From: Thiogranum sp.
Lineage (GTDB): Bacteria > Pseudomonadota > Gammaproteobacteria > DSM-19610
Direction: 5' to 3'
DNA: 37,686 bases
Assembly (NCBI GenBank): GCA_030148915.1
Contig: JASBSN010000060.1
Span: 1 to 37,686 of the forward strand
Shown: positions 1 to 37,686 of the stretch, in pieces
How the letters are laid out: each line of letters opens with the position of its first letter
Numbering within the stretch: the first letter of the stretch is position 1
Notes under the pieces: generated by a model
The model's input: the letters and a program-made list of their open reading frames with translations, nothing else
The model's database searches: none
What the model was told of the DNA's origin: nothing
Translations under genes and position numbers: made by a program

Positions 1-1
1 T

Positions 2-382
2 GAGGCCGAGGCGCGCAAGGCCGCCGAAGCAGAAATGCAATCGCGCCTGGCGGCCGAACAGGAGCGCCTGGCGACGCAGCGCCAGAGCGCGATGCAGCGT
101 ATCATTGGCGAATATGTGCTGTATATTCAGGAGAAGGTGCAGCGCAGCTGGATCCGGCCGCCGAGTTCCGGCAGCGAGTTGTCGTGCACGGTCGAAGTAC
201 GGCTGATTCCCAGCGGCGAAGTCATTGACGCACAGATCGTGCGCAGCAGCGGCAACGCCGCATTTGATCGTTCCGTGGAAGCGGCGGTGTTCAAAGCCTC
301 GCCCTTGCCGGTGCCTTCGGACCCGGAAGTTATGCAACAATTTCGTTCACTCAGATTTGAATTTAAACCTGGAAACTCATGA
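2..382 (+). CDS. tolA: TolA C-terminal part (truncated by window start)
   Basis: This is the 3' end of the Tol-Pal energy-transducing protein. Visible at the left edge is an Ala/Glu/Arg/Lys-rich stretch ([19 protein letters not shown]), typical of the long periplasmic helix, followed by a globular TonB/TolA-like C-terminal domain of roughly 90 residues. The reading frame is open to the window edge, so the membrane anchor and most of the helix lie upstream. In the family, TolA spans the periplasm from the TolQR motor to TolB/Pal and constricts the outer membrane during division. The stop overlaps the tolB start (ATGA at 379-382), so the two are translationally coupled. Identification rests on the domain character plus tolB-pal-cpoB synteny. 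Confidence 0.93.
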
Positions 383-1680
383 AGAAAATCGCATTCAGCC
401 TGTTTTATCTGTTCGTCTGCCTGCCCTGGCAGGCGCGCGCCGCCTTGACCATCGAGATTACCCAGGGCCTGGACGGTGCGGTGCCGGTGGCGGTCGTGCC
501 CTTCGGTGCTGGCGCCGGCAGCTACGCGCCGCCGGAGGACGTCTCGGCCATTATTGCCGCCGATCTGGCGCGCAGCGGTCGCTTTGCGCCCGTGCCGGTG
601 CAGAACCTGATCGGTCGTCCGGTTGAAATCAGCCAGGTGCGCTTTCAGGACTGGCGCACCCTGGGGGTCGAGAACCTGGTGATCGGCAAAGTCGAGCCGT
701 TTGGCAGCGGTCAGTACCGCGTTCAGTTCCGGCTGTTCGACGTCTACCGCGGACGTCAGATCACCGGCTACAGCCTCCCGGCTCCGGCCGCCGGTCTGCG
801 CTATATCGCCCATCGTATCAGCGATATCATTTATGAAGCGCTGACCGGTGAGCCGGGCGCCTTCGCCACGCGTATTGCCTACGTGATTTCAGAGAATGTC
901 AAAGGCAAGAAAACCTACCAACTGCAACTGGCCGACAGCGACGGTTATAACCCCAGGACGCTGCTCAGTTCGGTACAGCCGCTGATGTCGCCGGCCTGGT
1001 CGCCCGATGGCGCCAAACTGGCTTATGTGTCGTTCGAAAAACGCCGCGCCGGGGTGTTCATGCAGGATATCGCCAGTGGCAAGCGCGAAGAGCTCTCGGC
1101 GTTCGCCGGTATCAACGGCGCGCCGTCCTGGTCGCCGGACGGGCGCAGTCTGGCGGTCACGCTGTCGCGCGACGGTAACCCGGAAATCTACAGCATGCGT
1201 CTTGACGATCGTTCGCTGAAGCGCCTGACCAACGGACCGGCCATCGATACCGAGCCGGTCTGGTCACCGGACGGGCGGAGCATTGTCTTCACCTCAGACC
1301 GGGGGGGCAGCCCGCAGCTCTACCGCATGCCGGCCCAGGGCGGACGGGCCGAGCGCATTACCTTCGAAGGCAGCTATAATGCCAGCGCCGATTTTTCCCC
1401 CGACGGCAAAACGCTCGCCATGGTGCACGGCGAGAACGGTAAATACCGCATTGCCACCCAGGATCTGCAAAGCGGCTTGCTGCGGGTTCTCAGCGATGGC
1501 AGTCTGGACGAATCGCCGAGCTTTGCGCCCAATGGCAGCATGATCATTTATGCAACCGAAGCCAACCGCCGCGGTGTGTTGGCGGCGGTTTCGAGCGACG
1601 GCCGCTTTCGACAGCGTTTCAGTCTGCAGCAGGGCAATGTCCGAGAGCCGGTCTGGTCGCCGTTCGAAAAACACGACTAG
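379..1680 (+). CDS. tolB: Tol-Pal system periplasmic protein TolB
   Basis: TolB is the periplasmic beta-propeller that links TolA in the inner membrane to Pal in the outer membrane. The 433-residue protein has a Sec signal peptide ([21 protein letters not shown]), an N-terminal alpha/beta domain, and from about residue 190 a series of propeller blades marked by repeated W/F-S-P-D-G motifs ([55 protein letters not shown]). Length is normal for the family. The start overlaps the tolA stop by four bases, and pal follows after 60 nt. The complete gene order tolA-tolB-pal-cpoB supports one operon. Confidence 0.97.
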
Positions 1681-1740
1681 TGCCGGCGGCAGGTTAACCG
1701 ATGTTCGGTAATGTGATTTAACCATGAAGGAGCGAACAAT

Positions 1741-2280
1741 ATGAAAGTGGTGCAGAGATTAATGATGGTTCTGGCCGTGGTCTGGCTGGCGGGCTGCAGC
1801 TCAACCGGTGGCAGCAAGGATGGGGTGGCGGTCGAGGACCGTGTGGACAGCGGTATGGATGCCGGCGCCGCCGACGCCACCACCTCGGGTGTCGACGGGT
1901 ATGGCGATTTGACCATCGAATCGCTCAGCGATCCCAACAGCCCGTTAGCGCAGCGGGTGATTTATTTCGCCTTTGACAGCAGCGAAGTGGCCGAACAGGA
2001 CCGTCCGTTGGTGGAGGCCCATGCGGCCTTTCTGGCGGCCAATCCAACCGTCAAGGTCAACGTCGAAGGGCATACCGATGAGCGCGGTTCGCGCGAGTAC
2101 AACATCGGACTGGGCGACCGCCGGGCGCAGGCTATACGTCGCATGCTCGAATTTCAGGGCGTTGCACCCAACCAGATCACGGTAGTCAGTTACGGCGAGG
2201 AAAAGCCCGCCGTGGAAGGCCACGATGAATCGGCCTGGAGCATGAACCGGCGGGTGGAACTGGTCTATGTCGGTCACTAG
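1741..2280 (+). CDS. pal: Peptidoglycan-associated lipoprotein Pal
   Basis: This 179-residue outer-membrane lipoprotein anchors the outer membrane to peptidoglycan and binds TolB. The N-terminus carries a lipoprotein signal with the lipobox LAGC, which makes Cys19 the acylated residue. A Gly/Ala/Asp-rich linker follows, then an OmpA-like peptidoglycan-binding domain with the diagnostic stretch NVEGHTDERGSREYN and GDRRAQAIRRML. A good ribosome-binding site (aaggag) precedes the ATG. The 3' end overlaps the cpoB start by 14 nt. Confidence 0.97.
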   Translation: MKVVQRLMMVLAVVWLAGCSSTGGSKDGVAVEDRVDSGMDAGAADATTSGVDGYGDLTIESLSDPNSPLAQRVIYFAFDSSEVAEQDRPLVEAHAAFLAANPTVKVNVEGHTDERGSREYNIGLGDRRAQAIRRMLEFQGVAPNQITVVSYGEEKPAVEGHDESAWSMNRRVELVYVGH

Positions 2281-3037
2281 TCGCAGTGCGCTGCTGCTGA
2301 TCTTGTTGGCGGTCGGCGCGAACGCACCGGCGGCCAGCAAGTCGGAGCTGGAGGCGCGCATTGTGCAGCTGGAGCGCAAACTGGACAACCGTGGCCTGAT
2401 GGATATGCTCAATCAGGTCACCGATCTGCAGCGGCAAGTGCAACAGTTGCGCGGCAATATCGAGGTGCAGAATCACACCCTGGAAAATCTGCAAAAGCGC
2501 CAGCGTGATCTCTATCTGGATATTGACCGACGCCTGAACCGTCTGGAAGCCGGCGGCGTCCAAGGTTCGACGGGTGGCGCCGGGTTCTCGGCCGCGGCGG
2601 CCGCAGATACGCCGGAGCGGGCGCCTGCGCCGGCTCCGGCGCTCGATCCGGCCGAGCAGCGCAAGGCCTACGACCAGGCGCTGGAGCTGCTCAAGGAAGG
2701 GCGTTATGACGAGGCCGCTGCCGCTTTTCAGGCATTTCTGCAAAAGTATGCCGGCAGCAGCTATGCCGACAACGCGCAGTACTGGCTGGGGGAGGTCTAC
2801 TACGTGACGCGGCAGTTTCCGTTGGCGCTCACCGAGTTCGGCAAAGTGCTGAACGATTACCCCAACAGTCCCAAAATCGCCGATGCGCGGCTGAAACTGG
2901 GCTATATTCACTACGAACTCAAGGATTGGGGCACGGCCCGCAGTCTGCTCAGCCAAGTGGTGAAGAATTACCCTGGCAGCACCAGCGCCCGGCTGGCGCA
3001 GGAACGGCTCGATCGGCTGAACCAGGAAGGGCACTAA
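2267..3037 (+). CDS. cpoB: Cell division coordinator CpoB (YbgF)
   Basis: CpoB is a periplasmic TPR protein that couples Tol-Pal outer-membrane constriction to septal peptidoglycan synthesis. The 256-residue protein begins with a signal peptide ending near NAPAAS. A coiled-coil trimerisation segment follows, at roughly residues 25-80 (rich in Leu heptads, e.g. SELEARIVQLERKL), then an Ala/Pro/Gly linker. The C-terminal half holds tandem TPR motifs (AYDQALELLKEGRYDEAAAAF, YWLGEVYYVTRQFPLALTEF). It starts inside the pal 3' end, indicating translational coupling, and closes the Tol-Pal operon. Confidence 0.95.
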   Translation: MSVTSRSALLLILLAVGANAPAASKSELEARIVQLERKLDNRGLMDMLNQVTDLQRQVQQLRGNIEVQNHTLENLQKRQRDLYLDIDRRLNRLEAGGVQGSTGGAGFSAAAAADTPERAPAPAPALDPAEQRKAYDQALELLKEGRYDEAAAAFQAFLQKYAGSSYADNAQYWLGEVYYVTRQFPLALTEFGKVLNDYPNSPKIADARLKLGYIHYELKDWGTARSLLSQVVKNYPGSTSARLAQERLDRLNQEGH

Positions 3038-3107
3038 AAAAAACCACAGGTTTGCAGCGCCTGCCGCCAGGCTGACTGGCGAGGGGCGGCGGTGATAAAC
3101 TGATGGC

Positions 3108-3785
3108 GTGAAAACCCTGCCGAAGTCTTCGCCGGCGCCAGTGGCGCAACGCCTGCGCATCAGCGAAATTTTCCTCTCCCTGCAGGGCGAGTCCACCAGT
3201 GTGGGCTTGCCCACAGTGTTTGTGCGCCTCACGGGATGTCCGCTGCGTTGTCGGTATTGCGATACCGAATATGCGTTTCGCGGCGGCGAAAACATCCCGC
3301 TGCCCGACCTGCTGGAGCAGGTGGCAACATTTCAGGTGCGCCATGTCACCGTGACCGGCGGGGAGCCGCTGGCACAACCCGCCTGCCTCGACCTGCTGAG
3401 ACTGCTGTGCGAGGCCGGTTACAGCGTCTCTCTGGAAACCAGCGGTGCGCTGGATACCACCGGCGTCGACGCCCGGGTGATCAAAGTGCTCGATCTGAAA
3501 ACACCGGGTTCCGGAGAGGTGGAGCGCAATCTGTACCGCAACCTCGAGCGGTTGGGCCCGGGCGATCAGGTAAAATTCGTGATCTGCGACCGCACCGACT
3601 ATGAATGGGCCTGCCGGCAGGTGGCGCAATACCGACTCTCAGAGCGTAGCGAGGTGCTGTTTTCACCCGCCTGGGGACAACAGGAGCCCGCCTTACTGGC
3701 GCAATGGATTCTGCAGGACCGTCTGGCGGTACGCTTCCAGTTACAGTTGCATAAAATTCTCTGGGGCGATGCGCCAGGGCGCTGA
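3108..3785 (+). CDS. queE: 7-carboxy-7-deazaguanine synthase QueE
   Basis: QueE is a radical-SAM enzyme that converts 6-carboxy-tetrahydropterin to 7-carboxy-7-deazaguanine in the queuosine/preQ1 pathway. The 225-residue protein has the substrate-binding motif SLQGEST near residue 24, the radical-SAM cluster motif CPLRCRYC (Cys44, Cys48, Cys51; the CX3CX2C form) and the GGEP motif. The start is a GTG at 3108; the downstream sequence matches where QueE proteins usually begin. It overlaps the queC start by 17 nt, so the two enzymes are co-translated. The 70-nt gap after cpoB contains no obvious terminator, so read-through from the Tol-Pal operon is plausible. Confidence 0.95.
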
Positions 3786-4458
3786 ACGCCATGCGGTCGT
3801 GCTGTTGTCCGGCGGGCTGGATTCGGCCACGACGCTGGCGGTGGCCAGGGATCAGGGTTATACCTGCCATGCCCTCAGCCTGGATTATGGCCAGCGACAT
3901 CATGCCGAGCTGGCCGCCGCGCGGCGGGTAGCCGTGGCGCTGGGGGCCCTCGAGCATAAGGTGATACCGCTGGATCTCACCAGTATTGGCGGTTCGGCCC
4001 TGACCGACCAGGCTATCGCCGTTCCGGAGCGTTCCACCGAGGGCATTCCAGTCACTTATGTTCCTGCCCGCAATACAGTTTTTCTGTCACTGGCGCTGGG
4101 CTGGGCGGAGGTGCTCGGGGCCTGGGATCTGTTCATCGGTGTCAACGCGGTAGATTACTCCGGCTACCCGGATTGCCGCCCGGAATACATCCAGGCATTT
4201 CAACGTCTATGTCAACTAGCCACCCGGGCTGGCGTGGAAGGGGGTGAATTTCAGGTCCACGCACCTCTAATTCTGCTGACTAAGGCCGATATCATCCGCA
4301 CCGGCACGCGACTTGGGGTCGACTATGCACAGACGGTCTCCTGTTACGCCGCCGATGCCAGTGGCCGCGCCTGCGCACGCTGTGACTCGTGCCGCCTGCG
4401 TGCGGCGGGATTTCGGGAGGCCGGCATCGACGACCCGACGCATTACGCGCAAGCATAG
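3769..4458 (+). CDS. queC: 7-cyano-7-deazaguanine synthase QueC
   Basis: QueC is the ATP-dependent enzyme converting 7-carboxy-7-deazaguanine to preQ0. The start chosen is the ATG at 3769 ([16 protein letters not shown]), giving 229 residues. The frame is open further upstream, but that stretch is inside queE and does not resemble the family. The PP-loop SGGLDS lies at residues 14-19. The C-terminal zinc site is visible as [19 protein letters not shown], with four Cys. The tail fits the family length. It forms a two-gene queE-queC unit with a 17-nt overlap. Confidence 0.96.
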
Positions 4459-4486
4459 CCTCTGCGCGGCGGTTTTACTGAACGGC

Positions 4487-4504
4487 GCAAACCCACCGGT
4501 TTGC
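4487..4504 (+). other. Small perfect stem-loop before the YeeE/YedE gene
   Basis: GCAAACC at 4487-4493 pairs perfectly with GGTTTGC at 4498-4504 around a CACC loop. It sits just upstream of the Shine-Dalgarno-like gagga of the next gene and has no following T-run, so it is not a convincing terminator. It may be an mRNA processing or translation-modulating hairpin, or chance. Confidence 0.3.
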
Positions 4505-4514
4505 TGAGGACACA

Positions 4515-5783
4515 ATGATGACTTTTGACAGTTTTGTTTCCGCCCAGTCATTTTTTCTCTGGGTTATTTTTGCTATTTCGCTGGTGCTCGGCGCCGTGGT
4601 CAATAAAACCAATTTCTGCACCATGGGCGCGGTGTCCGACTGGGTGAATATTGGCGATACCGGGCGCTTTCGGGCCTGGCTGCTGGCCATTGCCGTGGCG
4701 ATGCTCGGCGTCACGCTGCTGGAGTACGGCGGCATGGTCGACGCCAACGGCACCTTCCCCCCCTACCGCGGCTCCTTGTTTATCTGGGCCGAGAACCTGC
4801 TGGGTGGCATCCTCTTCGGCATCGGTATGACCCTTGCCAGCGGCTGCGGTAACAAGTGTCTGGTGCGTATCGGTGGCGGTAACCTCAAATCGATCCTGGT
4901 GTTCGCGGTCATTGCGGTGATCGCCTACTTCATGGTCAATCCGTTCCCCGGCACCGATCAGACCCTGTTCACGGTACTGTTTTACGACTGGATTCGTCCG
5001 TTGGCCATCAGTCTGAAAGGTCAGCAGGATCTCGGCACACTGCTGGCGGGCAGCGAAAACGCCCTCAACGCCCGCCTGATCATCGGCCTCGTACTGGGTA
5101 CGCTGCTGCTGGTGATTGTCTTTAGCTCGGCTGATTTCCGCCGCAGTTTCGATAACATTCTTGGCGGTCTGGTAGTGGGTCTGGCGGTGCTGGCGGCCTG
5201 GTACGTCACCAGCAATGTGCACATCAATACCGACGGTGATACTTATACCCTGCAGACCTATGCGCAGAACTGGGACTTCCTTTCGGATTCCAGCGACAAC
5301 AAGCCGGCGGACACGCGGCCGCTGGCGGCGCAGTCTTATACCTTCATTAACCCGATGGGGCAGGTGGTGGAGTATTCCGCTGCCGGATTCAATAAAGCCT
5401 ATCTCACCTTCGGTGTGGTGGCGGTGTTGGGCGTGGTGCTGGGCTCCTTATTGTGGTCGTTGCTCAAGCGCAGCTTCCGTTTTGAGTGGTTCGCCTCTTT
5501 CCGGGATTTTGTCCAGCATCTGCTGGGGGGCACGTTGATGGGGTTCGGGGGCATTCTGGCGCTGGGTTGTACCATTGGCCAGGGCGTCACCGGTATTTCC
5601 ACGCTGGCGCTGGGTTCTTTCATTGCCTTCGGTGGCATTGTGCTCGGCAGTGCGCTGACGATGAAAGTGCAATACTACAAAATGGTCTATGAGAGCGACG
5701 CCAGCTTCGCTGCCGCATTCATTACCGCGCTGGTCGACATGCGGCTGCTGCCCAAGGCATTGCGTCGCCTGGAGGCCGTCTGA
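4515..5783 (+). CDS. YeeE/YedE (TsuA-type) membrane protein, likely thiosulfate/sulfur-compound transporter
   Basis: This is a 422-residue polytopic inner-membrane protein with two YeeE/YedE-type halves. The conserved Cys-containing membrane motifs are visible: NKTNFCTMGAVSDW (Cys35), LASGCGNKCLVRIGGGN (Cys111, Cys115) and LALGCTIGQGVTG (Cys352). In the characterised member TsuA, such cysteines line a thiosulfate-conducting path. A hydrophilic insertion between about residues 232 and 295 separates the halves and is longer than a simple loop. Two ATGs in tandem occur at 4515/4518; the first is used here, behind a gagga ribosome-binding site. No TusA-like partner directly follows it. In a Sox-bearing genome a role in importing thiosulfate or sulfane sulfur is the most reasonable inference. 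Confidence 0.8.
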   Translation: MMTFDSFVSAQSFFLWVIFAISLVLGAVVNKTNFCTMGAVSDWVNIGDTGRFRAWLLAIAVAMLGVTLLEYGGMVDANGTFPPYRGSLFIWAENLLGGILFGIGMTLASGCGNKCLVRIGGGNLKSILVFAVIAVIAYFMVNPFPGTDQTLFTVLFYDWIRPLAISLKGQQDLGTLLAGSENALNARLIIGLVLGTLLLVIVFSSADFRRSFDNILGGLVVGLAVLAAWYVTSNVHINTDGDTYTLQTYAQNWDFLSDSSDNKPADTRPLAAQSYTFINPMGQVVEYSAAGFNKAYLTFGVVAVLGVVLGSLLWSLLKRSFRFEWFASFRDFVQHLLGGTLMGFGGILALGCTIGQGVTGISTLALGSFIAFGGIVLGSALTMKVQYYKMVYESDASFAAAFITALVDMRLLPKALRRLEAV

Positions 5784-5806
5784 TTCCCGAGACGCGATCT
5801 GCAAAG

Positions 5807-5836
5807 GCGGGCTGACCGGGTCCCCGGCCAGCCCGC
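5807..5836 (+). terminator. GC-rich hairpin after the YeeE/YedE gene
   Basis: GCGGGCTGACCGGG (5807-5820) pairs with CCCGGCCAGCCCGC (5823-5836) with one mismatch. It lies 23 nt after the stop codon. There is no T-run after it, so intrinsic termination is uncertain; it could instead stabilise the mRNA end. Confidence 0.45.
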
Positions 5837-5843
5837 CGCAGAC

Positions 5844-5871
5844 TTGTCATTTTCACCCGGTCCGGTATCAT
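5844..5871 (+). promoter_or_regulatory. Predicted sigma-70 promoter of tRNA-Lys
   Basis: TTGTCA (5844-5849) and TATCAT (5866-5871) are separated by 16 bp and end 15 nt before the first base of the tRNA. That spacing fits a short leader to be trimmed by RNase P. A GC-rich discriminator follows the -10 box. Confidence 0.55.
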
Positions 5872-5886
5872 CTCGGCCTTTCCTGC

Positions 5887-5962
5887 GGGTCGTTAGCTCA
5901 GTCGGTAGAGCAGTTGGCTTTTAACCAATTGGTCGTAGGTTCGAATCCTACACGACCCACCA
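5887..5962 (+). tRNA. tRNA-Lys (anticodon TTT)
   Basis: This is a 76-nt tRNA with encoded CCA. The acceptor stem GGGTCGT (5887-5893) pairs perfectly with ACGACCC (5952-5958); the discriminator base is A, followed by CCA. The D-arm contains AGCTCAGTCGGTAGAGC. The anticodon stem TTGG/CCAA encloses the loop CTTTTAA, with anticodon TTT at 5920-5922. The T-arm contains GGTTCGAATCC. It decodes AAA/AAG lysine codons. Confidence 0.98.
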
Positions 5963-6441
5963 ATATCAATCATTTACGGGGCTCTTCGTGCGCCCCGCAT
6001 TTCGTCAAACTCCACTACTCAAGGGACTAAGGCTCCGTTACGGACGCCAGCGCGTCCAGGTCCTCCGCAAATCGTATTATAACTGTATCCCGCTCAATCT
6101 CACGGTGTCTCGGCCTAGCATAGCGTTCTGTGTCCTTCCGCCTGCTTTTTTTTGCCGATTACGTACCCTTCGACAGCGTGTTTTGCGTCCAAGTCTAGCC
6201 TGCCGCCAATCTTAAGCTCACGACAGCGCCCTCTTTCGGCCGCTCCTTGACTTCCCTGGTACTAGGCGGTTAATTTCATTGACCCGGGTGGTTGCTAGTT
6301 GACCGGATCGTGAAACAACGAGGCAACCACATCCGGGGATTCCTTCCTGATTGTTGCCTCATTTTCGTCTCTAAAAACTGCGTGTGCGGTGCCAAAGTGG
6401 CGAGCGGCTGTGCAGCGCGCAGTATTGCCAAGGAGAGAGGT
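5963..6441. other. Gene-free 479-nt region after tRNA-Lys, with several inverted repeats
   Basis: No credible coding sequence is seen. Just after the tRNA, CGGGGC (5977-5982) and GCCCCG (5992-5997) can form a hairpin that may act as a weak terminator. A GGACGC/GCGTCC hairpin occurs at 6042-6057. The region is visibly more AT-rich and irregular than the flanking genes, consistent with decayed or transferred DNA at a tRNA locus. Its last ~140 nt form the structured leader annotated separately. Confidence 0.5.
6303..6422 (+). promoter_or_regulatory. Candidate structured 5' leader with interleaved inverted repeats
   Basis: Three sets of complementary segments precede the start codon at 6442. CCGGAT (6303-6308) pairs with ATCCGG (6331-6336). 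GAGGCAAC (6320-6327) pairs with GTTGCCTC (6353-6360), and is followed by ATTTT. CTGCGTG (6378-6384) pairs with CGCGCAG (6416-6422) with one G-U pair and contains the smaller hairpin GCCA-AAG-TGGC. The first two sets interleave, so they would be a pseudoknot or mutually exclusive folds. I could not match it to a known riboswitch class; whether it is transcribed is not known. Confidence 0.35.
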
Positions 6442-7671
6442 ATGTCGAAAACACCTTTAGGATTCGTTTGTTCGGTAATATCACTGGTGACCCTTATATA
6501 CAGCAGTCAGGTTGTGGCCGTTCCGGATGTCGGAGCGGAGCGCGTTCGCTTGCAGCTTTCCTGTAACAGCGGCGACAACAATTGTTTTACCGACGCCAAC
6601 GCCATGCTCGACTGGATATGGAGCGTCAGACAGCCAACACCAACTAACCAGTTGGCGGTCGATATAGGTTCTGGAGAAATTCAGTTGCCCAATCGCTATT
6701 TTTGCGATGGACAGGCCGCTACGACAGGCATCAATACCGGCTATGTTTCCTTTAACGGGGCGGGGCGCGGCATTACTCGGTTAACCTGGACATCAGGGCC
6801 CGGTGCCGTGGTGCGGATTCGGGATTGCACCGGTTTGAATTTTCAAGATATGACTATCGATGGCTGGAACGGCCGTTCGGGGATTGTCTGGGATGGCGCG
6901 GGTATTTCCACCTGGAATGACATGGATGTCGTCCGTGCGATTCCCTATGCCTGGAATGATACGTGTACAAGCGGCCAGAAAGGCACTCATTACTGGTTTG
7001 GATCCCGTCTGGAGATGGCCGCCGTATCGGGCTATCATTTTACCTACCGTTCACAGTGCGGTGAGACGTGGTTTTATGGTGGCGATATTGTCGCAGGGGC
7101 TACAGGTGGATTTTCGGTAGCAGTGCTTGCAGAAGGAACCAACAGCGCCGTGCGCATCTACGGATCCTCGGTGCGAGTTGTCTTGCCTGCCGATGCGACT
7201 TATCCGAGTGGCACGAACAATGGTTGCAACATCAGCGGTTCGGCCACACTAATTGCATCCGCCGGTGCGGAAATTCATATGCATGGTGGCGTTGTCGCCT
7301 CGTTGTCAAACAGTACCGTGGATACCAATGTATGCGGTGCGGTGGCTCAGCAAGGAGGAATAGTTCATACGCCGGATACAGCCTTTAATCTAAAAGCGTC
7401 CGGCTCGGGAATTGCCACACGCCTTTACGCCGATAGCGATCCAGGCTCCAGACTCGACTCGCCTTTTCAATGGCCGGCCGCTTCTGCACCACCCGCTGTC
7501 CTATCGCTTGACGGTTCCGACACTTTCGTCGAGGTGGACTGTGACGACATCGGCAACTGCAATTCGGCACAGGCCCCGGCTCAACGGCCGCATCTGATGG
7601 TCTACACCGCGGCCTGCACATTTGACGGGCCCTGGTTTGACGTTGCAACAAACAAGTGTCGGGGTGAATAG
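6442..7671 (+). CDS. Unrecognised secreted Cys-rich protein, possible beta-helix
   Basis: I do not recognise this 409-residue protein. The start at 6442 is chosen because it follows a strong ribosome-binding site (aggagagagg) and begins a clear Sec signal peptide (about 26 residues, cleavage near VVAVP). The frame is open further upstream but gives no signal peptide. The mature part contains many cysteines in spaced pairs and short beta-strand/turn repeats (e.g. GITRLTWTSGPGAVVRI, LNFQDMTIDGWNG, ATLIASAGAEIHMHGGVV), the pattern of pectin-lyase-like parallel beta-helices. No catalytic motif was identified. Base composition is more AT-rich than neighbouring genes, and it sits alone between tRNA-Lys and the convergent sox cluster, suggesting acquisition. 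Confidence 0.7.
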   Translation: MSKTPLGFVCSVISLVTLIYSSQVVAVPDVGAERVRLQLSCNSGDNNCFTDANAMLDWIWSVRQPTPTNQLAVDIGSGEIQLPNRYFCDGQAATTGINTGYVSFNGAGRGITRLTWTSGPGAVVRIRDCTGLNFQDMTIDGWNGRSGIVWDGAGISTWNDMDVVRAIPYAWNDTCTSGQKGTHYWFGSRLEMAAVSGYHFTYRSQCGETWFYGGDIVAGATGGFSVAVLAEGTNSAVRIYGSSVRVVLPADATYPSGTNNGCNISGSATLIASAGAEIHMHGGVVASLSNSTVDTNVCGAVAQQGGIVHTPDTAFNLKASGSGIATRLYADSDPGSRLDSPFQWPAASAPPAVLSLDGSDTFVEVDCDDIGNCNSAQAPAQRPHLMVYTAACTFDGPWFDVATNKCRGE

Positions 7672-7698
7672 ATAAACTGGACTGCCATGAATGGGCAG

Positions 7699-7737
7699 GG
7701 GGTGGAGGCGATGTGATGAATCCCTCCACCCCTTTTC
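7699..7737 (+). terminator. Intrinsic terminator of the secreted-protein gene
   Basis: GGGGTGGAGG (7699-7708) pairs perfectly with CCTCCACCCC (7723-7732), followed by TTTT. It is placed between the stop of the plus-strand gene and the end of the convergent soxB. Orientation of the T-run fits plus-strand transcription. Confidence 0.8.
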
Positions 7738-7755
7738 CTATAAACCGGGACTCAC

Positions 7756-9504
7756 CTAGCTTTTGGCCAGACCCGGATTGCTGTCGACACCTTTCAACAG
7801 CGGTTCGTTGAGGTCGATTTTGCTGATGGTTTTCTGGTCGCGCAGATACTCGGCCACGACATCCCATATGGGGCGGCCGTCCATCGGCTGGGCGACGCTG
7901 GCCCAGCCGGCTACCGGGTATTCCTTATCGGCCACCAGCGGTTTGCCGTTCAGTTCCATGTCGCTGATACGCGAGCCGATCTCGGCACCGGGCTTGATGG
8001 CGTATTTAAGCCCGCCTACGCGCACCATATCGCCGCCCTGCTGGTAATACGGGTCGGTATTGAACAGATTGTCAGCGACGTCCTCCAGCACCTCCTTGAT
8101 CCGTGTGCCGGTCATGTTGGTGCGCGTGACGGTCGGATAGGTGATGGCCGTCTGCGTCATGACATGGTCGAAGGTGATGGCTTCACCCGGCATGACGCTG
8201 ACGCCCCAGCGGAATCCGGGGGAAAAGGCGATGGGCGCATCCTGGGTTTCCATCAGCGCGTCACAGATTACCTGGTCGAAGGTGCCGTTGAAGTTACCGC
8301 GGCGGTAGAGTACTTCGTCAGTCACTGCGAGTTTTTCGCCGAGTTTGTCCAAATAGGGCGCGCGCACCTTGTCGATGTAGCCGGCCATTTCGGCGTCGGC
8401 TTCGAGCAGGTTGGAGAAAATCGGCAGCAGGTGATAACGGTAGTCGCGTAGCTTGCCGTCGCCGACGTCCAGATCGAGCACGCCGAGAAACTTGCTGTTG
8501 GAACCGGCGTTGGTCACCAGGGTGACGCCGCCGCTGTTTTTCACTTCGGAGGGGCGGGGGATCGCATCGTGGGTATGTCCGCCCAGGATGGCATCGATGC
8601 CGGTCACGCGTGAGGCCATTTTCAGATCGACGTCCATGCCGTTGTGCGACAGCACGACGACGACCTGTGCGCCTTTTTCGCGCGCCTGGTCGACCATTTG
8701 CTGCATGTGCTCGTCACGGATACCGAAACTCCAGTCGGGCACCATAAAACGGGGGTTGGCAATCGGTGTGTAGGGGAACGCCTGGCCGATTATGGCCACC
8801 GGTACGCCGTTGATCTCCTTGATCACATAAGGTTCGAAGACCTGTTCGCCCCACTCGTTGTCGAACACGTTCTGGGCGATAAAATCGATTTTGCCATTGA
8901 AGTCGTTTTTGACGATTTCCATGACGCGCTCGGCGCCGTAGGTCATTTCCCAGTGGGCGGTCATGATATCCACGCCGAGCAGTTTCTGGGCGTCGACCAT
9001 GTCCTGGGCGTTGGTCCAGAACGAAGTGCCCGATCCCTGCCAGGTGTCGCCGCCGTCAAGCAACAGCGCGCCGGGGCGCTGCGCGCGGATTTTTTTGATC
9101 AGTGTGGCCAGATGCGCGAAGCCGCCGACTTTGCCGAGTTGTTTGGCGGCCTCGACGTAGTTCAGGTAGGTGAAGGCGTGTGCTTCGCGGCTGCCGGGCT
9201 GGATGCCGTAGTAGGACAGGAAGGCGTCGCCCACCAGATGCGGCGGCCGGCCTTTCATCGGCCCAATGCCCAGATTGATGCTCGGTTCGCGGAAGTAGAT
9301 CGGCAACAGCTGGGCGTGACAGTCGGTGTAGTGCAGCAGCGAGACATTACCGAAGCCCGGTATCTCGTAGGGGTCGGATGGCCGGGCGGCAGACTTGGTG
9401 CCTGCAGGCGTGGAGGGTTTATCGCTTTCGCAGGCGCTCAGCGACATGCCCGACGCGCTGGCGACGGCTAACATCTGAAGAAATTCACGGCGACTGATGT
9501 TCAT
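7756..9504 (-). CDS. soxB: Thiosulfohydrolase SoxB
   Basis: SoxB is the periplasmic dimanganese enzyme that hydrolyses the terminal sulfonate of SoxY-bound thiosulfate to sulfate. The 582-residue protein is a 5'-nucleotidase/metallophosphoesterase-fold member. It shows HYTDCHAQ (Asp61, His63), LLDGGDTWQGSGT (Asp153), THAHWE-like MTAHWEMTYG, SHNGMDVD and LGGHTHDAIP, all typical of SoxB. The N-terminus has a Tat-type motif (SRREFLQ) and a lipobox-like LSAC ending at Cys25, so it may be a Tat-exported lipoprotein. A good ribosome-binding site (aaggaa) precedes the ATG. It is last in the sox cluster, but a terminator and a TATAAT box in the 131-nt gap suggest partly independent expression. Confidence 0.97.
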   Translation of the reverse strand: MNISRREFLQMLAVASASGMSLSACESDKPSTPAGTKSAARPSDPYEIPGFGNVSLLHYTDCHAQLLPIYFREPSINLGIGPMKGRPPHLVGDAFLSYYGIQPGSREAHAFTYLNYVEAAKQLGKVGGFAHLATLIKKIRAQRPGALLLDGGDTWQGSGTSFWTNAQDMVDAQKLLGVDIMTAHWEMTYGAERVMEIVKNDFNGKIDFIAQNVFDNEWGEQVFEPYVIKEINGVPVAIIGQAFPYTPIANPRFMVPDWSFGIRDEHMQQMVDQAREKGAQVVVVLSHNGMDVDLKMASRVTGIDAILGGHTHDAIPRPSEVKNSGGVTLVTNAGSNSKFLGVLDLDVGDGKLRDYRYHLLPIFSNLLEADAEMAGYIDKVRAPYLDKLGEKLAVTDEVLYRRGNFNGTFDQVICDALMETQDAPIAFSPGFRWGVSVMPGEAITFDHVMTQTAITYPTVTRTNMTGTRIKEVLEDVADNLFNTDPYYQQGGDMVRVGGLKYAIKPGAEIGSRISDMELNGKPLVADKEYPVAGWASVAQPMDGRPIWDVVAEYLRDQKTISKIDLNEPLLKGVDSNPGLAKS

Positions 9505-9571
9505 GTCAGATTCCTTACCGAAGACGGGTAACTGGGGGTAAAAGATTTGGATAAAATATGTTTGTGGGCCA

Positions 9572-9577
9572 ATTATA
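9572..9577 (-). promoter_or_regulatory. Predicted -10 box upstream of soxB
   Basis: On the minus strand a perfect TATAAT reads from 9577 to 9572, about 67 nt before the soxB ATG and just downstream of the soxA terminator. No good -35 element is present at 17 bp, where the T-rich terminator tail lies, so an activator may be needed. Confidence 0.4.
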
Positions 9578-9591
9578 CTGGTCCGCGAAAC

Positions 9592-9621
9592 AAAAAAGCC
9601 CGGTCAAACGACCGGGCTTTT
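9592..9621 (-). terminator. Intrinsic terminator between soxA and soxB
   Basis: GCCCGGTC (9598-9605) pairs perfectly with GACCGGGC (9610-9617) around a four-base loop. On the minus strand the stem is followed by six T residues, and the flanking A/T tracts extend the stem. It begins 15 nt after the soxA stop, so it should end the soxXYZA transcript. Confidence 0.85.
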
Positions 9622-9635
9622 CGAGGCTGCCCATG

Positions 9636-10466
9636 CTACTTGCGGGCACCCGGGCCGTTGCTCTCCAGACCGTTGCTCATGTAAGTCTCGAAGTATTCCA
9701 GGTCGGAATATTCGGCACTCTGCGCTTTGTAGGGTTTGGCACGCACCTGCTTGTTACAGCCGCCATAGCGACGCTGTATGGTGCCAAGTCCACCCCATTT
9801 GGAGCGGTACACCGGAAAGTGGGTGGGGTGTCCCAGCGCCGGGCTGAGGATATCGGCGCGCACGCGGTTGCCGGCATTGTACTGGTGGCAATCGGCACAC
9901 GACATATTCAGCTGTCCGCGCTTGGCATAAAAGTGCTCTTTACCATGCTCGTAGGCTGCGACGCCCTCGGTCGGGACTTTGATGTTGATCTTCTTCCCGC
10001 GGGAGGTGTAGGCCATATACGCGGAGATGTCTGCGATCGGGCCTTTTTTCCACTTCAGCGGTTTCTCGCCGTTGGCCTTGCGGCAGCTGTTGATAGCCCC
10101 TTCCAAGGTGACGACTTTGCCTGCTTTGGTATCGTAGTAGGGATAATTCTGTTTGATCCCCATGCCGTGATTCGGAAAGCAGCTGGCGTAGGTCTTGCCG
10201 TTTTTAAAGGGCGTGTTGAAAAGTTTCTTGCCGTTATCGATGTTCAGCTCGTAGGGCGGAAATTCCTCGATGGATTCCCACTGTTCGCGGGAAGCCTGGT
10301 CGATAGCATACACCCCGTTGACATAGTCATTGAACGGTACATCCGGGAAACGCTCTTTGTAATAGGCGCGAAACTCTTTCAGATCCTGCTGGGGACTGGC
10401 TTGTACCGCAACGGATGCGGCGCTGATCATGCCCAGAGTCGCGACGATGGTTAGCAGTTTTTTCAT
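9636..10466 (-). CDS. soxA: SoxA, monohaem-type sulfur-oxidation cytochrome c subunit
   Basis: SoxA with SoxX conjugates thiosulfate to the SoxY cysteine in the periplasm. The start at 10466 gives 276 residues and fits a Sec signal peptide (MKKLLTIVATLGMISAASVA) behind a ggtggag ribosome-binding site; the longer upstream frame lacks this. Only one CxxCH haem site is seen (CADCH, residues 190-194). The conserved Cys ligand, the likely persulfide residue, is in YGGCNK (Cys237). At the place of the N-terminal haem of dihaem SoxA there are only single cysteines (Cys96 in SCFPNH and Cys128 in INSCR), which could form the structural disulfide of monohaem SoxA. It lies 46 nt after soxZ. Confidence 0.95.
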   Translation of the reverse strand: MKKLLTIVATLGMISAASVAVQASPQQDLKEFRAYYKERFPDVPFNDYVNGVYAIDQASREQWESIEEFPPYELNIDNGKKLFNTPFKNGKTYASCFPNHGMGIKQNYPYYDTKAGKVVTLEGAINSCRKANGEKPLKWKKGPIADISAYMAYTSRGKKINIKVPTEGVAAYEHGKEHFYAKRGQLNMSCADCHQYNAGNRVRADILSPALGHPTHFPVYRSKWGGLGTIQRRYGGCNKQVRAKPYKAQSAEYSDLEYFETYMSNGLESNGPGARK

Positions 10467-10512
10467 GGGTTCTCCACCTTCGGTTCGAGATTGTCTTGCG
10501 GGTCGCCTGACA

Positions 10513-10824
10513 TCAGCTGACCTGGGTTTCGATAGAGTCGCTTTCGCCCTTGTTGTCAACCCAGCTCAATTTCAGGGTGTCGCCGGCTTTGGCGCCCTTG
10601 AACTTGAACGACAGGTACGGGTTCTTGGAAACCGCCGGTCCCCACAGCGCGTTCATGACGTTGGTGCCGTTATGTTCGCAGTTCACTTCCTGAATGAAGT
10701 GAGCGGGGATAAGCTTGCCGGTTTTCTTGTTCTTGACCTGACCGGTGTCCATCGGGTGCTGGATCAGGGCTTTGACCGTAGTGACGTCGCCCTGGAGTTT
10801 TGCACGAATTTTAATCGTTGCCAT
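10513..10824 (-). CDS. soxZ: Thiosulfate oxidation carrier complex subunit SoxZ
   Basis: SoxZ is the all-beta partner of SoxY in the SoxYZ carrier complex, which holds sulfur intermediates during the Sox cycle. The 103-residue length is typical, and there is no signal peptide; the family is co-exported with SoxY by the Tat pathway. Recognisable features are the start MATIKIRAKLQGDVTTVKAL, the HPMDTGQVKNKKTGKLIPAHFI segment region and the C-terminal KLSWVDNKGESD. It lies 22 nt after soxY and 46 nt before soxA, in one operon. Confidence 0.96.
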   Translation of the reverse strand: MATIKIRAKLQGDVTTVKALIQHPMDTGQVKNKKTGKLIPAHFIQEVNCEHNGTNVMNALWGPAVSKNPYLSFKFKGAKAGDTLKLSWVDNKGESDSIETQVS

Positions 10825-10846
10825 GATATCTGTCCTCTATCCTTCG

Positions 10847-11320
10847 TTAACCGCCGCAGCCACCGATGGTGACTTTGACTTCTTTGCCGGTGCTGTAGAG
10901 CTTGCCGCCGGCCTTGACCACGGCAATCACGCTGGATGTCTTGCCCATTTTGATTCGTGTGGATACAAAGCCCTCGGCGCCCTTGCCGAGTTTGAATGCG
11001 GCCGTCAACGGCGCGGCATTCTTTTCGGCAATGATGTTGATGGCTTCGGTCCCGGGGATGCTGCTGGTGACCGATACCGGAACAACCGCGCCGTTCTCGG
11101 CGATATCCGGTGCACGGATGGAAATCTTGTCCGAGCTTTCCAGTGCGTGCGAGCCCATCAGCGCATCAAGTGCACTATCGACGGTCTTGGCTTCGAAGGC
11201 GGCACTCGGCCAGGCGGCCAGGACCATGCGCGGGGTCAGTAGCCCGGCGCCCATTGCGGCACCCATCGCGCCGGCTGCCACGGATCCTTTCAGAAAGGTT
11301 CTGCGTTTCATATTAATCAC
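10847..11320 (-). CDS. soxY: Thiosulfate oxidation carrier protein SoxY
   Basis: SoxY carries Sox intermediates covalently on a C-terminal cysteine. The 157-residue protein ends in GGCGG, the invariant swinging-arm motif, with Cys155. The N-terminus has a Tat signal (KRRTFLKG) and an Ala/Gly-rich hydrophobic stretch ending near MVLA. The GTG at 11320 is chosen as start because an aggag ribosome-binding site lies nine bases before it; the in-frame ATG at 11311 would give a protein three residues shorter. It is second in the soxXYZA unit, 32 nt after soxX. Confidence 0.97.
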   Translation of the reverse strand: MINMKRRTFLKGSVAAGAMGAAMGAGLLTPRMVLAAWPSAAFEAKTVDSALDALMGSHALESSDKISIRAPDIAENGAVVPVSVTSSIPGTEAINIIAEKNAAPLTAAFKLGKGAEGFVSTRIKMGKTSSVIAVVKAGGKLYSTGKEVKVTIGGCGG

Positions 11321-11352
11321 TCGTCTATTCTCCTAATAGGTCCACACACCGT

Positions 11353-11733
11353 TTACAGCGTGTAGACAAACTCCACGACTTTGTCAATTTCGCTTTCACT
11401 AAGAATCTGCTGGCGCCCGAAGGGAGGCATGATGCTGTTCGGATTAGCCTTGGTGGAATCCCAGATCTGCGCGCGCAGCTTGGCCTTGTCCGGAAAACGC
11501 GCTTTCATTGCGATCAACGGCGGGCCGATATTGCCGGCCAGGCTGCCGCCTTCGATCTGATGGCAGGCCAGACAATTGCCTTTCTTGCGGTTAAAGGCGA
11601 TCGCCTTGCCCTGGTCTACGACCGATTCGGCTTTGGCGTCAGCCGCCATGCCGGAAGTCGGGAGCAGGGTCAGGCTACCGGCCAGAGCCAGTACAGTGCC
11701 TGCTGTGGTTAGGATGCTCGGAAGTGTCCGCAT
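11353..11733 (-). CDS. soxX: SoxX, sulfur-oxidation c-type cytochrome
   Basis: SoxX is the small monohaem c-type cytochrome that pairs with SoxA and receives electrons from thiosulfate conjugation. From the ATG at 11733 (second of a tandem pair, five bases after aaggagg) the protein is 126 residues, with a signal peptide ending near GMAADA. The haem motif CLACH is at residues 54-58, and Met102 in NSIMPPFG is the likely axial ligand. It is the first gene of the minus-strand sox transcription unit. Its 248-nt upstream region is AT-rich and should hold the operon promoter. Confidence 0.95.
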   Translation of the reverse strand: MRTLPSILTTAGTVLALAGSLTLLPTSGMAADAKAESVVDQGKAIAFNRKKGNCLACHQIEGGSLAGNIGPPLIAMKARFPDKAKLRAQIWDSTKANPNSIMPPFGRQQILSESEIDKVVEFVYTL

Positions 11734-11883
11734 CATTTCCTCCTTAGAATGCGCTTTCAACGTGGTGGTGCCAGTTGCCTGGCAATGGTTTACCCCATTA
11801 CTCAGTCCAGACAATATAGTTTCCCCTCTCCTGTGAGTCAAAATAAAACCTCGTTTTTTCTCAATGGTTAACGGTTACCTATA

Positions 11884-11896
11884 TAAGAATTTCTTA
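11884..11896. promoter_or_regulatory. Palindrome upstream of soxX, candidate operator
   Basis: TAAGAA-T-TTCTTA is a perfect 6+1+6 inverted repeat about 150 nt upstream of the soxX start, in a strongly AT-rich stretch that also contains TATATA-like -10 candidates and a near-direct repeat GGTTAACGGTTACC (11868-11880 region). The binding protein is unknown; no SoxR-type regulator gene is present in this window. Confidence 0.3.
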
Positions 11897-11981
11897 AAAC
11901 ACTTGCTTAGGACTAAGGCCGAACAATTTGCAATGGTCTAAGCTCGAGGACGGGTGGCGCAAAGGATTTATTCCCCAAGCC

Positions 11982-13448
11982 TCACTGTTGCTCGTGCTGC
12001 TCGCGGTTCTTCAACGCCTGCCGGAACTCTTTGAGTCGGGCTTCGATGCGCGCCTGATCGTAATCGCTCAGGCCCTTGTGTTGCAGCGCCTTGTTTAGCT
12101 GGTCGATGGCAAAACGCAGATTGCCGTATAAATAATACGCTTCGCCCGAAGCCACGTTGGTCTCCCAGGCGGGGCCGGCGACGCTCGCCGCTTTGGCCCA
12201 GAGCTCGTAGATTTCGGCGGTGCGGGCGCGTTTGTCGCGCAGCATCTTCAAAGCCTGTTCACGCGCTTGGCCGGCCTTGCCGGCCTGGATCAGCGCGGAG
12301 GTGTAGTACTGACCCACGATCAGGTCGCCGGGGTAGAGTTTCAGGGTGTCTTCATAGAGTTTCAGCGCCTGTTCGGGCTGGCCACTGTCCAGCGCCAGAC
12401 GCGCCATCGTCGTCCGGTAGATCTTTCGGTCCGGGTCCTTGTCCAGCAGCGCCTGCAGCTCTTTTGCCGCCGCCGCGTAATCGCTGTTGCGCCACAGGGC
12501 GAGCGCCAGGCCATAGTGCTCGGGCGCGCCGGCGTCGGGTTTGGCCTCGAGTGCCTTGAAGTACTTCAGCACCTCCGGGGGGCTGTCGGCGCCCAGCGCG
12601 CGCAACCGCGCGCGGATCAGGCCAAAGTCGAGCGAGTCGACCTCCTTACCGTGGCCGTAGCTTTCCGCCCGCGACATGGATTCGGCGATACGGTCGGTGG
12701 TGACCGGGTGGGTGAGGAGGAATTCGGGAAAGTTATTGCCATAAAGGCGTGTGGACTGTTGCAGGCGTTCAAAAAAATTCGGCATGCCATAAGGGTCGAT
12801 ACCCGAATGGGCGAGGGTCTGTATGCCGATGCGATCGGCCTCCCGTTCGTTGGACCGGGTGAAGTTCAGCTGCTGTTGAATGCTCGCGCCCTGGACCGCC
12901 GACATGGCCGCAATGCCGGCTTCGGGGTTGCTGCCGGCGATGCCCAGTAAAATCGCCGCGATCATGCCCGCGGCTGTCGGCAGGCTCATTTGATTGGCGC
13001 TTTCATAGGCGCGCAGCAGGTGGCGTTGGGTCACGTGGGCGATTTCGTGCGCCATTACCCCGGCGAGCTCCGATTCGTTCGCCGCGGCGAGTATCAACCC
13101 GGTGTGTACACCTATATATCCCCCCGGTCCGGCGAAGGCGTTGATAGCGGGATTGTCGACAACGAAGAAGGTGAAAGGGTAGCCGGGGGCGTCGCTGTTG
13201 GCCACCAGCCGCGAACCGAGCTGGTTGACGTATCCTTCGACGTCGGGGTCGGTCACCAGCTTGGCCTGCGCGCGTACGCTGCGCATGAATTCTGCGCCCA
13301 GTTCCCGTTCCTGCGCCGGGGAAACCAGCGCGCCGCTGGAATCGCCAAAGTCCGGTAGGTCGTTGCCGGTCACCTCGCCCTGGACGGGGGCTGTTTGCAG
13401 CGCCACCAAGGCCACACATAGAGCAGAGTTTAACCAGCGAAATCTCAT
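11982..13448 (-). CDS. bepA: BepA-like periplasmic M48 metalloprotease with TPR domain
   Basis: This 488-residue protein has a signal peptide (cleavage near PVQGEV), an M48 zinc-protease domain with HEIAH at 134-138, and a downstream Glu ligand in the EREAD motif near residue 203. A C-terminal helical TPR region follows, from about residue 295 (LALWRNSDYAAAAKEL, ALKLYEDTLKLYPGDL). BepA (YfgC) acts in the periplasm in assembly and quality control of outer-membrane proteins such as LptD. The gene shares a divergent 168-nt intergenic region with the rhodanese gene. It could be another BepA/LoiP-family member, but the domain order matches BepA best. Confidence 0.88.
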   Translation of the reverse strand: MRFRWLNSALCVALVALQTAPVQGEVTGNDLPDFGDSSGALVSPAQERELGAEFMRSVRAQAKLVTDPDVEGYVNQLGSRLVANSDAPGYPFTFFVVDNPAINAFAGPGGYIGVHTGLILAAANESELAGVMAHEIAHVTQRHLLRAYESANQMSLPTAAGMIAAILLGIAGSNPEAGIAAMSAVQGASIQQQLNFTRSNEREADRIGIQTLAHSGIDPYGMPNFFERLQQSTRLYGNNFPEFLLTHPVTTDRIAESMSRAESYGHGKEVDSLDFGLIRARLRALGADSPPEVLKYFKALEAKPDAGAPEHYGLALALWRNSDYAAAAKELQALLDKDPDRKIYRTTMARLALDSGQPEQALKLYEDTLKLYPGDLIVGQYYTSALIQAGKAGQAREQALKMLRDKRARTAEIYELWAKAASVAGPAWETNVASGEAYYLYGNLRFAIDQLNKALQHKGLSDYDQARIEARLKEFRQALKNREQHEQQ

Positions 13449-13556
13449 TGGTTACGCAGAATACCTGAGGTGTGGAAAGGAAACTACCGGAGACCATGCA
13501 CAAACGTGACAGTTGTAAAAATTTTGAGTAGCAAGGTGGTGGATAGTTCCCCGCGG

Positions 13557-13585
13557 TTGACTTTTCTCTCCACCATCGCAATTAT
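13557..13585 (+). promoter_or_regulatory. Predicted sigma-70 promoter of the rhodanese gene
   Basis: TTGACT (13557-13562) and AATTAT (13580-13585) are separated by 17 bp and lie about 32 nt before the ATG at 13617. A palindrome overlaps the end of the -10 box and the predicted start point. Confidence 0.55.
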
Positions 13586-13602
13586 ATTAGTTAGTACTAA
13601 TA
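13585..13602. promoter_or_regulatory. Operator-like palindrome over the rhodanese transcription start
   Basis: TATTAG (13585-13590) and CTAATA (13597-13602) form an inverted repeat, and the centre contains the perfect 10-bp palindrome TTAGTACTAA (13591-13600). A further TATTAG follows at 13601-13606. Position just downstream of the -10 box suits a repressor. AT-rich operators of this kind are used by ArsR-type sulfide/persulfide sensors that control rhodanese genes, but the link here is inference. Confidence 0.45.
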
Positions 13603-13616
13603 TTAGAGGTCCAACT

Positions 13617-13964
13617 ATGCTCAATGTACAGGAAACCGAATCGGCGCAATTAGCCGAGTGGCTCAGCGACGCCGCCGAAGAGGTGTTGCTCATCGATGTG
13701 CGCACACCCGCGGAGACCGCGCAGGGCATATTGCCCGGGGCCTGTGCAGTGCCCATGCACCTGGTGCCGTTAAAGATGGAAGCCTGGCGGGAGCAGAAAA
13801 AAATCGTCGTGTATTGCCGCACCGGGGCACGCTCGGCCCAGGTTTGCGCGTTTTTGCAGCAGCACGGCTTTGATCAGGCCGTTAACTTGCGCGGGGGAAT
13901 CGTCAGCTGGCACCGCCAGGGGTTGCCCATCGACAGTCCGGCACAGGCCTCGCGGGCCGGTTAA
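13617..13964 (+). CDS. Single-domain rhodanese (sulfurtransferase)
   Basis: The 115-residue protein is one rhodanese domain with the active-site loop CRTGARS (catalytic Cys67) preceded by KKIVVY, and the LIDVRTPAE motif near residue 25. It transfers sulfane sulfur through a Cys persulfide. It has no signal peptide, so it acts in the cytoplasm. The start at 13617 is preferred because it follows tagaggt; the upstream in-frame extension covers the promoter region. TusA lies 141 nt downstream on the same strand. In sulfur oxidisers rhodanese and TusA work together to relay sulfur to the cytoplasmic oxidation machinery, which supports that role here. Confidence 0.92.
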   Translation: MLNVQETESAQLAEWLSDAAEEVLLIDVRTPAETAQGILPGACAVPMHLVPLKMEAWREQKKIVVYCRTGARSAQVCAFLQQHGFDQAVNLRGGIVSWHRQGLPIDSPAQASRAG

Positions 13965-14105
13965 TGATGTGTTCGAGCAGTATTGGACTTGCGTTTGCCT
14001 GACACTTATCCTATAAAGACGGCCCACCGGTTATAAGAACAGCGGAAGACACACAGTAGGCCGCTTGCGGTTGTTTTTCACGATACGTTTAAGGAGCGCT
14101 GTACG

Positions 14106-14336
14106 ATGGCAAATTATGACGAAGAACTGGATGCGTCCGGATTGAACTGCCCCCTGCCGATTTTGCGGGCCAAGAAAGCCCTGGGTACAATCGATAGCGG
14201 TAAAGTACTGCGCATCATCGCCACTGACCCGGGTTCAGTGAAAGATTTCGAGGCTTTCGCCAAGCAGACCGGCAACACGTTGCTGGAATCCAAGGAAGCC
14301 GGCGGCAAATACGAGTTTCTGATCAAGAAAGCCTGA
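14106..14336 (+). CDS. tusA: TusA-family sulfur carrier protein
   Basis: This 76-residue cytoplasmic protein has the TusA/SirA fold signature LNCPLPILRAKKAL, with the sulfur-accepting Cys15 in the CPxP motif. TusA carries persulfide sulfur for tRNA thiolation and, in sulfur oxidisers, for dissimilatory delivery to sHdr or rDsr systems. An aaggag ribosome-binding site precedes the ATG. It follows a rhodanese gene but no DsrE gene, so the common rhd-tusA-dsrE trio is incomplete at this locus. A strong bidirectional terminator follows. Confidence 0.95.
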   Translation: MANYDEELDASGLNCPLPILRAKKALGTIDSGKVLRIIATDPGSVKDFEAFAKQTGNTLLESKEAGGKYEFLIKKA

Positions 14337-14350
14337 TTGGCCGCAGTTCG

Positions 14351-14386
14351 AAAAAAGCCGGAGGCTTAGGCCTCCGGCTTTTTTTT
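14351..14386. terminator. Bidirectional terminator between tusA and FadL-family gene 1
   Basis: GCCGGAGGC (14357-14365) pairs perfectly with GCCTCCGGC (14370-14378) around TTAG. It is flanked by A6 on the left and T8 on the right. It can end the plus-strand tusA transcript and the convergent minus-strand gene, whose stop lies inside the T-tract. Confidence 0.93.
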
Positions 14387-15743
14387 AAAGATTCCAAACC
14401 ACCTGGGCGCTGAGAATGTCCACCGCCGCGTCGTACTCGCCACTCAGATTGCCGGCGGTCGCGGAAGTTTCGTTGATCTTCGGATCCTTCACGAACAGAT
14501 GCGCGTAACCGATATCAATGCCCACCGAGCGGCTGTAGCGGTAACCTACACCGAGCGACGCCCAGATGCGGTCTTCACCAGGAATGCGTGCGGTACGGTG
14601 ACTGGGATTCGGGATAGGCGATTCGTCCAACGCGGTCCCGGCGCGTAAGGTCCACTTGCTGTTATAGCGGTAGTCCACTCCCAAAGCGTAACGCCAGGAG
14701 TCGTTCCAGCTTTCGTCCACCACGGTATCCGGTTGGAAAGAATCGTACTGCACGCGCAATTCTTTGAAACTGCTCCAGCCGGTCCAGGTGGCGTCGGCCA
14801 TCACCGACCAGTTGTCGCCGACGTCGTGCCACAAGCTCACTGAGGCGCTCTGCGGCAGGTCGGCGTCGGCGGCCACATCCGTGGGCACGAAAATGCCGAA
14901 CTCGGAGAACTGGGGCTGGATGCCACTGAAACTGGCATTCCCGGTCAGCTGCTGCTTGATGCCCGAGCGGTAGCTGAGACCGAGACGCATCCGCGTGCTA
15001 GGTTCGTAAAGCAGACCCAGGTTGAACCCGCCCCCCCAGTTGTCCCCCTTAACCTGTGCCTGTCCGTCACTGCCCTGAGGGGTCAGACCGGCACAGCGCG
15101 CCGGATCCGCGCGCGGTACACCGCGCGCCTGTAACTGTGCCTGCGTGGGTGCGCACAGGCTGCCCTGATCCACCGCCTGAGTCAGTTTGGCTTCGATGTA
15201 TTGCAGGTTGACCCCCGCGCCCAGCGACCACTGCGGGCTGATCCGGTAGGCCACAGAGGGATTAAAGTTGACGCTGGTGACCTCAGACTCAATCGCCTGA
15301 TAGCGCCCTTTCCAGGTGCTGTCGTATTTGGTCGAAAGGGCGAAGGGGGCGTTGATGCCCAGACCGACGTACAGACCCTCGCCCAGCGGCGTGCTCATAT
15401 AGAGATTGGGGATGAGCCCGTTTTCTCCGCCATCGCCACCGTTGCCTCCGCTTACCGGGTTACCGAAAACGTCCGTGGCGCTGCCGCTGAATTTGGCCGA
15501 CGGGGCTACGTAATGCAGCGCGCCGACAACTTGCGCGGGCAAACGGGTCATGCCGGCGGGGTTAAAGTATAGGGTCGAGGCGTCGTTAGCGGAGGCGGCG
15601 CCTCCGGCATAGGCATTGCCGGTCTGGCTGGCACTCTGCTCGATCAGAGCAAAGCCGGCCGCCGCAGACAGCGATGAAACGCAGGTCAGAATCCCGCCGG
15701 TTATCAGCGGCAGAGTCGGAAGTTTGGCATATTTTAGGCGCAT
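14385..15743 (-). CDS. FadL/TodX-family outer-membrane transporter 1
   Basis: This 452-residue outer-membrane beta-barrel has a signal peptide followed by the classical mature FadL N-terminus AGFALIEQSASQTGNAYAGG and the NPAGMTRL motif. Alternating-strand sequences run through to a C-terminal strand ending VVWNL. FadL proteins move hydrophobic molecules across the outer membrane by lateral diffusion from the barrel. The actual substrate is not known. It is divergent from a second FadL-family gene across a 296-nt AT-rich region, and converges with tusA. Placement next to sulfur genes raises the possibility of a hydrophobic sulfur substrate, but fatty acids or hydrocarbons are equally possible. 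Confidence 0.9.
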   Translation of the reverse strand: MRLKYAKLPTLPLITGGILTCVSSLSAAAGFALIEQSASQTGNAYAGGAASANDASTLYFNPAGMTRLPAQVVGALHYVAPSAKFSGSATDVFGNPVSGGNGGDGGENGLIPNLYMSTPLGEGLYVGLGINAPFALSTKYDSTWKGRYQAIESEVTSVNFNPSVAYRISPQWSLGAGVNLQYIEAKLTQAVDQGSLCAPTQAQLQARGVPRADPARCAGLTPQGSDGQAQVKGDNWGGGFNLGLLYEPSTRMRLGLSYRSGIKQQLTGNASFSGIQPQFSEFGIFVPTDVAADADLPQSASVSLWHDVGDNWSVMADATWTGWSSFKELRVQYDSFQPDTVVDESWNDSWRYALGVDYRYNSKWTLRAGTALDESPIPNPSHRTARIPGEDRIWASLGVGYRYSRSVGIDIGYAHLFVKDPKINETSATAGNLSGEYDAAVDILSAQVVWNL

Positions 15744-15782
15744 CCTGGTCTCCTCACGCGTACTGTTGTGTCGTTGCTACGG

Positions 15783-15823
15783 TACTTGAGCATAGCGGCG
15801 GTCAGCGCGTCGGCTCAAGTATA
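15783..15823 (-). promoter_or_regulatory. Inverted repeat and -10 box upstream of FadL-family gene 1
   Basis: TACTTGAG (15783-15790) and CTCAAGTA (15814-15821) form a perfect 8-bp inverted repeat with a 23-nt spacer. The right arm overlaps a minus-strand TATACT (15823 to 15818), a plausible -10 box about 75 nt from the start codon. It could be a two-site operator or a leader stem. Confidence 0.4.
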
Positions 15824-15900
15824 GTCAAATTCGAGCGATCTATTAGGAGTCAGGGCTAAGTATTAGAGATTGCTGATATATAAATCGGGCATATTTATTG

Positions 15901-15933
15901 CTATGTGCTGATTCAGTGATTGACATCACATAG
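15901..15933. promoter_or_regulatory. Inverted repeat in the divergent FadL intergenic region
   Basis: CTATGTG (15901-15907) and CACATAG (15927-15933) form a perfect 7-bp inverted repeat with a 19-nt spacer, within the AT-rich region 107-139 nt before the second FadL gene. A TTGACA hexamer (15920-15925) lies between the arms and could be its -35 element, although no convincing -10 is placed at standard spacing. Confidence 0.3.
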
Positions 15934-16039
15934 GGTTGTATTACATCTTTGTGGTTAATCCCCAAGCAAATGTTGTTTATTTGCAACAGTAGAAAAGAAC
16001 GGGGAACACCATCAGGCATTCGGACACGAGGAACGGACT

Positions 16040-17536
16040 ATGAAAGGCATCCTGAAGCACACCCTGACGCCATTGGCACTGGCGTCTCTTCTGGTCGCGC
16101 CGCTGGCGCAGGCCACCAACGGATATTTTAAAATCGGCGCGGGCTCGAAGAATCGCGGTATGGCCGGCGCGGGTATCGCCTTCGGCCAGGACGCGATGAC
16201 GTCCGCGATCAACCCTGCGGCACTTTCAGGCATCGGCAGTCGGCTCGACGTCGGTGTCGAACTGTTCAAGCCCAAACGCTCGGGCGAAGTGGACGCGCGC
16301 GGCATGGCGATTCCGGATCTGGGTAACGGTCCCAGGCAGGGCGCCGTATCCGACGAGAAGAGTCGTTCCAACACATTCTTTATACCGCACCTGGGCATCT
16401 CCAAAGCGTGGTCTAAGCGCATCACCATCGGTATGGCGATGGTGGGCAACGGTGGCATGAACACGCGCTACGGCGACGCCGATACCGGAACCGGAAACAT
16501 TTATACCACCGCCTTCGCACCGGTTATCGGCGATACCAGCACGGGGGCTTTCCAGCCTGGCGGCCCCTCCGGTTTTGCCGGATTTCTCGAGGCGAACGGC
16601 GTGCCGGCCTCGCAGATGGACCCCAACCTCGCCGCCCTCTACACCAATCCGAACAGCGGTCCGTCGCTGGGCGTCAACCTGGCCCAGCTGCTGATCACGC
16701 CCACCATTGCCTATAAAATCGGCGATCATCACTCCATCGGGTTTTCGCCGGTGATCGGCTACCAAGCCTTCCGGGCCTACGGTCTGGGTCTGTTTCAGGG
16801 TTTATCCTCGAACCCCGGCAAGGTGACCAACAATGGTAACGACGAGGCCTACGGTATCGGTGCGCAGATCGGTTACCTGGGCACGTTCGGGCCGGTGTCT
16901 ATTGGCGCCACCGCGCGTTCGAAGATTTATATGGAAGAGTTCGACGACTACGCCGGTCTGTTTGCCGAACAGGGCGATTTCGATATTCCGCCGACCTTCG
17001 GTGCCGGTGTCGCCTTCCAGGCCACGCCGGGGCTGACGATCGCCGCCGACGTGACGCGTATTCTGTATAGCGAAGTCGCCGCCATCGCCAACAAAGGACC
17101 CACGGCCGATGAATTCTTCAACGCGCTGACCGGTTCTTTAATCGGCAATCCCGCCCTGGTGTCCAATCCGCTCGGCAGCAACGACGGTTGGGGTTTTGGT
17201 TGGGACGACGTCTGGGTGTACAAGATCGGCGTCAATTACGCCTATAATAACGACTGGACCTTCCGCGCCGGTTTCAACTATTCCCAGGTGCCCTATGACA
17301 ATGATCAGGCACTGTTCAACGTGTTGGCCCCGGCGGTCGTTGAAAAGCACATCACGGCCGGTTTCACCCGCAGCCTGAGTCCGGCGAGCGAAATCACAGT
17401 GACGTATATGCACGCCCTGCGCAACAACGTCGACTATACCTATCAGGGTACCGGTGCCAATGCCGGTTTCAGCTACACGGCCGAGAACAACATGTATCAA
17501 AATGCGCTCGAGGTCAGCTACGGCCTGCGTTTCTGA
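16040..17536 (+). CDS. FadL/OmpP1-family outer-membrane transporter 2
   Basis: A 498-residue outer-membrane barrel protein with signal peptide (cleavage after LAQA) and a FadL/OmpP1-like N-terminal hatch (GAGSKNRGMAGAGIAF, AMTSAINPAALSGI). The C-terminus ends EVSYGLRF, with the terminal Phe expected of Bam-assembled barrels. It differs from its divergent neighbour in the hatch sequence, so the two are not recent duplicates. The family imports hydrophobic compounds; the substrate here is unknown. The following gene encodes a periplasmic protein, after a terminator. Confidence 0.88.
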   Translation: MKGILKHTLTPLALASLLVAPLAQATNGYFKIGAGSKNRGMAGAGIAFGQDAMTSAINPAALSGIGSRLDVGVELFKPKRSGEVDARGMAIPDLGNGPRQGAVSDEKSRSNTFFIPHLGISKAWSKRITIGMAMVGNGGMNTRYGDADTGTGNIYTTAFAPVIGDTSTGAFQPGGPSGFAGFLEANGVPASQMDPNLAALYTNPNSGPSLGVNLAQLLITPTIAYKIGDHHSIGFSPVIGYQAFRAYGLGLFQGLSSNPGKVTNNGNDEAYGIGAQIGYLGTFGPVSIGATARSKIYMEEFDDYAGLFAEQGDFDIPPTFGAGVAFQATPGLTIAADVTRILYSEVAAIANKGPTADEFFNALTGSLIGNPALVSNPLGSNDGWGFGWDDVWVYKIGVNYAYNNDWTFRAGFNYSQVPYDNDQALFNVLAPAVVEKHITAGFTRSLSPASEITVTYMHALRNNVDYTYQGTGANAGFSYTAENNMYQNALEVSYGLRF

Positions 17537-17581
17537 GCAGTGGTTCCGCCCGTATACCCTGTTGTGGTGTACCGACTACGC

Positions 17582-17615
17582 AAAGGCCGTGCAGGAGCGC
17601 GGCCTTTCTATATTT
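17582..17615 (+). terminator. Intrinsic terminator after FadL-family gene 2
   Basis: AAAGGCCG (17582-17589) pairs perfectly with CGGCCTTT (17600-17607), followed by CTATATTTT. It is 45 nt after the stop codon. Confidence 0.75.
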
Positions 17616-17698
17616 TGAAGCAAATACGCAGTCGTAACCCAGAATAGGTTTTAATAGAATCCACCAGGGTCATTAGCCCACGGATCGAGGAGAGAGGA

Positions 17699-18631
17699 AT
17701 GAACATCATCAAACGAATAAAGTCAGTAGCGGTGCTGGCGGCTGTGTTGTTATTACCGCTGGCCGGCGGGGTACAGGCGGCCGAATATTTCAAACCGTTT
17801 GTGCTGGCCTCCAACGGCCCCGGTGATTTTGCCGCCAAGGTAGAGGAAACCAAGGCTGCGTTGACCGGCGCAGGTTTTCAGATACTGGGGGCTTACAGCC
17901 CTTATTCGAACACCTTCGTCGACAACGCCGAAGTCATTGTAGTCACCAATGACGAGCTGAAAAAAACCGCAGCAATGAGCGAATACGGCGGTTTTGCCGC
18001 ACCCTGGCGCGTCGCGGTCACGCAAGTCGGCAACGACATCCAGGTCTCCTACGTCAATCCTATCTATCTGGCCAATGCCTACCGCCTGAAGAGCGATCTG
18101 AACGGCGTCAGCGCGGCGCTGAAAAAAGCGCTGGGCGAGCAGGAGACGTTTGGCGCCAATAAGGGCAAGACCGCTCGCAAGCTGCGTAAGTACCACTATA
18201 CCTTCGGTATGGAGTATTTTGACGATGTCTATAATCTGGCCGAATACGACAGTCACCAGCAGGCGGTGGCCACCGTGGAGAAAAATCTCGCCGCCGGCCT
18301 CGGTGGCGTGACCAAGGTCTATCGGCTGGATTTGCCGGGCAAAGTGACGGTGTTCGGCGTGGCCCGCAAGGCCAAGGACAAAGACCACGAAGATATGGAC
18401 GAGCAGCACATCATGAGCGTGGTCGATTTCGGTGAGTTGAAGGGCACCGCATATCTGCCTTACGAAATCATGGTCGATGGCAACAAAGTGATTGCACTGC
18501 ACATGCGCTTTCGTATGGCGGTGCACTACCCGGACTTGAAAATGATGGGCAGCAACAGCTTCATGAATATTATGCCCAGCCCGAATGCCATTTATAAGGC
18601 GCTCGTCGCGGTGGCCGGTGGTTCTGAATAG
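17699..18631 (+). CDS. Periplasmic protein with two DUF302-like halves
   Basis: The 310-residue protein has a clear Sec signal peptide (cleavage near VQAAEY) and a strong ribosome-binding site (ggagagagga). I see two halves with the same pattern: a VE..K/L helix, a segment with a variable loop, then PWRVAVTQVGNDIQVSYVNP in the first half and LPYEIMVDGNKVIALHMRF in the second, both followed by a helix. This resembles the DUF302 fold in tandem; the match is by eye only. No cofactor motif or catalytic residue is evident, and there are no cysteines in the mature part. It stands between FadL gene 2 and the chemoreceptors, with its own terminator. Confidence 0.65.
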   Translation: MNIIKRIKSVAVLAAVLLLPLAGGVQAAEYFKPFVLASNGPGDFAAKVEETKAALTGAGFQILGAYSPYSNTFVDNAEVIVVTNDELKKTAAMSEYGGFAAPWRVAVTQVGNDIQVSYVNPIYLANAYRLKSDLNGVSAALKKALGEQETFGANKGKTARKLRKYHYTFGMEYFDDVYNLAEYDSHQQAVATVEKNLAAGLGGVTKVYRLDLPGKVTVFGVARKAKDKDHEDMDEQHIMSVVDFGELKGTAYLPYEIMVDGNKVIALHMRFRMAVHYPDLKMMGSNSFMNIMPSPNAIYKALVAVAGGSE

Positions 18632-18656
18632 ACAGAACGTCGGCGAAGATTTCTGG

Positions 18657-18680
18657 CCCCGCTTAGGCGGGGTTTTTTTT
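18657..18680 (+). terminator. Intrinsic terminator after the DUF302-like gene
   Basis: CCCCGC (18657-18662) pairs with GCGGGG (18667-18672) around TTAG, followed by eight T residues, 26 nt after the stop. Confidence 0.92.
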
Positions 18681-18738
18681 GTCCGCTGTTTCAGGCTGCA
18701 TTGGATCACGCCGAAAGCGTGACGGCGGTCACAAAAAG

Positions 18739-18766
18739 TAAAGATTCGTCGACGTCCGGCCGCTAC
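18739..18766 (+). promoter_or_regulatory. Sigma-28 (FliA)-like promoter of chemoreceptor 1
   Basis: TAAAGATT (18739-18746) and GCCGCTAC (18759-18766) resemble the flagellar sigma-28 consensus TAAAGTTT/GCCGATAA. The spacer is 12 bp, one more than the classical 11. It ends 46 nt before the ATG, directly after the preceding terminator. Confidence 0.55.
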
Positions 18767-18812
18767 CCTACCACTCCAGACCCATGGAGGCGACGGATCT
18801 CCGAGGGAGCGT

Positions 18813-19931
18813 ATGGACAGACGAGAAGCCAATACCGTGGCGCGGTTGCTCACCGACCGGCGCGTCCTGACGCTGGCCGGATCCGCTGGGCTTGTCCTGA
18901 TAGCCGCTTTTCTGGCCTCGCGCTACCACTCTTTGCTGCTGGCCGCGGCGGCCGGGCTGCTGGTGGGGTGGCTGGCGATACAGCTGCGGCGCTATCGCGC
19001 GGTGGACTGGACAGCGCAATTTGCCGTGGCGCTGAGGGCGGCCGGAGGCGGCAGCCAATACGCACTAATGGCGCAAGACCCGTCCACGCCATCGCACCTG
19101 GTGCAGGCGTACAACACCATGCTTGGCGCCCTGAACGCGCGCCAGGTCGACCTCGATACCCGGGACCGACAGATGACGGTCACGGCCTCCGGGCTCACCG
19201 CGCAGATCAGACAGGCGCTGGCGCAGGCGCTCGGTGATGCCCAGGCCATCGAGTCCGCGGTGACCGAGTTGACCGGGGCGGTGGAGGAAGTGGCGAGCAG
19301 TTCGGCGCAGGCCGCGGCCTCTTCGCGCCAGGCGAACAAGGGCGCCGATGAAGGCAAGCTGGTGATGACCGAAGCGCTTGGCTCCATGGACTTGCTCAGC
19401 GGTGAGTTGAGCAATGCCCGCCAGGCGATGCAGCAGCTGGACGCCCACATCGAGAGTATCGGTGGGGTGCTGGATGTGATCCGGGGCATTGCCGAGCAGA
19501 CCAATATGCTGGCGCTGAATGCCGCCATCGAGGCGGCGCGCGCCGGTGACCAGGGCCGCGGTTTCGCCGTGGTGGCCGACGAGGTACGAAACCTAGCCGG
19601 GCGTACGCAGCATTCAACGCAGGAAATCCAGGCGATGATCGAACGCGTGCAGAGCGGCGCGCGCAAGGTGGTCGAGGTGGTTGTCGAGGGAGACAACCAG
19701 GCCAAGGTGTGCGAAGAACAGATCGAGACGGCCTGCGTTTCGCTGGCGGAGATGTCCGGCGAAATCACCGCGATCAATAGCCTCACCGCCCAAATCGACC
19801 AACTGGCCACCCGCCAGCACGAAGTCGTTACCCGGTTGGGTCGGCAGATGAGCGAGGCGGCCGAGAGCCGTCAGCGGGCGCTGGAAAATTGCGGGCTGGA
19901 CGAGGTGGCCGAGGAAGAGCGCGAGGCGTGA
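18813..19931 (+). CDS. Methyl-accepting chemotaxis protein without periplasmic sensor domain
   Basis: A 372-residue chemoreceptor. The N-terminus has two hydrophobic segments (about residues 18-34 and 37-55) separated by only a few residues, so no periplasmic ligand-binding domain exists. A coiled-coil methylation region follows, then the highly conserved hairpin tip ([39 protein letters not shown]) around residues 227-260. The family controls CheA kinase through CheW. The C-terminus lacks a CheR-tethering pentapeptide. The following gene is another receptor of similar design. With no outside sensor it may respond to membrane or cytoplasmic state. Confidence 0.9.
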
Positions 19932-19951
19932 TAAAACCGCCATCACGGCTA

Positions 19952-19978
19952 TTAAGCCGGACGTGCTTGTGCCGTAAC
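19952..19978 (+). promoter_or_regulatory. Sigma-28-like promoter of chemoreceptor 2
   Basis: TTAAGCCG (19952-19959), an 11-bp spacer and GCCGTAAC (19971-19978) partly match the sigma-28 consensus, with the exact classical spacing and the core GCCG conserved. It lies in the 121-nt gap between the two receptor genes. Confidence 0.4.
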
Positions 19979-20052
19979 AGTGGGCAGAGAAGCTGCGGAC
20001 CGCCCGGCTGCCCCAGGCTCTATAACGGGTTAGAGGATTGAGCGAGAAAATT

Positions 20053-21231
20053 ATGAAACCAAGTATTTTACGCAATCTGCTGATCGCATGTGTGTCCTTC
20101 GGTCTGGTGATGGGGACGCTGTTCGCTGTGTTCACCGATTTGTTCGTCGACTGGAAAGAGGGGATGTACATCTGGTTCTTTGGCTTGTGTATCGTCGGGG
20201 GCATCGCCTGCGGTGTGGCTATCTATGGTCTGGTGCACGTGATGTTACTGGGGCGCCTGAAGCGTATTTCCGAGATCGCCAACGCCATCAGCCAGAACGA
20301 TATTTCCCATACCTGTGACATACAGAGCCACGATCTGATCGGCGAGATCGTTGACGCCTTCAACCAGATGGCCGCCAATCTGCGCAACATGATCGGGCAG
20401 ATCACCGGTGTGACCAGTCAGCTCGCTGCCGCCGCCGAGGAGACCTCGACGATCACCGACGAAACCAGTCGCGGAGTCCACGCCCAGCAGTCGGAAATCG
20501 ACAGCATTGCTTCGGCCATGAACGAAATGACCGGCACGGTGCAGGAAGTGGCGCGTAATGCCGCGGATGCCTCGAGCGCGGCGCAAACCGCTGACAGCGA
20601 AGCCAAAAGCGGTGCGCTGGTGGCCACCGAGGCGATCGGCGGCATAGAGGCGCTGGTCCACGAAGTGGACTCCGCCGCCCAGGTAATCCGTAACCTGGAA
20701 AAAGAGAGCGAGAATATCGGCTCGGTACTGGATGTGATTCGCGGCATTGCCGAGCAGACCAATCTGTTGGCGCTGAATGCGGCCATCGAAGCGGCGCGGG
20801 CCGGCGAGCAGGGCCGCGGCTTTGCGGTGGTGGCGGACGAAGTGCGTACCCTGGCCAGCCGTACCCAGCAGTCCACTCAGGAGATTCAGGACATGATCCT
20901 GCGCCTGCAGAGCGGTGCCGGCAACGCGGTAAAAGTCATGGAGGGCGCCCAGAGCAAAGCTCAGCAAAGTTCCGATCTGGTCGAAAAAGCGGCCGAATCA
21001 CTGGCCATGATCGCCGGCTCGGTATCGGCTATCAACGATATGAATACCATGATCGCCAGCGCCGCTGAGGAACAGAGCGCGGTAGCGGGTGAAATGCAAA
21101 GCAACATGAACAACATCCGTGAAGTCGCAGACCGTTCCGCCGACGGCGCGCAACAGACCGCCCAGGCCAGTGAGGAGCTGGCCAGGCTGGCGGCCGAACA
21201 GCAGACGCTGATGGCGAAGTTCAAAGTTTAA
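20053..21231 (+). CDS. Methyl-accepting chemotaxis protein with HAMP domain, minimal periplasmic loop
   Basis: A 392-residue receptor from the ATG at 20053; a TTG at 20038 would add five residues but lies directly against the gagga sequence, too close for initiation. Two membrane segments (roughly residues 8-26 and 38-60) enclose a loop of only about a dozen residues ([13 protein letters not shown]). A HAMP-like segment follows ([20 protein letters not shown]), then the signalling domain with [20 protein letters not shown] near residue 230. It shares the sensorless layout of the preceding receptor, although the rest of the sequence differs. A strong terminator follows. Confidence 0.9.
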
Positions 21232-21253
21232 AGCCGCTCTGTCCGGCACAGTC

Positions 21254-21282
21254 ACCGGGCGGTTTATCGCCCGGTTTTTTTT
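21254..21282 (+). terminator. Intrinsic terminator after chemoreceptor 2
   Basis: ACCGGGCG (21254-21261) pairs perfectly with CGCCCGGT (21268-21275) around GTTTAT, followed by a run of T residues; 22 nt after the stop. Confidence 0.93.
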
Positions 21283-21350
21283 GCGCGGCCCCTCGGCCGT
21301 CGACAAAAAAACATGCAAAATCCCGTTTACTCCTGTATGGTTCCCGGCCT

Positions 21351-21371
21351 GATCAATATTTTTTATTGCAT
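21351..21371. promoter_or_regulatory. Candidate LysR-type binding site upstream of the LysR gene
   Basis: CAATA (21354-21358) and TATTG (21364-21368) form an inverted repeat with a five-T centre, inside the imperfect dyad GATCAAT...ATTGCATC. AT-rich interrupted dyads of this size are typical LysR-family binding sites. It lies about 60-80 nt before the start codon and could serve autoregulation. Confidence 0.35.
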
Positions 21372-21432
21372 CTAAAGTTATCAAGATGGCGTCGTCCTGG
21401 CGCCAGGGTAAAGCGGGTTAGAGTCGACAAGT

Positions 21433-22341
21433 ATGGCAGATCGGAGATTGCAGGTTTTTCACACAGTCGCTCGACTGTTAAGTTTTACCAAGGCGGCGGA
21501 ATCGCTGCACATGACCCAGCCCGCAGTGACTTTCCAGGTGCGCCAGCTGGAAGAGCATTTCAACACCCGGCTGTTTGACCGCACCCATAATCGTATCAGT
21601 CTCACCGAGGCCGGCAGCCGGGTGTACGAATACTCGGACAAGATTTTCGAGCTGTATGCGGAAATGGAAAGCGCCGTGCGCGAAATGACCGGCGATGTCA
21701 GCGGTGTGCTGATGCTCGGGGCGAGCACCACCATCGCCGAATACATGCTGCCGGCACTGCTGGGCGATTTCAAAAAGAAATACCCGGACGTCAATGTGCA
21801 GCTCAAGGTATCGAATTCCGACGGCATTGTGCACATGGTCGAAAACAACATTATCGATCTGGGCGTGGTCGAATCCCCGGTGATGAATAAAAACCTGGTG
21901 GTCGAGGTCTGTCGCGTCGACAAGCTGGTAGCCGTAGTGGCGCCGCAGCACCCCCTGGCGGGGCGCACCTCCGTGAATATCCACGAGTTGCTCGATTACC
22001 CCTACATCTGCCGCGAGGAAGGCTCCGGCACCCGCGAAGTTATCGCCGACTACATGACCGGGCAGGGCATCAATAGCGGCCAGGTCAATCTGACCATGGA
22101 ACTCGGTAGCCCCGAGTCGATCAAAGGTGCGGTCGAAGCCGGCATGGGTCTTTCCATTATCTCTTCGGCGACCGTACAGAAAGAGCTGAAACTTGGCACC
22201 CTGGTCTCGCTGGTCCTTGACCCGAGCCTGGAACGCCCCTTCTCTTTTGTGCACCAAAAGCAGAAATTTCGCCACCGTGCCATGGATGAGCTGCTGGAAT
22301 TCGCCCGAAACTACTGCAAAGCCCACCCCGAAGTTGTATAA
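21433..22341 (+). CDS. LysR-family transcriptional regulator
   Basis: A 302-residue regulator. The N-terminal winged helix-turn-helix is clear (LQVFHTVARLLSFTKAAESL, MTQPAVTFQVRQLEEHFNTR, TEAGSRVYEYS), and a periplasmic-binding-protein-like effector domain runs from about residue 90 to the end (LMLGASTTIAEYMLP, ICREEGSGTREV, LGSPESIKGAVEAGMG). The effector domain resembles the CysL/YwfK-CbbR branch, but the ligand cannot be read from sequence. It heads a compact three-gene unit with an unknown small protein (8-nt gap) and a PerM-type protein, so these may be its co-transcribed neighbours rather than regulatory targets. Confidence 0.92.
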   Translation: MADRRLQVFHTVARLLSFTKAAESLHMTQPAVTFQVRQLEEHFNTRLFDRTHNRISLTEAGSRVYEYSDKIFELYAEMESAVREMTGDVSGVLMLGASTTIAEYMLPALLGDFKKKYPDVNVQLKVSNSDGIVHMVENNIIDLGVVESPVMNKNLVVEVCRVDKLVAVVAPQHPLAGRTSVNIHELLDYPYICREEGSGTREVIADYMTGQGINSGQVNLTMELGSPESIKGAVEAGMGLSIISSATVQKELKLGTLVSLVLDPSLERPFSFVHQKQKFRHRAMDELLEFARNYCKAHPEVV

Positions 22342-22349
22342 AGTGGGGC

Positions 22350-22751
22350 ATGACGCCTGAACAAAAAGACGCGTTGCTGCAACTGCTGGAAGCGTTACCG
22401 GCCGCCGACCTGGAGGCGGTGACGCGCTTTGCCGAGTTTCTTCTCAGTCGTCGCGACGGCGCCCTGGCCGAGCGCATACTCGCCGCACCCGCGGCGGCGT
22501 CGCTTCCCGTGCCGGTGGAAATCCCGCCGCCGGAAAACATTCCCCGCCCCGAGAACGAGAAGGTGGTAGCCGCCGTAAAGCGCCTGTCGAAAACCTATTT
22601 CATGCTGGACAAGAAAAAAATGCTCGGTATGACTTCCGATCTGGTGACCCAGCACATCCTGCACGGGCGTGCGTCCGAGGAGGTGGTCGACGAGCTGCAA
22701 AGCCTGTTCGAACAGCACTACCGGCAACTCAAGCAAGGCGACGCCGACTGA
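22350..22751 (+). CDS. Small unknown protein between LysR and PerM genes
   Basis: A 133-residue soluble protein that I do not recognise. The first ~50 residues are helical and Leu/Ala-rich (MTPEQKDALLQLLEALPAAD), a Pro-rich linker follows (VEIPPPENIPRPENE), then a charged helical C-terminal half (VVAAVKRLSKTYFMLDKKKM, VTQHILHGRASEEVVDELQS). No signal peptide, membrane segment or Cys/His motif is present. It starts 8 nt after lysR, and its stop overlaps the next start by one base, so it is certainly part of the operon. The two-part helical layout suggests a binding or regulatory adaptor, but function is unassigned. Confidence 0.8.
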   Translation: MTPEQKDALLQLLEALPAADLEAVTRFAEFLLSRRDGALAERILAAPAAASLPVPVEIPPPENIPRPENEKVVAAVKRLSKTYFMLDKKKMLGMTSDLVTQHILHGRASEEVVDELQSLFEQHYRQLKQGDAD

Positions 22752-23842
22752 TGCAGGTCATCCGCGAGTGGTTCCAGCGCTTTTTCGCCGACTCGCAGGC
22801 GGTAATTCTGGCGCTGCTGTTGCTGCTGGGCTTTCTGATTGTGCTCACGCTGGGCAATATGCTCGCGCCGGTGCTGGCAGCGCTGGTGCTGGCCTATCTA
22901 CTGGACGGACTGGTGACGCCTCTGCAGTCGCGGGGCGTGCCGCGGATGGTGGCGGTGGCCGCGGTGTTCATCGTTTTCATGGTGTTTCTGGCCTTCGCGC
23001 TGCTGTGGCTTCTGCCGCGCCTGTCCTACCAGGTAACGCAGTTGTTTACCCAACTGCCGAATATCGTCAGCACCGGCCAGGAAGCCATTATGCGCCTGCC
23101 CTCGCGCTACCCCGACCTGATCAGCCACGCCCAGGTGCAGGATTTGATGAACGCCATCCGCGCCGAGCTGGCGAGCCTGGGGCAGCGCGTGGTGACCATG
23201 TCGGTGGCTTCGGTAGTAGGCATTATCACGCTGCTGGTCTACCTCATCCTGGTGCCGGTGCTGGTGTTCTTTTTTCTGAAAGACAAGCGCAGCATTATCG
23301 GCTGGATGAGCGGTTATCTGCCGCGCGACCGGGCGCTCAGCGCCAGCGTGTGGCAGGAGGTCAACGGCCAGATCGCCAACTATGTGCGCGGCAAAATCTG
23401 GGAGATCCTGATTGTCGGCGTAGTCACTTACGTCACTTTCGTCTTCATGGGTCTGCAGTATGCGGTGCTGCTGGCGACGCTGGTCAGTCTATCGGTGGTG
23501 ATCCCCTATATCGGTGCCGCGGCGGTCACCCTGCCGATCGCCGCTATCGCCTTTTTCCAGTGGGGCTGGAGTCCGGAGTTCTGGTATATCCTCGTCGCCT
23601 ACGGCATTATCCAGGCGCTCGATGGCAACGTGCTGGTGCCGCTGCTGTTCTCCGAGGTCGTCAACCTGCATCCGGTGGCGATTATTATCGCGGTGCTGGT
23701 GTTCGGCGGCCTGTGGGGTTTCTGGGGGGTGTTTTTCGCCATTCCGCTGGCGACGCTGGTCAAGGCGGTGCTACGCGTCTGGCCGCGACCGGTGGCGCCG
23801 CTGCCCGCGCCACCGGTCGCCGGGCAGACCGACGAGGTCTGA
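22751..23842 (+). CDS. AI-2E family transporter / PerM-type permease
   Basis: A 363-residue inner-membrane protein with about eight hydrophobic segments in the AI-2E/PerM arrangement: a cluster at residues 15-90, a soluble region about 100-150, then a membrane block with VVGIITLLVYLILVPVLVFF, YVTFVFMGLQYAVLL and the family-typical PYIGAAAVTLPI and GNVLVPLLFSEVVNLHPV. Roles reported for the family include permease and sodium/proton or signal export functions, and the specific substrate here is unknown. It starts inside the preceding stop (TGATG). It ends only 2 nt from the convergent phoH gene, leaving no room for a terminator outside coding sequence. Confidence 0.88.
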   Translation: MQVIREWFQRFFADSQAVILALLLLLGFLIVLTLGNMLAPVLAALVLAYLLDGLVTPLQSRGVPRMVAVAAVFIVFMVFLAFALLWLLPRLSYQVTQLFTQLPNIVSTGQEAIMRLPSRYPDLISHAQVQDLMNAIRAELASLGQRVVTMSVASVVGIITLLVYLILVPVLVFFFLKDKRSIIGWMSGYLPRDRALSASVWQEVNGQIANYVRGKIWEILIVGVVTYVTFVFMGLQYAVLLATLVSLSVVIPYIGAAAVTLPIAAIAFFQWGWSPEFWYILVAYGIIQALDGNVLVPLLFSEVVNLHPVAIIIAVLVFGGLWGFWGVFFAIPLATLVKAVLRVWPRPVAPLPAPPVAGQTDEV

Positions 23843-23844
23843 GA

Positions 23845-25263
23845 TTACAGCGCGTCCGAGGCGTAATCGGCCAGCCGCGAGCGCTCACCGCGCTTGAGAA
23901 TAATGTGGCCGCTGTGGGCCCAGGTTTTGAAACGGTCGACCACGTAAGTCAGGCCGGAACTGGTTTCGGTGATATAAGGGGTGTCGATCTGCGCCACGTT
24001 GCCCAGGCAGACCACCTTGGTACCGGGGCCGGCGCGGGTGACGAGGGTTTTCATCTGCTTGGGCGTCAGATTTTGCGCCTCGTCGAGGATCAGATACTTG
24101 TTGAGGAAAGTGCGCCCGCGCATGAAGTTCAGGGAACGGATCTTGATGCGGTTGCTGAGCAGATCGTTGGTCGCCGCCCGCCCCCAGTCGCCGCCCACAT
24201 CCGAGCGGGTCAGCACCTCGAGGTTGTCCATCAACGCGCCCATCCAGGGGGTCATTTTCTCTTCCTCGGTGCCGGGCAGAAAACCGATATCCTCGCCCAC
24301 CGGCACCGTGACCCGGGTCATGATGATCTCCTTGTAGCGGTTTTCTTCCAGCGTCTGCGTCAGGCCGGCGGCCAACGCCAACAGCGTCTTGCCGGTGCCC
24401 GCGGTGCCCACCAGCGTGACGAAATCGATCTCCGGGTCCATCAGCAGATTGAGGGCGAAATTCTGTTCGCGGTTGCGCGCATTGATGCCCCAAACAGTGT
24501 GTTTCGAGCCGCGGTAATCAATGGCGGTTTCCAGTACTGCGCTGTCCGCTTCGCGCTCGCGTACCAGCGCCTCGAAGCCGTGTTCTTCGGGCATGTAGAC
24601 CGATTCGTTCGGGTTCCAGGATTTTACCAAGGGGCCTCGCAGCCGGTAATAATTGCGCCCGTCCTGCTGCCAGGATTCGAGGGTCTCGCCATGGGCCTGC
24701 CAGAAATCGGCCGGCAATTCCGCGGCACCGGAAAACAACAGGTTGACGTCGTCCAGCACCTGATCGTTGAAGTAGTCCTCGGCATGAATCCCGAGCACCG
24801 TGGCTTTGATGCGCAGGTTGATGTCCTTGGAGACCAGTGTCACCGTGACGTCCGGGTGTTCGTCCTGCAGGGCCAGGGCCGTGGCAAGAATATTATTGTC
24901 CGGTTTGTTTCCGGGTAGCGCGTCGGGCAGGGCGCTGCTCAGTGCATGGGTCTGGAAAAACAGTCGCCCGGGCGTGTGCGCTTTCAGCTCGTCCGCCAGA
25001 AGGCCCCGCGGGTTGAGCGCAATGCCCTGTTCGATGCCATCGCTGTCGGTGGCCTGCATCATTTCATCAATAAACCGACTGACCTGGCGAACATTGCGGG
25101 CCACTTCGGAAACGCCTTTCTTGCCGGCGTCCATTTCCTCCAGCACCACCATCGGCAAGTAGACATCGTGTTCCTGAAAACGAAACAGCGCGGTCGGGTC
25201 GTGCATCAGCACGTTGGTGTCAAGGATGAACAGGCGTTTAGCGTTGGCTTCGATTTTGGACAT
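23845..25263 (-). CDS. PhoH-family protein with N-terminal PIN domain (PhoH2 type)
   Basis: The 472-residue protein joins a PIN ribonuclease domain (residues about 8-140; LFILDTNVLMHDP and VVLEEMDAGKKG give the acidic residues) to a PhoH ATPase domain with Walker A GTAGTGKT at 286-293 and a Walker B-like LILDEAQN near residue 395. Proteins of this architecture are sequence-specific RNA helicase/nucleases in the mycobacterial examples. It is the last gene of a minus-strand run bcp/gcvR-phoH (39 nt after bcp). The PhoH name is historical and does not by itself imply phosphate control. Confidence 0.93.
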   Translation of the reverse strand: MSKIEANAKRLFILDTNVLMHDPTALFRFQEHDVYLPMVVLEEMDAGKKGVSEVARNVRQVSRFIDEMMQATDSDGIEQGIALNPRGLLADELKAHTPGRLFFQTHALSSALPDALPGNKPDNNILATALALQDEHPDVTVTLVSKDINLRIKATVLGIHAEDYFNDQVLDDVNLLFSGAAELPADFWQAHGETLESWQQDGRNYYRLRGPLVKSWNPNESVYMPEEHGFEALVREREADSAVLETAIDYRGSKHTVWGINARNREQNFALNLLMDPEIDFVTLVGTAGTGKTLLALAAGLTQTLEENRYKEIIMTRVTVPVGEDIGFLPGTEEEKMTPWMGALMDNLEVLTRSDVGGDWGRAATNDLLSNRIKIRSLNFMRGRTFLNKYLILDEAQNLTPKQMKTLVTRAGPGTKVVCLGNVAQIDTPYITETSSGLTYVVDRFKTWAHSGHIILKRGERSRLADYASDAL

Positions 25264-25302
25264 AAGACTAGTGATGTTCCAGCCCGGCGCGGATGCAGGG
25301 CG

Positions 25303-25785
25303 TTATCGGTTGGCGCGGTTGAGCTCGCGGACGGCTTCGAGAATTTCCTCGATATGGCCGTCGACTTTGACCTTGCGCCATTCGCGGCGCAGTTTACCGC
25401 CGGCGTCGATGAGAAAAGTGCTGCGCTCGATACCCATGACTTTCTTGCCGTAGAGATTTTTTTCCCGGATGACATCGAACAGGCGGCACAGCGTCTCGTC
25501 GCTATCGGACAACAGCGGAAAAGGAAATTCGTGTTTGGCGCTGAACTTCTCGTGCGCGGCGAGGCTGTCGCGCGAAACGCCGACCACTTGCGTTTTGTTA
25601 CGTTTGAATTTGGTATAATTGTCGCGAAAGTCCTGACCCTCGCGGGTGCAGCCGGGCGTGTTGTCCCGGGGGTAGAAGTAGATCACCAGGTTGGCGCCCT
25701 TGGCCTCGCTCGAACGGAAGATGCCTCCGCCGGTGGCCGGGGCCTTAAAGGCGGGCACTTTCCTGTCCAATTGTACCTTGCCCAC
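25303..25785 (-). CDS. bcp: Thioredoxin-dependent peroxiredoxin Bcp/PrxQ
   Basis: A 160-residue cytoplasmic peroxiredoxin that reduces peroxides through Cys46 in YPRDNTPGCTREG. The start is a GTG at 25785, 3 nt after the gcvR stop. The resolving cysteine found five residues later in E. coli Bcp is absent (Gln51 here), so it is either a 1-Cys enzyme or uses the other cysteine, Cys100 in SDETLCRLF, as atypical resolving residue. The pair gcvR-bcp is a conserved gammaproteobacterial arrangement, which supports both names. Confidence 0.93.
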   Translation of the reverse strand: MGKVQLDRKVPAFKAPATGGGIFRSSEAKGANLVIYFYPRDNTPGCTREGQDFRDNYTKFKRNKTQVVGVSRDSLAAHEKFSAKHEFPFPLLSDSDETLCRLFDVIREKNLYGKKVMGIERSTFLIDAGGKLRREWRKVKVDGHIEEILEAVRELNRANR

Positions 25786-25788
25786 GCT

Positions 25789-26319
25789 TCAGCCTTTCAC
25801 CGGTTCAATTACCGCGTCGAGGTTGAGGCGGTCGCAGAAATCGAGAAATTCCTCGCGCAGGCCGGCGATGTGGGTGTCGGCGGGTACATCGAGCGTCATA
25901 TGGACCGAGAACATTTGCGTGCCGGTGTGCGCCGCGGCGTAGCCGGCGGTCGACAGGTCCTGGATATTGATGCTGCGTTGAGAGAAGAAACCCGCCAGGT
26001 TGTGCACGATGCCGGGATGATCGAGCGCCACTACATCCACCGCGTAGGGCAGGAATGCGCCTGCCGGCGGTTTCTGCTCGGTGCGCTTGAGGGTGATGCT
26101 CATGTCCAGGCTCGACTGCAGCTGCTCGCGCTGATCTTCCAGTTTGGCCAGGCTGTTCCACTTGCCTTCCACCAGCAGGAGCACGGCAAACTCGCCCCCG
26201 AGCACCGTCATGCGGCTGTCGGCGATGTTACAGCCGCTGTCCAGGATCCAGCCGGAGAGGGTATCCACCAGTCCCGGGCGGTCGGCGCCGACGGCGGCGA
26301 TAACTAATTGATTACTCAT
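25789..26319 (-). CDS. gcvR: GcvR-type ACT-domain regulator
   Basis: The 176-residue protein has two ACT domains (about residues 4-80, beginning VIAAVGADRPGLVDTLSG, and 90-170, with VVALDHPGIVHNLAGFF). In E. coli GcvR binds glycine and GcvA to repress the glycine-cleavage operon. Adjacent bcp on the same strand is the standard partner. No gcvA or gcv operon is in the window, so regulatory targets here are unverified; in this lineage it might sense another amino acid. Confidence 0.85.
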   Translation of the reverse strand: MSNQLVIAAVGADRPGLVDTLSGWILDSGCNIADSRMTVLGGEFAVLLLVEGKWNSLAKLEDQREQLQSSLDMSITLKRTEQKPPAGAFLPYAVDVVALDHPGIVHNLAGFFSQRSINIQDLSTAGYAAAHTGTQMFSVHMTLDVPADTHIAGLREEFLDFCDRLNLDAVIEPVKG

Positions 26320-26369
26320 GAACCTGGCTGGTCACCCAGTGAATTTTGACAAGGGCGCAAAGCCTACCA

Positions 26370-27452
26370 TTAATCGAGTGCCACGGCACGCAGCTGGGCG
26401 GCTGCTTCCTCCGGGCTGATGGTGCTGACAAATAGCCCGGAACCCAGTTCGAAACCGGTGGGTATACTGGTGCGCGGGCAGATCTCCAGATGCCAGTGAT
26501 AACTTGCCTCGCAATCGGCAACGTCCCGGTTGTGCGGCAGTGAGTGCAGGAAGAAATTGTACTGGGCGCCGCCGATTACCGCATCGAGGCGGGCCATGGC
26601 GCGTTTCAGCACCCGCGCCAGATCGGCGCGCTGTTCGTCGTCGATGTCGATGAAATCGGCCTGGTGGCGCAGTGGCAGAATATGCACTTCCCATTCGTAG
26701 CGGCTGGCGAACGGTTTGATAGCGACGAAATGCCGGCCGCGTTCGATGACGTACTGTCCGACGCTGATCTGGCGGCGCACCGAGCCGGACTCACGATCGT
26801 AGATGGTGGCCTCGAAGGTCAGCGCCTCGTCGATCAGTGAGCAGAAAATGCACTGGCGGTTCTTGGCGTAGTACTGGCGACTGTGTAGCACTTCATTGGC
26901 CACGTTCTCCGGCACCACCGGCATGGCGATCACCTGGCTGTGGGTATGCGCGATACTGGCCCCGGCGGCCGGCCCGAAATTCTTGAACACCAGCACGTAC
27001 TGGATGCGTGCATCCGCCTGGTAGAGGGCGTGAATACGTTCACGGTACATGCCCAGTAAGCCGATCAGATGCTCTTCGGACATCTCCTGCAGGGCGATAC
27101 CGTGCTCCGGGTGATCGATGATCACCTCATGACGGCCGTACCCGTCGATCGCCTGTTGCAGGCCGAAGACCAGATTACTGGAGGTGCTGTTATCGCCCAG
27201 CACCGGGTAGAGGTTTTCCACCACCCGCACCCGCCAGTCCTCGCCGGGCGGCGCGCTGGCCACGGTGGGCGGGGTCATGTGCTCATTGCCGCGGCAGAAG
27301 GGGCAGCGCTGGACGTGCTTGCGGTTGTCGCGCGGGGCGGGCGCCTCGGCCTCGCGCGGGCGCATGCCGCGGGCGGTGGAAACCAGTACCGACTCGCTCG
27401 GCACAATCGGATTGATGCGGATTTCGCGGATAATGGCGTCGCTGCTACTCAT
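26370..27452 (-). CDS. GalT-family nucleotidyltransferase (galactose-1-P uridylyltransferase or APS:phosphate adenylyltransferase)
   Basis: A 360-residue member of the GalT branch of the HIT superfamily. A zinc-type CPFC (Cys50, Cys53) lies in the N-terminal half, and the catalytic HIT triad reads HTHSQ (His169, His171, Gln173) where canonical GalT has HPHxQ. Other GalT-like stretches include VVENLYPVLG, EVIIDHPEHG and YHWHLEICPR. GalT exchanges UMP between UDP-glucose and Gal-1-P. No other Leloir gene (galE, galK) is nearby. Sulfur oxidisers use a related enzyme, APAT, that releases ADP and sulfate from APS and phosphate, so this is a live alternative. It starts divergently from dapA. Confidence 0.75.
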   Translation of the reverse strand: MSSSDAIIREIRINPIVPSESVLVSTARGMRPREAEAPAPRDNRKHVQRCPFCRGNEHMTPPTVASAPPGEDWRVRVVENLYPVLGDNSTSSNLVFGLQQAIDGYGRHEVIIDHPEHGIALQEMSEEHLIGLLGMYRERIHALYQADARIQYVLVFKNFGPAAGASIAHTHSQVIAMPVVPENVANEVLHSRQYYAKNRQCIFCSLIDEALTFEATIYDRESGSVRRQISVGQYVIERGRHFVAIKPFASRYEWEVHILPLRHQADFIDIDDEQRADLARVLKRAMARLDAVIGGAQYNFFLHSLPHNRDVADCEASYHWHLEICPRTSIPTGFELGSGLFVSTISPEEAAAQLRAVALD

Positions 27453-27650
27453 AGGAAAAATCCCGGCGTCGAAGCGATCAAATTAACGCTACCCGGTGGG
27501 GCAGGGACAGATAGGACTATTAACGCAGCCATTAAGAGGTTTAATCATGACTCCCCGAGCGCCTCCCGGTTCGTTTCCCAGCCCGGTCTGCTTGTCAGCG
27601 GCGGGCCGGAACCGTACCATTCGCCTTTGGTTTGCGGTGCGGAGAGATCC

Positions 27651-28541
27651 ATGTTTCACGGCAGTATGGTTGCCCTGGTCACGCCGATGCGTGAAGACGG
27701 CGCAGTCGACGAAGACAGCCTGGAAGCGCTCATCGAGTTTCATATAGAGGAGGGCAGCGACGCTCTGGTGGCCATCGGCACCACCGGTGAATCCGCCACC
27801 ATCGACGAAAAGGAGCACTGCCATCTGCTGCGCCGGTTCGTCGAGATGGCCGCCGGGCGCATCCCCATCATTGCCGGTACGGGCGCCAATTCCACCTCCG
27901 AAGCGATCACTCTGACGCGTTGCGGCATGCAGGCCGGCGCCGATGCCTGCCTGCTGGTGACGCCTTATTATAACAAACCGACCCAGGAAGGTCTCTACCA
28001 GCACCATAAGGCCATCGCCGAGGCGGTGCCGATTGCCCAGATTCTCTACAACGTGCCGGGGCGTACGGCCTGCGATATGCTGCCCGAAACGGTGCAGCGG
28101 CTGGCGCCGATCGCCAATATCGTCGGTATCAAGGAGGCCACCGGCGATCTCGAGCGGGGCCGGCGGATCCTGGAGACCTGTGGCGATCAGCTGGATCTGT
28201 ACAGCGGCGACGATGCGACCGCCATGGAATTGATGTTGCTCGGCGCCCGCGGCGACATTTCGGTAACGGCCAACGTGGCGCCGGCGGCCATGCACGCCAT
28301 GTGTGCCGCCGCCCTGGCCGGTGACCGCCCGCGCGCCGAGCAACTGGATGCGCCGTTGCGTATCCTGCATCAGGACCTGTTCGTGCAGTCCAACCCGATA
28401 CCGGTGAAATGGGCGTTGCACGAAATGGGTATGATTCCCCCGGGGCTGCGTCTGCCGCTGACGCCGCTCGACGAAGCTTTTCATCCGCGGCTGCGCGATG
28501 CCCTCAGGCAGGCCGGCGTGCTGGCCGCCGCCAATGTCTGA
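27651..28541 (+). CDS. dapA: 4-hydroxy-tetrahydrodipicolinate synthase DapA
   Basis: DapA condenses pyruvate and aspartate semialdehyde in lysine/diaminopimelate synthesis. From the ATG at 27651 (ribosome-binding site ggagag) the protein is 296 residues, the normal length; the frame is open far upstream, but that region lies opposite galT. It contains GTTGES (residues 43-48), the active Tyr133 in ILYNVPGRT and the Schiff-base Lys161 in VGIKEATGD. bamC follows after 25 nt, the usual dapA-bamC pairing. Confidence 0.97.
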   Translation: MFHGSMVALVTPMREDGAVDEDSLEALIEFHIEEGSDALVAIGTTGESATIDEKEHCHLLRRFVEMAAGRIPIIAGTGANSTSEAITLTRCGMQAGADACLLVTPYYNKPTQEGLYQHHKAIAEAVPIAQILYNVPGRTACDMLPETVQRLAPIANIVGIKEATGDLERGRRILETCGDQLDLYSGDDATAMELMLLGARGDISVTANVAPAAMHAMCAAALAGDRPRAEQLDAPLRILHQDLFVQSNPIPVKWALHEMGMIPPGLRLPLTPLDEAFHPRLRDALRQAGVLAAANV

Positions 28542-28566
28542 ACCTTGTAATACTGGACGGAAATTT

Positions 28567-29697
28567 ATGCTCCCGATGCACAACCCCGGCCGTTTCGGCC
28601 TGTCCTTGCTTCTGATTACCAGCCTCAGCGCCTGCACCTGGCTGGACAAGACATTTCCGGACAAAACCCAGGATTACAAACGCGCGGAACCGGCCGCTGC
28701 GCTGGACGTGCCCCCCGATCTCAACAGCACGCCGACCAGTGACTCCCTGGTGACGCCCAGCGGCTCGGCCGCCACTTTGTCGGGTTACACCAGTGCGCGC
28801 CAGTCATTGCACGCCCGGCAGCCGGGCAATGCGGTCCTGCCGGCCCAGGACGGCCTGCGCTTCGAGCGCGACCACGGCCACGCCTGGCTGGTGGTGCAGG
28901 GCGAGCCGCAGGCCGTGTGGCCGCGGGCGCGTGAATTCTGGCTGGAAAACGGCTTTCTCATCGCCCGCGAAAATCCGTCGCTGGGCACCCTGCAGACCGA
29001 TTGGGTGGAAAACCGTGCATCGATCCCCAAGGGTCCGATCCGCAGTCTGATCAGCCGCGTGTATGAAAATGCCTATAGCTCAGCCTACCGGGACCGTTAC
29101 CGCATGCGCCTTGAACGGGGGGAGACACCCGGCACCACAGAGGTGTACATCACCCAGCAGGGCGTCGAAGAAGTCCTGGTTTCCCAAGAAGTCGACAGTG
29201 ACACCAAATGGGTGCCAAGGCCCGCCGACCCGGGGCTGGAATCGGAAATGCTCAAGCGGCTGATGATCCACCTCGGCGTCCAGCCGGCCAAGGCCGAACA
29301 GCTCGCCGCCACCCCCGCGCCGGCTCGGGCGCGCGCCGAACTGGTCCAGCAAGACAGCGGTCAGACCGCTCTGGTGGTGCATCGCGAATTCGAAAAGGCC
29401 TGGCGCGATGTCGGTATCGTCCTCGATCGTGTGGGTTTCGTCGTCGAAGACCGCAACCGTGCGCAGGGGCTGTATTACGTCCGTTACAGCGATCCCCTCA
29501 AGGAACAGAAAAAAGGTCTGCTCTCCAAGCTGGCCTTCTGGTCCGACGACGAGAGTCAGAAAGTCGATCACTATCAAATCAAACTCAGCGACGACGGCAC
29601 GGACACCCGTGTGGTGGTGCAGAACGCCGAGGGTCAGGCGGAAATCTCCCCGACCGCGGTGCGCATCCTCAATGTGCTCTATGACGACTTGAAGTAG
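28567..29697 (+). CDS. bamC: Outer-membrane assembly lipoprotein BamC
   Basis: BamC (NlpB) is an accessory lipoprotein of the Bam outer-membrane protein assembly machine. From the ATG at 28567 it has 376 residues, with a lipoprotein signal whose lipobox ends at Cys23 (SLSAC). Right after the signal comes the unstructured BamC-type tail DYKRAEPAAALDVPPDL, which binds BamD in the family. Two helix-grip domains follow (about residues 90-235 and 255-370). The downstream neighbour normally seen, purC, is replaced here by a metallo-beta-lactamase-fold gene. Confidence 0.92.
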   Translation: MLPMHNPGRFGLSLLLITSLSACTWLDKTFPDKTQDYKRAEPAAALDVPPDLNSTPTSDSLVTPSGSAATLSGYTSARQSLHARQPGNAVLPAQDGLRFERDHGHAWLVVQGEPQAVWPRAREFWLENGFLIARENPSLGTLQTDWVENRASIPKGPIRSLISRVYENAYSSAYRDRYRMRLERGETPGTTEVYITQQGVEEVLVSQEVDSDTKWVPRPADPGLESEMLKRLMIHLGVQPAKAEQLAATPAPARARAELVQQDSGQTALVVHREFEKAWRDVGIVLDRVGFVVEDRNRAQGLYYVRYSDPLKEQKKGLLSKLAFWSDDESQKVDHYQIKLSDDGTDTRVVVQNAEGQAEISPTAVRILNVLYDDLK

Positions 29698-29713
29698 GCG
29701 CTTGTCCGTAGCG

Positions 29714-30475
29714 ATGCGCTTTGCTTCACTGGGCAGCGGCAGCAAGGGCAACGCCACGCTGGTGGAGGCCGGCGCCACCCGGGTGCTGATCGATTGCGGT
29801 TTTTCCTGCGCCGAAGTGGAAAAGCGCCTGGCGCGCCTGGCGCTTTCGCCCGAGGATCTGGATGCGATCCTGGTCACCCACGAGCATAGCGATCATATCG
29901 CCGGCGTGGCGCGCCTGTCGCGGCGTTACCGTCTACCGGTGTGGATGACCCCGGGCACCGAAGCGGCGCACAAAGGCGGTGACCTGGATCACTGTCAGCG
30001 CATCAACAGCCATTGTGCCTTTCGCATCGGCGATCTCCAGGTGCAGCCGTTTCCCGTGCCCCATGATGCCCGTGAACCGTGCCAGTTCGTGTTTGACGAC
30101 GGTCGGCGACGCCTGGGGCTGCTCACCGACGTCGGCAGTATTACCCGGCACCTGCTACAGGCGCTCGATCACCTCGATGGCTTGATTCTGGAATGCAATC
30201 ACGATCCGCAAATGCTCGCCGACGGACCTTATCCACCCCGTCTGAAGCAACGCGTGGGCGGACCTTTCGGTCACTTGAGCAACCAGCAAGCCGCCGAGAT
30301 ACTTGATAATATAAACACAGATCGGTTGCAGCACCTGGTTGCCGCGCACATCAGCGAAAAGAACAACCGGCCGGCGCTGGCGCTGGCCAGTCTGGCCGCG
30401 GTGGTGGGTGAGAGCAGTTTCGGTATCCTCGCCGCCGACCAGCCCGCGGGCATGCCCTGGCTGAGCCTCGACTGA
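29714..30475 (+). CDS. MBL-fold metallohydrolase, YycJ/VicX type
   Basis: A 253-residue cytoplasmic metallo-beta-lactamase-fold protein. The zinc motif THEHSDH is at residues 55-61, and the family-specific N-terminal signature RFASLGSGSKGNATLVE begins at residue 2. The ATG at 29714 is preferred over a TTG four codons earlier because family members begin with this signature. Further metal ligands are plausible in LLTDVGSI, ECNHDP and AAHISEKNN. YycJ-type proteins are 5'-to-3' nucleases linked to DNA repair in some bacteria. It starts 16 nt after bamC, so is co-transcribed with it. Confidence 0.88.
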   Translation: MRFASLGSGSKGNATLVEAGATRVLIDCGFSCAEVEKRLARLALSPEDLDAILVTHEHSDHIAGVARLSRRYRLPVWMTPGTEAAHKGGDLDHCQRINSHCAFRIGDLQVQPFPVPHDAREPCQFVFDDGRRRLGLLTDVGSITRHLLQALDHLDGLILECNHDPQMLADGPYPPRLKQRVGGPFGHLSNQQAAEILDNINTDRLQHLVAAHISEKNNRPALALASLAAVVGESSFGILAADQPAGMPWLSLD

Positions 30476-30645
30476 GCAGGGTTTGCGCAGCGCCATCTGT
30501 CGGGCGACAGGGGGATGTCTCTGCCATCGGCGCCGGCCTTGCCGAGCGCAGGCTGTACCGGCTACAGGCCATCCAGTATCATTCCGGGTTTTCTTAACGG
30601 GGCCGGGCAGTGTGCTGCTCCCCGGCCTATCAGAGACGGTTTTTC

Positions 30646-33600
30646 ATGTTGCAATTGCCCGGTGCGCCCGCTCTTTCCGCTTTTCGCCTGGATAAACTGC
30701 GCCGGCGTCTGCAGCAATCCGTTGACACAGTGGTCGCCGTCGCCGCGCACTTCGAGTATTTCATCAATGTGGAAGAGACGCTATCCAGCCAAGCGCAGGC
30801 GACGCTGCGCCAGTTGCTCGGTGAGGGCGTGCCCCCCGGCGGCAAAAACAGTTACCGCTGTTGGGTCGTGCCCCGCATCGGCACCATTTCACCCTGGTCC
30901 AGCAAAGCTACCGACATTGTGCACAACTGCGCTCTGAGCAGCGTGGCGCGCATCGAGCGCGGCCTGCGTTACGACATCCGTCTGGGTGAGGGCGCGCACC
31001 TCGACAGCGCCGCCGGCGCGGCTTTGCATGCCTGCCTGCATGATCGCATGACTGAAACGGTACTGGAGCACGCTGGCGAGGCCGAGCGCCTGTTCAGCCA
31101 CGCCGACCCGGCGCCGCTGGGGCGCGTCGATATTCTGCGCGGCGGGCGCGACGCGCTGCTGGCGGCCAACCGCGATCTGGGGCTGGCGCTCTCGGAAGAT
31201 GAAATCGATTACCTGATCGACAGCTTTAGCGCCCTGCGCCGCAATCCCACCGATGTGGAGCTGATGATGTTCGCGCAGGCCAACTCCGAGCACTGCCGGC
31301 ACAAAATCTTTAATGCCAGTTGGATCATCGACGGCGAGAGGCAGGAGGCGACGCTGTTCGATATGATCCGCGCCAGTTACCGGGCCAGTCCCGAGGGCAT
31401 TCTTTCGGCCTATAAAGACAATGCCGCGGTCATCGAGGGTTACCGGGCGCGGCGTTTTTTCGCCGACCCGGGCAGCGGCGAATACCGCGCCGCGGAAGAG
31501 CCTGCGCATATCCAGATCAAAGTCGAAACCCACAACCACCCGACGGCCATTTCGCCGTTTCCGGGTGCGGCCACGGGTTGCGGCGGTGAGATTCGCGACG
31601 AGGGCGCCACCGGGCGCGGTGCCAAACCCAAGGCCGGACTGGCCGGTTTCTCGGTCTCCAATCTGCGCATTCCCGGTTTCGAGCAACCTTGGGAGACCGA
31701 CCACGGCAAGCCCGCGCGCATCGCCTCGGCGCTGGATATCATCATCGAGGGCCCGCTGGGCGCGGCGGCCTTCGGTAACGAATTCGGCCGACCGAATATC
31801 TGCGGCTACTTGCGCACCTTCGAGGAACAAGTGCCTGGGCCGACCGGTAGTGAAGTGCGCGGCTATCACAAGCCCATCATGATCGCCGGTGGCTATGGCA
31901 ACATCCGCGCGGGTCACGTGCAAAAGGGCGCCATCCCATCGGGTGCGCAGATCATTGTGCTCGGCGGTCCGGCCATGCTCATCGGCCTGGGCGGCGGGGC
32001 GGCCTCCTCGGTCTCCAGCGGCGCCAGTTCGGCGGCGCTGGATTTCGCCTCGGTGCAGCGCGGCAACCCGGAGATGGAACGCCGCTGCCAGGAAGTCCTC
32101 GATCGCTGCTGGGCGATGGGCGATGACAACCCCATCTTATCGATACACGATGTCGGCGCCGGCGGTCTGTCCAACGCCGTACCCGAGCTGGTCAATGACG
32201 CCGGTCGCGGCGGGCGCTTCGAGCTGCGCGCCATCCCCAACGATGAGCCGGGCATGTCGCCGATGCAGATCTGGTGTAACGAATCGCAGGAGCGCTACGT
32301 GCTGGCGGTGGACGCGGCCCGCCTGGACGAGTTTGAAGCCTTGTGCGAGCGCGAACGCTGTCCGTTCGAAGTGTTGGGCGAAGCCACCGAGGCGCGGCAC
32401 CTGCTGCTCGGCGACGGCTATTTCGATAACACGCCGATCGATCTGCCGTTGTCGCTGCTGCTCGGCAAACCGCCGAAAATGCTGCGCGACGTGCACCACA
32501 AAACCTTTCGCAAACCCGAGCTGCAACTGCCCGATGACTTCACCGAGATGGCCTACCGTGTACTGCGGCTGCCGACAGTCGCCAGCAAGCAGTTCCTGAT
32601 CACCATTGCCGACCGCTCGGTTACCGGCCAGGTGGTGCGCGACCAGATGGTCGGCCCGTGGCAGGTGCCGGTAGCCGATGTGGCGGTCACCTGCGCCGAC
32701 TACAGCGGGTATCGCGGCGAAGCCATGGCCATGGGCGAGCGGTCCCCGGTAGCTTTGGTCGAGCCGGCCGCCTCCGGGCGTCTGGCAGTGGGTGAGGCCA
32801 TTACCAATCTGGCCGCCGCGCCGATCGCGCGCCTGGCCGAGGTCCGCCTGTCGGCCAACTGGATGGCGCCCGCCGGTCACCCGGGCGAAGACGCCGCGCT
32901 GTTCGATACGGTAAAAGCCGTGGGCGCACAGCTGTGCCCGCGTCTGGGCATCGCGATCCCGGTGGGGAAGGATTCGTTGTCGATGAAAACCGTGTGGCAG
33001 GAAGACGGGGAGAGCCACGCCGTCACCGGGCCATTGTCGGTGATTGTCACCGCCTTTGCCCCGGTGCGCGATGTGCGCCGCACCCTCACGCCACAACTGC
33101 GCAGCGATTGCGGCGACAGCGACCTGATCCTGATCGATCTCGGCAAGGGCCGCAACCGCCTCGCCGGTTCCGCCCTGGCGCAGGTCTACAAGCAACTGGG
33201 GCACCACGCGCCGGATCTCGACGACCCCGAAGCCCTGCGTGCATTTTTCGCCTGCATTCAGGATCTCAACCAGGACGGTCTGCTGCTGGCCTATCATGAT
33301 CGTTCCGATGGCGGACTGTTGGCGAGCCTCTGTGAAATGAGTTTCGCCGGACATACGGGCATCGACATACGCCTGGATGATCTCGGCGGCGATCCGCGCG
33401 CGGCCTGCTTCAGCGAGGAACTGGGCGCGCTGGTGCAAGTGCGGCATTGCGACACCGATACCGTACTGGAAGTGCTGCGCAGCGCCGGTCTGGGCCGGCA
33501 CAGCCACGTCATCGGCAGTCTGCGCGAGGACGATCGCGTGCTGATCCACTACGCCGGCCTGGCCTTGCTGGACCAACCGCGCGTCGAGTTGCAACGGGCC

Positions 33601-34536
33601 TGGAGTGAAACCAGCTATCGTGTGCAGGCGCTGCGTGACAATCCCGCCTGCGCCGAAGAGGAATTCGACGCCTTGCTGGAGGCCGATGACCCCGGCCTGC
33701 GGGTACAACTGAGCTTTGATACAGACGCGAATCCCGCCGCGCCGATGGTCAACGTCGCTGCGCGTCCCCGTCTCGCCATCCTGCGCGAACAGGGGGTCAA
33801 CGGTCAGGTGGAAATGGCCGCGGCCTTCGATCGTGCCGGGTTCAGCTGCAGCGACGTGCACATGAGCGACCTGATTGCCGGGCGCACCGATCTGCAGGGG
33901 TTTTCGGGTCTGATCGCCTGCGGCGGGTTTTCTTACGGCGATGTGCTGGGCGCCGGGCAGGGCTGGGCGCGCTCGATCCTGTTCAACGCCCGCGCCCGCG
34001 ACGCCTTCGAGGCGTTTTTCAGCCGCGCCGATAGCTGGGGACTGGGGGTGTGTAACGGTTGTCAGATGATGTCAGGCCTGAAAGACATTATCCCGGGCGC
34101 GGCGCAGTGGCCACGTTTCGAGCGCAATGTGTCCGAACAGTTCGAGGCGCGCGTCAGCCTGGTGGAAGTATTGCCTTCGCCATCCATCCTGCTGCAGGGC
34201 ATGCAAGGTTCGCTGCTGCCGGTGCCGGTGGCGCACGGCGAGGGCTACGCAGGCTTTGCCTCGCCGTCGGCCGCGCGAGTCGCACTGGAGTCCGGGCAGG
34301 TGGCGTTGCGCTATGTCGACCACCAGGGCCGGGCCACTGAGCGCTATCCGCTGAACCCCAACGGCTCGCCCCTGGGTATCACCGGGTTGAGCAACCAGGA
34401 CGGCCGCTTCACCATTATGATGCCGCACCCCGAGCGGGTGTTCCGCAGCGTCACCAACTCGTGGCTTCCGCCTGACTGGGAAGAGGATGGCCCCTGGATG
34501 CGGCTGTTCCGCAACGCCAGGTTCAACCTCGGCTGA
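30646..34536 (+). CDS. purL: Phosphoribosylformylglycinamidine synthase PurL (single-chain)
   Basis: The 1296-residue enzyme makes FGAM from FGAR, ATP and glutamine in purine synthesis. The ATG at 30646 gives the standard length of the large proteobacterial PurL and a normal N-terminus ([18 protein letters not shown]). Identifiable parts are the N-terminal PurS-like region, the linker, two AIRS-like halves ([41 protein letters not shown]) and the C-terminal glutaminase (catalytic Cys1136 in [18 protein letters not shown]). The 170-nt gap from the preceding gene suggests its own promoter, but none was identified with confidence. Confidence 0.97.
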
Positions 34537-34633
34537 CGCCGCCCCGGCATCGGTGCGGTGCGTGCCGGTCAATCAGTGTCCGCCGATTGGACCAGGCGGG
34601 TGCGTCCTCAGTCCGCCCGTGAGGCAGGCGCAT

Positions 34634-34689
34634 TCGTCACAAACTCATCACAGAAGTTAAACCTTCCCGTCAACTGCGTGTTTTATAAA
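34634..34689 (+). promoter_or_regulatory. PHO-box-like 11-nt periodic array with -10 box upstream of nuclease gene
   Basis: Direct units repeat every 11 nt: TCGTCAC (34634), TCATCAC (34645), a poor GTTAAAC (34656) and CCGTCAA (34667). PhoB recognises 7-bp CTGTCAT-like direct repeats spaced by 4 bp, and TATAAA (34684-34689) starts 10 nt after the last unit, the spacing seen in PhoB-activated promoters. Match to consensus is partial. The downstream gene is a secreted nuclease, a classical phosphate-starvation function. Confidence 0.4.
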
Positions 34690-34719
34690 GACCCCGTGTC
34701 CCACAAAACAACTCAAGGA

Positions 34720-34765
34720 AACTCTGATCAATTCGTCATACCGGCGTAGGCCGGTATCCAGAGTT
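34720..34765. repeat. REP-like element: hairpin nested in a second inverted repeat
   Basis: ATACCGGC (34738-34745) and GCCGGTAT (34750-34757) form a perfect 8-bp hairpin around GTAG. This is nested inside AACTCTG (34720-34726) and CAGAGTT (34759-34765), a 7-bp perfect inverted repeat. The core, TCATACCGGCGTAGGCCGG, is the kind of short dispersed palindrome common in proteobacterial intergenic DNA. Only one copy occurs in the window. Confidence 0.6.
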
Positions 34766-34816
34766 TGCCGCTGCACGGCTCGTGCTGTTGTTTTCATTTT
34801 TTCTACGAGGATTGCC

Positions 34817-37686
34817 ATGAAACGGATGTTGACCCGGGTGCCGGCGGTTATATCGGCGGTTTTTATTCTGCAGGCTTATGCTTGTGCCGCCACTGACTTG
34901 TATCTATCGGAGTACATTGAAGGCAGCAGCTATAACAAAGCGCTTGAGGTCTACAACGACACCGGCGCCAGCGTGGATTTGTCGGCGTATGAAGTTCAAT
35001 TTTACTTTAACGGCAGCACGCTCCCGGGACGCACCCTGAACTTAACGGGCACGGTGGCGCCGGGCGATGTGTTTGTTCTCAGCCACGTCAAGGCCGATGC
35101 TGCGATTCTGGCCCAAGCCGACCAGACCGGCGACGGCAGTTGGTTTAACGGTGACGACGCCGTGGTGCTGCTGAACGGCGGGGCGATCATCGATGTCATC
35201 GGCCAGATCGGCGTAGATCCGGGCGCGCAGTGGGGCAGCGGTGCGACCAGCACGCAGAATAACACCCTGCGGCGCCTGAGCGCCGTTACCGGCGGCGACG
35301 TCAATGCCTATAACGCGTTCGATCCCGCGCTTGAATGGGAGGGGTTTGCAGAGGACACCTTTGACGGGCTCGGTGCGCACACCAGCGATAGCGCCCCGCC
35401 GGCGCCGCCTGCGGCCGCTCAATTGTTGATCAACGAGGTGGACGCCGATACCGCCGGCGCGGATAGCGCCGAATTTGTTGAGCTGTATGACGGTGGCGTG
35501 GGTAACCAGGATCTTAGCGGTAAGGTATTGGTTCTGTATAACGGCAATGGCGATAGTGTCTACGCGGCCTACGATCTGGATGGCTACAGCACCGATGCTT
35601 CCGGCTATTTCGTCTTGGGTAACGCGGCGGTGCCGGGGGTGGATGCGGTGATCGCCGACGGGGTGCTGCAAAACGGTGCCGACGCGGTGGCCCTGTATCA
35701 GGCGAATGGCGTCGACTTCCCCAATGGTGCGCCGCTTTCATTGTCGAACCTGGTCGATGCCGTCGTTTACGACACCAACGATGCCGACGACGCCGGTCTG
35801 TTACCGCTGCTCAATGCCAATGAGCCGCAACTGAACGAACACGGCAATGGCAACAAGGATGTTCATTCCAACCAGCGCTGCGCCAACGGCGCGGGTGGTG
35901 CGCGCAATACCGCCGGCTTCGTGCAGGCGCCGGCGACACCGGCCCAGGCCAATGCCTGTAGCGCCGTGACCGCCTGTGGATCACCGGCCAACCTGATCCA
36001 CGCGATTCAGGGCAATGCCGCCGACAGCCCGATGTTAAACCAACCGGCTACGGTCGAGGCAGTGGTGGTGGGCGATTTTCAAAGCACGACAGCGGGGCTG
36101 GGCGGATTTTTTGTGCAGGAAGAGGCGGCTGATACCGATACTGATGCGAACACCTCGGAAGGTTTGTTTATTCACGACAATGGGTTTGGCGTTGATGTCG
36201 CCGTGGGTGATCTGGTGCGTGTCAGCGGTACGGTCGGCGAGGCTTCCGGGCTGACGGAACTCAATGCGCTGAGTGCGATCGAACGGTGCGCTTCGGGCAG
36301 TACGCCGGCGGCGACCGACCTCTCCCTGCCTTTCGCCAGTGCCACCGATCTGGAACGCTATGAGGGCATGCTGGTTCATCTGCCGCAGACGCTCAGCGTG
36401 ACCGAAAACTATAATCTGGGCCGATACGGCGAAGTCGTGGTGTCGAGCGGTGGGCGGCTGTACACGCCGACCAACATGGTCGCACCGGGCGCCGCGGCTA
36501 TCGCGCAGCAGGCGGCCAACGACCTCAATCGTCTGATCGTTGACGACAGCAACCTCACTCAAAACGCCGATCCGATCGTCTATCCGGCGCCGGGCCTGAG
36601 CGCGTTCAACACACTGCGCAGTGGCGACACCCTCACCGGCCTGACCGGCGTGGTTGGTTACGCCGCCAACGCTTATAGAATACACCCGACCCTTGTTCCG
36701 CAGTTTGTGGCCAATAATCCGCGCCGCGGCTCGCCGCCGCTCGCGGCCGCCGGTTCTCTGCGAGTGGCGAGTTTCAATGTATTGAACTACTTCAACGGCG
36801 ATGGTCAGGGCGGCGGTTTTCCCACCAGTCGCGGCGCCGATACTCTCGGTGAGTTCACCCGCCAGCGGGATAAGATTATTGCCGCCATCAGCGCCATGGA
36901 CGCGGACATTATCGGTCTAATGGAGTTGGAGAACGACGGCTACGGGCCCGCCAGCGCCATTGAGGATCTGGTCAAGGGGCTGAATGCGGCAGCCCCGACC
37001 GGCACCAGCTACAACGCCATCAATCCCGGGGTGGCGAAAATCGGCACGGATGCGATAACAGTGGGCCTGATCTACCGTAATGAAACGGTGCAGGCGGTGG
37101 GTAACACCGCCATCCTCGATGCTTCCGTCGACCCACGTTTCAACGACCAGAAAAACCGCCCGACCCTGGCGCAAGCCTTTATGGAAAAAGCCAGCGGCGC
37201 GCGTTTGACCGTGGCGGTCAACCATCTCAAGTCAAAAGGCTCGAGCTGTGCCAGCATCGGTGACCCGGACACCGGCGACGGACAGGGCAATTGCAACTTG
37301 ACGCGCACCAGCGCCGCTCAAGCCCTCGTCGACTGGCTGGCGCGCGACCCGGCGGGCAGCAACGACGGCGACGTGCTGATCATCGGCGACCTTAACGCTT
37401 ACGCCAAGGAAGATCCTGTCAGCGCCATTCTGGCGGCCAATTACACCAATCTGATCAGCACGCATGTTGGAGCCGGGGCCTATTCTTATGGCTTCAAGGG
37501 TCAGTTTGGTAACCTCGACCACGCCCTGGCCAACGCGAGTCTCGGCGCCCAGGTGGTGGCCGTGGCCGATTGGGCGATCAACGCCGATGAGCCGCGTGTG
37601 CTGGACTACAACGAAGAGTATAAGTCAGCCAACCAGTTGATTAATCTCTACAATGCCGATGCCTATCGCGCATCGGACCATGATCC
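34817..37686 (+). CDS. Secreted ExeM/NucH-type nuclease with two lamin-tail domains (truncated by window end)
   Basis: The reading frame from ATG 34817 is open to the window edge (956 codons). A signal peptide (cleavage near YACAATDL) is followed by a lamin-tail domain (about 25-150, TDLYLSEYIEGSSYNKALEVYN), a second one (about 200-320, QLLINEVDADTAGADSAEFV), an OB-fold-like region (about 385-480) and an endonuclease/exonuclease/phosphatase domain from about 648 (LRVASFNVLNYF). Catalytic motifs are GLMELEND (Glu703), IIGDLNAYAKED (near 855) and SDHD (953-956), where the window ends. Relatives (ExeM, NucH, Xds) degrade extracellular DNA for nutrients or biofilm turnover. The 280-nt upstream region holds a REP-like repeat and a PHO-box-like array. 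Confidence 0.92.
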   Translation, partial: MKRMLTRVPAVISAVFILQAYACAATDLYLSEYIEGSSYNKALEVYNDTGASVDLSAYEVQFYFNGSTLPGRTLNLTGTVAPGDVFVLSHVKADAAILAQADQTGDGSWFNGDDAVVLLNGGAIIDVIGQIGVDPGAQWGSGATSTQNNTLRRLSAVTGGDVNAYNAFDPALEWEGFAEDTFDGLGAHTSDSAPPAPPAAAQLLINEVDADTAGADSAEFVELYDGGVGNQDLSGKVLVLYNGNGDSVYAAYDLDGYSTDASGYFVLGNAAVPGVDAVIADGVLQNGADAVALYQANGVDFPNGAPLSLSNLVDAVVYDTNDADDAGLLPLLNANEPQLNEHGNGNKDVHSNQRCANGAGGARNTAGFVQAPATPAQANACSAVTACGSPANLIHAIQGNAADSPMLNQPATVEAVVVGDFQSTTAGLGGFFVQEEAADTDTDANTSEGLFIHDNGFGVDVAVGDLVRVSGTVGEASGLTELNALSAIERCASGSTPAATDLSLPFASATDLERYEGMLVHLPQTLSVTENYNLGRYGEVVVSSGGRLYTPTNMVAPGAAAIAQQAANDLNRLIVDDSNLTQNADPIVYPAPGLSAFNTLRSGDTLTGLTGVVGYAANAYRIHPTLVPQFVANNPRRGSPPLAAAGSLRVASFNVLNYFNGDGQGGGFPTSRGADTLGEFTRQRDKIIAAISAMDADIIGLMELENDGYGPASAIEDLVKGLNAAAPTGTSYNAINPGVAKIGTDAITVGLIYRNETVQAVGNTAILDASVDPRFNDQKNRPTLAQAFMEKASGARLTVAVNHLKSKGSSCASIGDPDTGDGQGNCNLTRTSAAQALVDWLARDPAGSNDGDVLIIGDLNAYAKEDPVSAILAANYTNLISTHVGAGAYSYGFKGQFGNLDHALANASLGAQVVAVADWAINADEPRVLDYNEEYKSANQLINLYNADAYRASDHD

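Follow-up and report, generated by a model that had tools for sequence, protein, structure and literature searches.

The window analysed here is the whole 37,686-nt stretch of a Thiogranum sp. contig (JASBSN010000060.1, assembly GCA_030148915.1). It ends within a nuclease gene, and the intergenic region between purL and this gene carries a regular array of short direct repeats followed by a hexamer resembling a -10 element. The features of this part of the window are listed below, with unit scores from the PhoB matrix described further on.

34634–34644, + strand: putative Pho-box unit 1, TCGTCACAAAC; strong, matrix score 10.4
34645–34655, + strand: putative Pho-box unit 2, TCATCACAGAA; score 4.5; units 1 and 2 form the upstream, stronger 22-nt box
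34656–34666, + strand: putative Pho-box unit 3, GTTAAACCTTC; weak, score -5.1
34667–34677, + strand: putative Pho-box unit 4, CCGTCAACTGC; score -2.5; occupies the position of a -35 element
34684–34689, + strand: putative -10 element TATAAA; 10 nt after the last 7-mer, as in the pst and phoB promoters of the genus
34734–34762, + strand: inverted-repeat element, CGTCATACCGGC...GCCGGTATCCAG; dispersed family, within the predicted nuclease leader; probably incidental
34817–37686, + strand: LTD-containing ExeM/NucH-family nuclease; signal-peptide-like N-terminal stretch (by eye); truncated by the contig end

The nuclease frame comprises 956 codons in the window and joins an N-terminal lamin-tail domain (also present in Xds and ExeM) to a C-terminal Exo_endo_phos domain. 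It scored 659 bits against the ExeM/NucH model NF033681 (cut-off 300), in agreement with the earlier note, which had placed the gene in the extracellular, Xds-like family; secretion itself is predicted. Against the ExeM-GG model NF033680 it reached 421.6 bits, below the cut-off of 1300. Contig C98 shares 141 identical bases with the window end and supplies the last ten codons (PVVVELSLTP) and the stop; the C terminus read from this contig showed no anchor.

Positions 34634–34677 hold four 7-mers, TCGTCAC (34634–34640), TCATCAC (34645–34651), GTTAAAC (34656–34662) and CCGTCAA (34667–34673), at exact 11-nt steps, with a gap of ten bases between CCGTCAA and TATAAA. The arrangement described in the earlier note, three recognizable units and a weak one followed at 10 nt by the hexamer, was thus confirmed by reading the sequence. 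The array starts 97 bases past the purL stop and 183 nt ahead of the nuclease ATG. It shows two properties expected of Pho boxes, tandem direct repeats with an 11-nt period and a fixed distance from the last unit to the -10 element (10 nt, matching the pst and phoB promoters selected for the matrix). As had also been observed, the units fit the consensus only partly (scores 10.4, 4.5, -5.1 and -2.5): the lineage Pho-box consensus is matched by the four units together and by the upstream pair, but not by the downstream pair alone, and the promoter-proximal units 3 and 4 score below zero, neither being callable by itself. The weak unit 3 has parallels in the low-scoring third unit of Escherichia coli pstS and in weak middle units before two homologues of the nuclease (L043 and L048, see below). 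A generic sigma-70 scan of the array region detected no promoter, in line with an activator-dependent promoter that lacks a -35 box, and strict patterns applied to the own genome missed the window site because units 2 and 3 deviate from YGTMAY. A plasmid search using the upstream region as query gave no match. In 443 kb of own-genome DNA, the inverted repeat at 34734–34762 has eight copies (≤3 mismatches to a degenerate pattern), which makes it part of a dispersed family; in the predicted fold of the leader it appears as a hairpin (z -1.99; 6/200 shuffles fold equally well).

The genome that carries the array also encodes PhoB and PhoR. On contig C55, phoB, phoR, a pstS-family gene, two permease genes, pstB and phoU lie in one cluster. 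The PhoB model scored 344 bits (cut-off 296.2), PhoR, PstS, PstA, PstB and PhoU likewise exceeded their curated cut-offs, and PstC fell just below its own (194.6 vs 196.45). The pstS and phoB promoters of this genome read CTGTCACACAA CTGTAATATTT with TAGACT and TCGTCATACAA CCGTAACATTT with TGTACT, and in both the hexamer begins ten bases past the last 7-mer, which is the spacing of the window array. The same spacing recurs before the genome's own Porin_O_P-family gene, where a four-unit array (TCGTCACAAAA TCGTAACTGGC CCGTCATAGTT CAGTAATACAT CCGTAA TACGCT; L166 1500–1555, C29 near 23258) begins 107 nt before the ATG. This array came from a consensus pattern rather than a genome-wide matrix scan and did not enter the matrix; the pattern gave 25 matches vs 13 for its reversed control, so that about half are expected by chance, and the sites inspected were those of pst, phoB and five others. 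Strong two-unit Pho boxes were also seen at L173 1500–1533 (C83 near 3493), with a correctly spaced CAGACT and no convincing gene directly downstream, possibly marking a small RNA or a missed gene, and at L171 1500–1533 (C57 near 6526), with TAGGCT and then a 69-residue open frame. At C54:1301–1338, TGTAATGATTGTGTCAT occurs twice, inverted and four bases apart, beside a response-regulator gene.

The PhoB matrix was built from 27 chosen genus promoters (12 pst, kept from 26 match rows at ≥77% identity, and 15 phoB), all of which (27/27) have two consecutive units fitting the core consensus at 10/10 positions. The phoB locus L155 offered two sites of equal quality, of which one was used; the -10 hexamer there is poor. 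The 54 units of these sites formed the first matrix, and the same promoters supplied a -10 matrix; the later scans (pooled-matrix and shuffle/homologue tests) used a generic -10 matrix of textbook frequencies. As a positive control, the 54-unit matrix recovered a two-unit box with a -10 element in the phoB promoter of 16/16 nuclease-bearing genomes (0/200 shuffles in 15 genomes, 1/200 in one). These 16 promoters (32 further units) were afterwards pooled with the 27 into a 43-promoter matrix, which served the 443-kb and cross-genome locus rankings. The own-genome background, taken on both strands, was 443 kb out of 3.22 Mb and contained the pst-phoB stretch as well as the remainder of the window. 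Results from both kinds of matrix had been seen before the pooled 11-nt unit matrix was chosen over position-specific ones; the latter, built for 22 nt and 34 nt, place the site lower (per-position p 8e-5 and 3.3e-4) because they are bound to pst/phoB details.

Scoring with a PhoB matrix from the genome's own pstS/phoA promoters had been proposed in the earlier note; with pst and phoB promoters of the lineage, the array passes with 27 as well as with 43 promoters. Using the 54-unit matrix, the score of four units plus -10 was reached at 0/769,282 positions in 386 kb of own-genome DNA; using the pooled matrix, it was reached at 1/884,234 positions (443 kb, both strands), namely the pstS promoter. 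Only that promoter scored as high among 57,778 intergenic positions, which rejects the possibility that the array is no better than random intergenic DNA. For two units without the -10 element, 4/885,202 positions scored as high, three of them in the pstS/phoB promoters; two units plus -10 (33/885,202) and three units plus -10 (9/884,718) were less exceptional. When the 280-nt intergenic region was shuffled 1000 times with dinucleotides preserved, no shuffle reached the four-unit score, with or without -10; among the shorter forms, two units were matched in 2 shuffles, two plus -10 in 48, three units in 4 and three plus -10 in 5. With period 11, the best four-unit sum in the region was +7.2, whereas periods 8–10 and 12–15 gave no more than -14.2. 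The signal is the upstream pair together with the regular phasing, and the downstream pair is weak. At this level, matrix rank, period and -10 spacing all support the earlier proposal that the geometry fits tandem PhoB binding.

Among 16 other genomes of the genus, 12 had no nuclease match and four had weak matches only (best 5.2e-7), and at E 1e-50 the own genome alone matched among 20 in the family. Footprinting within the genus was therefore impossible, and more distant homologues were used instead, for which 46 of 80 loci were scanned (24 proteobacterial and 22 others; L068 had no usable start). The two closest nucleases found (L042 and L043, 71% and 69% identity over the best segment) are preceded by four and three units, respectively, with TATAGA or TACAAT ten bases past the last 7-mer. 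In these forms (four plus -10 for L042, three plus -10 for L043), 0/1000 shuffles each scored as high; the L042 array in its two- and three-unit forms was matched by between 33 and 110 shuffles per 1000, and the L043 array as two units by 261/1000. Three-unit arrays also precede the nucleases of Aliikangiella (L048, with a poor hexamer, TTTTTT) and of MAG locus L057. PhoB exceeded the cut-off in all four genomes, and the homologue units include TGTCA and TGTAA forms. Local alignments of the upstream 280 nt with the window were no better than shuffles for L042, L043, L048 and L057 (score reached by 47, 182, 42 and 158 of 200 shuffles), so these arrays are not plain remnants of similar DNA.

Across the scanned loci, the best of three forms had a shuffle fraction ≤0.01 at 8/24 proteobacterial and 3/21 other loci, so that the shuffle-fraction test alone yields false positives. 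In 9/16 genomes with a PhoB hit, the top-ranked site of the whole locus in at least one of the three forms lay within 250 nt upstream of the nuclease; in the remaining 7/16, the best site lay elsewhere. Among genomes without a PhoB hit, the proportion was 1/8 (L046). This contrast is modest (Fisher p 0.019 with Gammaproteobacteria only, 0.079 with L046). The 24-genome comparison leaves out L075, whose class was not named, and includes L046, which is from Persicitalea, a member of the Bacteroidota, and was added after scoring well. PhoB exceeded the cut-off in 15/16 of the PhoB-hit genomes (that of L079 fell below), and absence is taken from the lack of a hit at 1e-75 in assemblies of unspecified completeness. 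Gene starts are uncertain or hexamers poor in several of the nine (L056, L064, L074 and L106), so the weight is carried by L042, L043, L048 and L057. Upstream of two cyanobacterial nucleases, L065 and L071, the best three-unit sites (shuffle fractions 0.067 and 0.017) resemble the SphR boxes published for nucH.

The two relatives whose purL matches best (83%) have msrP 62 to 63 nt past purL. On C98, the counterpart gene is identified by NCBIfam as MsrP (463 bits vs a cut-off of 207), and the relatives' short purL-msrP spacer aligns with the end part of C98 just before msrP, downstream of the nuclease. This alignment and the purL/msrP adjacency define array and nuclease as a block between purL and msrP that is absent from the two relatives. 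The purL-nuclease-msrP join rests on contig overlap and synteny, and the data do not firmly separate an insertion in this genome from a loss in the relatives. The nuclease occupies this place in 1/17 genus genomes, that of the window. Thirteen purL-downstream spacers were scored from the 15 relatives with a purL hit (msrP was not recognised in one); they reached at most -6.6 for four units plus -10, vs 12.7 here, and at best 11.2 for two units (L223), vs 14.8 here. In the purL-msrP spacers of L219, L220, L222, L224 and L225, tandem GTGA-type repeats at 11-nt steps precede msrP, perhaps as a site of another OmpR-family regulator. In each of the two closest relatives, another Exo_endo_phos protein is encoded 2 to 3 kb from purL (712 residues at L231 2548–4686 and 658 at L232 2641–4617); it stays below the ExeM/NucH cut-off (139 and 140 vs 300 bits). 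The top two-unit Pho-like site of each stretch scanned falls near the start of the Exo_endo_phos gene; the two proteins are orthologous, and this counts as one observation, not two.

A PhoB operator before the nuclease gene is well supported by the sequence. We estimate a probability of about 0.86 that the array is a tandem PhoB operator of two 22-nt Pho boxes, standing in place of the -35 element of the nuclease promoter and placing the gene under phosphate-starvation control; most probably, a strong and a weak PhoB box together replace the -35 element. Under phosphate starvation, PhoR would phosphorylate PhoB, and PhoB dimers would bind head to tail, at the strong upstream box first and then cooperatively at the weak downstream box. 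Binding of PhoB is reportedly hierarchical, as the title of one paper has it. Bound PhoB would hold sigma-70 RNA polymerase on TATAAA, and the nuclease, once secreted as predicted, would break extracellular DNA into nucleotides feeding phosphate uptake. The bacterium thus probably digests outside DNA for phosphate, a nutritional purpose that we infer.

The array could instead be the operator of another OmpR-family regulator (CopR/HprR-like, CpxR-like or CreB), which we consider improbable. The genome holds eight OmpR-type DNA-binding domains, and of three non-PhoB regulators scanned, one exceeded a CopR-type cut-off, one was nearest CpxR but below the cut-off, and the third, a partial frame, had no match at 1e-60. 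CreB recognizes TTCAC direct repeats of similar period; the upstream pair of the window can be read as GTCAC-N6-ATCAC, and 11-nt TGTGA repeats precede msrP in several genus relatives, with L223 approaching the window in the two-unit form (11.2 vs 14.8). Against such a regulator, the window units fit the pst/phoB matrix and spacing, the homologue arrays show TGTCA and TGTAA forms, and the relatives' spacers stay at or below -6.6 in the four-unit plus -10 form, in which the window scores 12.7. Still less credible is a chance likeness of an A/T-rich intergenic stretch to a Pho array: although two of the four units score below zero and the array was picked by eye out of 37.7 kb, four units at this score arose in 0/1000 shuffles, the site ranks just under pstS in its own genome, the signal appears at period 11 only, and comparable arrays stand before homologues.

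It is just as hard to credit that PhoB binds here but leaves the gene uncontrolled, or represses it. According to PMC10294691, many E. coli PhoB sites, mostly intragenic, seem transcriptionally inert, and PhoB activates or represses depending on position. The window site, however, is intergenic and keeps the 10-nt spacing to the -10 element found in the pstS and phoB promoters; the same paper describes spacing requirements between Pho box and core promoter and says that strict spacing is supported by structural models (PMC10294691).

Control of the nuclease by PhoB would assign an uncharacterised enzyme to the Pho regulon, a prediction made from sequence alone, and would suggest that Gammaproteobacteria beyond Vibrio and Shewanella probably use extracellular DNA as a phosphate source. 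A genus-level PhoB matrix is provided. As a more tentative proposal, which we think rather doubtful, array and nuclease might form one transferable phosphate-scavenging cassette carrying its own PhoB operator: the block is confined to this one of 17 genus genomes, and the two closest relatives carry a different Exo_endo_phos protein with a Pho-like site of its own. The cyanobacterial nucH paper (PMC1906773) lowers the odds slightly. If the cassette reading were true, different secreted nucleases would have been wired to PhoB repeatedly as units, also across further Gammaproteobacteria. PhoB control of xds and SphR control of nucH are already in print, so array and nuclease belong to known biology; nothing is overturned and no new kind of system is opened. 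The analysis contributes a quantified test, the parallel in the genome's own porin promoter, the arrays before distant homologues and the placement in a purL-msrP block.

Among known promoters, that of E. coli K-12 pstS has, like the window, four 11-nt units with a low-scoring third and a hexamer (TATTTT) ten nt after the last 7-mer. Its units score higher (14.8, 14.3, 5.2 and 5.9 vs 10.4, 4.5, -5.1 and -2.5 here), and it drives a transporter subunit, whereas the window gene encodes a nuclease. For the gene product, a close likeness is to xds of Vibrio cholerae, whose induction via PhoB is reported in PMC6746945 and PMC12351708 and bears out the earlier statement that Xds-type nucleases are phosphate-starvation genes elsewhere. 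Both are secreted (here by prediction) and have an N-terminal lamin-tail domain, going by the published description of Xds; PhoB control is experimental for xds and predicted for the window nuclease. Expression of exeM in Shewanella oneidensis rises in phosphate starvation, and ExeM shares the LTD and the endonuclease/exonuclease/phosphatase domain; it differs in a hydrophobic C-terminal stretch, four arginines and a putative GG processing site (PMC6085458), where the window protein ends PVVVELSLTP. The same paper states that ExeM was undetected in supernatants even in low phosphate and that EndA seems to be the phosphate-supply nuclease (PMC6085458). Phosphate-responsive exoproteins of Pseudomonas include putative nucleases, according to PMC5082522. 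For cyanobacterial nucH, a position behind three to four tandem SphR boxes has been predicted, and for that of PCC6803 reported (PMC1906773). It resembles the window in being an ExeM/NucH-type gene of the Pho regulon, cyanobacterial NucH being placed in NF033681 by name, with boxes at 11-nt steps (8 bp plus 3-bp spacers); the boxes follow the CTTAACCT consensus and are bound by SphR, not PhoB (PMC1906773).
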